A stretch of 46,978 nt of DNA from Calditrichota bacterium (GTDB taxonomy: Bacteria > Zhuqueibacterota > JdFR-76 > BMS3Abin05), in assembly GCA_013151735.1 (NCBI GenBank), contig JAADHR010000188.1, positions 1 through 46,978 on the forward strand, in the 5' to 3' direction. Of this stretch, positions 1-46,978 are shown one piece after another. The translations under genes were made by a program, and so were the position numbers. Each line of letters begins with the position of its first letter. Position 1 is the stretch's first letter. Below the pieces are notes generated by a model, which saw only the letters and a list, made by a program, of their open reading frames with translations, did no database searches and had not been told where the DNA came from.

Positions 1-819
1 AACGGGTGTTGAAGTGAAATCCGGCTTTCATGCCGTCGTGAATCAAGTAAGCTACAATCTGCTCGATATTTTTCCCGTGCGGATGGTGTCCCAAATCCAC
101 TAAGACCCCCACATTCTTTCCAAGGTGCTTCGCCAGAAGATACGCCGTTCCCCAATCCGAAATGGTTGTGCTGTACGTTCCCGGTTCAAAAACCTTGTAC
201 TCGATCAAAATGGTCACATCCGAATCGATCTTCGAATGCGCTTTTTTTAGACTGTCCTGAAGATTCGCCAGGGCTTTTCGTAACTGAATTTGGCCGGGAT
301 ACAGCGACCCGTCCGGGAACCAGAGTGTCAGCAATTGAGTTCCCAAATCCTTTGCAATTTTTCCGCCGAGAATGGTCTGCTCAACGTAGCGCTCTCGAAC
401 CTGAGGGTCATCCGAAGACAGGCTTCCCCGGTACGATCCTTTTAAAAAATAGGTGGGACTCACAGATCCAATATGCAGCCCCCGTTCTTCGGCGGCACGC
501 GCCACCCGCTCGGCCAGCTTGTAATTACCGGTTACGCCATCTTCCGAAAAATCCCAGAGAATGTGCGTAGCGATGGTGGGCGTCGCTCCGGTGAGTCGGT
601 TTACAAAAGAGGCATCCTCCAATTTCTGATCAATCGTTTGGGCGGCTCCCGGGGGCATGTAGTCCCCAAACCGGCCTCCGCCAAAGGGACCAAAAATCCA
701 ACTGGGCACTTCCACCCTGAAACTTTGAACCGCCTGAATGGCTTGGGCCACCCGGTCTTTTCCAAATTCAGACTCCAGCGCCTGAAGTCCGGCAGAAATT
801 TGTTTTTCAGTCATCATAA
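1..819 (-). CDS. rhaI: L-rhamnose isomerase, RhaI type (C-terminus outside window)
   Basis: A TIM-barrel sugar isomerase that converts L-rhamnose to L-rhamnulose in the cytoplasm. The reverse-strand reading frame is open for 273 codons from ATG at 819 to the window edge, so the 3' end is missing. The motifs WFPDGSLYPGQ, the EYK triad (about residue 205, a Glu metal ligand and a Lys), DWGTAYLLAKHLG, VDLGHH and GFHFN match the Pseudomonas stutzeri-type L-rhamnose isomerase (broad aldose specificity), not the E. coli RhaA family. EYK replaces the EHK I recall in the Pseudomonas enzyme. A weak AAAGG ribosome site lies 7 nt before the ATG, and a second ATG follows directly. It is divergent from cydD, so its operon partners lie beyond the window. 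The true substrate could be another deoxy sugar or aldose. Confidence 0.85.
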
Positions 820-1174
820 ATCGGCCTTTAATTGATGTTTGAATGGCAGCAAAATAACGATATTTCAAAAGGAATGTTGTTTTTCGAAAGCTTCTTTAAT
901 ATGAAAAACTATCCTGAAAAATGCAAGCGGAAAACGATTTTTAAAAAAATTTTTTACACTTTCCTCACAAATAAATTGCGAAGATTTTTCACGTTTCAGG
1001 ATATCCAGGCCACCGGCAGCGAATTAACAAATTCCGTTATCCAAGATACCCAAACAGCCACTTCTCGTCAAAATGTCAGATTTCTTGTTGCAACTCACCG
1101 TCAGAAATTCTACATTAAAATGTTTGATTTTGAAAATAGGGTTAATCTGCTTATTCTAACGATTGACTAATTAA
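820..1174. other. AT-rich divergent intergenic region rhaI/cydD
   Basis: A 355-bp spacer that must hold the divergent promoters of the rhamnose isomerase gene (left) and cydD (right). It is clearly more AT-rich than the flanking genes and has long A and T tracts around 940-960. A 112-codon frame fills most of it on the plus strand, but it has no ribosome site, no recognisable motif and a biased Lys/Phe/Asn composition expected of AT-rich spacer, so I do not call it. No strong hairpin is visible. Confidence 0.6.
1130..1157 (+). promoter_or_regulatory. candidate sigma70 promoter for cydD
   Basis: TTGAAA (1130-1135), a 16-bp spacer and TATTCT (1152-1157). The predicted start point would be about 10 nt before the cydD ATG, giving a very short leader, which agrees with the lack of a ribosome-binding site there. 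This is a pattern match only, in AT-rich DNA where chance matches are common. Confidence 0.35.
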
Positions 1175-2905
1175 ATGAATTTAGACAAGCGGCTTCTCAA
1201 TCTTCTGAAAAACGTCCGTATTCTCATGGCACTGGCGGTTATCTTTGGTGTGGCTGCCGGTGTGTTTACCATCGGGCAGGCGGCCGCTCTCAGCCGAACA
1301 ATTTCCAGGGCATTTCTGCAGAAAATGCCCCTGCGGGATTTGGCATCATTCATTTATCTTTTCGGACTTTTCAGCCTGCTCCGGGCGGCTGCCATCTGGC
1401 TTCAGGAAATGACGGCCGGGAAAGTGGCCCGTCATGTGAAAGATTCGGTGCGCAGCGCCCTCATCCGAAAACTTCTTCAATTGGGTCCTGTGCGGATGAA
1501 ATCCGAACGGAGTGGCGAAATCAGCAATACCCTGCTTTCCGGTGTGGATGCCCTGGACGCCTACTTCAGTCAGTATCTGCCGCAGCTTTTTTTATCCACG
1601 TTAATTCCTGTCACCATTTTGTTTTTTGTCTTTCCCAACGACCTGTTAACCGGCTTTGTGTTCCTCCTGACGGCTCCTCTGATTCCACTTTTCATGATTC
1701 TCATCGGGAATATTGCACAGGCACTGACCCAAAAACAGTGGAAAACCCTCAGCCGGTTAAGCGCTCATTTTCTGGATGTTTTGCAGGGATTGACCACACT
1801 CAAAATTTTGGGGCGAAGCCAAGAGCAAATCAAAATGATTGCAGACATCAGCAATGATTTTCGGGTGCACACCATGACTGTTTTGCGGGTGGCCTTTTTG
1901 TCCGCTCTGGTACTGGAACTGGTTTCCACCATCAGTACGGCGGTCGTCGCGGTGGAAATTGGACTTCGGTTGCTGTACGCCAAAATGGCCTTTGAAAACG
2001 CCCTGTTCATTTTGATTCTGGCACCGGAATTCTATTTGCCCATGCGGTTGTTGGGAACCCGATTTCATGCCGGAATGGAGGGAACGGCCGCGGCCCGGCG
2101 CATTTTCCAAATTCTGGAAACCTCCGCTCCGGAACCCCTGAGTACACCTGCCCGCGTACCCGATTTAAAACAGGCAGTCCTTAAATTTGAATCCGTCAGT
2201 TTTTCGTACGATTCAGGCAGCCGGCCCGCATTACAGGAGGTTTCGTTTACTTTAGAACCCGGAAAGCGGACGGCGCTGGTGGGACCCAGCGGTTCCGGGA
2301 AAACCACCATCACCCATCTTCTTCTGCGATTTCTTAAACCCGAATCCGGAAGACTTCTGGCAAACGATCAGCCGATCAGCCATTTCAATCCGGACGATTG
2401 GCGCCGACAAATTGCCTGGGTTCCGCAAAATCCACACCTGTTTTACGGAACCCTTGCCGAAAACATCCGCATGGGACAGCCGGAGGCATCCCTTACTCAA
2501 ATTGAACAGGCAGCCAAACAAGCCGAAATGGATGATTTTATCCGGGCCCTGCCCCGGGGTTACGACACTCTCATCGGTGAAAAGGGCGCCCGGCTCAGTG
2601 GCGGACAGGCCCAACGCCTGGCTCTGGCGCGCGCCTTTTTAAAAAATGCCCCTTTTGTTATTCTGGATGAACCCACATCCAACCTCGATCCGGAAGTGGA
2701 GGCAAAAATTCAATCGGCCATGCAAACGCTAATGCAAGGCCGACGGGTTTTGTTGATCGCACACCGGCTGAGTACAAGCCGTTCAGCAGACCGCATTCTG
2801 GTTATTTTTAAAGGCCGAATTTTGGAAGCGGGTACCCACGAATCGCTTTTGCAGCAAAACGGCCTGTACAAAAAATTGGTTACGGCTTACGAGGGGGTGG
2901 CGTGA
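1175..2905 (+). CDS. cydD: CydD: thiol (cysteine/glutathione) exporter ABC half-transporter
   Basis: One half of the heterodimeric CydDC inner-membrane ABC exporter, which moves reduced thiols (cysteine, glutathione) to the periplasm and is needed to assemble cytochrome bd oxidase. The 576-residue protein has six membrane helices in the first ~300 residues, then an ATPase domain with Walker A GPSGSGKTT (about 370), signature LSGGQ (about 474), Walker B VILDEPTS (about 497) and an H-loop (AHRLS). Length and the opening architecture fit the CydD family (TIGR02857). ATG 1175 follows an in-frame TAA directly, so an earlier start is impossible; no Shine-Dalgarno is seen. It overlaps cydC, making a two-gene operon. 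No cydAB is present in the window. Without phylogeny, a generic ABC exporter pair cannot be fully excluded. Confidence 0.85.
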   Translation: MNLDKRLLNLLKNVRILMALAVIFGVAAGVFTIGQAAALSRTISRAFLQKMPLRDLASFIYLFGLFSLLRAAAIWLQEMTAGKVARHVKDSVRSALIRKLLQLGPVRMKSERSGEISNTLLSGVDALDAYFSQYLPQLFLSTLIPVTILFFVFPNDLLTGFVFLLTAPLIPLFMILIGNIAQALTQKQWKTLSRLSAHFLDVLQGLTTLKILGRSQEQIKMIADISNDFRVHTMTVLRVAFLSALVLELVSTISTAVVAVEIGLRLLYAKMAFENALFILILAPEFYLPMRLLGTRFHAGMEGTAAARRIFQILETSAPEPLSTPARVPDLKQAVLKFESVSFSYDSGSRPALQEVSFTLEPGKRTALVGPSGSGKTTITHLLLRFLKPESGRLLANDQPISHFNPDDWRRQIAWVPQNPHLFYGTLAENIRMGQPEASLTQIEQAAKQAEMDDFIRALPRGYDTLIGEKGARLSGGQAQRLALARAFLKNAPFVILDEPTSNLDPEVEAKIQSAMQTLMQGRRVLLIAHRLSTSRSADRILVIFKGRILEAGTHESLLQQNGLYKKLVTAYEGVA

Positions 2906-4650
2906 TGAAATCCTTTTTCAGGCTTATGAAATTGGCTGCTCCCTACAAATGGTGGATGGCTCTGGCCTCATTTCTGGGATTTCTGACCATTGGCAGCAGC
3001 ATCGGCCTGATGATGACCTCCGCGTACATCATTTCCAGGGCGGCCCTGCATCCGTCTATTGCCGTATTGCAGGTGGCCATTGTGGGTGTACGCTTTTTCG
3101 GGATTTCCCGGGGCATCTTCCGCTATCTGGAACGGTATGTTTCGCACGAAGTCACCTTTCGGCTTCTGGCCAAATTTCGCGTGTGGTTTTACCGATCGAT
3201 TGAACCCCTGGCTCCGGCACGACTCCTTCACTACCGCAGTGGGGATTTGCTGACCCGCGTGGTTTCCGACATCGAAAATCTGGAACACATGTACGTCCGC
3301 GTCATTGCTCCTCCGTTTGTGGCCGCTCTCGTTTTGCTTCTGATGTGGGTCTTGCTGGGCAGTTTTAGCGTCGCTTTTGCATGGGTTCTCACACTTGCGT
3401 TTTTCGCGGCCGGTTTGGGAATTCCAGCGGTGACCTGGCTGCTGAGCCGCCCAATCGGGCGCCAATGGGCTTCCCTGCAATCCCGGGTAAATACCGCCAC
3501 TATCGACGGTGTGCAGGGAATGGCCGATCTGGTGGCTTTTGGCCAGGCGGAAAACCATTTTAAAACACTTGAAAAACAGTACCAAACCTACACGAAGCTC
3601 CAGCACAAAATGGCGATTATCACCGGCCTTCACGATTCCCTGATGAATTTATTTTTGGATGCGACGGTTATTGCTATGCTGCTGGTTGCCATACCACAAG
3701 TCACGCATTCTTTCCTCGACGGGGTTTATCTGGCCGTCCTGGTGATGGGCGTGATGGCCGCCTTCGAATCCCTTTTTCCCCTGCCAACCGCCCTTCAGTT
3801 TTTGGAACAAAGCCTCCAGTCGGCCGGACGCTTGTTTGAAATGACCGATGCTCAGCCGGCCGTGCGCGATGTGGAAAAACCGGCACCGCTTCCCCGCACA
3901 TTCTCGCTGACCGTCCAAAATCTCAGCTTTGCCTATCCCGGTTCAAAGGAGCCGGTGCTGAAACATCTTTCATTTGAGGTACCGGAAAATCACGTCATTG
4001 CCATTGTGGGACCCAGCGGGGCGGGCAAATCCACACTTGTTCACCTACTCCTAAGATTCTACGATTATTCGGAAGGGCATATTTGGGCGGGCTCGCAAGA
4101 GCTTCGAGCCCTAAACCAGGAAGAGTGGAGGCGCCAGGTGAGTGTGGTTTCGCAGAACACCCATTTATTCAACGGGACGATTGCCGAAAATTTACGCATG
4201 GCCAAACCGGATGCCCGTGACGTAGAATTGGCAGATGCAGCCAAACAAGCCGATATTCACGCGTTTATTCAAAATCTGCCGCAGGGGTACGACACCTGGA
4301 TCGGGGAACAGGGGCTCCAATTAAGCGGCGGTGAGCGTCAGCGCCTGGCTCTGGCCCGGGCCATTCTCAAAGACAGTCCGATTCTCATTCTGGATGAGCC
4401 AACAACCAACCTGGATGCCATTACAGAAGAAAAAATACTCCACACACTCTGGAAAATCACCCGAACGCGAACCACATTGCTGATTACACATCGGTTGGCA
4501 GGACTGGAGAATGTACACCGAATCTACGTTTTGCGCAATGGAAAAATCGTTGAAGAAGGAACCCACTCCGGGCTGCTGGCATCCGACGGCAATTACGCCA
4601 AAATGTGGCGCCTGCAGCACGAATGGATAAAAAAGTCCCCGGCACTTTAA
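2905..4650 (+). CDS. cydC: CydC: thiol exporter ABC half-transporter
   Basis: Partner of CydD in the heterodimeric thiol exporter of the inner membrane. The 581-residue protein has a six-helix membrane domain, then Walker A GPSGAGKST (about 369), signature LSGGERQRLALARA (about 472), Walker B ILILDEPTT (about 494) and ITHRLAGL as the H-loop, so both halves keep intact ATP sites. The N-terminal stretch with FFGISRGIFRYLERYVSHE is typical of CydC (TIGR02868). The start could be GTG 2902 (4-base overlap with cydD) or ATG 2905 (1-base overlap). I chose ATG because the AGGGGG ribosome site at 2892-2897 is then about 7 nt away. The last codons overlap a terminator hairpin that serves the convergent gene on the other strand. 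Confidence 0.87.
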   Translation: MKSFFRLMKLAAPYKWWMALASFLGFLTIGSSIGLMMTSAYIISRAALHPSIAVLQVAIVGVRFFGISRGIFRYLERYVSHEVTFRLLAKFRVWFYRSIEPLAPARLLHYRSGDLLTRVVSDIENLEHMYVRVIAPPFVAALVLLLMWVLLGSFSVAFAWVLTLAFFAAGLGIPAVTWLLSRPIGRQWASLQSRVNTATIDGVQGMADLVAFGQAENHFKTLEKQYQTYTKLQHKMAIITGLHDSLMNLFLDATVIAMLLVAIPQVTHSFLDGVYLAVLVMGVMAAFESLFPLPTALQFLEQSLQSAGRLFEMTDAQPAVRDVEKPAPLPRTFSLTVQNLSFAYPGSKEPVLKHLSFEVPENHVIAIVGPSGAGKSTLVHLLLRFYDYSEGHIWAGSQELRALNQEEWRRQVSVVSQNTHLFNGTIAENLRMAKPDARDVELADAAKQADIHAFIQNLPQGYDTWIGEQGLQLSGGERQRLALARAILKDSPILILDEPTTNLDAITEEKILHTLWKITRTRTTLLITHRLAGLENVHRIYVLRNGKIVEEGTHSGLLASDGNYAKMWRLQHEWIKKSPAL

Positions 4651-4663
4651 ACGTACCGGGGAC
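4629..4663 (-). terminator. intrinsic terminator of the FadL-type gene, inside the cydC 3' end
   Basis: Perfect 8-bp stem GTCCCCGG (4635-4642) with CCGGGGAC (4656-4663), plus two further AC/GT pairs after one mismatch. On the reverse strand it is followed by six U (4629-4634). There is no U-run on the plus strand, so it terminates the reverse-strand operon while lying over the last codons and stop of cydC. Confidence 0.8.
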
Positions 4664-4688
4664 CCAAACCGTGGATTTGTAACCCGGA

Positions 4689-5831
4689 CTAAAGACCCAG
4701 CGTGGCCCCCAGTGTCATTCGAACATCCACATCCGTAGTCTTGGCCATGGTATAATCATAGCCATTCCAGAGCTCGCTGTTGTAGGTGGATCCCCCCAGT
4801 TCCAGGCTGGCGTCAAGCGAAAGATTTCCAAATGCCAGACCCGTTCCCAGCGTCAGCATGGTACCGGTAATCTTGTTTCCCTCATCATCCTTCCAGGGCT
4901 TGGGATCGGTGTAGAGCCCGGCTCTGAGAGGAATCGCCAATCCACCGAGGCTGATCACAAATTCCCCACCCAGATGAATGGAATTGGCATCTTCAAAACC
5001 GCTGCTCACATCTTTTTCTCGGTCAGATGAAAAAGTGGCCTTCGACCACGGTCTGGCCTGATAGTCAACTGCCAGCATTAAATTGTCGAATGGGCGAAAC
5101 ACGGCACCAACCGAGAAAAACATGGGAATTTTAAGGTCGGTTTCGCTGTCATTCTTTTTAATTTTCAATGTGTACGGCAGCTTAAAATTTGCGCCAATCG
5201 AAAAATGATTAAAATGGGCAAGTGTCCCGATTTCGATGGACGCACCGGAATAATCTGTTTTCCCGCTGTTAGAGGATGTTTGACCGTTGCTCTCCCAGGA
5301 GCTTTCGTCGCTTCCGGTTAAAATATTGAACGTACCGCCAATCGAAAAATTAGGAATAAACTGCATCGCCACACTGGGAGAAATGCCCCAAACCCCGCCT
5401 TTTTCTTTATAGGTTGCTTTGTCTCCGGTTTCGGTGGATGTGTAGGTTGTTGTGTTGTTAAAATCAAACACATTCCGATAGGCCCCCCCTACTACCATGT
5501 TGCTGGTTCCCATGGAAAGCGGAAGCACAAAACTGGCAAAATTCAAATTAAAATCAGACGCGCGGTCAATTGTGAAGGTGGCTCCCTCGGTTGTTTCGCT
5601 GCCGGCGCTCACTCGGCCGATTACAGAGACTTCCGGCGCCATGAGTTGCGTGAGCCCCGCGGCATTCCAGGAAATGGCGGTTGCATCATCCGCAACACCG
5701 GTGAAGGCATATCCCATAGCCGATGCGCGGGCTCCGCTTCCGGTTGGATTTAAGCGGCTTTGCGCATGTGCAGAATAAGCAATCAGTGTAAAAAATGAAA
5801 TAACTGTCATTATTCCGATTAATTTTCGCAT
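4689..5831 (-). CDS. FadL/OmpP1-family outer-membrane beta-barrel protein
   Basis: A predicted outer-membrane transport barrel of 380 residues. A Sec signal peptide ends near AHA-QS (residue ~24). The mature protein opens with GSGARASAMGYAFTGVADDATAISWNAAGL, split here as GSGARASAMG then a short link and ATAISWNAAGL: the N-terminal hatch signature of the OMPP1/FadL/TodX and PorV-like families. The rest is alternating aromatic/polar strands, and the C-terminus (MTLGATLGL) is a typical barrel-closing strand. Family members carry hydrophobic substrates or act as secretion accessories; the substrate here cannot be read. ATG 5831 has AAAGGAG 5 nt upstream. It lies 39 bp after the CsgG-type gene in one operon and ends at the terminator at 4629-4663. 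Confidence 0.8.
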   Translation of the reverse strand: MRKLIGIMTVISFFTLIAYSAHAQSRLNPTGSGARASAMGYAFTGVADDATAISWNAAGLTQLMAPEVSVIGRVSAGSETTEGATFTIDRASDFNLNFASFVLPLSMGTSNMVVGGAYRNVFDFNNTTTYTSTETGDKATYKEKGGVWGISPSVAMQFIPNFSIGGTFNILTGSDESSWESNGQTSSNSGKTDYSGASIEIGTLAHFNHFSIGANFKLPYTLKIKKNDSETDLKIPMFFSVGAVFRPFDNLMLAVDYQARPWSKATFSSDREKDVSSGFEDANSIHLGGEFVISLGGLAIPLRAGLYTDPKPWKDDEGNKITGTMLTLGTGLAFGNLSLDASLELGGSTYNSELWNGYDYTMAKTTDVDVRMTLGATLGL

Positions 5832-5870
5832 GCGTTCTCCTTTATTTTTGGTTAGGTGATTTTCCAGTGT

Positions 5871-7022
5871 TTATTTTGTTAAGAATTTGTCGCCTACACT
5901 TATGACGCCCCCCGTGGTCGAAATCGGTTTGGCCACACTGTATTTTTCAAATGAATCGTTGACCAAAACCTCTCCGATAATATTGGTTTCGCGTCCCAAG
6001 ACTTCCCCGGTTATCGGATGGCGAATTTCCTTGCCTTCCCTGTAAATAATGCATTTCATTCCGGGCCTCAGGCCGCTGTTTAATCCCTTATCCAGCATGA
6101 TTTTCTGCCCGTTAACCTGAATGACAAACCCGTCTACCAGAGGCAAATCTTCCACAATGGCATTGGCCACGTTTTCCACGGTGTTTTTGACACTTTGCAT
6201 ATCCGAACTGCCGGAGTACCCGTCCCGGGCGGTAATGATCCGCGCCGATTCCGTATCAATGACGCGGGCGTCAATACTGACCGAGCCGTTCTGCGTCAGA
6301 ACCACGCTTCCCATAACGATGGCATCCACCCCAATTCCTTTACCGATTTTGGCGGCGGTGGCGGCATCCAGAATTCCCGACATGCCCAGTTTTTGTTCTT
6401 CCAGAATCCTGTTAAGCTGGGCCCGCTCCATGACCTTAAATCGATTCTTGTTCACCAAAACGGTGGTCATTTTGTCCAGGACAATTTCTCCCAGGTCTTT
6501 GCTGGCCCCCTTATTTTCGAACGGAAGAACCGCTATTCCCATTCGCTCACCCACCAATTTGATGGTCTTATTCCCGACAATCAACTGTTCCCCCTTCTTT
6601 TTTGCCGCAGAAGACGGCTGAGAGGCGGGTTTCCGGGTCTGGGCAACCTGAGGAGAGGTTTTCTCCCCTCCAAGAGCCCTGTTTACCAGGTCCAAATATT
6701 TTGTTGCCCGAAGGGAAGGCGCCTGTCCAATGGATGTTCGCAATTGCTGCCGGGCCAACTTGTATTTTTTCAAATAATAATAGGCCACGCCGAGTTCCCG
6801 GTGAGGAAAATATTCTTCAAAATGCATTCCGTAGGTTCTCACCCGTTTGGAATCTTTCCCGTGGCCCCGTATGGCAATCAGGAAATGACCGGCCGCTTTT
6901 TGATACCGCCCGGAGGCCAGCGCCCGACGCCCAAGTTGATACTGTTTATACCAGAGAGATTGTCCCTGTGCCTGTGCAGCAATTATCCCAAAAATTAAAA
7001 AAACAAAAAGGAGCCGCTTCAT
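5871..7022 (-). CDS. CsgG-domain protein with N-terminal repeats and FlgT-like C-terminus
   Basis: A 383-residue exported protein. A Sec signal peptide (MKRLLFVFLIFGIIAAQAQG) is followed by a helical TPR-like region (about 25-140). A CsgG domain (about 165-290; IAVLPFENKG, FKVMERAQLNRILEEQKLGMSG, GVDAIVMGSV) and a C-terminal segment like FlgT (GLNSGLRPGMKCIIYREGKEI, split after GMKC) follow. CsgG proteins form or regulate outer-membrane complexes; the molecular role here is unknown. There is no Cys at the cleavage site, so unlike curli CsgG it is not a lipoprotein. The frame is open up to 7196, but ATG 7022 has AAGGAGG 9 nt upstream and begins the signal peptide. First gene of an operon with the FadL-type barrel, suggesting a shared envelope function. 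Confidence 0.82.
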   Translation of the reverse strand: MKRLLFVFLIFGIIAAQAQGQSLWYKQYQLGRRALASGRYQKAAGHFLIAIRGHGKDSKRVRTYGMHFEEYFPHRELGVAYYYLKKYKLARQQLRTSIGQAPSLRATKYLDLVNRALGGEKTSPQVAQTRKPASQPSSAAKKKGEQLIVGNKTIKLVGERMGIAVLPFENKGASKDLGEIVLDKMTTVLVNKNRFKVMERAQLNRILEEQKLGMSGILDAATAAKIGKGIGVDAIVMGSVVLTQNGSVSIDARVIDTESARIITARDGYSGSSDMQSVKNTVENVANAIVEDLPLVDGFVIQVNGQKIMLDKGLNSGLRPGMKCIIYREGKEIRHPITGEVLGRETNIIGEVLVNDSFEKYSVAKPISTTGGVISVGDKFLTK

Positions 7023-7184
7023 AAAACTCTTCCTCCTTAAATTGGCGAACGGATTTGAATTGTGACGATTTGCATGGGTTCCCTGTTCAGGAACCGTCTG
7101 TTTGCGATAAAACGAAACAAACTTAGAAAGAAGATCCCAACCATTTGAAGGCAAAATACTTTCAGACAAAAAGATTTGTATATT

Positions 7185-7213
7185 ATAATAGGCCAAAAAT
7201 TGGAAATTGTCAA
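7185..7213 (-). promoter_or_regulatory. sigma70 promoter for the CsgG/FadL-type operon
   Basis: TTGACA (plus-strand complement at 7208-7213), a 17-bp spacer and TATTAT (complement at 7185-7190): a near-consensus promoter on the reverse strand. It would give an untranslated leader of roughly 155 nt before the ATG at 7022. It lies just beyond the terminator of the sdh operon. Confidence 0.75.
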
Positions 7214-7234
7214 GAAAATAATAGTCCTAAAAGG

Positions 7235-7265
7235 AAAAAGAGGTGGCACAATCGCCACCTCTTTT
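7235..7265 (-). terminator. intrinsic terminator of the mdh-fum-sdh operon
   Basis: Perfect 12-bp stem AAAAGAGGTGGC (7236-7247) with GCCACCTCTTTT (7254-7265) and a 6-nt loop. On the reverse strand the 3' arm runs into a U-tract. It begins 26 bp downstream of the sdhB stop. Confidence 0.88.
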
Positions 7266-7291
7266 GATTAGTGTATAAGGAAAACAGATCA

Positions 7292-8146
7292 TCATTTGAC
7301 TGTTTTTTCGGGAGGATAGGGCACGCTTTCGAGGCGCTTCACATTCACAGGTTGTTTGGCAATAGGCGCCGGTTCGCGTTTTTTCCCGAATTTGCGAGCC
7401 GTAATTTCCCGCTTTAACAACTGAATGGCAAACGCCGGATCCACACCTTTGGGACAGGCATCGGAACAGGCACCGGCAAAGTGACACCGCCAGGCGCCGT
7501 GTGTTTTATCCACAGAATCAATCCGTTCCATGAACCCATCGTCCCGCGTATCAATGGTGTAACGATAGGCTTGCGTTAAGGCCTGTGGTCCCGGAAACTC
7601 TTCATCTGTGGCCACCACCGGGCATGCCGCCATACAGGCTCCGCATTTGATACAGTAGGAGAATTGCAGATATTCCTCCAATTCATCAGGCGTCTGGTAC
7701 AATTCGCCTTTGGGATTCTTCTGATCTTCCTTGTCCTTCCGAATAATGTACGGCTTCACCGCTTCATGATTCTGAATCAGCGGGGTTAAATCCGGTACAA
7801 TATCCCGAAGAATCGGATAATTTGCCAGAGGTTTTATCACCACCTCGTCGGATTGTAATTCAGCAATAACCTGGGTTTGGCAGGCCAGCCGGGGCTTGCC
7901 ATTGATATCCATTGCGCAGGAGCCACAGATACCCATTCGGCAGGATGCGCGGTACGAAACCGTACTATCCATATTCTCCTTGATATGCATCACGGCATCC
8001 AAAACCGTCCAGCCTTTTACCACGGGAACGGTGAAGGTGTCGAAATGCGGCTCTGTATTTACATCGGGATCGTAACGAAAGATTTTAAACACAATATCTT
8101 TCGTTTCAGCAAAGTTTGTTTTATAGCTTTCATTTGTTTCACTCAT
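7292..8146 (-). CDS. sdhB: succinate dehydrogenase/fumarate reductase iron-sulfur subunit
   Basis: Electron-transfer subunit linking the flavoprotein to the membrane anchors. 284 residues carry a plant-type 2Fe-2S site (C69, C74, C77, C89 in SCRMGICGSC...ACQ), a 4Fe-4S site (C165, C168, C171, C175 in CIKCGACMAACP), and the 3Fe-4S site (C221, C227, C231 in CHFAGACSDACPKG). All ligands are present. The CHFAGACSDACPKGVDP segment looks more like FrdB of E. coli than its SdhB. ATG 8146 has AGGAGG 7 nt upstream. It is the last gene of the block, 12 bp after sdhD. The quinone used and the direction of flow cannot be decided from sequence. Confidence 0.93.
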   Translation of the reverse strand: MSETNESYKTNFAETKDIVFKIFRYDPDVNTEPHFDTFTVPVVKGWTVLDAVMHIKENMDSTVSYRASCRMGICGSCAMDINGKPRLACQTQVIAELQSDEVVIKPLANYPILRDIVPDLTPLIQNHEAVKPYIIRKDKEDQKNPKGELYQTPDELEEYLQFSYCIKCGACMAACPVVATDEEFPGPQALTQAYRYTIDTRDDGFMERIDSVDKTHGAWRCHFAGACSDACPKGVDPAFAIQLLKREITARKFGKKREPAPIAKQPVNVKRLESVPYPPEKTVK

Positions 8147-8158
8147 TCGTCAGTCCTC

Positions 8159-8533
8159 CTAAGCGTTCGCCATGGTGTAGCCAATAATAATTGCATAGGT
8201 ACCATATACGGCCAGGCCGAAACCAAACAGGAAAATAACCCAGTTGACCACAGCTTGAGCTGTTTTTGACATGGAAATTTCCAGAATCATCGAACGCAAT
8301 CCATAAAATCCATGGTACAATGCAAACCACATGAGTAATAAGTAAATGATCAGATAAGCAATCGTCTTGGCTCGGGCAAGCACATCCGCATAAGAGAGCA
8401 CGTCACCGGCTGACATAATGCCAATCGCCTGCATGATCTTATCCAGATGCATGACACCAATATGGATGCCAAGAACAAAGATAATAACAATGCCCGCTAT
8501 GAGATGCCAAAACCACAACGTCGATTCACGCAT
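8159..8533 (-). CDS. sdhD: succinate dehydrogenase membrane anchor, cytochrome b subunit D
   Basis: Small membrane anchor of complex II, 124 residues with three predicted membrane helices. Candidate heme-ligand His residues sit in WHLIAG and GIHIGVMH (helix 1) and in LYHGFYGLR (helix 2), the last being the usual HGxxGLR motif of this family. Together with SdhC there are enough membrane His for two b hemes, so a di-heme (type A/B) enzyme is plausible. AAGGAGG lies 5 nt before ATG 8533. It sits 13 bp after sdhC and 12 bp before sdhB. The C/D naming is by order and similarity only. Confidence 0.82.
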   Translation of the reverse strand: MRESTLWFWHLIAGIVIIFVLGIHIGVMHLDKIMQAIGIMSAGDVLSYADVLARAKTIAYLIIYLLLMWFALYHGFYGLRSMILEISMSKTAQAVVNWVIFLFGFGLAVYGTYAIIIGYTMANA

Positions 8534-8546
8534 TTGAACCTCCTTA

Positions 8547-8996
8547 TTAATGCATCAGAAAAAAGTCATATCCGCCAACCAGCATCAGGATGGCAGCTAA
8601 AATCATCATACTCCACGTTAAGACCCGAATACGCATATTTGCGGTTGTATACGGGTAGATGGGACGTTTGGGTTTTCCCAGAACCAAGCCAAACTCGGCC
8701 AGAATTAGCCGAATGCCGTTCAGACCGTGGAATGCAATGGCGGCAAAAACAAGGTATTCGCCAATGTGAAACCAGGTTCCGCTCACACTGCTCATCGCCG
8801 CATTCCAGGCCTCCTTACCATGAATTTTTTGTCCCGTCACAAAAATATGAATAATAAAATAGAGTAGAATTCCCAGGCCGGCCAGCCGGTGAAGCACAAA
8901 AATATAGCGCTCGGCACCGTATTTACCGCCGTAGAACCAACCGCCGATTCCAAGCCGATTGGGGCGAGTCTTTTTTTCCTGGACCACAGTTTTCAT
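8547..8996 (-). CDS. sdhC: succinate dehydrogenase cytochrome b subunit C
   Basis: Large membrane anchor of complex II, 149 residues. The N-terminal RPNRLGIGGW segment and the HRLAGLGILLYFIIHIF helix are typical SdhC, followed by FHGLNGIRLIL, the heme/quinone-site helix. Three membrane helices are predicted (about 30-55, 80-105 and 118-145). His residues in FIIHIF and FHGLNG are likely heme b ligands. AGGAGG lies 8 nt before ATG 8996, and the gene starts 11 bp after the sdhA stop, so translation is probably coupled. Confidence 0.85.
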   Translation of the reverse strand: MKTVVQEKKTRPNRLGIGGWFYGGKYGAERYIFVLHRLAGLGILLYFIIHIFVTGQKIHGKEAWNAAMSSVSGTWFHIGEYLVFAAIAFHGLNGIRLILAEFGLVLGKPKRPIYPYTTANMRIRVLTWSMMILAAILMLVGGYDFFLMH

Positions 8997-9007
8997 AGTT
9001 TAACCTC

Positions 9008-10726
9008 CTAATACTTGCGTTCAACAGGTTTCCAGGTTGTAATGGCCACGGGCGAATAGTCAAACGTCGGACCATCTGGCGTATATTTGGCAATTGTATG
9101 TTTGAGCCACTTGTCGTCATCTCTCTTTGGAAAATCCAGACGTGCATGGCCTCCGCGGGATTCTTCACGCCGCAGGCCACCTTCAATCAAAACTTCGGCC
9201 ACGTCAATCATGAATCCCAACTCGAGAGCAAAAACCAGATCGGTGTTGTAGGCTTTGCTCTTATCTCGGACTGTAATATTCTTATAGCGCTCCTTCACCT
9301 GGCGAATCCGTTCCAGACCTTCCTTCATTTTTTCACCCGTTCGATACACAGGCATGTGTTTGTCAATGATGTCGCGAACCTCCGCGCGTAATCCGTAAAC
9401 GGATTCTTTGCCATCCCGTTTCAAAAGATCATTAAAAATGCGATCCTTTTCTTTCCGAACCGCATCATCGGGTAATTTGGGAAAATCTTTTCCATCAATG
9501 TATTTTATGGCTTCATTTCCGGTGATATTGCCGTAAACCAGACATTCGGCCGTGGAATTGGTTCCCAGCCGATTGGCCCCGTGGAGGCTTTCACAACCAG
9601 CCTCACCTGCAGCCCAAACACCCTCAACGCCTGAAGCTTTGCCATCGATGTTGGTATCAATTCCACCCATCAAATAATGCCAAACGGGTCGAATGGGGAT
9701 GGGCTGTTTTACCGGATCAACCCCCACAAATTTCATGGCCAATTCCCGGATAAAACCCAGTCGCTCATTGATCTTGTCGGCACCCAGATGAGTGAGGTCC
9801 AGATGAACATAATCCAATCCCCGGGGGCCCGGAAAACCCCGCCCCTCGTTGATCTCGGTAATGATGGAACGAGAAACAATATCCCGCGGCGCCAATTCCA
9901 TCCGGCTGGCGGCATAGCGTTCCATAAACCGTTCGCCCTTATTGTTTCGCAAATACCCGCCTTCCCCCCGGCAAGCTTCCGTCATTAAGATTCCCGTTGG
10001 AATCAAGCCGGTCGGATGAAATTGCACAAATTCCATATCCTTTAATGGAATGCCCGCCCGATAGGCCATGGCGATCCCGTCGCCGGTTACCGTGTGGGAA
10101 TAGGTTGTGAATCCGGAGACCCGGCCAATCCCACCGGAAGCAATAATCAGGGCTTTGCCCCGGAAGGTGTGAAATTCTCCGTTCGCCATATCGATGGCCG
10201 TCAATCCTTTGAAAACGCCATCTTCAATTATAATAGACGTAACAAACCACTCATCGTACCGGGTTGTATTGTTGTACTGCAGCAGGGTATCGTACAGGGT
10301 TTGCATTTCAAAAAAACCTGTTTTGTCTGCTGCAAATACGGCCCTCGGATACCCGTGTCCGCCAAATGCATGCTGATCAATTCTTCCGTCGGGCTTCCGA
10401 CTCCAGGGAATTCCCCAGCGATCCAGACGGCGAATTTCGTCGGGCATCATTTTTACAAACCGATAGACCACATCCTGGTCGGCCAAAAAATCACTGCCTT
10501 TAATCGTATCCCAGGCGTGGAGATCAAAACTATCCCCTTCTTCCGGGCGTAAAACAGCCGCTGTTCCTCCCTCAGCGGCCACGGAGTGAGAACGCATGAG
10601 TTGAACCTTGGAAATAATTCCCACATCCACCTTGCCCTCTGTTTGAACGGCAATTTCCACTGCTGCTCTCAATCCGGCTATCCCAGAACCCAGGATTAAC
10701 ACATCGTGAGTAAACATTTCAGACAT
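9008..10726 (-). CDS. sdhA: succinate dehydrogenase/fumarate reductase flavoprotein subunit
   Basis: Catalytic subunit for succinate/fumarate interconversion on the membrane face, 572 residues. The FAD-binding motif LGSGIAGLRAA is at 12-22. The covalent-flavin His is H47 in RSHSVAAEGG. The capping-domain MELAPRDIVSRSI carries the catalytic Arg (about 280), and HYLMGGI and HGANRLGTNS complete the active site. The AAEGG form resembles E. coli FrdA (HTVAAEGG) more than SdhA (HTVSAQGG). GGAGG lies 6 nt before ATG 10726. It leads the A-C-D-B set and follows the fumarase genes after 133 bp. Whether it works as dehydrogenase or fumarate reductase in vivo is open; I use sdh as the neutral name. Confidence 0.92.
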   Translation of the reverse strand: MSEMFTHDVLILGSGIAGLRAAVEIAVQTEGKVDVGIISKVQLMRSHSVAAEGGTAAVLRPEEGDSFDLHAWDTIKGSDFLADQDVVYRFVKMMPDEIRRLDRWGIPWSRKPDGRIDQHAFGGHGYPRAVFAADKTGFFEMQTLYDTLLQYNNTTRYDEWFVTSIIIEDGVFKGLTAIDMANGEFHTFRGKALIIASGGIGRVSGFTTYSHTVTGDGIAMAYRAGIPLKDMEFVQFHPTGLIPTGILMTEACRGEGGYLRNNKGERFMERYAASRMELAPRDIVSRSIITEINEGRGFPGPRGLDYVHLDLTHLGADKINERLGFIRELAMKFVGVDPVKQPIPIRPVWHYLMGGIDTNIDGKASGVEGVWAAGEAGCESLHGANRLGTNSTAECLVYGNITGNEAIKYIDGKDFPKLPDDAVRKEKDRIFNDLLKRDGKESVYGLRAEVRDIIDKHMPVYRTGEKMKEGLERIRQVKERYKNITVRDKSKAYNTDLVFALELGFMIDVAEVLIEGGLRREESRGGHARLDFPKRDDDKWLKHTIAKYTPDGPTFDYSPVAITTWKPVERKY

Positions 10727-10859
10727 TTGATACCTCCATTTTGGGAGAACACCAATACATGAACCATAGGACTAAGAAATCATTTTTTATTCGATATTTT
10801 GCTCTCGGATCCACCGCTTTTAAATACGATGAGTCACCTCCCCCATTTTTTGCGGCTCA

Positions 10860-11417
10860 TCAGGAAGCAACGCGGTACTTTTCAACCCCCTCTTTGTAGA
10901 TATTTCCCCCATAGCAATCCTGAGCAACAATGACCGGTAAATTTTCCACCTCGAGCCTGCGGATCGCTTCAGCACCCAGATCTTCGTAAGCTACAATCTC
11001 TGCATGTTTTACACATTTGGCCAGCAGGGCGGCCGCTCCGCCGGTGGCGGCAAAATAGACGGCACAATGTTTTTTCATGGCCTCTACGACGCCCTCCCCC
11101 ATTTCACCCTTTCCGATCATCCCCTTTAGGCCCTGTTCAATCAGGTAGGGTGCGTAGGGATTCATCCGATAGCTGGTGGTTGGACCCGCTGAACCAATCG
11201 GTTTTCCCGGGGGAGCGGGAGCCGGTCCAACATAGTAAATAATTTGTCCCTTTACGTCGATGGGCAATTCCTTTCCCTCATTAAGCAAATCGACTAAGCG
11301 CTTGTGAGCAGCATCACGGGCGGTGTAAATGGTTCCTGAAATGTAGACCGTGTCGCCCACACGCAGAGTTTTGACAACATCATCCGTCAGGGGAGTTACT
11401 ATTTTTTTCTCGCTCAT
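10860..11417 (-). CDS. class I fumarase, beta subunit (Fe-S hydro-lyase C-terminal half)
   Basis: Beta subunit of the two-subunit, oxygen-sensitive 4Fe-4S fumarase (fumarate + water to L-malate). About 185 residues, the normal length, with VYISGTIYTARDAAHKRL, IYYVGPAPAPPGKPIGSAGPTTS and CAVYFAATGGAAALLA characteristic of the family's C-terminal domain. It could also be an L(+)-tartrate dehydratase beta subunit, but placement between mdh and sdhA argues for fumarase. ATG 11417 and an in-frame GTG at 11426 both have possible ribosome sites (GGTGA and AAAGGG); I prefer the ATG. Only 22 bp separate it from the alpha subunit gene. Confidence 0.88.
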   Translation of the reverse strand: MSEKKIVTPLTDDVVKTLRVGDTVYISGTIYTARDAAHKRLVDLLNEGKELPIDVKGQIIYYVGPAPAPPGKPIGSAGPTTSYRMNPYAPYLIEQGLKGMIGKGEMGEGVVEAMKKHCAVYFAATGGAAALLAKCVKHAEIVAYEDLGAEAIRRLEVENLPVIVAQDCYGGNIYKEGVEKYRVAS

Positions 11418-11439
11418 AGTGGTCACCGTCCCTTTCTGA

Positions 11440-12282
11440 TTAAATCACAACGCTTTTATGACGTGCTGCATGACACTGAATATTTACGGCAATCGGTAAA
11501 CTGGCAATGTGGCAGGGATGATATTCAATAAAAACACCCAGTGCGGTTACACGGCCGCCCAGGCCCATCGGGCCAATTCCCAATTTATTGATTTCACGCA
11601 GCAATTCTTTTTCCATCTCCGCATAATAGGGATCGGGATTAAATTGTCCAAGTTCCCGCAGAAGAGCTTTTTTGGCAATCAAAGCCGCTATTTCAAATGT
11701 GCCGCCAATTCCCACCCCCACAATAATGGGGGGACAAGGATTGCCTCCGGAGCGGCGGACCCGGTCGATAACAAAATTTTTCACACCTTCCGGACCATCA
11801 GCCGGTTTCAGCATTCGGACCTCAGACATATTTTCACTTCCACCCCCTTTTGGTGCTACGGTGATACTGACTTTGTCGCCGGGAACCAGTCTTAGATGAA
11901 CCACGGCCGGTGTATTATCGCCGGTATTGACTCTGCGCAAAGGATCTTTAACGATAGATTTTCTTAAATAGCCTTCTGTATACCCTTGCCGCACGCCCTC
12001 ATTAACGGCTTCTGTCAGGTCACCGCCAATCAGATGCACCTCCTGACCCAAATCGATAAAAACAACCGTAAAACCCGTATCCTGGCAGATGGCCATCTTT
12101 TCAGTCCGGGCAATTTCCTGATTCTCAACAATCTGGTTGAGAACACTTTTTCCCACAGGAGATTCTTCTTTTTTCAGAGCCTCTTTCAGCGCGTTTACCT
12201 GATCATCGCCCAAAAAATAATTGGCTTCCATACTTAAGCGCTTTACAGCCTGTGTAATCTCTCCGACGTCTAATTCACGCAT
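11440..12282 (-). CDS. class I fumarase, alpha subunit (4Fe-4S hydro-lyase)
   Basis: Alpha subunit that carries the catalytic 4Fe-4S cluster. The 280-residue frame from ATG 12282 has the family motifs AICQDTGFTVVFIDLG, GYTEGYLRKSIVKDPL, VAPKGGGSENMSEVRML, GNPCPPIIVGVGIGGT and GPMGLGGRVTALGV; cluster cysteines lie in CQDTG, NPCPP and the C-terminal HPCHIAS. The frame is open up to 12384, but homologues begin at the chosen ATG and an AAGGCGGG site lies upstream of it. It is transcribed after mdh and before the beta subunit. Tartrate dehydratase is the alternative reading; genomic context favours fumarase. Confidence 0.9.
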   Translation of the reverse strand: MRELDVGEITQAVKRLSMEANYFLGDDQVNALKEALKKEESPVGKSVLNQIVENQEIARTEKMAICQDTGFTVVFIDLGQEVHLIGGDLTEAVNEGVRQGYTEGYLRKSIVKDPLRRVNTGDNTPAVVHLRLVPGDKVSITVAPKGGGSENMSEVRMLKPADGPEGVKNFVIDRVRRSGGNPCPPIIVGVGIGGTFEIAALIAKKALLRELGQFNPDPYYAEMEKELLREINKLGIGPMGLGGRVTALGVFIEYHPCHIASLPIAVNIQCHAARHKSVVI

Positions 12283-12349
12283 TGTTCTATCCCGCCTTTC
12301 GATCATTGAAAGATACACATTTTCTGTGTAGATATCCTGAATTATCAAC

Positions 12350-12380
12350 GGAAATTCCCTGCCAATGACAGGGAATTTCC
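12350..12380. repeat. perfect 12-bp inverted repeat between mdh and the fumarase genes
   Basis: GGAAATTCCCTG (12350-12361) pairs with CAGGGAATTTCC (12369-12380) around a 7-nt loop. On the reverse strand no U-run follows, so it is not a standard terminator. It could be an RNA-processing or stability hairpin between mdh and the rest of the operon, or a protein-binding dyad. Confidence 0.7.
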
Positions 12381-12427
12381 ACAATTTTTATCTTTTTAAA
12401 ACGTCTGAATATGGGCTTGCAGAATCT

Positions 12428-13351
12428 TTACAAGGGCAGCTTATCGATATTCTCTTTTACATGGTCTGCAGAAACCTTCAGTGCGGCCAATTCTTCTTCG
12501 GTCAGCGGCAATTCGATAATTTCCACAATGCCTTTTCGTCCCAATTTCACGGGAACGCCGACAAACGTGTCCTGAATGCCAAATTGTCCGGTTAGCCAGG
12601 CTGAGCAAGGAAGAATACGATTGCTGTCTTTGGCAATGGCTTCAACCATTTGCGCAACGGCTGCGCCCGGAGCATAATACGCACTTCCTGTTTTGAGATA
12701 AGCAACAATTTCGCCGCCCCCGCCGCGTGTCCGCTTGATGATGGCATCCAATTTATCTTTTGGAATGAAGTGGCTGACAGGAATACCTGAAATGGTGGTA
12801 AAATGAGGAAGGGGAACCATATTGTCACCGTGACCGCCCAGAACCATGGCCTGAATATCTTTTACGGAAACATTGGCTTCCAAAGCAATAAAGGAGCGAT
12901 AGCGTGCCGTGTCAAGAATACCCGCCATTCCAATGACGCGATGCGATTCAAAACCACTGACCTTCATGGCCGTGTAGGCCATCACATCCAATGGATTTGA
13001 AACAACAATGATGATCGTATTGGGAGAATTCTTAACGACCTCTTCCGTAACCGATTTAACAATATTAAAATTGGTCATCAATAAATCATCGCGGCTCATT
13101 CCGGGTTTTCTGGGTACTCCTGCTGTAATAACCACCACATCAGAGTCCTTTGTATCCTTGTAGTCGTTGGTCCCGATTAAACGCGAATCAAAACCCCGAA
13201 TGGGAGCCGACTCCCAAAGGTCCAAACTTTTTCCTTGTGGAACACCCTCAATAATATCAATCAAAACAACTTCTTTGGCAATTTCCAGCTCGGCAACATT
13301 TCTGGCTACAGTAGCACCAACGTGCCCTGCGCCTACGACACTTATTTTCAT
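12428..13351 (-). CDS. mdh: malate dehydrogenase, NAD-dependent (LDH-like type)
   Basis: Interconverts malate and oxaloacetate in the cytoplasm. 307 residues, the usual length for the LDH-like MDH group (TIGR01763). The N-terminal Rossmann motif GAGHVGATVARN is at 7-18 and the NAD-binding Asp is in VVLIDI. Substrate Arg residues are in GVPRKPGMSRDDLL, SNPLDVM is the NPvD loop, and GGHGDNMVPL holds the catalytic His. The Arg in the active-site loop (VPRKPGMSR) marks malate rather than lactate as substrate. GGAGG lies 6 nt before ATG 13351. It leads the mdh-fum-fum-sdhACDB run. Confidence 0.93.
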   Translation of the reverse strand: MKISVVGAGHVGATVARNVAELEIAKEVVLIDIIEGVPQGKSLDLWESAPIRGFDSRLIGTNDYKDTKDSDVVVITAGVPRKPGMSRDDLLMTNFNIVKSVTEEVVKNSPNTIIIVVSNPLDVMAYTAMKVSGFESHRVIGMAGILDTARYRSFIALEANVSVKDIQAMVLGGHGDNMVPLPHFTTISGIPVSHFIPKDKLDAIIKRTRGGGGEIVAYLKTGSAYYAPGAAVAQMVEAIAKDSNRILPCSAWLTGQFGIQDTFVGVPVKLGRKGIVEIIELPLTEEELAALKVSADHVKENIDKLPL

Positions 13352-13584
13352 TTTTGCCTCCTGATCTTAAATGGGTTTCTTTATTATTGCCTTGTAATTT
13401 TGAAATACCACAAATAAAATGCCCTTCACTGGGCGTTCTTAAAATACACACAAAGAGAACCAAACTAAGGAAGACGGTATGGATTCTCACATTCTTTCAA
13501 AAAATCATTCCCCCAAATAGGTGCTTTTTGGAGAGAGACAAACCATTTATTATCAAAGACGTTGTGAGATATACTACGGGTCAT

Positions 13585-13618
13585 AAAAAAAGAGAAGATA
13601 AAAATCTTCTCTTTTTTT
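13585..13618 (-). terminator. intrinsic terminator after rpmA
   Basis: 15-bp stem 13585-13599 with 13604-13618 (core AGAGAAGAT/ATCTTCTCT) around an AAAA loop, ending in seven U on the reverse strand. It begins at the rpmA stop codon. The A/T-rich arms make it symmetrical, so it may work in both directions. Confidence 0.85.
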
Positions 13619-13869
13619 TATGGAACAATGCTGACATATTTTCGATTGTTCTTCCGTGTTTCAAATTTCACCACACCGTCCGCTGTGGCAAAGAGGGTAT
13701 CATCTTTTCCCCTTCCAACGTTTTCACCGGGATGAAAATGTGTTCCACGCTGGCGAACAATAATACTTCCGGCTGAAACGCGCTGGCCGGAAAAACGTTT
13801 CACACCCAGGCGCTGTGCATTGCTGTCACGGCCGTTCCGGGAACTGCCTACCCCTTTTTTATGGGCCAT
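13618..13869 (-). CDS. rpmA: 50S ribosomal protein L27
   Basis: Large-subunit ribosomal protein near the peptidyl-transferase centre. 83 residues, with the conserved N-terminus [55 protein letters not shown] and a short tail. No cleavable N-terminal extension of the Firmicutes type is present. AGGAGG precedes the ATG. It follows rplU by 19 bp in the usual rplU-rpmA pair and ends at the terminator at 13585-13618. Confidence 0.97.
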
Positions 13870-13888
13870 CTTCCAAACACCTCCTTTT

Positions 13889-14200
13889 TTATAGGGCTAT
13901 TTTTTCAATTTTTATTTCTGTAAAAAGCTGACGATGCCCGTTCTTCTTATTGTAGTTTTTTCTCGGAATCTTCTTAAAAACAATGATTTTCTTTTCGCGG
14001 CCATTTTTGACAACGGTTGCTTCCACGGACGCACCGTCCAAAACCGGTTTCCCTATCTTCGTTTCTTTTTCATCTGCCACTAAAAGAACGCGGTTAAAGG
14101 TAACCTTTTCTCCTTCATCCTTGCCAAGAAAGGGGACTTTTACCCGGGCATCTTCCTGTATTTTTACTTGTTTTCCTGCGATATCCACAACTGCATACAT
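13889..14200 (-). CDS. rplU: 50S ribosomal protein L21
   Basis: Large-subunit ribosomal protein that binds 23S rRNA. 103 residues beginning [20 protein letters not shown] and ending in the family signature [20 protein letters not shown] ([10 protein letters not shown] here in place of the commoner NYRRKQGHRQ). A strong AAGGAGG site precedes ATG 14200 and a near-consensus promoter lies at 14256-14284. It is downstream of rng, an arrangement found in many bacteria, but has its own promoter. Confidence 0.97.
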
Positions 14201-14517
14201 AAATTATGAACCTCCTTGCCATCTTTCTCATTTTATTGTAAATTAGTCACTTCAAAATATAAGAAACAGAATAGATTTTGTCAAGCCTTTATTGGGAAAA
14301 TGGTCATTCCATCAAAAAATTGCACGACCTCACCGGCCAACCCAATGAAATGGGATCATGAATGATAACGCTGATAAATGTTCCTTGCAAAACTCCCGGC
14401 CAGCGCCATCCTTATTCGGCCCACCGAGCTCGTAAATTGTGCCCATTATTCTGGAATTCCGGTCATTTTTACGGACTTTCGAGCCGCCAATTAATCCCTT
14501 TGCCGGACTTATACCGC
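14201..14517. other. rng-rplU spacer
   Basis: A 317-bp spacer. The 60-80 bp nearest rplU hold its promoter and leader. The remaining ~230 bp are less AT-rich than other spacers here and contain no frame, repeat or U-tailed hairpin that I can support. Confidence 0.55.
14256..14284 (-). promoter_or_regulatory. sigma70 promoter of rplU-rpmA
   Basis: Consensus TTGACA (complement at 14279-14284), exactly 17 bp, then TATATT (complement at 14256-14261), on the reverse strand. The predicted start is near 14249, about 50 nt before the rplU ATG. This is one of the two strongest promoters in the window. Confidence 0.82.
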
Positions 14518-16074
14518 CTACTGACTCTGATTCTGGTTTTTTCCAATCAGTTCATCGGTAATATCTTCACCGGTCTTTTTTGAAATGATCCGAAATTGTC
14601 CGTAATGAAGCCCCTCGCTGCTTTCAACATCAATTGTAATCATGTATTTCAACATAAGTTTTCGGGATCGGTTCCACAAACCATTCACCAAATATTTTTT
14701 CATTTCGGGGTTGACGACCAAAGAAATTCTTCGCTCCTTGCGCTGGACCCGAAGCCGCCGAATGGCTTGCTCGATTTTTGCCGTTACCGTGGGGCTGGAA
14801 GGCACATACCCGACGCCGTCGCATACGGGACAGGGTTCCAGAAAATCGTAGAGCAGGCTGGGGCGGACGCGCTCCCGGGTCATCTCGATCAGGCCAAATT
14901 CACTCAACGGAGCCACGCTTGTTTTCGAGCGGTGTTTTCGAAGTTCCTTTTTCAGCTCGGTGTAGACCTTCATCTTGTTGCGCTCATCGTGCATATCAAT
15001 GAAGTCAATCACGATAATCCCCCCCAGATCGCGCAGCCGCAATTGGTGGGCAATTTCCTTTACGGCCTCCAGATTGATTTTCAGGGAGCTGTCTTCATGT
15101 TCGCCACGGCTGACATATTTTCCGCTGTTTACATCGATGGCCACCAGAGCTTCCGTCTGGTCAACTACAATGTACCCGCCGCTTTTGAGCCAGACCTTTC
15201 GCGACAGGCTTTTGTCAATTTCCTTTTCAATATTAAACTCGTCAAAAATAGGTTTCATTCCTTTGTAAAGCTCTACCCGCGGCATCAGGTGAGGAGCCAC
15301 ATCTTTCAGATATCGGATCACCTCTCGATAAAGCTTGCGGGAATCGACAACCACCCGATTTACATCCTGTGTAAACAAATCGCGAATGACGGAGGACACC
15401 ATGCCCATCTCTTTATAAACCAGAGTGGGTGCTTTTTCCTTTTTGGCCTTTTTCTCGATTTTCTCCCAGGTCCGCAAAAGATTGTCTAAATCCGCTTTCA
15501 GAACAGCCTCGTCTTTTTCGGCGGCAGCGGTTCGAATAATCAAACCAAAACCCTCCGGGCGGATTTTGTAGGCAATTCTTTTCAGCCGTTTTCTTTCCCG
15601 AAAGTTTTCGATTTTTCGGGACACCCCCACATGATCATAACCGGGAACCAGCACCATAAACCGGCCGGGAATGGATACTTCAGATGTAACCCGCGCCCCT
15701 TTTGTGCTGATCGGTTCTTTCGCTATCTGAACCAGAATTTCCTGGCCGGTAACCAGGGGAACCCCCTTGCGGGCCTTCTCCTTTTCCATTGCCTTCCAAT
15801 AGGCCTCGTCGTCGTCGTCCGAGAGAATGGGCCCGTAACTGTCGAAAAATTCCCCAATATCTGAAAAACGCAAAAACGCATTCTGATCGTGACCGATGTC
15901 CACAAATGCCGCCCCCATTCCCTTGATCACATTCTCCACAACCCCCTTGTAAATATCGCCTACCATTCGTTCCTGTTCGGGACGTTCGACAAAAAGCTCC
16001 ACAAGCTGACCGTCTTCCAGAATAGCAACCCGTGTTCCTGCAATTGTCGTATTAATAATAATTTCTTTCTGCAT
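14518..16074 (-). CDS. rng: ribonuclease G / RNase E-G family endoribonuclease
   Basis: Single-strand-specific endoribonuclease for rRNA maturation and mRNA turnover. 518 residues, close to E. coli RNase G (489) and without the long RNase E tail. An S1 domain (about 37-115; GDIYKGVVENVIKGMGAAFVDIG) is followed by the DNase I-like catalytic core with metal-binding Asp residues in VAIDVNSG (about 312) and IIVIDFIDMHDERN. The Zn-link CPVC is near 415. The start MQKEIIIN is typical of Rng. Upstream is the radical SAM/DUF2344 gene and downstream L21-L27; this neighbourhood recurs in many phyla. No degradosome scaffold segment is visible. Confidence 0.93.
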   Translation of the reverse strand: MQKEIIINTTIAGTRVAILEDGQLVELFVERPEQERMVGDIYKGVVENVIKGMGAAFVDIGHDQNAFLRFSDIGEFFDSYGPILSDDDDEAYWKAMEKEKARKGVPLVTGQEILVQIAKEPISTKGARVTSEVSIPGRFMVLVPGYDHVGVSRKIENFRERKRLKRIAYKIRPEGFGLIIRTAAAEKDEAVLKADLDNLLRTWEKIEKKAKKEKAPTLVYKEMGMVSSVIRDLFTQDVNRVVVDSRKLYREVIRYLKDVAPHLMPRVELYKGMKPIFDEFNIEKEIDKSLSRKVWLKSGGYIVVDQTEALVAIDVNSGKYVSRGEHEDSSLKINLEAVKEIAHQLRLRDLGGIIVIDFIDMHDERNKMKVYTELKKELRKHRSKTSVAPLSEFGLIEMTRERVRPSLLYDFLEPCPVCDGVGYVPSSPTVTAKIEQAIRRLRVQRKERRISLVVNPEMKKYLVNGLWNRSRKLMLKYMITIDVESSEGLHYGQFRIISKKTGEDITDELIGKNQNQSQ

Positions 16075-16107
16075 ATTACACTCGTTTTCCCTCTAAGTAG
16101 TGACCGA

Positions 16108-16126
16108 TCACCACGAAAAATGGTGA
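16108..16126. repeat. small hairpin in the rng leader
   Basis: TCACCA (16108-16113) pairs with TGGTGA (16121-16126), and TGACCG occurs twice around it (16101 and 16124) as a direct repeat. It lies between the radical SAM gene and rng. RNase E controls its own mRNA through leader hairpins in E. coli, but this element is too short to argue the same here. Confidence 0.35.
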
Positions 16127-16204
16127 CCGCTCATGTTATAAATTCTGGTTTAAAAGCGTCTCTCTTCACAATCCTTTTTCCAAAGAACCACTGCCCAAAT
16201 GCGC

Positions 16205-18847
16205 TCACACCTCCATCGGAGTCAATCGTTCTCCATTCCGAACGGCCCAGACACCCGTCCGCAGAACGGTCGATTCCAAAAATAACTCGGGCTGATCCGG
16301 AAACAGGACGGAAAAAATCTCCTGCAATTTTACGGTTTGCCCGCTGACAAACTTTGTTTGAATCAGGAGCGTGCGCTCCTTCGCCCGGTATTCCAGAGCC
16401 GTTACAAGCGGCCGGATATCGAGGGTTTTCTTCTTTCCCTTGCGAATCCGAACGATGGAGATAGCAGACCGCTCCAAAAATGCCTTTATATCGGGCTCCG
16501 CTCCTGCCGGATCTTCCGGCAATTGCACACGATAGGCAGCATCCGTCAAAATAGATGAAATAGGCTCTGTCTTTCCGGAAAGCTTTCGGATTGCTGTAAA
16601 AGCAAGTCCTTCGGGCAAAATGGCATTCAGCCGTTCCGGCAAATCCCTGAAATCTTCACCGTACAATTGAACGTCCAGATATTCGGCCAGACTTTCGAAA
16701 CCCAGCGAAAGCGGCGGACCGGGCGAAATTTTAGGGTGAGGCGAAAATCCCTGCGAAAATACCAGCGGTACCTTCAAGCGGCGAAAGGCGCGCTGTATGA
16801 CAGTCATCAAATCCAGGTGCCCCAAAAACCGAACCAGTCCCAATTTTTGATAGGCCAGGCGATACCAATGCGGATCGTCAGCGGGCGCATCCCAAGCTGT
16901 CTGGATCGCATCAAACGATTCTTCCGCGGGGATCCTATCCTTCCAATGGTAGATGGGATGGCGTGTACGGGCAATAAGAATTTCCTCGGAAGTAGATGCC
17001 TTCTCTTTTGTCCCCCGTTTCAAAACTTCCCGGCAGCCGGGGAGATTCATTAATCCACAAAGATTGCAAAGGGCGTATTTGCAATCGGCCGTAATAGCTC
17101 CTGAAAAAGCCCGGTCATACTCCTGCTGCAAATATTTCCGGCTAATCCCCCGGGTAATGTGATCCCAAGGAAGCGCCTCATCGGGATTTCGTTCCCGCGT
17201 GTAGTGCTGCGGATCGATACCTGTTTCCTGAAATGCTTTTTGCCAGGCTTCCCACTTAAACTGATCCGTCCAGGCATCAAAGGTAGCGCCGTTTTTCCAG
17301 GCCTGGTAAATGACCCTTCCGAGTCTGCGGTCGCCTCTGGACAGCACGTCTTCCAACAATGAAACGCGGGGATTTCGGTAACTGACGCGCACATTTCGTC
17401 TGGGAAGATTCTGTTTCAGATACCGGATTTTTTCCTCGAACTCCTCGACGGAGTTCTGGGCCACCCACTGGAATGGCGTATGCGGCTTTGGCGAAAATGG
17501 CGAAATTGAGATCCGAACGCCTGCGGAACCGAAACGCTTTCCGATTTTCAAGATTTTGTTTGTCAGATCCACAATTCCATCCAGGTCGGCTGTTGTTTCC
17601 GTGGGAAGTCCGATCATAAAATAGAGCTTCACCATCCGCCAGCCCTGTTGGAAAGCCGTTTCGACGGCCCTGAGAATGTCCTCTTCAAGCATAAATTTAT
17701 TGATAACACGGCGCAGGCGATCCGTTCCTGCCTCCGGCGCAAGGGTCAGACCGCTCTTTTTTTCGGCACTCAGGGATTGTAAAAGCTCCGGCGTGATCGT
17801 TTCCGGGCGCAAGGAGGGCAGCGACAGGGAAACGTGCCTCCTGGCCAGTTCCTTTTTCAGCGTGAACCAGAGTGCCCCCAGGTCCGAATAATCAGAGGTG
17901 GAAAGCGAAACAAGCGACACCTCGTCGTAACCGGTTGCATCCAGGGCTTTTTGAATGGCGTTCACAATTTCCGGATAGGGCCGCTCCCGTGTGGGACGGT
18001 AGATGTACCCCGCATTGCAGAACCGACATCCCCGGGTACATCCTCGCATAACTTCTACCGTAAGTCGGTCATGCGTGGTTCGAATAAGAGGAACCACCGG
18101 TTTTTCGGGGTAATGGCTGGCACGGAGTTGCGGAAGAATTTGGGCGTGAATTTTTTTTGGGATTTTCTTTAGAACAGGCATCAGTGCCTTAAACACCCCC
18201 TTTTCATCATAAAAATCTTTATAAAATCGTGGTACGTAAATCCCTTGAATATCCGCCCATCGTCTTAGAATATCCTCCCGTTTTTCCCGAGACCGCTTAG
18301 CCTCCCTGTACACGTCCACCAGCTCGACCGCTACTTCTTCCCCATCCCCGATTACAAAGGCATCCACAAAATCCGCAAGGGGTTCGGGATTATACACGCA
18401 GGGTCCGCCTGCAATTATGAGCGGGTCAGAATCTTTCCTTTCCCCGGAAAACACAGGGATGCCGGCCAGATCCAGCGCATTAACCAGATTGGTTGCATGA
18501 AGCTCATATTGCATCGTAAAAGCGATGATGTCAAAAGAACAAAGTGTTGATTTCGATTCCTGCGAAAAGAGGGGAATCCCTTCTTTTCTTAAAAATAGCT
18601 CAAAATCGGGCCATGGCGAAAAGGCGCGCTCCGCCCAGACTGAGGGCATTTGATTCAAAATGTGGTATAAAATCTGGAAACCTTCGTAGGACATTCCCAA
18701 TTCGTAGACGTCGGGAAAAACAAGCCCCACACGTACATCAACAGCATTTTCATCCTTCATTACGCTGTTGAATTCATGTCCAATATACCGACCCGGGCGG
18801 TCCACCCGTTTGAGAACACCCTCGAGTCTTCTAAAATCAGTTGTCAT
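16205..18847 (-). CDS. radical SAM protein fused to DUF2344 (TIGR03960/TIGR03936)
   Basis: A predicted radical-SAM enzyme of unknown reaction, 880 residues. The N-terminal ~200 residues form a B12-binding-like fold (VRVGLVFPDVYELGMSYEGF). The radical SAM core holds CTRGCRFCNAGY (CxxxCxxC, about 268-276) for the 4Fe-4S cluster. From about 660 a DUF2344 domain follows (KLGLVRFLGHLDLMTVIQRA, FSQGFSPHPKISPGPPLSLG). Fusion of the two families in one chain is common, and the gene is repeatedly found beside rng-rplU-rpmA, so a role tied to RNA or ribosome modification is suspected but unproven. It is separated from rng by 130 bp. It may have its own promoter near 18933-18961. Confidence 0.88.
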   Translation of the reverse strand: MTTDFRRLEGVLKRVDRPGRYIGHEFNSVMKDENAVDVRVGLVFPDVYELGMSYEGFQILYHILNQMPSVWAERAFSPWPDFELFLRKEGIPLFSQESKSTLCSFDIIAFTMQYELHATNLVNALDLAGIPVFSGERKDSDPLIIAGGPCVYNPEPLADFVDAFVIGDGEEVAVELVDVYREAKRSREKREDILRRWADIQGIYVPRFYKDFYDEKGVFKALMPVLKKIPKKIHAQILPQLRASHYPEKPVVPLIRTTHDRLTVEVMRGCTRGCRFCNAGYIYRPTRERPYPEIVNAIQKALDATGYDEVSLVSLSTSDYSDLGALWFTLKKELARRHVSLSLPSLRPETITPELLQSLSAEKKSGLTLAPEAGTDRLRRVINKFMLEEDILRAVETAFQQGWRMVKLYFMIGLPTETTADLDGIVDLTNKILKIGKRFGSAGVRISISPFSPKPHTPFQWVAQNSVEEFEEKIRYLKQNLPRRNVRVSYRNPRVSLLEDVLSRGDRRLGRVIYQAWKNGATFDAWTDQFKWEAWQKAFQETGIDPQHYTRERNPDEALPWDHITRGISRKYLQQEYDRAFSGAITADCKYALCNLCGLMNLPGCREVLKRGTKEKASTSEEILIARTRHPIYHWKDRIPAEESFDAIQTAWDAPADDPHWYRLAYQKLGLVRFLGHLDLMTVIQRAFRRLKVPLVFSQGFSPHPKISPGPPLSLGFESLAEYLDVQLYGEDFRDLPERLNAILPEGLAFTAIRKLSGKTEPISSILTDAAYRVQLPEDPAGAEPDIKAFLERSAISIVRIRKGKKKTLDIRPLVTALEYRAKERTLLIQTKFVSGQTVKLQEIFSVLFPDQPELFLESTVLRTGVWAVRNGERLTPMEV

Positions 18848-18932
18848 TAAACCAAGAGTCGTTTCCCCGATCTAAAAGGGAATTTATCATTCATTTATTT
18901 TTTACAACTTTCGAATATTCAATTCATTAAAT

Positions 18933-18961
18933 AATCTAATACAATAATTCAAAAAATTCAA
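18933..18961 (-). promoter_or_regulatory. candidate promoter for the radical SAM gene
   Basis: TTGAAT (complement at 18956-18961), 17 bp and TAGATT (complement at 18933-18938). It lies in a very AT-rich stretch, so a chance match is quite possible. It would give a leader of about 80 nt. Confidence 0.35.
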
Positions 18962-19103
18962 GAAGAAGTTTCTTATGTGGCAAAGGAAGACAAAATCCGC
19001 GGCGCCTCCAATTAAAACCCTAACACAGTCCGGTCAGAATCTTTCATGGATTCAGACCTATAAGCGCCGGAATCCTCCTCATTTGACATGAGAAATCCTA
19101 TTT

Positions 19104-19613
19104 TTACTCGGCAGCCGGAGGGGTAAACACCCGGGTTCCCAGTTCCCGGTCCATCATAAAGAGACCATGCCCGGAATCGCCCAATCGTTCCAGATCCTGA
19201 ACAATTTTGGAAGCCGTCGCTTCTTCTTCCACCTGTTCGTTTATAAACCATTGCAGTAATACCACAGCCGGATAATCATTTTCTTCCTGGGCAATTTTGT
19301 AAAGCTGATTGATTTTTCCGGTAATAAACTGTTCGTGCTTATAGGCCGCCCTAAAAATATCCAGCGGAGTTTCCCAATTTTTCCGGGGCTTGGATAGGTC
19401 TTTAAGATCAACCTGGCCATCCCGTTCGTGGATAAAGTCGAAGAATTTTGCGGCGTGTGCTAATTCTTCCTGGGTCTGAATTTTCATCCAGTTGGCCATT
19501 CCGTCAAATCCGGTTTCATGCAAATGAGCCGCCATGGCATAGTACAAATAGGCCGATTCCAGTTCTAATTTAATTTGCTCGTTAATTGCTTCCTGCACTT
19601 TTTTATCAATCAT
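19104..19613 (-). CDS. ftnA: bacterial non-heme ferritin
   Basis: Iron-storage protein that oxidises Fe(II) and stores ferric mineral in a 24-mer shell. 169 residues, the normal length. Ferroxidase ligands E17, E50, H53, E94, Q127 and E130 and the nearby Y24 are all present at the positions of E. coli FtnA. No heme-binding Met of bacterioferritin type is apparent. AGGAGG lies 6 nt before ATG 19613. The gene is monocistronic, flanked by spacers of 256 and 348 bp, with a promoter and dyad symmetry upstream that suggest regulation, possibly by iron. Confidence 0.93.
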   Translation of the reverse strand: MIDKKVQEAINEQIKLELESAYLYYAMAAHLHETGFDGMANWMKIQTQEELAHAAKFFDFIHERDGQVDLKDLSKPRKNWETPLDIFRAAYKHEQFITGKINQLYKIAQEENDYPAVVLLQWFINEQVEEEATASKIVQDLERLGDSGHGLFMMDRELGTRVFTPPAAE

Positions 19614-19708
19614 GTGAACCTCCTGTAAAATTTTTAAAGTTTGATTACATCCCCTGACAAACTCACTCCGACTTTCAATGTTGTGCTATTTTGGGGAGCA
19701 AAAGGGTT

Positions 19709-19727
19709 GAATTGATCAGAATCATTC
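19709..19727. promoter_or_regulatory. candidate operator over the ferritin start site
   Basis: An interrupted dyad: GAAT (19709-19712) and TC (19716-19717) mirror GA (19719-19720) and ATTC (19724-19727) around a single central base. It begins directly downstream of the predicted -10 and covers the expected transcription start. The core AATGATTCTGATCA on the reverse strand partly resembles a Fur box, but the match is imperfect. Confidence 0.35.
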
Positions 19728-19735
19728 TTATTTTT

Positions 19736-19764
19736 AATATACAGAAATTACCTGACACCCGCAA
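19736..19764 (-). promoter_or_regulatory. promoter of ftnA
   Basis: TTGCGG (complement at 19759-19764), 17 bp and TATATT (complement at 19736-19741), reverse strand. The leader would be about 115 nt. Confidence 0.6.
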
Positions 19765-19900
19765 GATTTTTTATTCCAGATCAAGAAATTTATCTGGCGC
19801 AGTCGAGGATAACATCTTTTTCGATCAGACTCAGGCATCCTTAAAGTAATTTTTGAATTCGGATTCGGCTTTTCAGACACACACCTCTTCCCCTTCATAA

Positions 19901-19936
19901 AAAAAGCCACGTCCTCAATGAGTCACGTGGCTTTTT
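19901..19936 (-). terminator. intrinsic terminator of the pnt operon
   Basis: Perfect 12-bp stem AAAAAGCCACGT (19901-19912) with ACGTGGCTTTTT (19925-19936), 12-nt loop, U-run on the reverse strand. It lies 26 bp past the pntB stop. Confidence 0.85.
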
Positions 19937-19961
19937 GAAAACTAATAAGGGGTGTTTTTTG

Positions 19962-21332
19962 CTATTCCTTCATCACTTGAACGAGCTCGGTAACCATCTT
20001 TTTGGCGTCACCAAAAAGCATCATGGTCTTTTCCTCGTAAAACAGCGGGTTGTCCTCCCCGGCGAATCCCGGAGACAGGCTTCGTTTGATAATCATAACG
20101 GTTTGCGCCTGGTCCACATTCAGAATGGGCATCCCGTACAGAGGGCTATCCTTTTTATAACGCGCCACAGGGTTGATCACATCATTGGCTCCAATCACGA
20201 GCGCCACATCCGTGTTCTGAAAATCGTCGTTGATTTCCTCCATCTCCACCAAAAGCTCGTAAGGAACATTGGCTTCCGCCAGAAGCACGTTCATGTGTCC
20301 CGGCATGCGGCCGGCGACCGGGTGAATGGCGAAACGCACTTTTTTACCGCGATCGATCAGAATTTGGGCCAGTTCCGCAAGAACGTGCTGCGCCTGAGCC
20401 ACAGCCAAACCGTAACCGGGAACAATGATAACAGACTGGGCACGATCCAGAATAACGGCGCCATCTTCGGCTGTATAGCGGGTCACCGTTTTTTGTTCAC
20501 CGCCCACTGCGCCGCCGCCTCCCTCGCTGCCAACAGCCGCAAATAAAACATTGGTCAACGAACGGTTCATGGCTTTACACATGAGGTCTGATAAGATGAT
20601 TCCGGAAGCCCCTACCAGAGCACCGGCAACAATTAGTACATTATTCTGAAGGGCAAACCCGGTAAAAGCCGCTGCCAACCCTGAATACGAGTTGAGGAGT
20701 GAAATAATAACGGGCATATCCGCTCCGCCAATCGGAATAACACCCAGGACACCCAAAAAGGCGGATAGGATCACAATGGCCAGGAGCAACCCCCACAGAC
20801 TCCAGTTCAGCATGATAAAAACAGACAAGACAATAATGGCGATTAAAATCAGAGCATTGACCACCTGCTGCATTTTGTAAACAATGGGGGCACCCCGCAT
20901 AATGCCCTGTAATTTTGCATAGGCAATAAGACTGCCAAAAAAGGTTATCGTCCCTACAAACAAACTCAGAATCAATGCAATGGCAATATCGATTCGGGGC
21001 TCTCCGGCCATTCTGGAGTATTCGGAAAACGCCACTAATGCGGAGGCCCCGCCTCCAAATCCATTAAACATGGCCACCATCTGAGGCATCTGGGTCATTT
21101 TTACGACTTTCGCCCAGTAAAGCCCGATGGCCGTTCCCACAACTAAACCGATAATAATATATGTAAAATCAATAATTTGTTTATCAAATAGCGTCATGAT
21201 AATGGCAAGCAACATGCCCACTAAAGCTAACTGGTTTCCTCGGCGGGCTGTTTTAGGTGAGCTGAGCAGCTTCAATCCAAGAATAAAAAATACAGCAGCC
21301 AACAGGTAGACCAGATTAGTTATCGTTTCCAT
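19962..21332 (-). CDS. pntB: NAD(P) transhydrogenase subunit beta
   Basis: Beta subunit of the proton-translocating transhydrogenase (NADH + NADP+ to NAD+ + NADPH, driven by the proton gradient). 456 residues: about nine membrane helices over the first ~270 residues (domain II), then the NADP-binding domain III with GYGLAVAQAQHVLAELA, FAIHPVAGRMPGHMNVLLAEA, NDDFQNTDVALVIGANDVINP. All family motifs are intact. An AAGGGA site lies 6 nt before ATG 21332. It is last in pntAA-pntAB-pntB, 78 bp after pntAB, and ends at the terminator at 19901-19936. Confidence 0.95.
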   Translation of the reverse strand: METITNLVYLLAAVFFILGLKLLSSPKTARRGNQLALVGMLLAIIMTLFDKQIIDFTYIIIGLVVGTAIGLYWAKVVKMTQMPQMVAMFNGFGGGASALVAFSEYSRMAGEPRIDIAIALILSLFVGTITFFGSLIAYAKLQGIMRGAPIVYKMQQVVNALILIAIIVLSVFIMLNWSLWGLLLAIVILSAFLGVLGVIPIGGADMPVIISLLNSYSGLAAAFTGFALQNNVLIVAGALVGASGIILSDLMCKAMNRSLTNVLFAAVGSEGGGGAVGGEQKTVTRYTAEDGAVILDRAQSVIIVPGYGLAVAQAQHVLAELAQILIDRGKKVRFAIHPVAGRMPGHMNVLLAEANVPYELLVEMEEINDDFQNTDVALVIGANDVINPVARYKKDSPLYGMPILNVDQAQTVMIIKRSLSPGFAGEDNPLFYEEKTMMLFGDAKKMVTELVQVMKE

Positions 21333-21410
21333 AGTTAAGTTCCCTTATTTATTCTCAAGTTAACGTTCCATAATTATCGAACGAGTACACCTGAACCATT
21401 TCGAGGAAGA

Positions 21411-21707
21411 CTATTTCTTTTTCTTCTTATCCTGCTTAAACATCTCAAGCATCCGGTCGGTTACCTTGAATCCGCCGACCACATTGATGGTAGCAAAAAT
21501 AACCGCCAATGTACCCAAACCGGTGCTAAGTGCCGTCATACCCGCTCCGGCACTGATGAGTGAACCCACCAGGGTAATACCCGAAATCGCATTGGAACCG
21601 GACATGAGGGGAGTGTGCAAAAGCGGCGGAACCTTCGTAATCACCTCAAATCCCACAAAAATGGCTAACACAAAAATAGTCAGCGATGTGACAAGTGATG
21701 CGCCCAT
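21411..21707 (-). CDS. pntAB: NAD(P) transhydrogenase subunit alpha part 2 (membrane part)
   Basis: The membrane piece of the alpha subunit, 98 residues with three predicted helices (about 8-27, 40-62 and 66-84), ending in a Lys-rich tail. PPLLHTPLMSGSNAISGI is the family signature. The split alpha form occurs in Rhodospirillum rubrum and many other bacteria, whereas E. coli has one fused PntA. Its ATG overlaps the pntAA stop by one base (CATTA), so translation is coupled. Confidence 0.93.
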   Translation of the reverse strand: MGASLVTSLTIFVLAIFVGFEVITKVPPLLHTPLMSGSNAISGITLVGSLISAGAGMTALSTGLGTLAVIFATINVVGGFKVTDRMLEMFKQDKKKKK

Positions 21708-22867
21708 TATTTCTTACCTCCGGATTCTAATAAATTCTTAACAAAATCGTTGACAATTTCACCATTAAACGTGATGCAGGCTCCCTTGGTAATTTCATCC
21801 TCAAAATTAAGGCCTGCCTCAGGATCCTTGTAAAGATGCTGGAACAAATTGGTCACATTCTTCGAATACATCTGGCTGGCATGAATGGGAACCGTAGCCG
21901 GTAAATTGACGGCTCCGTAGATAAACACATTGTGTTTTTCCACCATTTTTCCGGGCTCGGTCAACGCACAATTTCCACCCTGTTCGGCAGCCAGATCAAC
22001 GATCACAGAACCTGCCGGTAATTTTTTCACCATTTCTTCCGTAATCAGCAGGGGAGCTTTCTTGCCAAATATTTGCGCCGTTGTAATGACGGCGTCCACC
22101 CTGGGAAATCTCTGGCCAATAACCTCCTGCTCTCTCTTTAAAAATTCTTCCGGCTGTTCCTTGGCATAGCCGTCTTTCGTTTCAACATCTTCCAAAACCT
22201 CCATTTGGACAAATTGGGCTCCCAGACTTTCGACCTGCTCCCGAACGGCCGGCCGGGGATCAAATGCCTCCACTTTAGCACCTAATCTTTTGGCCGTCGC
22301 AATGGCCTGAAGACCCGCCACCCCTACGCCCAAAACCAGAATCGTGGCCGGGGGAATGGTCCCTGCAGCGGTCATCATCAGTGGAAACATCTTTCCCAAT
22401 TGGTTGGCCGCAATTAAGACCGACTTGTAGCCCGCAATTGTGGCCATCGAACTTAAGGCGTCCATGTTCTGGGCCCGGGAAATCCGCGGTACAAACTCCA
22501 TCGCAAACGCCGTGATTTTGCGCGCGGCCAGTTTCCGAATGGCCTCCTGATTGTATACCGGGGATAGAAACCCAATAAAAGCCGCTCCTTCTTTTAACAT
22601 TTCCGCTTCATGTTTTCCCGTCACCGGATGCTCCTTCGGCGGTTGAATCTTGAACAACAAATCGACCGACTGGTAGAGCTCTTCCGGATCCTTTACAATG
22701 ACAGCACCTGCTGACGTATAATCTTCATCCGAAAAAAACGCTCCTTCTCCCGCCCCCGCCTGTACAAAAACCTCATGCTGATTTTTCGTCAATACGGAAA
22801 TCATGGAAGGGATAACGGCGACCCGCGTCTCACCCTTCACTATTTCCTTTGGAATTCCGACTTTCAA
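21707..22867 (-). CDS. pntAA: NAD(P) transhydrogenase subunit alpha part 1 (NAD-binding)
   Basis: Soluble NAD(H)-binding domain I of the transhydrogenase, 386 residues, related to alanine dehydrogenase. N-terminal MKVGIPKEIVKGETRVAVIP, RISRAQNMDALSSMA, the nucleotide-binding LGVGVAGLQAIATAKRLGAKV with FDPRPAVREQ, and IVDLAAEQGGNC all fit the family. No membrane helices. First gene of the three-gene operon, with AGGAGG upstream of the ATG at 22867. Confidence 0.95.
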   Translation of the reverse strand: MKVGIPKEIVKGETRVAVIPSMISVLTKNQHEVFVQAGAGEGAFFSDEDYTSAGAVIVKDPEELYQSVDLLFKIQPPKEHPVTGKHEAEMLKEGAAFIGFLSPVYNQEAIRKLAARKITAFAMEFVPRISRAQNMDALSSMATIAGYKSVLIAANQLGKMFPLMMTAAGTIPPATILVLGVGVAGLQAIATAKRLGAKVEAFDPRPAVREQVESLGAQFVQMEVLEDVETKDGYAKEQPEEFLKREQEVIGQRFPRVDAVITTAQIFGKKAPLLITEEMVKKLPAGSVIVDLAAEQGGNCALTEPGKMVEKHNVFIYGAVNLPATVPIHASQMYSKNVTNLFQHLYKDPEAGLNFEDEITKGACITFNGEIVNDFVKNLLESGGKK

Positions 22868-22954
22868 TGTTACCTCCTTTTGATCACATGGGGTTCACTT
22901 TTGTTGGTTCATGCGCTTTTATTTTTAGGTAAATCATGCAAACAAATCCTAAAA

Positions 22955-22983
22955 AACTTAAATCTTTTCTCAATAAAAGTCAA
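22955..22983 (-). promoter_or_regulatory. candidate promoter of the pnt operon
   Basis: TTGACT (complement at 22978-22983), 17 bp and TAAGTT (complement at 22955-22960), reverse strand. The -35 is good and the -10 weak. A tandem CTATAGCA repeat (23033-23040 and 23044-23051) lies about 50 bp further upstream. Confidence 0.4.
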
Positions 22984-23100
22984 GTCTTTTTTTTAACATA
23001 AATTTACTTATAACTCCGTTAATTTTCAATGACTATAGCATATCTATAGCAATTGATATAGATTCTCTTTACTATCTTACGTCCTGATTATTGTGACCAC

Positions 23101-23124
23101 TAAAAAAACAGAGGTGTTTTTTTA
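23101..23124 (-). terminator. AT-rich hairpin after hpnE, possible terminator
   Basis: 10-bp stem TAAAAAAACA (23101-23110) with TGTTTTTTTA (23115-23124), loop GAGG, starting 7 bp past the hpnE stop. The U-run forms the 3' arm itself, so termination strength is uncertain. Confidence 0.45.
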
Positions 23125-23131
23125 CGGAAAA

Positions 23132-24460
23132 TTAATCCTTGCTGGCAATGATTTCTGCCGCCCGCTCGCCACTCAAAACCGCACTTTCAATCGTATCCGG
23201 AAGACCGGTTCTTGTCCACCCGCCTGCCAAAACCATATTTTCAATCGGCGTTTTCGGATACGGCCGCATGGCATCCAGTCCGGGGTAACACAAGGCAGTG
23301 GCCCGGTTCTCTTTCACGACCACAACGTGCAGAATGGCATCCGGGTTAAAATCGGGGCGCAATTTCCTGAAATCGTCCGTAATTTTCGATATCAGTTCTT
23401 CTTTGCTTAAACGGATTTCCTTCTCCGCACCGCTAATGGTTACGCTAAACCCGTAGCCTTCCCACGAGATGTCCCTCTGGATGGCATTCATGTTGAAAAT
23501 CCACTGACTGGTTCCTCCCACAAACGCCAGAAATTTCTCCGAAAAAAGGGGTTCCTTCAGGTAAAAATAAACACTCACAATCGGGGTAAACAGGATTTCT
23601 TTTGGAAGAATACGACTCAATATGGGCCGGGGAAGCCATTTCTTCAGACCGTCGGGCGGAACGGCAAGGACGAGATGGTCAAACTCGCGGAAAGAGGTAT
23701 TTTTTAGCCGCAATGCGACCGCCCGGTCATTCCTCAGGCGGATCCCCACAATCGGCTCGTATGTGTAAATCCGAACCCCCTTATTTTTCAAATAGGTCTC
23801 AGCGGGCGCTCCAAAGGTATCTTCAAAACGGGCCGTCACAAATCCAAGCCGTGAATTCTGCTGCTCAGACAAAAAAGCACGCTTCAATACGCGAAAAAAC
23901 GGTAAAAAACTGACGACCTTAGGGGAAGCGTTCAGAGTTGCCAGACACAAAATCTCCCAAAAATAGCGGATTGACGCCTGCGTCTGTTTGTTCCGGGTTA
24001 ACCACTCAAAAACCGTAACAGAATCCAAATCGGGTGTTTCTTTTAATTGTTGCAGCTTTAGGAAAGCGGCTGCAATTCGGAGCTTATCCTTTGGGGACAG
24101 CCATTTAAACCGGAATAATCCTGCAGCAAGGTGGAGTTTTCCCCACATTGGAAACGACCGCAGGGTGGCCCGTCCGAATTGGGGACTAAACATAACGGTC
24201 TTTAAAAAGGGTTGGAAGTCAATATGGGAAGCGGAACCGATGGTTTTCAGGAATCGCCGGGTTGAGTGGTAGGCACCAATGAGCAGGTGGGGTCCGTTGT
24301 CGATGGTCCAGCCCGTTTGAGGATGTTGAAAGGAAAACAGGCGCCCGCCGAGAAAGGGTCGTTTTTCGAACAGGGTAACGGCATCCCCTTTTGCCTGAAG
24401 GTGAACAGCTGCAGAGAGACCGGCCAGTCCCCCGCCGACAATGGCCACCCGTTTTGCCAC
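23132..24460 (-). CDS. hpnE: hydroxysqualene dehydroxylase / squalene-associated FAD-dependent desaturase HpnE
   Basis: Flavoprotein of the three-enzyme squalene route: it reduces hydroxysqualene to squalene. 442 residues, with the FAD-binding VAIVGGGLAGLSAA at 5-18, an acidic loop end LFEKRPFLGGR, IDNGPHLLIGAYHSTRRFL, and the C-terminal GGWTRTGLPDTIESAVLSGERAA that contacts the flavin. All fit HpnE (TIGR03467). In planctomycetes the same enzymes feed C30 carotenoids, so the end product here may be a hopanoid, another triterpenoid or a carotenoid. Its start overlaps the hpnD stop by one base. Confidence 0.9.
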   Translation of the reverse strand: MAKRVAIVGGGLAGLSAAVHLQAKGDAVTLFEKRPFLGGRLFSFQHPQTGWTIDNGPHLLIGAYHSTRRFLKTIGSASHIDFQPFLKTVMFSPQFGRATLRSFPMWGKLHLAAGLFRFKWLSPKDKLRIAAAFLKLQQLKETPDLDSVTVFEWLTRNKQTQASIRYFWEILCLATLNASPKVVSFLPFFRVLKRAFLSEQQNSRLGFVTARFEDTFGAPAETYLKNKGVRIYTYEPIVGIRLRNDRAVALRLKNTSFREFDHLVLAVPPDGLKKWLPRPILSRILPKEILFTPIVSVYFYLKEPLFSEKFLAFVGGTSQWIFNMNAIQRDISWEGYGFSVTISGAEKEIRLSKEELISKITDDFRKLRPDFNPDAILHVVVVKENRATALCYPGLDAMRPYPKTPIENMVLAGGWTRTGLPDTIESAVLSGERAAEIIASKD

Positions 24461-25362
24461 TATTTTCGACCCAGTTTAATCTTAAACCAGGTTTTCAGAG
24501 CAATTCCAATCTTTTGGAGCTTGGAAATGCGGGGGTCGGTTCGAAACACATCAAAACCGGCCTTGGCCATTTCCTGCAAAATCCGGAAATAAATATTTTT
24601 CATGATTTCGGCTGTGGCAAGCAAACTACGATCCTCCGGAGGAATCAATTCCGCAGCCCGTTCGTAGAAATAAACAGCCCGCGCGGCTTCGTATTCCATC
24701 AACCGAATAAATGAAGGCAGATACTGGCCGTCAAACAAATCCTTTTCCGAAACCTTAAACCGCTCCAGGTCTTCTTTCGGAAGATAAATTCGCCCCCTTT
24801 GTGCATCTTCCTTTACATCGCGCATAATGTTGGTGAGTTGAAGAGCAATGCCCAGGTTTTTGGCATATTCGCGGGTGCGTTCATTTTTGTAGCCAAAAAT
24901 TTCAATTGAAATGAGTCCTACAATCGAGGCTGCCCGGTACGCGTACTGGTAAAGATCATCGAAGGTTTCGTACCGGGTAATAGACAAGTCCATTTCCATT
25001 CCGTCGATGAGTTCATCAAAATAGGATTTTGGAATGCTGAACTTTTTGACCACATCCTGCAAGGCGACCAAAATGGGGTGGTAAACCTCCCCATGGTAAC
25101 AGTGATTCAAAGAACGCCGCCATTTCTTAAAAAGCTCCCGTCGGTTTGTAATGCGGTCGTCGTCGGCCAGATCGTCGCTGTAACGACAAAAGGCATAAAC
25201 CGCATAAATAGCCAGGCGTTTTTCCTGTGGCAGGAAGAGAAAGGCGTAATAAAAATTCTTAGCGTGATTTTTGGTCAGGTTCTTGCAGTATGCGTACGCA
25301 TCTTTTAAAGAGATTTTCCGCCTGGTTCGAAATTCCGCCAGCAGATCAGGATTTACAGCCAT
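24460..25362 (-). CDS. hpnD: presqualene diphosphate synthase HpnD
   Basis: Joins two farnesyl diphosphates into presqualene diphosphate. 300 residues of the trans-isoprenyl synthase fold. The two Asp-rich motifs are YSDDLADD (62-69 region) and NIMRDVKEDAQRGRIYLP (about 172-190), both intact for Mg-diphosphate binding. The chain and context fit HpnD (TIGR03465). It overlaps hpnC by 17 bases and hpnE by one base, so the three are translated as a tightly coupled unit. Confidence 0.9.
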   Translation of the reverse strand: MAVNPDLLAEFRTRRKISLKDAYAYCKNLTKNHAKNFYYAFLFLPQEKRLAIYAVYAFCRYSDDLADDDRITNRRELFKKWRRSLNHCYHGEVYHPILVALQDVVKKFSIPKSYFDELIDGMEMDLSITRYETFDDLYQYAYRAASIVGLISIEIFGYKNERTREYAKNLGIALQLTNIMRDVKEDAQRGRIYLPKEDLERFKVSEKDLFDGQYLPSFIRLMEYEAARAVYFYERAAELIPPEDRSLLATAEIMKNIYFRILQEMAKAGFDVFRTDPRISKLQKIGIALKTWFKIKLGRK

Positions 25363-26272
25363 TTTTCCCTCGCTTCACACGCCACCATTCCCTTAAAAAT
25401 AGGCGTCCTTGTTCTTTTTTGGAAAGAGCCGGGCGTTTATTCAGTACATCATAATTCTGTTTTTCAATTTTATTCAGAATAGCTTCGCCTCCGGCCATAA
25501 AAAGACAAATATCCAGCAAAATATCTTTCTGTAAAAGATGGACTAATTTCTTGCCTTTTTCAAATATTTTTCGCGTTCGATCGACTTCAAACTGCACCAA
25601 TGTACGAAAATTCTCAGAAAAATGTTTTAGAAAAATATCCTTTTCCGAAACACCGAATCTCTCAAGGTCCTCAAGGGGGATGTAAATCCTATTTTTGGCT
25701 GCATCGCGACTCACATCCTGCCAGAAATTGGTTAATTGCAGCGCTGTACAAATGGCATCCGAATAGGGCAAAAGCGACGGGTCATTGTAGCCAAAAATGT
25801 ACAGAAATAATTCACCAATGGGATTGGCCGAATTTCGGCAATAGGCCAGAACCTCGTCAAACGTGTCATACCGATTTTTAACCCGGTCCTGTTTGAATGC
25901 GGCCAGCAACCGCTGAAAGGTCTCAATGGGAATGTTAAACTCACGTATGGTTCGGGAAAGCGCCGCAAAAACAGGCGTCCGGACATGTCCATTGTAGCAG
26001 GCTTCTAACTGATGTTCATAGGCTTCAAGAGCCTCAAGGCTTTCGTCCGTGTCCGTAATTTCATCTGCCAGATCATCCCCAATGCGTGCAAACGCATAAA
26101 TATTGTAAATGTGCTGCCGTTTTTCCTTTGGAAGAAAAATTGACCCGACAATAAAATTTTCGTAGTGGGTCACCGCAAGGTCTCGCGTAAAGGCTTCCGC
26201 CTCCGCAAGCGATGAATTCAACTGATTTCCAAAAATAGGGGCCTTTTTAAAAATGTCTGCTTCTTTATTCAA
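25346..26272 (-). CDS. hpnC: hydroxysqualene synthase HpnC
   Basis: Converts presqualene diphosphate to hydroxysqualene. 308 residues with the same fold as HpnD and Asp-rich motifs RIGDDLADE (D66, D67, D70) and NFWQDVSRDAAKNRIYIP (about 178-195); the HYENFIVGSIFLPKEKR segment marks HpnC. The start is odd: the frame begins at TTG (26272), directly after an in-frame stop a few codons upstream, with no ATG or clear ribosome site nearby. It is only 10 bp from the HEPN gene. The unusual start may mark a junction where the MNT-HEPN pair was inserted. Confidence 0.87.
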   Translation of the reverse strand: MNKEADIFKKAPIFGNQLNSSLAEAEAFTRDLAVTHYENFIVGSIFLPKEKRQHIYNIYAFARIGDDLADEITDTDESLEALEAYEHQLEACYNGHVRTPVFAALSRTIREFNIPIETFQRLLAAFKQDRVKNRYDTFDEVLAYCRNSANPIGELFLYIFGYNDPSLLPYSDAICTALQLTNFWQDVSRDAAKNRIYIPLEDLERFGVSEKDIFLKHFSENFRTLVQFEVDRTRKIFEKGKKLVHLLQKDILLDICLFMAGGEAILNKIEKQNYDVLNKRPALSKKEQGRLFLREWWRVKRGKNGCKS

Positions 26273-26282
26273 AACAATTCAC

Positions 26283-26669
26283 TTATTTCAAGATATTTTT
26301 TACAAAATTGAGTGCTTTCTCAGCAATTAAAACGGCTTTCTCACAAATCTCCAAATCCGGTTCGTAGTAAGGCAGAGCACTACCAAGAGGATATTTTGAT
26401 GGGAGATAAATTGAATCCAAAAATTCGCATTCCTCATCTGAAATATTAATCTCAATTTCCTCTTTCGCCAATAAATTCCTTAACTCAAAAATACTGTGCG
26501 TCTTTTTGAATTTTAAGGTTTTCTGAATTAAAAGTGCTTTCAGTGCTTTTTCAACACATTGTTGAACATTCTGAAGACACGGATTAAAAAGCTTGCTATT
26601 TAGTAATATTTTTGCTGATTCAAAATTCTCTTCGGAATACTTCAACCATAGTCTACTTTCTTCTTTCAT
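26283..26669 (-). CDS. HEPN-domain protein
   Basis: 128-residue, all-helical protein of the HEPN family (pfam05168). Recognisable features are AKILLNSKLFNPCLQNVQQCVEKALKALL (split after FNPC), KKTHSIFELRNLL, and the YLPSKYPLGSALPYYEPD loop. HEPN proteins pair with minimal nucleotidyltransferases, often as toxin-antitoxin modules. The Rx4-6H RNase motif of HepT-type toxins is not evident, so an active toxin is doubtful. A GGAG site lies 9 nt before ATG 26669, and the gene overlaps the MNT gene by 17 bases. It is clearly more AT-rich than kbl and the hpn genes. Confidence 0.8.
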   Translation of the reverse strand: MKEESRLWLKYSEENFESAKILLNSKLFNPCLQNVQQCVEKALKALLIQKTLKFKKTHSIFELRNLLAKEEIEINISDEECEFLDSIYLPSKYPLGSALPYYEPDLEICEKAVLIAEKALNFVKNILK

Positions 26670-26967
26670 AAATCAGTTCTCCACCCTCGATTTCTGAGAG
26701 AAATGAACTTTTAAGGGGTTCTGATCGAATAGGAATAACATCTAAAGAAATTTTCTTCGCAATCATTCGCATTAATTTCCGATATTTTAAAGCCAGACTT
26801 AGATAGGATTTTTGACTATTTTGAAAAATAGCAATATCAATATCATTAGGGTTTTCAGAATTCAAGAATGAGCCGAATATAATAATCCTTTCTACCTCCT
26901 TTTCGGCAGAAAGGATATCTTTTATCTCTTTCTTTATTTCTTCTTTTTTTCTTCTCGTCATTTTCAT
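26653..26967 (-). CDS. minimal nucleotidyltransferase (MNT/NTP_transf_2 domain)
   Basis: 104-residue polymerase-beta-type nucleotidyltransferase. The catalytic motif GSFLNSENPNDIDIAIF (about 41-57) has the GS...DxD pattern, with a third Asp in SLDVIPI. Such proteins pair with HEPN partners; in the MntA-HepT system the MNT protein AMPylates and silences the toxin. The frame stays open back to 27075, overlapping the kbl stop, but homologues begin at the MKMTRRKKEEI segment, so ATG 26967 or 26961 is preferred. No convincing ribosome site is seen. Codon and base usage are AT-rich compared with the neighbours. Confidence 0.78.
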   Translation of the reverse strand: MKMTRRKKEEIKKEIKDILSAEKEVERIIIFGSFLNSENPNDIDIAIFQNSQKSYLSLALKYRKLMRMIAKKISLDVIPIRSEPLKSSFLSEIEGGELIYERRK

Positions 26968-27035
26968 TTCAAACCCATTACGTGTACTTCCCTTTTGCGA
27001 TTTTGCAGTATTTGCGACGAATTCCTGAGGCCAAA

Positions 27036-27062
27036 TCCCCGGAAACCGGCCGTTTCCGGGGA
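27036..27062 (-). terminator. strong hairpin after kbl, possible weak terminator
   Basis: Perfect 11-bp stem TCCCCGGAAAC (27036-27046) with GTTTCCGGGGA (27052-27062), 5-nt loop. On the reverse strand only three U follow, so it may be a weak terminator or a processing/stability hairpin separating kbl from the MNT-HEPN-hpn genes. Confidence 0.5.
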
Positions 27063-27074
27063 CTGCAACGATCA

Positions 27075-28256
27075 CTAAATCACACCCAGTTCCTTGCCAA
27101 TTTTCGCAAATTTGTCGGCGCCGTAATCCAGGTCGTCTCTGGAATGGCTGGCGGAAATCATCACACGAATCCGGGCTTTGCCTCTGGGTACCGTCGGGAA
27201 CGCGATGGATTGGGCAAAAATATTTTCTTCTTCAAACAACCGCTTGCTCAATTCAGAGGCCATTTTCTCATCGCCGATCATAACCGGTGTAATGGGCGTT
27301 TGACTGAAGCCCAGATCGAAGCCAAAATCGCTCATTTTGGCCTTAAAATAGTTGGCATTATCCCACAGTTTTTCTACTAATTCACCGGATTCCTGCAGGA
27401 TATCCACAGCCGCTATACAGGCAGCTACATCCGGCGGTGTAACGGCGCTGGAAAACAGGAAAGGCCGGGCTTTTTGATGGAGATAATCGACGATAAGCTT
27501 TTTACCGGCCACATAGCCTCCCACAACACCAAAGGCTTTCGACATGGTTCCGACCTCGATATCCAATTTCCCGTGCAGACCGTAGTGATCCGCAATACCG
27601 CGGCCGGCATTCCCCAGCACGCCTTCGCCGTGGGCATCGTCCACCATGGTGATCACCCCGTAGGGTTCGACTACTTCCAGTAATTTGTCCAGAGGAGCAA
27701 TATCGCCATCCATGCTGAAAACACCGTCCGTGACCAGCAATTTCTTGCCCGGATGATCTTTGTAAGCCTCCAACTGTTCTTTCAGCGAGTTGGGATCACA
27801 ATGGTTGTAACGCACAATTTTCGCCCGCGAGAGGCGGCATCCGTCAATAATGGAGGCGTGATTAAGCTCATCGGAAAAAATCAAATCATCCTTTCCGACC
27901 AGAGCGGGAATGGTGGCAAGATTGGTGTTAAATCCCGATTGAAAGGAGATGGCTGCTTCCACATTTTTAAATTTTGCTAATTTTTCCTCAAGCGTGGTGT
28001 GAAGCGCCATTGTACCGGCAATAGTTCGAACAGCCGCCGGCCCCACACCATAACTGTCAATGGCCTTTTTAGCCGCATCTCTCAATCTTGGGTCATTTGC
28101 AAATCCCAGATAATTATTGGAGCATAAATTCAGCACCTTTTTCCCATCAACCACAATCCACGCCCCCTGAGGACTCCCGATCGTCCGAATGGTGATGTAG
28201 GTGCCCGCCTGTTTTAACGCCTCCAAATCCTGTTCAATGAAATCCAATTTTCCCAT
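27075..28256 (-). CDS. kbl: glycine C-acetyltransferase (2-amino-3-ketobutyrate CoA ligase)
   Basis: PLP enzyme of the alpha-oxoamine synthase family. Kbl cleaves 2-amino-3-ketobutyrate with CoA to glycine and acetyl-CoA in threonine breakdown. 393 residues from ATG 28256, which has GGGAGG 5 nt upstream; the open frame extends to 28325. The motifs [39 protein letters not shown] and [14 protein letters not shown] (PLP Lys about 240) are typical. The N-terminal SPQGAWI pattern favours Kbl over BioF, HemA or serine palmitoyltransferase, but side activities are common in the family. No threonine dehydrogenase gene lies nearby. It leads the run kbl, MNT, HEPN, hpnCDE. Confidence 0.87.
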
Positions 28257-28345
28257 GTGACCTCCCTGAGTATTAAGACCGTTTCTGAAAACGCCAGCAT
28301 CATCTGAAATGCCGGATAGGTTCAATTCATTCCAATCAATCGACT

Positions 28346-28375
28346 AAATTACGCAAAAAACGAAAAGAAATTCAA
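28346..28375 (-). promoter_or_regulatory. candidate promoter of kbl
   Basis: TTGAAT (complement at 28370-28375), 18 bp and TAATTT (complement at 28346-28351), reverse strand, about 85 nt before the kbl ATG. Confidence 0.4.
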
Positions 28376-28428
28376 GACATTTTTTGCATTTTTATTGCAT
28401 AACCCTTCCCAAAAATCCATTGGATTGA

Positions 28429-31400
28429 TTAAGTTTTTTGATCCAAAAGTTTCCGGATCGTCCACGCCACCAGATTAACGGAATACGGTTTGCCGATGAA
28501 GTGAACCCCGGGGTCCAAAACCCCGCGGTGAGCAATATGATTGTCGGTATATCCGGAGGCGAAAAGAATCTTCAGATCAGGGTAAATTTTCTGCAACGCT
28601 TCGGACAATTCTTTTCCGTCCATATGAGGCATGATAACATCGGTAAACAGCAAATCAATCCTGGGATTCTCCCGTTTCACCAGATCCAGAGCATCCTGAC
28701 CATTCGTTGCCAGCAGAATTTTGTATCCCAGTTTTTCCAATCCCCGCCGAATAAAATGGCGAACTTCGGGTTCATCCTCAACAATCAGCAGCGTTTCATT
28801 TCCCCTCAAGGCATTCTGATCCGGGATATTTGCATCATCAGATGCGACTTCATTGCTGGTACACGGCCAATAAATTTTGAAGGTCGTTCCTTCACCGGGC
28901 TCACTGTAAACGAAAATACTCCCATTATTTTGTTTGACAATTCCATAAACAGTAGAAAGCCCAAGGCCGGTCCCTTTTCCCACCCCTTTTGTTGTAAAAA
29001 ACGGCTCAAAAGCCTTGGAGGCCGTTTCCCGGTCCATTCCGACTCCCGAATCACTCACAGCCAACAAAACATGTCTCCCGGTGTAACTGCCGACATGCGT
29101 CTGTACGTAAGACTCATCCAGAAATCGATTTTTTGTTTCGATTGTGATTTTTTTCTCTTTCCCGACCATGGATTCTTCCTGAACGGCATCTCTGGCATTT
29201 AAAACCAAATTTACCAGAATTTGTTCAATCTGTCCGGGATCGGCCTCAATCGGGCAGACCGTCTCATCCAGCACAATTTCCAGACGAACATCTTCACCGA
29301 TTAAACGGCGGAGCATTTTCGAAGAATCTGAAATAATGGTATTAATATTTACAATCTGCGGTTGAATCACCTGTTTTCGGCTAAAAGCCAGCAATTGACG
29401 GGTCAGATCCGCGGCCCGTTTCCCCGCCTTTAATATTTCGACGACATCATCCCGGATCGGATTCTGTTCATCCATATCCATCAAAATCATTTCCGAATAG
29501 CCATTAATCGCTGTCAGAAGATTATTGAAATCGTGCGCCACCCCTCCCGCCAATTGCCCTACTGCTTCCAATTTCTGGGATTGATGAAGTTGTTCTTCCA
29601 GTTGCCGTTCCTTGGTAATATCCCGTTTAACCGCGGCATAATTAATGATATGCCCGTGCCGATCCTTTACCGGGAAAATTGTGGCATCTTCGTAGAACAG
29701 ACTTCCGTCCTTTTTTCGATTGATAAATGTTCCGTGCCAGATTTGGCCTGATGTGATTGTCCGCCATAAATTGGCATAAAATTCATCTTCTTGTTTGCCG
29801 CTTTTAAGTATATTCGGATTCTTGCCAGCCACTTCTTCCCGGGAATAGCCGGTTAACCGCTCAAAAGCCGGATTTACGTACTCGATGTTACCATCCACAT
29901 CCGTAATGACAACGGCCTCACTGGCCTGTTCAATAACCGAAGCCAGCTGGCGGATCTGTTTATTGATCTTCTTTTCTTCGGTAATATCACGGGTTACTGA
30001 AATAACACACAAGCGGTTGTCAAGTTCAACCAGCCGGGCGGAAAGGGAGCCTGTGCGAATGTCGCCCGTTCTCACCCTGAAAGAGGCTTCGTAATTGCGG
30101 ACTTCACCGTTCCTTTTTATTTTTCTGACAAATTCATTTTGTTCTTTATCCGACACCCAAATTCCCAGATGCTTGATCGGTTTGCCCACAATTTCATCCC
30201 GCGTGAAACCGGTTAATTGTGTAAATTGATCATTTATTTCCAGATAAATACCATTCTTCAATTCATTAATACTGATCGCATCGGGACTGGTTTGAAAGAT
30301 CGTCCGGAAACGGAGTTCACTTTCTTCCAGGGCGGCCAGCGCCTTCCTCTGTTCCGAAATGTCCAGAGCAAACGCCACGACAACATCCTGGCCTTTGTGT
30401 TTTCCTTTGTTTAGGCGGACAATCTTGGGAAAAATCTCCCCATTTTTTCGTTTCCCCCAGAATTCAAATTGCTGGGGTTCCCCTTCAAATGCCCGTTGCA
30501 CCATTTTTGCCACTTTTGTCAGATCATTTTTGCCGGGAGCCGAAACAAATTCAGGGGTCTTGCCGAGGAAATGATCCCTTGGGTATCCGTACATCTTTTC
30601 CGCTGCTGGATTCACGTCCAGAAAGCGTCCTTCACGATCCTGGATATAAATGGCATCCAGTGCATTTTCGAAAATACTCCGATATTTCTCCTCGCTTTCA
30701 CGCAGTGCCTGCTTAATATCCGCCTCTCGTTTTTTTCTGCGCAGGGAATCAACGGCGAAGGCCAGATCCCGGCTGAGCTCCGACAGAAGGTCTACCTCTT
30801 CCGAATCGAATCCGTCAGGGAGGGTTGAGTACACATTAAGCACCCCGTAGAGCTCGTCGTCAATTATAATGGGAAAGGCTGCACTGGAATGGTAGCCCCG
30901 TTTGAGGGCTTCGCTGCGCCAGGGCTTGTAACGCGGATCGTTTAAAATGTCCCTCATCACGAACGGCTTGCGTGTTTTTACGGCCATTCCCGTGGGCCCC
31001 TGGCCACTCTTCGAATCATCCCAACGAATAGTGATTGCATTTAAATAGCTGGTATCTTTTCCAGAGGCTGCTACAGGAATCACACGTTGATCTTTTAAAG
31101 AAATACGGCCAATCCAGGCCAACGGGAAATCCCGGACGCGGGTGAGAATACTGCAGGCCTGCTCGAGAACCGTTTTTTCATCTTCGGCGCGAACAATCAA
31201 CTGATTGATGTCACGAATGGAACGCAAAACGCGATTAAGGTGGTGAATGCGCTTTTCTGCCTCCCGGCGCTGAGATATATCGTGAAAAACAAGCACTGCG
31301 CCCAGGATGTTCCCCTTATCGTCCCGAATGGGGGCACCGCTGTCATCGATGGGGAAACGTGCACCGTCTCTGCGAATCAGTGTGGTATGATTGGCCAATC

Positions 31401-32022
31401 CCTCCACAATTCCCTCTTTCAAAACGCGTGTGATGGGATTCGGCGCCGGCTGGCCGGTTATCTCGTTTACAATATTAAAAATCTCAAATATCGGTTTGCC
31501 AATGGCTTCGGTTTCAAACCACCCTGTCAGGGTTTCGGCTGTTCCATTCATGAAAATAACCGAGGCATTTACATCCGTGGCAATTACCGCATCACCGATA
31601 CTTTTTAGGGTTGTGGTTAACCACTCACGATTCCCCCTGACATTTTCCTCAATTTTCCGTTTAAAAAGAGCTTGTTCAATCGCCGATTTCAGTGCGCGCT
31701 TTTCAAACGGCTCTGCAAGAAAGGCGATCGGTTCGATCCACTTGGCCTGTTCAATAATTTTGAGATTTTTTTCCGATACCAAAAAAATAATGGGCATCGC
31801 GTGGAAATTTCTGATCAGAGATGCGGCTTTTATGCCGTCTATCTTGCTCATCAAGCGCGCAGAAATAACGATTAAATCGGATTGAACCGTTTTTAACCCT
31901 TTCAGCGCGTCCTGTTCGGTCTGGTAAATCGCAGGCACCTGGTGTCCCAATTGGGTCAACTTTTCCTGAAGAATATGTGCAAGGTCAGGATTTGAGAGAA
32001 TGAGAGGAATGCTTAAATTCAT
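28429..32022 (-). CDS. hybrid sensor histidine kinase (pseudo-REC, multiple PAS, GAF, HisKA, HATPase, REC)
   Basis: A 1197-residue soluble sensor kinase with no membrane helix. In order: receiver-like domain (about 1-115), PAS (about 140-260), GAF (about 275-430), three PAS domains (about 440-815), HisKA with the phospho-acceptor in VAHDFNNLLTAI (His about 830), HATPase with GVGKGTGLGLSTVYGIVKQN, and a C-terminal receiver with DEPEV, the acceptor in LLFTDVIMPHMDG (Asp about 1127) and IGKPY. The first receiver lacks its acceptor Asp (VISARL where LLDINL is expected), the acidic pair and the Lys (AEPF), so it cannot be phosphorylated normally. ATG 32022 has AAGGA 8 nt upstream. Monocistronic, no partner regulator adjacent. 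The signal is unknown; GAF plus PAS suggests redox or small-molecule sensing. Confidence 0.9.
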   Translation of the reverse strand: MNLSIPLILSNPDLAHILQEKLTQLGHQVPAIYQTEQDALKGLKTVQSDLIVISARLMSKIDGIKAASLIRNFHAMPIIFLVSEKNLKIIEQAKWIEPIAFLAEPFEKRALKSAIEQALFKRKIEENVRGNREWLTTTLKSIGDAVIATDVNASVIFMNGTAETLTGWFETEAIGKPIFEIFNIVNEITGQPAPNPITRVLKEGIVEGLANHTTLIRRDGARFPIDDSGAPIRDDKGNILGAVLVFHDISQRREAEKRIHHLNRVLRSIRDINQLIVRAEDEKTVLEQACSILTRVRDFPLAWIGRISLKDQRVIPVAASGKDTSYLNAITIRWDDSKSGQGPTGMAVKTRKPFVMRDILNDPRYKPWRSEALKRGYHSSAAFPIIIDDELYGVLNVYSTLPDGFDSEEVDLLSELSRDLAFAVDSLRRKKREADIKQALRESEEKYRSIFENALDAIYIQDREGRFLDVNPAAEKMYGYPRDHFLGKTPEFVSAPGKNDLTKVAKMVQRAFEGEPQQFEFWGKRKNGEIFPKIVRLNKGKHKGQDVVVAFALDISEQRKALAALEESELRFRTIFQTSPDAISINELKNGIYLEINDQFTQLTGFTRDEIVGKPIKHLGIWVSDKEQNEFVRKIKRNGEVRNYEASFRVRTGDIRTGSLSARLVELDNRLCVISVTRDITEEKKINKQIRQLASVIEQASEAVVITDVDGNIEYVNPAFERLTGYSREEVAGKNPNILKSGKQEDEFYANLWRTITSGQIWHGTFINRKKDGSLFYEDATIFPVKDRHGHIINYAAVKRDITKERQLEEQLHQSQKLEAVGQLAGGVAHDFNNLLTAINGYSEMILMDMDEQNPIRDDVVEILKAGKRAADLTRQLLAFSRKQVIQPQIVNINTIISDSSKMLRRLIGEDVRLEIVLDETVCPIEADPGQIEQILVNLVLNARDAVQEESMVGKEKKITIETKNRFLDESYVQTHVGSYTGRHVLLAVSDSGVGMDRETASKAFEPFFTTKGVGKGTGLGLSTVYGIVKQNNGSIFVYSEPGEGTTFKIYWPCTSNEVASDDANIPDQNALRGNETLLIVEDEPEVRHFIRRGLEKLGYKILLATNGQDALDLVKRENPRIDLLFTDVIMPHMDGKELSEALQKIYPDLKILFASGYTDNHIAHRGVLDPGVHFIGKPYSVNLVAWTIRKLLDQKT

Positions 32023-32040
32023 ACGAATGTTCCTTTTTTG

Positions 32041-32060
32041 ATGTCCCCCGGACGGGACAT
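32041..32060. promoter_or_regulatory. palindrome over the -10 region of the sensor kinase gene
   Basis: ATGTCCC (32041-32047) and GGGACAT (32054-32060) form a perfect 7-bp dyad around CCGGAC. It overlaps the candidate -10 and start site, the position expected for a repressor operator. Confidence 0.45.
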
Positions 32061-32088
32061 ATAAAACAAAATTATGCCATTGTTTCAA
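32059..32088 (-). promoter_or_regulatory. candidate promoter of the sensor kinase gene
   Basis: TTGAAA (complement at 32083-32088), 18 bp and TTATAT (complement at 32059-32064), reverse strand; the leader would be about 30 nt. Confidence 0.45.
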
Positions 32089-32263
32089 AGAGAAAAAGGA
32101 GCAGAGAGTTTGTTTTCCATTGCTTTAATAGATTTCGGAGTCAGAAACAAGGATTTGTTTAAGGTAAAGAAGATTTATTAAGAAATAAATCCGATTATAA
32201 ATTAATAATCTCTAACAAGATATGCAAGTCCTTTTTCGGAGTGTTATTTTCTGCCGCGGACAG

Positions 32264-33547
32264 TCAGAACACCCGGGTGGCTCCTGTGGGCCGAATGGAC
32301 ACATTTAGAACCGAATTTTCTCCAAAAACCGATTCCATTCGGGCGGTGTAATCCGGTACCCATTTTTGCGGCAAAAAGGTCAGAATCGTACCGGCGAATC
32401 CCCCGCCGTGAACCCGGCAGGCCCCTTCACCCCTTTTTTGAATAAAATCCTCCGACAAGGCCAATGCCAGGGCCAGACTTTGTTCCCCGGGATTTCCGGA
32501 CGGGGTAACATTTTGCAACCACTTCCAGGATGAATTCCCGGATTCGGTTACAAGCCTTAGAAATTTCCCAAAATCCCCCGAATCCAGCGCTTGAATCTGC
32601 CGGGTCACGCGATCATTTTCCGCAAAAAAGTGAAAGGCCCGCAAGAGGGCGCGGTCACCCACCCGTTTTCGCAGAATCTCTGCCTGAGAAAAGACCTCTG
32701 CTTCAGAGACATCCCTTAAAAAGGCCTTTCCAAAAAAACGGGCAACGGCCTTCATTTCCTCAGGGATAGTTGCGTAATCGATCGTGAGATCCGCGTGACT
32801 GCTTCCCGTATTCACAAGCAAGAGGCTGTACCCGAAGCCATCCAAATCGAAATGCAGTCGTGTCACTTCCGGCTCTTCCGGATTCTGGAAATCAATGGCT
32901 ACAATTCCACCCACGGCCGATGCCGTTTGATCCATTAGCCCGCACGGCTTACCAAAAAACACATTTTCAGCAAACTGCCCCATGGCGGCAATTTTTTCCG
33001 GTGGAATTTCCCCTGAATTGTACATTTCATTCAGGATGGTTCCGATAAGCACCTCGATGGCTGCCGATGAGCTCAAGCCTGAACCCGGCAAAACGTCACT
33101 TGAAACAACGGCCCGGAAGCCTCCGATCTTGTGTCCCGTCTCCACAAATCGCGCGGCAATGCCCCGAATGAGGGCAGAGGTGGTACCCCGTTCGGCCGTA
33201 ATCGGATCCAGCCGGGCAAGATCAACCACAAATGCCTCGGGATAACCGTCTGAAAAAAGGACGATCTTGTTTTCGGGAAACTCCCCTGCAGCCGCTACGG
33301 CATCCAGATTGACACTGGCCGCCAGTACTTTTCCATGGTTATGATCCGTGTGATTTCCGCCAAGCTCCGTTCGGCCGGGTGCACTGTAAAAACTCACGCG
33401 ATCTGTCCCAAAGAGCCGGGTGTAGGTGTCCAATATTTTTTTAAAGCGTCTGACCTGTTTTTCAATCTCTGTTTCGGCCGTGCCGTAAAGTTGCGATAAT
33501 GAATCCCGCATCTCACGGGAAAATACCGTCTCTTTTTGTTCGGGCAT
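32264..33547 (-). CDS. galK: galactokinase (GHMP kinase), divergent sugar-binding motif
   Basis: ATP-dependent sugar 1-kinase of the GHMP family, most likely making galactose-1-phosphate. About 427 residues, longer than E. coli GalK (382) by an N-terminal extension. SAPGRTELGGNHTDHNHG replaces the usual PGRxNLIGEHTDYNxG: the galactose-contacting Glu is Asn, while the His-Thr-Asp is kept. The ATP loop LPGSGLSSSAA, the catalytic Asp in CGLMDQTAS and the C-terminal RVHGGGFAGT are intact. ATG 33547 (GAGG about 11 nt upstream) and an earlier ATG 33574 are both possible; either overlaps galM. Being coupled to galM supports galactose, but a related sugar is possible because of the altered motif. Confidence 0.85.
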   Translation of the reverse strand: MPEQKETVFSREMRDSLSQLYGTAETEIEKQVRRFKKILDTYTRLFGTDRVSFYSAPGRTELGGNHTDHNHGKVLAASVNLDAVAAAGEFPENKIVLFSDGYPEAFVVDLARLDPITAERGTTSALIRGIAARFVETGHKIGGFRAVVSSDVLPGSGLSSSAAIEVLIGTILNEMYNSGEIPPEKIAAMGQFAENVFFGKPCGLMDQTASAVGGIVAIDFQNPEEPEVTRLHFDLDGFGYSLLLVNTGSSHADLTIDYATIPEEMKAVARFFGKAFLRDVSEAEVFSQAEILRKRVGDRALLRAFHFFAENDRVTRQIQALDSGDFGKFLRLVTESGNSSWKWLQNVTPSGNPGEQSLALALALSEDFIQKRGEGACRVHGGGFAGTILTFLPQKWVPDYTARMESVFGENSVLNVSIRPTGATRVF

Positions 33548-33561
33548 CTTCGCAATATCCT

Positions 33562-34515
33562 CTATTGGACCCATTTCACACCATGCTCGGCTTCAAAAAC
33601 CTCACCCGGTTCCAGAACAATTAACCCATCATGGTTATTAAACGCGTTTGTAGCACAGGTCATCGGTTCAATTGCAATGGACCGGCGATTGGGAGGGATA
33701 AAAACCACCATGAAATTGTATTTGCGGGGACCGGTTTCCTGCCACACCCGAAGGGTCACGTTTTCCTGCGGGTCTATCAGATCGGCAGCGGCTACGCCTT
33801 CGGTTTCAGGCAATTTAAATACCGTATCCAATTGAGAGGTGCCAATCCGGGCAGCCTGTGTAAAACGATTGTCGATTTCTGTTTCCCCGTTCGGAACCAT
33901 CCGATCCGTGAGACGCAGTTTTTTGCTGGCTGGAAGTTTCAAGAACAATTCATCCGGTGGCCGGTTCAGCCGAAAATACGGGTGCCATCCGTCTCCAAAA
34001 GGAAGGGGTTGAGTGCCGCTGTTTTTTACCCGGGAATGAATGATAAACTCGTGATTCTCGGTCAGCGTGTAGGTTAGTCCAACGGAAAACCTGAAAGGGT
34101 ATCCCGGGTACTCGCCGGTGTAATCAAAGGCCAACTCCGCCACGATTCGATCACTTAGGGAACGAATCGATTTCTCCTCTAAGGGTTGATTGTAAAAAAA
34201 GCCGTGAATGGCATTCTGCCTTGCCGGTTCCGTAATCGGCAATTGGTACTTTTTTCCATTAAACTTGTAAATGCCGTCTAAAATCCGATTCGGAAACGGA
34301 ATGAGTCTTCCGCTTTTCATAAACTTATTTTGAATCATTTCCTCAGCGGAAGAAAATCCATCGATAACCGAGATCGTTTTTCCATTTTTTCTGAGGACGA
34401 GTTCATTTACATTCCCCCCAAATCCGGGAACAAACGCAACGAATTCTTTCGTTTCTCGATTGATCAACCGGATTCGGGTAAATGTTCCGAATCGCTCTTT
34501 TTCCCAACCAAACAT
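33562..34515 (-). CDS. galM: aldose 1-epimerase (mutarotase)
   Basis: Interconverts alpha and beta anomers of galactose or another aldose, supplying the alpha form to galactokinase. 317 residues of the galactose mutarotase fold: RLIPFPNRILDGIYKFNGK, NAIHGFFYNQP (first catalytic His), GDGWHPYFRL (second His) and GLIVLEPGEVFEAEHG (catalytic Glu). ATG 34515 has GAGGTG 6 nt upstream; a GTG at 34524 is also in frame but lies within that ribosome site. It overlaps or abuts galK, giving a coupled galM-galK unit. Confidence 0.88.
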   Translation of the reverse strand: MFGWEKERFGTFTRIRLINRETKEFVAFVPGFGGNVNELVLRKNGKTISVIDGFSSAEEMIQNKFMKSGRLIPFPNRILDGIYKFNGKKYQLPITEPARQNAIHGFFYNQPLEEKSIRSLSDRIVAELAFDYTGEYPGYPFRFSVGLTYTLTENHEFIIHSRVKNSGTQPLPFGDGWHPYFRLNRPPDELFLKLPASKKLRLTDRMVPNGETEIDNRFTQAARIGTSQLDTVFKLPETEGVAAADLIDPQENVTLRVWQETGPRKYNFMVVFIPPNRRSIAIEPMTCATNAFNNHDGLIVLEPGEVFEAEHGVKWVQ

Positions 34516-34536
34516 ATTCAGCACCTCAACCGTGGA

Positions 34537-34565
34537 GAATTAAACTCTTTCGTCTTTCTGATCAA
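34537..34565 (-). promoter_or_regulatory. candidate promoter of galM-galK
   Basis: TTGATC (complement at 34560-34565), 17 bp and TAATTC (complement at 34537-34542), reverse strand; start about 15 nt before the galM ATG. Modest match only. Confidence 0.35.
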
Positions 34566-34641
34566 GAAATCCGAGATTTGGGACCGCTTTGAATTTCAGA
34601 GATCGCCCTCGGTTCTACGCCTCAATTTCCGCATTGCACTT

Positions 34642-34962
34642 TCATTTTTTTAGGGGTGCCATCGGCGAATGAATGCCTGATCCGGCTGAACCACGCTTTT
34701 TCAGCGAATCCAGCGGGGCTAATCGAAACGCAGGGTTTTCCGCTACCTGATGTTCCCGGTTCATAATGGCTTCCATTTCGCGCACAATCTCCGGGTGTTG
34801 ATTGCCACATTGTGACGTTCCTGTACATCATTTTCGAGATTGTACAGTTCAAGTTTTAAATTCCCTTTTTTGATATTTCGCCGAATTCCTTTCCATTTTC
34901 CCATACGAACAGCTGGCTGGTACCATGAATGCAAGATCTTTTAAAAATGTACGCCTGTCCAT
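34642..34962 (-). pseudogene. internally deleted, frameshifted sulfatase relic
   Basis: Reverse-strand remains of an arylsulfatase-like gene. It starts properly: AGGAG 7 nt before ATG 34962, then MDRRTFLKDLAF, a twin-arginine signal start. Within about 16 codons the frame passes into what, in the next frame, reads PAVRMGKWKGIRRNIKKGN, LKLELYNLENDVQERHNVAI. A one-base loss near 34780 then moves it to the third frame: HPEIVREMEAIMNREHQVAE, NPAFRLAPLDSL and a stop at 34642. RMGKWKGIR...LELYNLENDxxExHNVA..HPEIV is the C-terminal signature of sulfatases. The catalytic core with the formylglycine site is missing. It sits between the SSS symporter genes and galM-galK. Confidence 0.78.
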
Positions 34963-35086
34963 CTTTAATCTCCTGTAAAAACGCAGAAAAGAATAGATTT
35001 CAAAATTTCTTCACGAACACATTAACGTGCCATACCGGAGAACTGAAAAAAAGACTCTTCCTATCGAAAGATGAAAAACCCTTTAT

Positions 35087-35335
35087 TTACCGCTCCGCCC
35101 GGTAATGAATGTACGCCGGAATCAGAAAAAGCAACCCCCCGACCAACATGATGGCTCCCCACCACAGGTTTGGATTTCTCAGACCCCACCAGAGATGTTG
35201 ATGGACAAGCGTTACCGGTGTTTGATTTTGGGGATGAAACAAATAATTAACTCCCGTGAGGGTAACCATTAACCCCAGAACCGTCAACATAAGACCTACA
35301 AAAAACCAAATGGATAACATTTTCTTCTCAGACAT
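35087..35335 (-). CDS. small two-helix membrane protein downstream of the SSS symporter
   Basis: 82-residue protein with two predicted membrane helices (about 8-30 and 58-75) joined by a loop with HPQNQTPVTLVHQHLWWG. AAGGAG 7 nt before ATG 35335 fixes the start; a TTG at 35359 is in frame upstream but has no ribosome site. It follows the symporter gene by about 50 bp on the same strand, so it could be an accessory subunit of that transporter, as small subunits of other SSS proteins are, but it does not resemble the DUF4212 small subunit. Function unknown. Confidence 0.7.
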   Translation of the reverse strand: MSEKKMLSIWFFVGLMLTVLGLMVTLTGVNYLFHPQNQTPVTLVHQHLWWGLRNPNLWWGAIMLVGGLLFLIPAYIHYRAER

Positions 35336-35386
35336 TTTTAGTCTCCTTAAGTGAAACAATCAAAACGACTTCAAACAAACTTATTT

Positions 35387-37042
35387 TTACCAGAAGAGCA
35401 GATTTAGTACAACCAGGATAATCAGAGAAAAAACGGCAACAACGGCCGGCTTTTTGTAAAAGGGAGCGTCCTCTTCCTTTGCAATCGGTGTCATTCGTTT
35501 CACAAGGCCCACCAGTTCCTCCCTGGGTCGCGGTTTTGTAAAAAAGCTTACGATAATGGTTACGCTAAAACAAATCAACCAGGCCCACCAGGCACGCCAG
35601 AAATTGGCTGCCATGGGACTGGCATTATTTGACAGGGTGATTAGCGAGCGGGAAATGAGATCAAATTTCACCAGGATAAACAGGGTAAAAGAAGAAACCA
35701 TCCCTGCCACCAATCCCCAGAAGGCGCCATTGGGCGTAATCCAGACCACAAACATTCCCAAAAGCATGGTTGCAAACAAAGGAGCATTGACCCACGAGAA
35801 AATCGCTTGCATGTAGTCCATAATGCTGGGAAAGGATTTTGCCCAATACGCAGTGACGATGCTGATGAGAATACCTGCAATGGTGGCCACCCGTCCCATC
35901 CAGACGTAATGCTTGTCGGAGGCATTCTTTTTAATGACCGATTTGTAGATATCGTAGGTCCAGACGGTATTAAATGCGCTGATGTTTCCGGCCTGTCCGG
36001 CCATAAATCCGGCCAGCAGGGCCGTTACCCCAAGGCCAATCAGACCCTCCGGATAGTACCGCGCCAGAAGCATGGGCAGAGCCGAATCGTAGCGGACCTG
36101 TCCGTTATCAACCAATAATTTAAAGCCGCTGCTGGGGTCACGTGCAAGCACCCAGGCAATCAGCCCCCCCATAATGACAATAAAAGGAAGCGCCATTTTA
36201 AAGAATGAAGCAATGACCGGAGTCATTCGTGCAGAACGCAGATTTTTGGCTGAGAGGGCACGCTGGACCACCAAAAAATCAGTCGTCCAATAGCCAAATG
36301 AAAGAACAAATCCCAACCCCAGAACAATTCCCATCCAGGTCACGTGCATGCCATTCAGTGAGGGATCGGCAGAAGTGGACCAGAGTTTTCCCATGGAATC
36401 GGGAATTCGTGCAAAAATGGCCTTCCAGCCCCCTATTTCAATCAACCCCATAATTGATGCCAGCATCAGGCCAAACCAGATCAGGAAAAACTGAATGATC
36501 TCCGTAAAAATAGCGGACATTAATCCGCCCATAGTCACATAAGCGGCTACCGTTACAGCCGATGCCCACATGCAGGCGTCCCAGTTCCACCCCAAAAATG
36601 TCCGCAGGACAAGGGCCATGGCGTACAGATTAATCCCAGAGACCAGGAGCGTCATCAGGGCAAAGGAAATCGCATTCAAGACCCGGGTTTTTTCATCAAA
36701 TCGGAGTTTTAAATATCCGGGAACCGAGTGGATTTTACTGCTGTAGTAAAAGGGCATCATGTAAACAGCCAGAAAAAGCATGGCGGGAATGGCCCCAATC
36801 CAATAAAAATGCGCGACGTACATGCCATACTCGAAAGTGTTTCCTGTCATTCCGAGCAGCTCCAGGGCACCCATATTGGCACTCAGGAAAGCGAGTCCGG
36901 CAATCCATGAGCTGTTTCGGCGTCCCGCCAGGAAGAAATCTTCTCCTGTGCTGGTAAATTTTCGCAGATAAATTCCAATGCCAATAACGAAAACAAAATA
37001 GAGCGCAATAACTGACCAATCTACCCAGGAAATATGCAGCAT
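35387..37042 (-). CDS. sodium:solute symporter (SSS family, SGLT-like)
   Basis: Inner-membrane Na+-coupled importer of 551 residues with about 13-14 helices. Family signatures are DFFLAGRRNSSWIAGLAFLSANMGA (split after RNSSW), YWTTDFLVVQRALSAKNL, TALLAGFMAGQAGNISAFNTV (split after GNIS) and a Lys/Arg-rich tail before the last helix. These resemble the sugar branch (SGLT/vSGLT) rather than proline or pantothenate carriers. With galM, galK and a sulfatase relic downstream, a galactose-type or galactoside substrate is likely. ATG 37042 has AGGAGG 8 nt upstream, and a good promoter lies at 37121-37149. Confidence 0.9.
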   Translation of the reverse strand: MLHISWVDWSVIALYFVFVIGIGIYLRKFTSTGEDFFLAGRRNSSWIAGLAFLSANMGALELLGMTGNTFEYGMYVAHFYWIGAIPAMLFLAVYMMPFYYSSKIHSVPGYLKLRFDEKTRVLNAISFALMTLLVSGINLYAMALVLRTFLGWNWDACMWASAVTVAAYVTMGGLMSAIFTEIIQFFLIWFGLMLASIMGLIEIGGWKAIFARIPDSMGKLWSTSADPSLNGMHVTWMGIVLGLGFVLSFGYWTTDFLVVQRALSAKNLRSARMTPVIASFFKMALPFIVIMGGLIAWVLARDPSSGFKLLVDNGQVRYDSALPMLLARYYPEGLIGLGVTALLAGFMAGQAGNISAFNTVWTYDIYKSVIKKNASDKHYVWMGRVATIAGILISIVTAYWAKSFPSIMDYMQAIFSWVNAPLFATMLLGMFVVWITPNGAFWGLVAGMVSSFTLFILVKFDLISRSLITLSNNASPMAANFWRAWWAWLICFSVTIIVSFFTKPRPREELVGLVKRMTPIAKEEDAPFYKKPAVVAVFSLIILVVLNLLFW

Positions 37043-37120
37043 GCTGTTGTCCTCCTCAATCTTCTTCCAGATTCCTTAACGTACGGTAGTTGTTTACAAG
37101 GTTAGTAATTTTAAAAAGCT

Positions 37121-37149
37121 AATTTAAAGATTAAATCGATTTAAGTCAA
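37121..37149 (-). promoter_or_regulatory. promoter of the symporter operon
   Basis: TTGACT (complement at 37144-37149), 17 bp and TAAATT (complement at 37121-37126), reverse strand. The spacer contains AAATCGATTT, a 10-bp palindrome that could bind a regulator. Confidence 0.6.
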
Positions 37150-37305
37150 GCAAAATCGAACACCGTTCCACAATTTACTAAGGAACGAGTTTTGGAAAGA
37201 AGCCGAATGCAACGGCTCCATTCGGAATTATTGAAAATAGGACTCAATTCAGCCCATTTATTTGCCGATAAAACATCAAAAATATAGCACAAGCCCAATT
37301 TTATT

Positions 37306-37334
37306 TTGTATTTTGTTTAATTTTTGATTATATT
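37306..37334 (+). promoter_or_regulatory. promoter of the pyruvate:ferredoxin oxidoreductase gene
   Basis: TTGTAT (37306-37311), 17 bp and TATATT (37329-37334), giving a leader of about 90 nt. Confidence 0.5.
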
Positions 37335-37429
37335 TAGTGCTGATTTGGAAATGGCATTGGAATAAGAGATCGTTTTGTACACATCACACGCGTCTCTTAC
37401 CAAAATTTTAATAGATTGGAGGATTGAAC

Positions 37430-40400
37430 ATGAGTAGAAAAATGGTCACAATCGATGGAAATGAGGCCGCGGCTTATGTTGCTCATAAAGTAAACGAAGT
37501 CTGCGCCATTTATCCCATCACACCATCCTCTCCAATGGGAGAATGGGCAGACCTGTGGTCTGCAATGAATCAAAAAAATATCTGGGGCACCATTCCCACC
37601 GTGGTGGAGCTCCAGAGCGAGGGCGGGGCATCGGGTGCGGTGCATGGCTCCCTGCAATCAGGTGCGCTAACCACCACCTTTACCGCATCCCAGGGTTTGC
37701 TTCTGATGATTCCCAATATGTTTAAAATTGCGGGCGAATTAAATTCCACTGTTTTTCACGTGGCTGCTCGTTCCGTTGCTACGCACGCCCTTTCTATTTT
37801 TGGCGATCACAGTGACGTCATGGCTACCCGAGGAACGGGATTTGGGCTTTTGGCTTCGGGTTCTACCCAGGAAATCATGGATTTTGCATTGATTGCCCAG
37901 GCCGCTACACTGGAATCCCGTGTGCCGCTGGTTCATTTTTTCGATGGATTTCGAAGCTCGCATCAAATTTCCAAGATTGAACAGTTAAGTGACGACGACA
38001 TGCGGGCCATGATCGACGACAACCTGGTCAGAGCCCATCGCCAGCGCGCCCTCAGCCCGGACAATCCCTTTATTCGCGGCACGGCTCAAAACCCGGATGT
38101 ATTCTTCCAGAACCGGGAAGCCGCCAATCCCTTCTACCTGAAAGCCCCGGACATCATGCAGAAACAGATGGATAAATTTGCTAAAATTACGGGGCGTCAG
38201 TACCACCTGTTTGATTATGTCGGGGCTCCGGATGCCGAACGCGTGATTATGCTGATGGGTTCCAGTGTGGAAACCGCTCACGAAACCGTGGAATACCTGA
38301 TGGAAAAGGGCGAAAAGGTGGGTGTGGTGAAGGTTCGATTGTACCGCCCCTTCTCTATTAAGCACCTCATGCAGGCCCTGCCGCCCACGGTAAAAGTGAT
38401 TGCCACACTGGATCGAACCAAGGAATCCGGCAGCACAGGCGAACCGCTTTATCTGGATGTGATCACCGCCATTACAGAAGCCATGAGCGATGGCACGGCT
38501 CCTTTTAAGACAGCCCCCAGGGTCGTCGGCGGACGCTACGGTCTCTCTTCCAAAGAATTCACAGCGGCCATGGTAAAGGGTGTGTTTGATGAGCTCAAAA
38601 AAGACAAACCCAAAAACCACTTCACAGTGGGTATTCACGACGATGTAACCCACACCAGTCTGGAATGGGATCCCAAATTCAGCCTCGAGAAGGATGATGT
38701 GGTGCGGGCCATGTTTTACGGGCTCGGTTCTGACGGAACCGTGAGCGCCAACAAAAACTCCATTAAGATTATTGGAGAAGGCACCAAAAATTACGCACAA
38801 GGTTACTTTGTGTACGATTCCAAAAAGGCCGGTTCGATGACGGTTTCGCACCTGCGTTTCGGACCGCGTCCCATTCGGTCTACCTATTTAATTAACGCGG
38901 CAAATTTTGTGGCTTGTCACCAGTTTTTCTTCATCGAAAAATTTGATATGCTTAAGAATGCCGTGGAAGGGGCCACATTTCTGCTGAACAGCCCCTACGG
39001 ACCGGAAAAAACCTGGGACAAACTTCCCAAAAAAGTCCAGCAGCAAATTATCGATAAAAAGCTCAATTTTTATGCGATCGACGCCTATGAAGTCGCAAAA
39101 AAGACGGGCATGGGTTTACGCATCAACACGATTATGCAGACCTGCTTTTTTGCCATTTCAGGTATTCTTCCAAAAGATGAGGCCATTGACGCCATCAAAA
39201 ATGCCATCAAAAAAACATACGGCAAAAAGGGTGAAGAAATCGTTCAGAAAAACTTCAACGCGGTGGATCAGGCCCTTGCTCATCTTCACAAAATTGATTA
39301 TCCTGACAAGCCGACCAGCACAATCGAAATGCCTCCGGTGGTTTCTCCGAAAGCGCCGGAATTTGTGCAAAAATTTACGGCCCGACTTATTGCGGGTGAA
39401 GGCGATGAGGTGCCGGTAAGTATGCTGCCTCCGGACGGCACATTTCCGAATGCAACGGCCAAGTGGGAAAAACGTAACATTGCGCTGGAAATTCCTGTCT
39501 GGGACGAAGGCCTTTGTATTCAGTGTAACAAATGTGCCATTGTCTGTCCCCACGCCGCTATTCGGATCAAGGCATACGATCCCAAACACCTGGATGACGC
39601 GCCGCCCACATTTAAATCGATGGACTACCGCGGTAAAGAATTCCCCGGATGGAAATATACGGTGCAGGTAGCCCCCGAAGATTGTACGGGCTGCGGTGCG
39701 TGTGTGTACATCTGCCCGGCAAAAGACAAAAAGAATCCCGAACACAAATCGCTGGATCTGGCACCTCAGCCGCCGCTGCGCGAACAGGAACGGGAAAATT
39801 TTGAATTTTTCGAAAGCCTCCCCGAGGTGGACCGAACCAAAGTGCGTCTGGATACGGTAAAAGGCTCCCAATTCCTGCAACCGCTATTTGAATATTCCGG
39901 CGCATGTGCAGGCTGCGGAGAAACACCCTACGTTAAGCTGGTTACGCAATTGTTTGGCGACCGGACACTGATTGCCAACGCGACGGGGTGTTCATCCATT
40001 TACGGCGGGAACCTGCCAACCTCTCCCTGGGACATTAATCCCGAGGGGCGCGGACCAGCCTGGTCAAACTCCTTGTTCGAAGACAATGCGGAGTTCGGCT
40101 ATGGCTTTCGGCTATCGATTGACCAGCGGTCTGAATTTGCAGCAGAACTCGTAAGGCGGTTAGCCAAAGAGATTGGCCCGCAGTTGGCTGAAGAGATTCT
40201 GAGTGCCGATCAACATGATGAAATCGGGATTCGGTTGCAGCGGGAACGCGTGGCTCAGTTGAAACAGAAACTGGCCAAAATGGATTCTGAAGAGGCCAAA
40301 CACCTTCTGGTTCTGGCCGACCTTCTGGTTAAGAAGAGCGTCTGGATTATCGGTGGTGACGGCTGGGCTTACGACATCGGGTACGGCGGATTGGATCACG

Positions 40401-41011
40401 TGCTGGCCTCCGGACGGAATGTTAACGTTCTGGTTCTGGACACAGAGGTGTATTCCAACACGGGCGGTCAGGCATCCAAGGCAACCCCGCTGGGCGCCGT
40501 AGCCAAGTTTGCAGCCGCCGGAAAACCCCTGCCCAAAAAGGACCTGGGGCTGATGGCCATGACCTACGGCAACGTGTACGTGGCCAAAGTGGCCATGGGC
40601 TACAACGATGCCCAAACGGTTCGCGCCTTTATGGAAGCCGAGGCCTACAACGGTCCCTCGATCATCATCGCCTACAGCCACTGCATTGAACACGGTATCG
40701 ACATGATGCTGGGCGACCGCCAACAGGAACTGGCGGTAAAATCGGGAGCCTGGGTGCTTTACCGCTACAATCCTGAGCTGGCCAAACAGGGTAAAAATCC
40801 GTTAAAGCTGGATTCGAAGGAACCGTCGATTCACTTTAAGGAATACGCCTACAACGAAACCCGGTTCAAGATGCTGACCAAGAGCCGCCCGGAACGGGCT
40901 GAGAAATTACTGCAAGAAGCCGAACGCGAGGCCAAAGCCCGCTGGAGCTACTACAAGCAACTGGCCGAAATGGATTACAGTCAGTTCAGTATTCCGGACA
41001 CGATGAAATAA
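37430..41011 (+). CDS. por: pyruvate:ferredoxin (flavodoxin) oxidoreductase, single-chain
   Basis: Oxidises pyruvate with CoA to acetyl-CoA and CO2, reducing ferredoxin or flavodoxin; the reaction is reversible. One 1193-residue chain (alpha, gamma, delta and beta parts fused, NifJ type). The N-terminal pyruvate/TPP domain has YPITPSSPMGEWADLW. Two 4Fe-4S motifs follow: CIQCNKCAIVCP (about 697) and CTGCGACVYICP (about 753). The C-terminal TPP domain has GACAGCGETPY (about 825) and GDGWAYDIGYGGLDHVLASG (about 977) with NTGGQ. All four C-terminal-domain cluster cysteines appear present. ATG 37430 has GGAGG 7 nt upstream; a TTG two codons earlier lies in that site. Monocistronic, with its own promoter and terminator. 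Confidence 0.96.
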   Translation: MSRKMVTIDGNEAAAYVAHKVNEVCAIYPITPSSPMGEWADLWSAMNQKNIWGTIPTVVELQSEGGASGAVHGSLQSGALTTTFTASQGLLLMIPNMFKIAGELNSTVFHVAARSVATHALSIFGDHSDVMATRGTGFGLLASGSTQEIMDFALIAQAATLESRVPLVHFFDGFRSSHQISKIEQLSDDDMRAMIDDNLVRAHRQRALSPDNPFIRGTAQNPDVFFQNREAANPFYLKAPDIMQKQMDKFAKITGRQYHLFDYVGAPDAERVIMLMGSSVETAHETVEYLMEKGEKVGVVKVRLYRPFSIKHLMQALPPTVKVIATLDRTKESGSTGEPLYLDVITAITEAMSDGTAPFKTAPRVVGGRYGLSSKEFTAAMVKGVFDELKKDKPKNHFTVGIHDDVTHTSLEWDPKFSLEKDDVVRAMFYGLGSDGTVSANKNSIKIIGEGTKNYAQGYFVYDSKKAGSMTVSHLRFGPRPIRSTYLINAANFVACHQFFFIEKFDMLKNAVEGATFLLNSPYGPEKTWDKLPKKVQQQIIDKKLNFYAIDAYEVAKKTGMGLRINTIMQTCFFAISGILPKDEAIDAIKNAIKKTYGKKGEEIVQKNFNAVDQALAHLHKIDYPDKPTSTIEMPPVVSPKAPEFVQKFTARLIAGEGDEVPVSMLPPDGTFPNATAKWEKRNIALEIPVWDEGLCIQCNKCAIVCPHAAIRIKAYDPKHLDDAPPTFKSMDYRGKEFPGWKYTVQVAPEDCTGCGACVYICPAKDKKNPEHKSLDLAPQPPLREQERENFEFFESLPEVDRTKVRLDTVKGSQFLQPLFEYSGACAGCGETPYVKLVTQLFGDRTLIANATGCSSIYGGNLPTSPWDINPEGRGPAWSNSLFEDNAEFGYGFRLSIDQRSEFAAELVRRLAKEIGPQLAEEILSADQHDEIGIRLQRERVAQLKQKLAKMDSEEAKHLLVLADLLVKKSVWIIGGDGWAYDIGYGGLDHVLASGRNVNVLVLDTEVYSNTGGQASKATPLGAVAKFAAAGKPLPKKDLGLMAMTYGNVYVAKVAMGYNDAQTVRAFMEAEAYNGPSIIIAYSHCIEHGIDMMLGDRQQELAVKSGAWVLYRYNPELAKQGKNPLKLDSKEPSIHFKEYAYNETRFKMLTKSRPERAEKLLQEAEREAKARWSYYKQLAEMDYSQFSIPDTMK

Positions 41012-41025
41012 AAAGAAACCATAAG

Positions 41026-41058
41026 AGGGGCGCCTTGTCTAAAAGCGCCCCTTTTTTT
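41026..41058 (+). terminator. intrinsic terminator of por
   Basis: 8-bp stem AGGGGCGC (41026-41033) with GCGCCCCT (41045-41052), followed by a run of T to 41058. It starts 15 bp past the por stop. Confidence 0.88.
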
Positions 41059-41063
41059 ATTGT

Positions 41064-41113
41064 TTGTTTATTTTTTCCTTTGCGCCATCGCACCTCCACA
41101 GTGATTTTTTCAA
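41064..41113. repeat. 50-bp direct repeat, copy A
   Basis: Begins TTGTTTATTTTTT and contains GCGCCATCGCACCTCCACAG. By hand alignment it matches copy B at 41311-41360 over 50 bp without gaps at 46 positions. Its last bases overlap the first hairpin of the enclosed array. Confidence 0.85.
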
Positions 41114-41267
41114 CCGCGAAGCGGTTGAACATGTGTAGAATGATTCAAAGGAAAAATCTTGGAACCCTGAAGGGGTTCAACATCAGAACATTTCGGTTCA
41201 ACCCCGCTGGGGTTGTCAAAATCGATCCCTTTTCTAACTCCTGCAAATGTTTAACGCCTTCGGCGTT
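41109..41267. repeat. array of four short hairpins (REP-like)
   Basis: Four inverted repeats in 160 bp. H1: TTCAACCGC/GCGGTTGAA (41109-41117, 41121-41129). H2: GAACCC/GGGTTC (41162-41167, 41173-41178). H3: CAACCCC/GGGGTTG (41199-41205, 41209-41215). H4: AACGCC/GGCGTT (41253-41258, 41262-41267). Loops are 3 nt (5 in H2). Three carry the theme AACCsC...GsGGTT, so they look like divergent copies of one dispersed palindromic element. No protein is encoded. Confidence 0.75.
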
Positions 41268-41310
41268 TTTGTGTAAATTGCTCGGATCGTAAAATCTCAC
41301 CACTTAACAT

Positions 41311-41360
41311 TTGTTTATTTTTCCCCTTGCGCCATCGCACCTGCACAGTGATTTTTTTAA
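41311..41360. repeat. 50-bp direct repeat, copy B
   Basis: Second copy of the repeat at 41064-41113, differing at 4 of 50 positions (two in the T/C run, one C to G in CACCTxCACAG, one near the 3' end). Same orientation, so the pair brackets the hairpin array. Confidence 0.85.
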
Positions 41361-41378
41361 TTGTTTTCCAAAAACTTC

Positions 41379-41407
41379 TTGCTTTTTGACAGAATTTTGC
41401 TTATCTT
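41379..41407 (+). promoter_or_regulatory. promoter of the his operon
   Basis: TTGCTT (41379-41384), 17 bp and TATCTT (41402-41407). It lies just beyond repeat copy B, with a predicted start near 41414, about 30 nt before the leader peptide ATG. A TTGACA at 41387 overlaps the spacer but has no -10 at the right distance. Confidence 0.55.
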
Positions 41408-41442
41408 TAGTTCAATTTAATTAAGGAATTTTGGAGAACGCT

Positions 41443-41520
41443 ATGTTTATTCGCAGGCCTGACATGCATTTACACCATCACCATCGGAACACCGTGGGCC
41501 GATTTGCGGGTAAACTTTAA
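41443..41520 (+). CDS. hisL: his operon leader peptide
   Basis: A 25-codon open frame with GGAG 6 nt before ATG 41443 and TAA at 41518-41520. Codons 9-14 read His-Leu-His-His-His-His (41467-41484), so five of six consecutive codons are for histidine, the hallmark of a his attenuator leader. The rest (start MFIRRPDM, end RNTVGRFAGKL) is not like the E. coli HisL apart from the His run. The peptide itself probably has no function; ribosome pausing on the His codons when charged tRNA-His is scarce is what matters. Confidence 0.9.
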   Translation: MFIRRPDMHLHHHHRNTVGRFAGKL

Positions 41521-41578
41521 ATAAAAATACAGGATTTTCAAATCGAGCCCACTTACCCAATCGGAAGTGGGCTTTTTT
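41452..41578 (+). promoter_or_regulatory. his transcription attenuator (antiterminator/terminator switch)
   Basis: Three competing helices can be traced. Antiterminator: GTGGGCCGATT (41494-41504, inside the leader frame) pairs with AATCGAGCCCAC (41541-41552), 11 pairs with one bulged A at 41546. Terminator: AGCCCACTT (41546-41554) pairs with AAGTGGGCT (41565-41573), then U-run. They share 41546-41552 and exclude each other. A weaker early helix, CGCAGGCC (41452-41459) with GGCC and TGCG (41497-41500, 41505-41508), can block the antiterminator. A ribosome paused on the His codons would cover the early segment and favour readthrough. Confidence 0.85.
41546..41578 (+). terminator. attenuator terminator upstream of hisZ
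   Basis: 9-bp stem AGCCCACTT (41546-41554) with AAGTGGGCT (41565-41573) and six U (41573-41578), 25 bp after the leader stop codon and about 100 bp before hisZ. Confidence 0.9.
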
Positions 41579-41610
41579 GTTTAGGTAAAAACAGGTCATT
41601 TTTAGGTGTT

Positions 41611-41630
41611 GTCTGACTACCTGGTCAGAC
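41611..41630. promoter_or_regulatory. GTCTGAC dyad between attenuator and hisZ
   Basis: GTCTGAC (41611-41617) and GTCAGAC (41624-41630) form a perfect 7-bp inverted repeat around TACCTG; GGTCAGACC within it is itself a 4-1-4 palindrome. It resembles operators of GntR-family regulators. No regulator gene is nearby. Confidence 0.45.
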
Positions 41631-41676
41631 CGTACCGAAAAATAGAAAAAACCAAAAAACTATTCTGGAGATTTTT

Positions 41677-42654
41677 ATGCTCAACCGATCGGTGGCACAA
41701 CTGCCACCTGGTGTAGTGGACTATTATTTTAAACGCGCAGAAAAACGCCGCAATCTGGAACAACGCCTGCGGGACCAATTCCGCCTGCAGGGATTTCAAG
41801 AAGTGATTACCCCCACGTTCGAATATTTCGATGTCTTTCGGCGGGGCATGCGGGACGATCTGCTCAATCAGTCGTACCGTTTCTTCAACCGGGACGGCGA
41901 TCTGCTGACCCTTCGTGCAGACAGCACCTGCGCGGTTGCGCGACTGGTGGCCACAAAACTCACGCCTTCTCCCCTGCCGTTGCGGCTTTTTTACATCAAC
42001 CCGGTGTTTCGGAAGGAAGCCCCTCATGCCGGAAAATTCTCCGAATTCGTTCAGGCGGGCGTTGAACTCATTGGCACCAATACGGTCACTGCTGATTTCG
42101 AGCTTCTGAAGACAGCCATTACCACTCTGCAAACCATCGGGCTGTCCCGGTTTCAAATCAACCTGGGACACGTAGGTGTGGTTAACGCTATTTTGACCGA
42201 AGCTGGTCTGTCTTCGAATGATCAAGAAACCATTCGCTTCTTTTTGGGGGAAAAACGTCTTCCAGAGCTGGACCAGTTTCTTGTATCCCGGTCCATTTCC
42301 TCTGATATTCAGGACATCCTGCGCCAGCTTCCGCTCTGGGTTGGCAAAGAAGAAATCCTAAAAAAATTGGAAGCTCTGTCCGGTTCATTTCAGATTGACG
42401 CTATTCTCACCCACTTGAATGCCCTGTACCGGCGCCTCAACGATGAGAATCTCTTGCAATTTGTCACATTTGATCTGGGAAATCTAAAGGGCATGCGCTA
42501 CTACACGGGGATTCTGTTTGAAATTTTTACTCAAAACCTTGGGTTCCCAATTGGCAGCGGCGGCCGCTACGATCAACTTCTCCAAAAATTCGGGGCCGAT
42601 CTGCCTGCCGTGGGATTCTCTTTCACATTAGAACGATTGGAGGCTGTCCTATGA
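41677..42654 (+). CDS. hisZ: ATP phosphoribosyltransferase regulatory subunit HisZ
   Basis: HisRS-like paralogue that activates the short-form HisG and carries its histidine feedback site. 325 residues with class II synthetase core motifs: GFQEVITPTFEYFDVF, LTLRADSTCAVARLVATK, FYINPVFRKEAPHAGKFSEF, then QAGVELIG, and the C-terminal GLNLxG-type stretch reading FDLGNLKGMRYYTGI and GSGGRYDQLLQKFG. It lacks the anticodon-binding domain of HisRS (usual length >420). GGAG lies 6 nt before ATG 41677. It overlaps hisG by four bases (ATGA). Its presence together with a ~200-residue HisG is the expected pairing. Confidence 0.93.
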   Translation: MLNRSVAQLPPGVVDYYFKRAEKRRNLEQRLRDQFRLQGFQEVITPTFEYFDVFRRGMRDDLLNQSYRFFNRDGDLLTLRADSTCAVARLVATKLTPSPLPLRLFYINPVFRKEAPHAGKFSEFVQAGVELIGTNTVTADFELLKTAITTLQTIGLSRFQINLGHVGVVNAILTEAGLSSNDQETIRFFLGEKRLPELDQFLVSRSISSDIQDILRQLPLWVGKEEILKKLEALSGSFQIDAILTHLNALYRRLNDENLLQFVTFDLGNLKGMRYYTGILFEIFTQNLGFPIGSGGRYDQLLQKFGADLPAVGFSFTLERLEAVL

Positions 42655-43259
42655 TGACCCTTGCGCTGGCCAAAGGGCGACTTTTGCAAACGGCCATTCG
42701 GCGCCTTCGGGCTGCCGGGGTTGCCCTTTCCGAACCCCACAATCGCGCACTGGTCGCCAACGACGCGTCCAACCAATTCCAGGCAATTTTCATTAAGGAC
42801 CAGGACGTGCCGCTTTACGTCGAATATGGCATTGCGGATGTGGGCATTTGCGGGAAAGATAATATCTGGGAAAAAGGAGGCGATGTGTACGAGCTTCTGG
42901 ACCTGAAGTTTGGCACCTGCAATATGGTGGTTGCCGGAAAACAACCGCTTCAAGAATACCAGACCTTGCCGTTCTTAAAGGTCGCTACCAAATATCCCAA
43001 CATCGCCACCGATTTTTTCTATCGAAAGGGCGTTCCCGTGGAGTTGATTAAACTTTCCGGTTCGGTGGAACTGGGAGCTGTTCTGGGCCTGTCGGATGTG
43101 ATTGTGGACATCGTCAAAACCGGACGTACCCTCAAGGAAAACAATCTGCACGTACTGGAAACGATTGCCCCTATTTCCGCGCGCCTCATTGTCAACCGGG
43201 CCAGCTTTGCCCTGAAACGCCAGGCCATTGAAACCCTTTGCCGGAGACTGAAAACATGA
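42651..43259 (+). CDS. hisG: ATP phosphoribosyltransferase, short form
   Basis: First enzyme of histidine synthesis (ATP + PRPP to phosphoribosyl-ATP). 202 residues, the short form (HisG_S) that needs HisZ. LALAKGRLLQTAI at the N-terminus, VEYGIADVGICGKDNI, and the PRPP loop in LGLSDVIVDIVKTGRTLKEN are all intact. The C-terminal regulatory domain of long HisG is absent. GGAGG lies 7 nt before ATG 42651; both ends share ATGA overlaps (with hisZ and hisD). Confidence 0.96.
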   Translation: MMTLALAKGRLLQTAIRRLRAAGVALSEPHNRALVANDASNQFQAIFIKDQDVPLYVEYGIADVGICGKDNIWEKGGDVYELLDLKFGTCNMVVAGKQPLQEYQTLPFLKVATKYPNIATDFFYRKGVPVELIKLSGSVELGAVLGLSDVIVDIVKTGRTLKENNLHVLETIAPISARLIVNRASFALKRQAIETLCRRLKT

Positions 43260-44551
43260 TTCCTGTCATTCACGCAAATACATTCAGCCTGAGCCGATTC
43301 CAATTACCGGGTGACGATTCCCAGGTATCCAAATCCGTGAAGGAAATTCTGAATTCCGTCCGCCGTGAAGGGGACACCGCCCTGGCACATTGGACACGTC
43401 AATTTGACAGCTCGGATTTCGATATTTCCGACATTCCACTGGATTTCCAAAATCCAGAGGCCAAAAAACTTGTAAAACCGGCTTTGTTTGAAATCTTAAC
43501 TGAATCAGCACGAAATATTGAGATCTTTTCACAACAGCAACTGCCTCGATCCTGGCAAAAAAAGGGGGCTTTGGGTGAAATTGTGGGCGAGCGCTACCTG
43601 CCCATGGAACGGGTCGGAATTTACATCCCGGGCGGAAAAGCGCCCTACCCGTCCACCGTGCTTATGACGGCGATCCCCGCTCGTGTGGCCGGCGTAAAGG
43701 AGATCGTACTGGTAACGCCACCCGGACCGGACAAAACCGTTCATCCGGCGATTCTGGCTGCCGCCCAGATTGCAGGCGTCACGGAGGCCTACCGGGTAGG
43801 CGGGGCGCAGTCCATTGCTGCTTTGGCCTACGGAACGGCCACCATTCGTCCTGTAGACAAAATTGTGGGCCCCGGGAATGTGTTTGTTCAGATTGCCAAA
43901 AAAGCGGTGTTCGGACAGGTAGGCATCGACAGTCTCGCCGGCCCCAGCGAGGTGGTGGTTCTGGCAGACGAAACGGCCAATCCCGACTTTGTGGCCTGGG
44001 AAATTCTGGCGCAGGCCGAGCACGATGAACGGGCACGCAGCATTCTGGTAACCAATTCCGACAGTTTGGTAGAAGCCGTTCAAACTCTTGTTCAGAAACA
44101 GGTAAAAAAACTGGCCCGAAAAGCGATTTTGGAGGTTTCGCTGACAGAAGCCAGCCAGATTATTTTGTTTGAAGGCGCCATCGAGGAGGGTATACGGCTG
44201 GTCAATCAGATTGCGCCGGAACACGTTTCCGTTCAAACCCAAAACGCGATCGAAGTGGCTCAAAAAATCACCCACGCCGGGGCGGTTTTCGTGGGAGCCT
44301 ATTCCCCTGTGGCTCTTGGGGATTACTGGGCAGGGCCGTCGCACGTGCTCCCGACATCCGGAACAGCGCGGTTTTCCTCTCCGCTGGGTGTACTGGAATT
44401 TTTAAAACGCAGCTCGTGGATTGCGTATTCGCAGGAAAAATTACAAAAGGAAGCCGACAAAATCGCACGTTTTGCCGAAACCGAAGGACTAACGGCACAT
44501 GCGAAGTCAGTAGAAATCCGAAAGAAAAATATTAACCCGGGAAAAAAGTAG
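43256..44551 (+). CDS. hisD: histidinol dehydrogenase
   Basis: Zn-dependent, NAD-linked four-electron oxidation of L-histidinol to L-histidine, the last step of the pathway. 431 residues. Motifs: VERVGIYIPGGKAPYPSTVL reads here MERVGIYIPGGKAPYPSTVL; LAGPSEVVVLAD; EILAQAEHDERARSILV with Zn ligands; PEHVSVQT with the catalytic Glu-His; and GDYWAGPSHVLPTSGTARF with the Zn-site His. ATG 43256 overlaps the hisG stop by four bases, with GGAG upstream; an in-frame non-ATG codon at 43238 is a poorer choice. Confidence 0.96.
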   Translation: MIPVIHANTFSLSRFQLPGDDSQVSKSVKEILNSVRREGDTALAHWTRQFDSSDFDISDIPLDFQNPEAKKLVKPALFEILTESARNIEIFSQQQLPRSWQKKGALGEIVGERYLPMERVGIYIPGGKAPYPSTVLMTAIPARVAGVKEIVLVTPPGPDKTVHPAILAAAQIAGVTEAYRVGGAQSIAALAYGTATIRPVDKIVGPGNVFVQIAKKAVFGQVGIDSLAGPSEVVVLADETANPDFVAWEILAQAEHDERARSILVTNSDSLVEAVQTLVQKQVKKLARKAILEVSLTEASQIILFEGAIEEGIRLVNQIAPEHVSVQTQNAIEVAQKITHAGAVFVGAYSPVALGDYWAGPSHVLPTSGTARFSSPLGVLEFLKRSSWIAYSQEKLQKEADKIARFAETEGLTAHAKSVEIRKKNINPGKK

Positions 44552-44573
44552 CCCGCGAAACAGGAAAAACAGA

Positions 44574-45653
44574 ATGATTCCATTTTTAAAATTTTCCGTC
44601 CAGGATTTGGAGGCGTATACGGTTCCTCAGGAGGGTTTCCCAATCAAACTCAATCAGAACGAATCCCCTTTTGACGTGCCTCCGGAAATCAAACAGGAAA
44701 TTTGGCAGCGCTTTCAGCAGGATGAATGGTCACGCTACCCCAGCGAGGAGCCGGAGGACTTGCTCGAGGCCCTTTCCGCCTACACCGGCCATCCCCGGCA
44801 GGGAATTCTTATTGGAAATGGATCCAACGAGCTGATTCAGGCGTCCATGATCGGCGCACTGAATCCCGGGGACGGTCTTCTGCTTATTCGGCCGGGATTT
44901 TCCGTGTACCCCCGGCTGGCAAAAATTTTTAATTGCGAGGTGTTTGAAGTCTACCTGAACAGGGATTTTCAATTTGACGAAGAAAAAATCTTCGCCACCC
45001 TGCGTGAAAAATCTGTTCAAATGCTTCTCATTGATTCGCCCAACAATCCGACTGGTGCGTTTCTGAACACCCGGGTGGTGGAAAAAATTCTTCAGCATTT
45101 TGACGGTCTGTTCGTGCTGGACGAGGCCTATTTCGAATTTTCTCAGGAGACCGCCCGCGATTTGATTGCCGTCTACCCCAACCTGCTGATTTTACGGACA
45201 CTTTCCAAGGGCTTCGGTCTCGCGGGACTCCGTCTGGGTTATATGCTCGGCCAGCCGGAGGTGGTGGCTGAACTCAAAAAAGCCAAACTACCTTTCAGTG
45301 TGAACCGCTTTTCGCAGGTGGCTGCCGCGGTACTTTTTCGTCACGCAGATGCCATTAAGAAAAACGTTGCCCTTATTCGTTCGGAGCGGGAACGCCTTTT
45401 TCTGGAAATGACCCGCCTGAATAAAATCCGTGTTTTCCCCAGCCGGGCCAATTTTATTCTCTTTGAAAGCCGGGAGCTCCCCATTCAAACGATTTTTGAG
45501 GGATTGAAACAGCGGGGCATTCTCATTCGGGATGTGTCCCACTACCCGAAGCTGGAAAAAGCCCTGCGCGTGACCATTGGAAAACCGGAAGAAAATGACC
45601 AATTTTTAACTGCGCTAAAGGAAATCGTTGAGAGAGAGCTAAAACCCTTTTAG
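44574..45653 (+). CDS. hisC: histidinol-phosphate aminotransferase
   Basis: PLP enzyme that transaminates imidazole-acetol phosphate to histidinol phosphate. 359 residues of the class I/II fold. KLNQNESPFD near the N-terminus, GNGSNELIQ, DSPNNPTGAF, VLDEAYFEF and the PLP lysine in RTLSKGFGLAGLRLGY, followed by a C-terminal Arg in RVTIGKPEEN for the phosphate. It starts 22 bp after hisD. A 188-bp gap with a long palindrome separates it from hisB. Confidence 0.94.
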   Translation: MIPFLKFSVQDLEAYTVPQEGFPIKLNQNESPFDVPPEIKQEIWQRFQQDEWSRYPSEEPEDLLEALSAYTGHPRQGILIGNGSNELIQASMIGALNPGDGLLLIRPGFSVYPRLAKIFNCEVFEVYLNRDFQFDEEKIFATLREKSVQMLLIDSPNNPTGAFLNTRVVEKILQHFDGLFVLDEAYFEFSQETARDLIAVYPNLLILRTLSKGFGLAGLRLGYMLGQPEVVAELKKAKLPFSVNRFSQVAAAVLFRHADAIKKNVALIRSERERLFLEMTRLNKIRVFPSRANFILFESRELPIQTIFEGLKQRGILIRDVSHYPKLEKALRVTIGKPEENDQFLTALKEIVERELKPF

Positions 45654-45725
45654 GGGGATGCCGGAAGGCTGAAAAACACCGAAACGGATTAGGGAAAACC
45701 TTTGGTGAAATGGGCAAAAAAACAC

Positions 45726-45757
45726 TTGTAGAGCCGCAAGATTTTGCGGCTCTACAA
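45726..45757. repeat. perfect 14-bp palindromic element between hisC and hisB
   Basis: TTGTAGAGCCGCAA (45726-45739) and TTGCGGCTCTACAA (45744-45757) with a 4-nt loop GATT. No U-run follows, so it is not a typical terminator. It looks like a dispersed REP-type palindrome: similar GTAGAGnCGC...GCGnCTCTAC elements are, from memory, common in several bacterial phyla. Confidence 0.8.
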
Positions 45758-45841
45758 AGAATAAATTGTTACTTTCCCACAAAAATTCCGGGAAAACCAA
45801 TTTTACACAGCCTTTCAATCCAAAAAGAAAGGACTTGAACC

Positions 45842-46423
45842 ATGAAAACACGCACCGCCACCGTTACCCGAAAAACACGGGAAACGGACATCGCTTTGAG
45901 CCTTACCCTGGACGGTACCGGCCAGGCCACGCTGAAAACCGGAATCGGATTCTTTGACCACATGCTGAACGCCCTGGCCCGAACATCCTTGTTTGATGTA
46001 ACCGTCCAGGCCAAAGGGGATTTGTACGTGGACCAGCACCACACGATTGAAGATGTGGGCATCGTACTGGGGCAGGCTTTTGCGCAAGCCATTGGCGATC
46101 GCGCGGGCATTCGGCGGTTTGCCAACGCCCTGCTCCCCATGGACGAGGCACTTGTCCGGGTGGCGCTGGACATTTCCGGGCGCGCCTTTCTTCACCTGGA
46201 CGGCGACATTCCGACCAACCCGGCGTTGGGTTTCGACACCCAGATGGTGGAGGAATTTTTCCGCGCCTTTGCGTCCAATGCCTGGCTCACCCCGCACATC
46301 GACCTATTGAAGGGCCGCAACACACACCATATCGTGGAAGCCATTTTCAAAGCTGTGGGACTGGCGCTGCGGCAGGCGGTGGAAATCGATCCCAAAATTC
46401 AAGGAGTGCTGTCAACCAAATGA
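45842..46423 (+). CDS. hisB: imidazoleglycerol-phosphate dehydratase
   Basis: Mn-dependent dehydration of imidazoleglycerol phosphate to imidazole-acetol phosphate. 193 residues, monofunctional, without the N-terminal histidinol phosphatase of E. coli HisB. The two HHxxE metal motifs HHTIEDVGI and THHIVEAIFK, the start TRKTRETDI and the conserved GIGFFDHMLNALARTS are intact. AAAGGA precedes the ATG. It overlaps hisH by four bases. A histidinol phosphatase must be encoded elsewhere. Confidence 0.96.
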   Translation: MKTRTATVTRKTRETDIALSLTLDGTGQATLKTGIGFFDHMLNALARTSLFDVTVQAKGDLYVDQHHTIEDVGIVLGQAFAQAIGDRAGIRRFANALLPMDEALVRVALDISGRAFLHLDGDIPTNPALGFDTQMVEEFFRAFASNAWLTPHIDLLKGRNTHHIVEAIFKAVGLALRQAVEIDPKIQGVLSTK

Positions 46424-46978
46424 TTGCCATTGTCAATTACGGTGTGGGCAACCTGGCCAGCGTGGCCAAAGCCCTGAAAAAGCTGGGATACGCGGCAGAA
46501 ATTACCGACGCGCCCGAAACCCTTTTCCGGGCCGAACGTGTGATTTTCCCCGGCGTGGGCGCCTTCGGAGCCGCCATTCAAAATCTCCAGAAAACGGGGC
46601 TTGTTTCCGTGCTGGAGGAAAGTCTCAAAAAAGGGACTCCGCTGCTCGGCATCTGTCTGGGACACCAGTTACTTTTCACCGACAGCGAAGAACACGGCTT
46701 TTTCAAGGGTCTGGATTGGATTCCCGGACACGTTAAGCAGTTCCCGGAAACCGTGCGCATTCCGCACATGGGATGGAATCGGGTTAATTGGACCCAGCCC
46801 TCTCCCCTTTTTGCGGGTATTCCCACCGGGACCTTTTTTTATTTTGCCAATTCCTACTATTCGGAAACCGACAGCGACCACCAATTAGCGACAACGGAAT
46901 ACGGACAGGTTTTCACCTCCGTGGCCTTTAATCGGAACGTTTTCGGCGTTCAATTCCACCCGGAAAAGAGTCAGGATG
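46420..46978 (+). CDS. hisH: imidazole glycerol phosphate synthase, glutaminase subunit (3' end outside window)
   Basis: Class I glutaminase that feeds ammonia to HisF. About 186 codons are present of the usual ~200, so only the end is missing. The N-terminal IAIVNYGVGNLASV, FPGVGAFG, the nucleophile Cys in GICLGHQLL, VRIPHMGWNRV and the catalytic His/Glu in GVQFHPEKSQ can all be read. The residue after the Cys-Leu-Gly is His, where many HisH have Met. ATG 46420 overlaps the hisB stop (ATGA); hisA and hisF probably follow. Confidence 0.94.
   Translation, partial: MIAIVNYGVGNLASVAKALKKLGYAAEITDAPETLFRAERVIFPGVGAFGAAIQNLQKTGLVSVLEESLKKGTPLLGICLGHQLLFTDSEEHGFFKGLDWIPGHVKQFPETVRIPHMGWNRVNWTQPSPLFAGIPTGTFFYFANSYYSETDSDHQLATTEYGQVFTSVAFNRNVFGVQFHPEKSQD

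Follow-up and report, generated by a model that had tools for sequence, protein, structure and literature searches.

Ribosome-mediated attenuation of histidine biosynthesis is a textbook mechanism, described mainly in better-studied bacteria. Attenuators are reportedly found also in Bacteroidetes/Chlorobi, according to the comparative study of attenuation by Vitreschak et al. (2004). The enteric his leader carries an extra hairpin, located after the pause hairpin and ahead of the terminator (PMC1183508). A histidine leader peptide preceding hisZ has been predicted in the Bacillus cereus group and in Clostridium difficile (PMC2965389, PMC9413887, PMC4833913). Two further papers describe short open reading frames (ORFs) in structured 5' UTRs, both in Flavobacterium psychrophilum, where they lie upstream of amino-acid operons and leader-peptide attenuation is suspected (PMC9723704), and in Bacteroides thetaiotaomicron (PMC7366714); no his attenuator is described in the passages on these frames. 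The locus considered here belongs to a window of 46,978 nt from a Calditrichota bacterium (contig JAADHR010000188.1), in which a his operon beginning with hisZ is preceded by a candidate histidine-specific, ribosome-mediated transcription attenuator. This attenuator is very probably genuine, because its parts were kept in a sister genome, and because of the phylum-wide recurrence of such leaders and the enrichment and pairing tests applied to them.

Between 41379 and 41676 on the + strand there followed, from 5' to 3', a promoter-like site, a GGAG motif, an ORF of 25 codons, a U-tailed hairpin and a spacer of 98 nt, and then hisZ. The promoter-like site (TTGCTT-N17-TATCTT, 41379–41407) was read from the sequence and was a weak sigma-70 match, agreeing with the consensus at 7 of 12 positions; a promoter scanner run on the window placed no flag there. 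The predicted leader peptide gene (41443–41520; MFIRRPDMHLHHHHRNTVGRFAGKL) ran from ATG to TAA, with the leader ribosome-binding site (GGAG, 41433–41436) 6 nt 5' of the ATG. Five of six consecutive codons specified histidine (CAT TTA CAC CAT CAC CAT, 41467–41484), the His codons starting at 41467, 41473, 41476, 41479 and 41482. Among ORFs of 45 aa or fewer on both strands of the window, this was the sole example with at least four His in six residues. The leader, its ribosome site and its five His in six codons had all been claimed in the initial annotation, and all could be read in the sequence.

The operon itself, also on the + strand, comprised hisZ (41677–42654; TIGR00443, 311 bits), which encodes the ATP phosphoribosyltransferase regulatory subunit, followed by a short-form hisG of 202 aa (42651–43259; TIGR00070), hisD (43238–44551; TIGR00069), hisC (44574–45653; TIGR01141), hisB, encoding IGP dehydratase (45842–46423; PF00475), and the 5' part of hisH (46420–46978), an open frame that ran off the contig and was named from its MIAIVNYGVGNL and GICLGHQ motifs. 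These matches agreed with the hisZ-first operon recognized previously, and the position of the attenuator suggests that it controls hisZ-G-D-C-B-H. A direct repeat of 51 nt (41063–41113 and 41310–41360; 92% identical, 247 nt apart) was observed in the gap between the upstream PFOR gene and the his promoter-like site, and the region also occurred as a partial, diverged copy (68%) at G000:C51:4097–4262.

Folding of the whole leader produced a 1:2 helix together with the terminator. Strand 1 (41445–41461, + strand) was joined to 41495–41515 by 17 pairs, forming a protector or pause helix that surrounded the His codons and masked strand 2; this helix was absent from the initial annotation and is added here. 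The 3:4 intrinsic terminator (41545–41578, + strand) consisted of a stem of 12 pairs (41545–41557 with 41563–41574) and a U6 tract (41573–41578), with an energy of about -17.5 kcal/mol; the region 41536–41585 folded at -19.6 (z = -4.1 against shuffles), and the U-tailed terminator seen earlier was in this way borne out. No helix was predicted at 41516–41538 in the full-leader fold. When the sequence through the end of the His run was removed, and the RNA was cut 5' of strand 4, the antiterminator was obtained instead (-20.0 kcal/mol, z = -2.6 against shuffles). Here, strand 2 (GUGGGCCGAUUUG, 41494–41506, + strand) was paired with strand 3 (CAAAUCG-A-GCCCAC, 41539–41552, + strand) across 41539–41545 and 41547–41552, leaving A41546 bulged; the duplex energy of strand 2 was -21.4, compared with -10.0 when shuffled (z = -5.0). 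The bulge and the seven bases common to antiterminator and terminator (41545, 41547–41552) were as described previously, although folding identified 13 pairs rather than 11. Since these coordinates overlap, strand 3 is common to two helices and strand 2 is contested by strands 1 and 3, and folding with and without the 5' part of the leader gave alternative structures accordingly. The three helices are mutually exclusive, and they supply what a His leader attenuator possesses: a 3:4 terminator ahead of the first structural gene, an antiterminator sharing its 5' arm, and a 1:2 helix. A further hairpin without a U-tract (GUCUGAC-UACCUG-GUCAGAC, 41613–41632) lay between the his terminator and hisZ.

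A mechanism may be proposed from these structures. RNA polymerase would initiate near 41414 and a ribosome would start on the 25-codon leader. By the textbook footprint, the 3' edge of a ribosome lies approximately 15 nt past the first base of its P site; if the A site held the last His codon (41482), the edge would fall at about 41494, where strand 2 begins. When charged tRNA-His is scarce, the ribosome would stall on the His codons (41467–41484) and break the 1:2 helix, leaving strand 2 just past its 3' edge and able to pair with strand 3; this pairing would block the terminator and allow hisZGDCBH to be transcribed. When histidine is plentiful, the ribosome would reach the stop codon at 41518 and its body would lie over the 3' part of strand 2 (the same footprint covers about 41502–41530), while the 5' part would re-pair with strand 1 behind the ribosome (41495–41500 being free to join 41456–41461). 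Strand 3 would then pair with strand 4, and transcription would stop at about 41578, producing a leader RNA of approximately 165 nt.

The nearest relative was bacterium BMS3Bbin03, in which HisZ was 65% identical and the leader (MPLSMRPRHFQDHHHHRNQVGRFMGKL) was a homologue of that in the window. The block around the promoter-like site (ACTTCTTGCTTTTTGA), the GGAG, the end of the leader (HHHHRNxVGRFxGKL), the terminator arms and helices 1:2, 2:3 and 3:4 were all kept; clustered His codons with a GGAG, both retained in this way, are what would be predicted for a leader attenuator specific for histidine. The inner 1:2 helix was GGCCUG/UGGGCC in the window and GGCCCA/UGGGCC in BMS3Bbin03, such that two G-U pairs were replaced by C-G and A-U. 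BMS3Bbin03 had a shorter inner 1:2 helix than the 17 pairs of the window; its duplex energy was not above chance (z = -0.5), compared with z = -2.7 in the window. The inner continuation of the antiterminator also differed, being CGAUUUG/CAAAUCG in the window and AUGGGAAAA/UUUUUUCAU in BMS3Bbin03. The spacer between terminator and hisZ was mostly missing from BMS3Bbin03, where approximately 14 nt separated the end of the U-tract from the hisZ start codon, and the tract adjoined a GGGAG ribosome site; the hairpin at 41613–41632 was missing as well. A search of 82 genomes for the full leader motif (HHHRNxVG with one mismatch) recovered the window and BMS3Bbin03 only. The remaining readable HHHRNxVG matches in these genomes were rejected, as they were not His leaders. 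Conservation of the His run and helices among relatives, the test set in the initial annotation, was thus observed: both were kept in BMS3Bbin03, and a layout of this kind recurred in the phylum.

After hisG and hisD had been located in genomes of the phylum, 63 hisG or hisZ upstream regions were readable. A His-run leader with a terminator was present in 38 of these, representing 15 of 23 families, although the genomes are related and such counts are not independent events. In many families the His-run micro-ORFs lay approximately 130–310 nt 5' of hisG, for example MYTHHPQYYHHHHHHTFMT, MYCHHHSHHHHSKILSGGG and MKQHHHHHHHHSATGSSHL, and the leaders shared little sequence besides the His run. At least four His in eight residues were found in 33 of the 63 regions, compared with a shuffled rate of 0.0008 (0.08%) and none on the opposite strand; for other residues, tested likewise, the coding strand gave no count above 10, and His alone was so enriched. 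A terminator followed 38 of 39 candidate leaders, its stem beginning 43–85 nt past the last His codon; the exception, in G044, was probably a chance ORF. Hairpins of -13 kcal/mol or better accompanied 36 of the 39 real leaders (8 of 156 shuffled), and those of -15 kcal/mol or better accompanied 30 (2 of 156 shuffled). Judged by sequence, the His-leader arrangement is common across the whole phylum.

In families f12 and f16, where hisZ is present, the hisZ upstream region was read in most of the genomes and contained no His run; other genes precede hisG in these operons, so the hisG-upstream read falls inside the operon. These loci (L006–L016) are hisZ-type his operons lacking a His-run leader, while the hisG-long operons of the phylum mostly have one. 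In the HisD tree, the pair belonging to f1, the family of the window, grouped with f3 (86/82), and both were placed, with loose support, in a larger group shared with Firmicutes-like and f12/f16 hisZ operons; the tree did not discriminate between these two affinities for the f1 operon.

For the 38 leaders, the sequence that follows the His run was evaluated for pairing with the 5' arm of the terminator. Duplex energies beat those of shuffles (p = 4e-8), and 42% of leaders fell below 0.05 individually. Pairing weakened when strand 2 was swapped between genomes, a modest effect when uncentred (p = 0.04); once centred for generally sticky segments, the arm from the same genome fitted better (2 of 20,000 permutations). 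Measured from the last His codon, the best strand 2 lay at 18.9 ± 5.7 nt (SD of 14.5 among shuffles), while the stop codon ranged from 15 to 60 nt; the window, with a strand 2 offset of 9 nt, was close to the lower limit. This near-constant distance agrees with the prediction from stalling at His codons. By simple duplex energy, a convincing strand 2 was missing in approximately one quarter to one third of leaders (e.g., G037, G051, G052, G059 and G076), and the signal for the 1:2 helix was weak over the phylum (p = 0.018).

Other explanations were weighed against these results. The hairpin might belong to the upstream gene as its terminator, or be a constitutive 5' UTR hairpin, with the His-rich frame arising by chance; a U-tailed hairpin is certainly present, and the leader frame is short. 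However, the PFOR gene, which ends at 41011, has its own GC-rich hairpin and T-tract at approximately 41026–41059 (the scanner placing this stem on the - strand only), and His-run leaders recurred before hisG far beyond chance, nearly always followed by such hairpins. This explanation is refuted by the His run and terminator kept in relatives, and retains a negligible probability. The choice between the folds might be made not by the ribosome but by a T-box, a riboswitch or an RNA-binding protein, as his genes are under T-box control in Firmicutes (PMC9413887). Yet there was no Rfam match at the gathering threshold, with the T-box model included, and the conserved features follow the reading frame, namely the His codons and their constrained distance to strand 2; such a regulator is considered extremely unlikely.

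It is equally improbable that the leader acts mainly on translation, through coupling or by freeing the ribosome site of hisZ. The U-tract of BMS3Bbin03 adjoins the GGGAG of hisZ, so the hairpin could also affect the ribosome site there, but the terminator of the window ends approximately 100 nt before hisZ, and hairpins carried long U-tracts throughout the phylum. A histidine leader-peptide attenuator, operated by the ribosome and acting on transcription termination, is therefore the preferred interpretation.

Leaders of other specificities were also present. The trpE gene of the window's own genome was preceded by a Trp leader (MKNPVKKSSGQTKWWWRIWYPSVHHTIL) and a strong U-tailed terminator (L265 1194–1280, G000:C141); a second terminator-like hairpin was observed further on from this leader. 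By tests looser than that for His, 23 of 30 genomes had a Trp-rich leader ahead of trpE (5 on the opposite strand), and 10 of 29 loci with ilvB-like (acetolactate synthase) genes (L294–L323) had a leader rich in branched-chain residues (2 on the opposite strand). These branched-chain leaders came mostly from f5, f18 and f19, and the ilvB-upstream scan found none in the genome of the window itself. Leader-peptide attenuation might tentatively be regarded as the ancestral default of the phylum for His, Trp and, in part, branched-chain operons, with f1 keeping or regaining it as the operon changed from a long HisG to HisZ and a short HisG; this scenario is rather doubtful. The literature searched contained no earlier report of His leaders spread through the phylum alongside Trp leaders and some branched-chain ones.

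The window had been thought to display enteric-type his attenuation. Ribosome-mediated His attenuation was upheld, while the enteric layout was not, given the absence of the extra hairpin and of an Rfam His_leader match (none at the gathering threshold, and none listed at E up to 10). An Rfam scan of the window and 20 hisZ loci gave no matches; at E up to 10, the window produced weak, sub-threshold, terminator-like matches only. To our knowledge, the leader peptide is unrelated to enteric HisL outside the His run. Because Rfam was silent and little sequence was shared beyond the His run, finding such leaders requires a search for codon runs with competing hairpins. These leaders extend predicted ribosome-mediated control of his genes to a whole uncultured phylum, and the 38 of them provide a natural set for asking how far ribosome size fixes the distance between His run and antiterminator.

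Like the enteric his attenuator, the window has a run of His codons, a pause hairpin, an antiterminator, a U-tailed terminator and a cognate operon; unlike it, there is no extra hairpin and the operon begins with hisZ, not hisG. In the absence of that hairpin the layout is a simpler, trp-like one of four segments, with 1:2, 2:3 and 3:4 helices formed from overlapping strands and a single antiterminator choice; it departs from the trp type in having His codons in place of Trp, and in placing strand 2 within the leader frame. On this comparison of parts, the leader is predicted to work like a classical attenuator and is not a homologue of enteric hisL. The initial annotation was correct that a His leader precedes a hisZ-first operon, but the combination is not new, having been predicted earlier in C. 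difficile and the B. cereus group. In those bacteria, as here, a His-rich leader, terminator and antiterminator are predicted by comparison before a his operon containing hisZ; the window differs in belonging to another phylum, and the resemblance described is one of layout.
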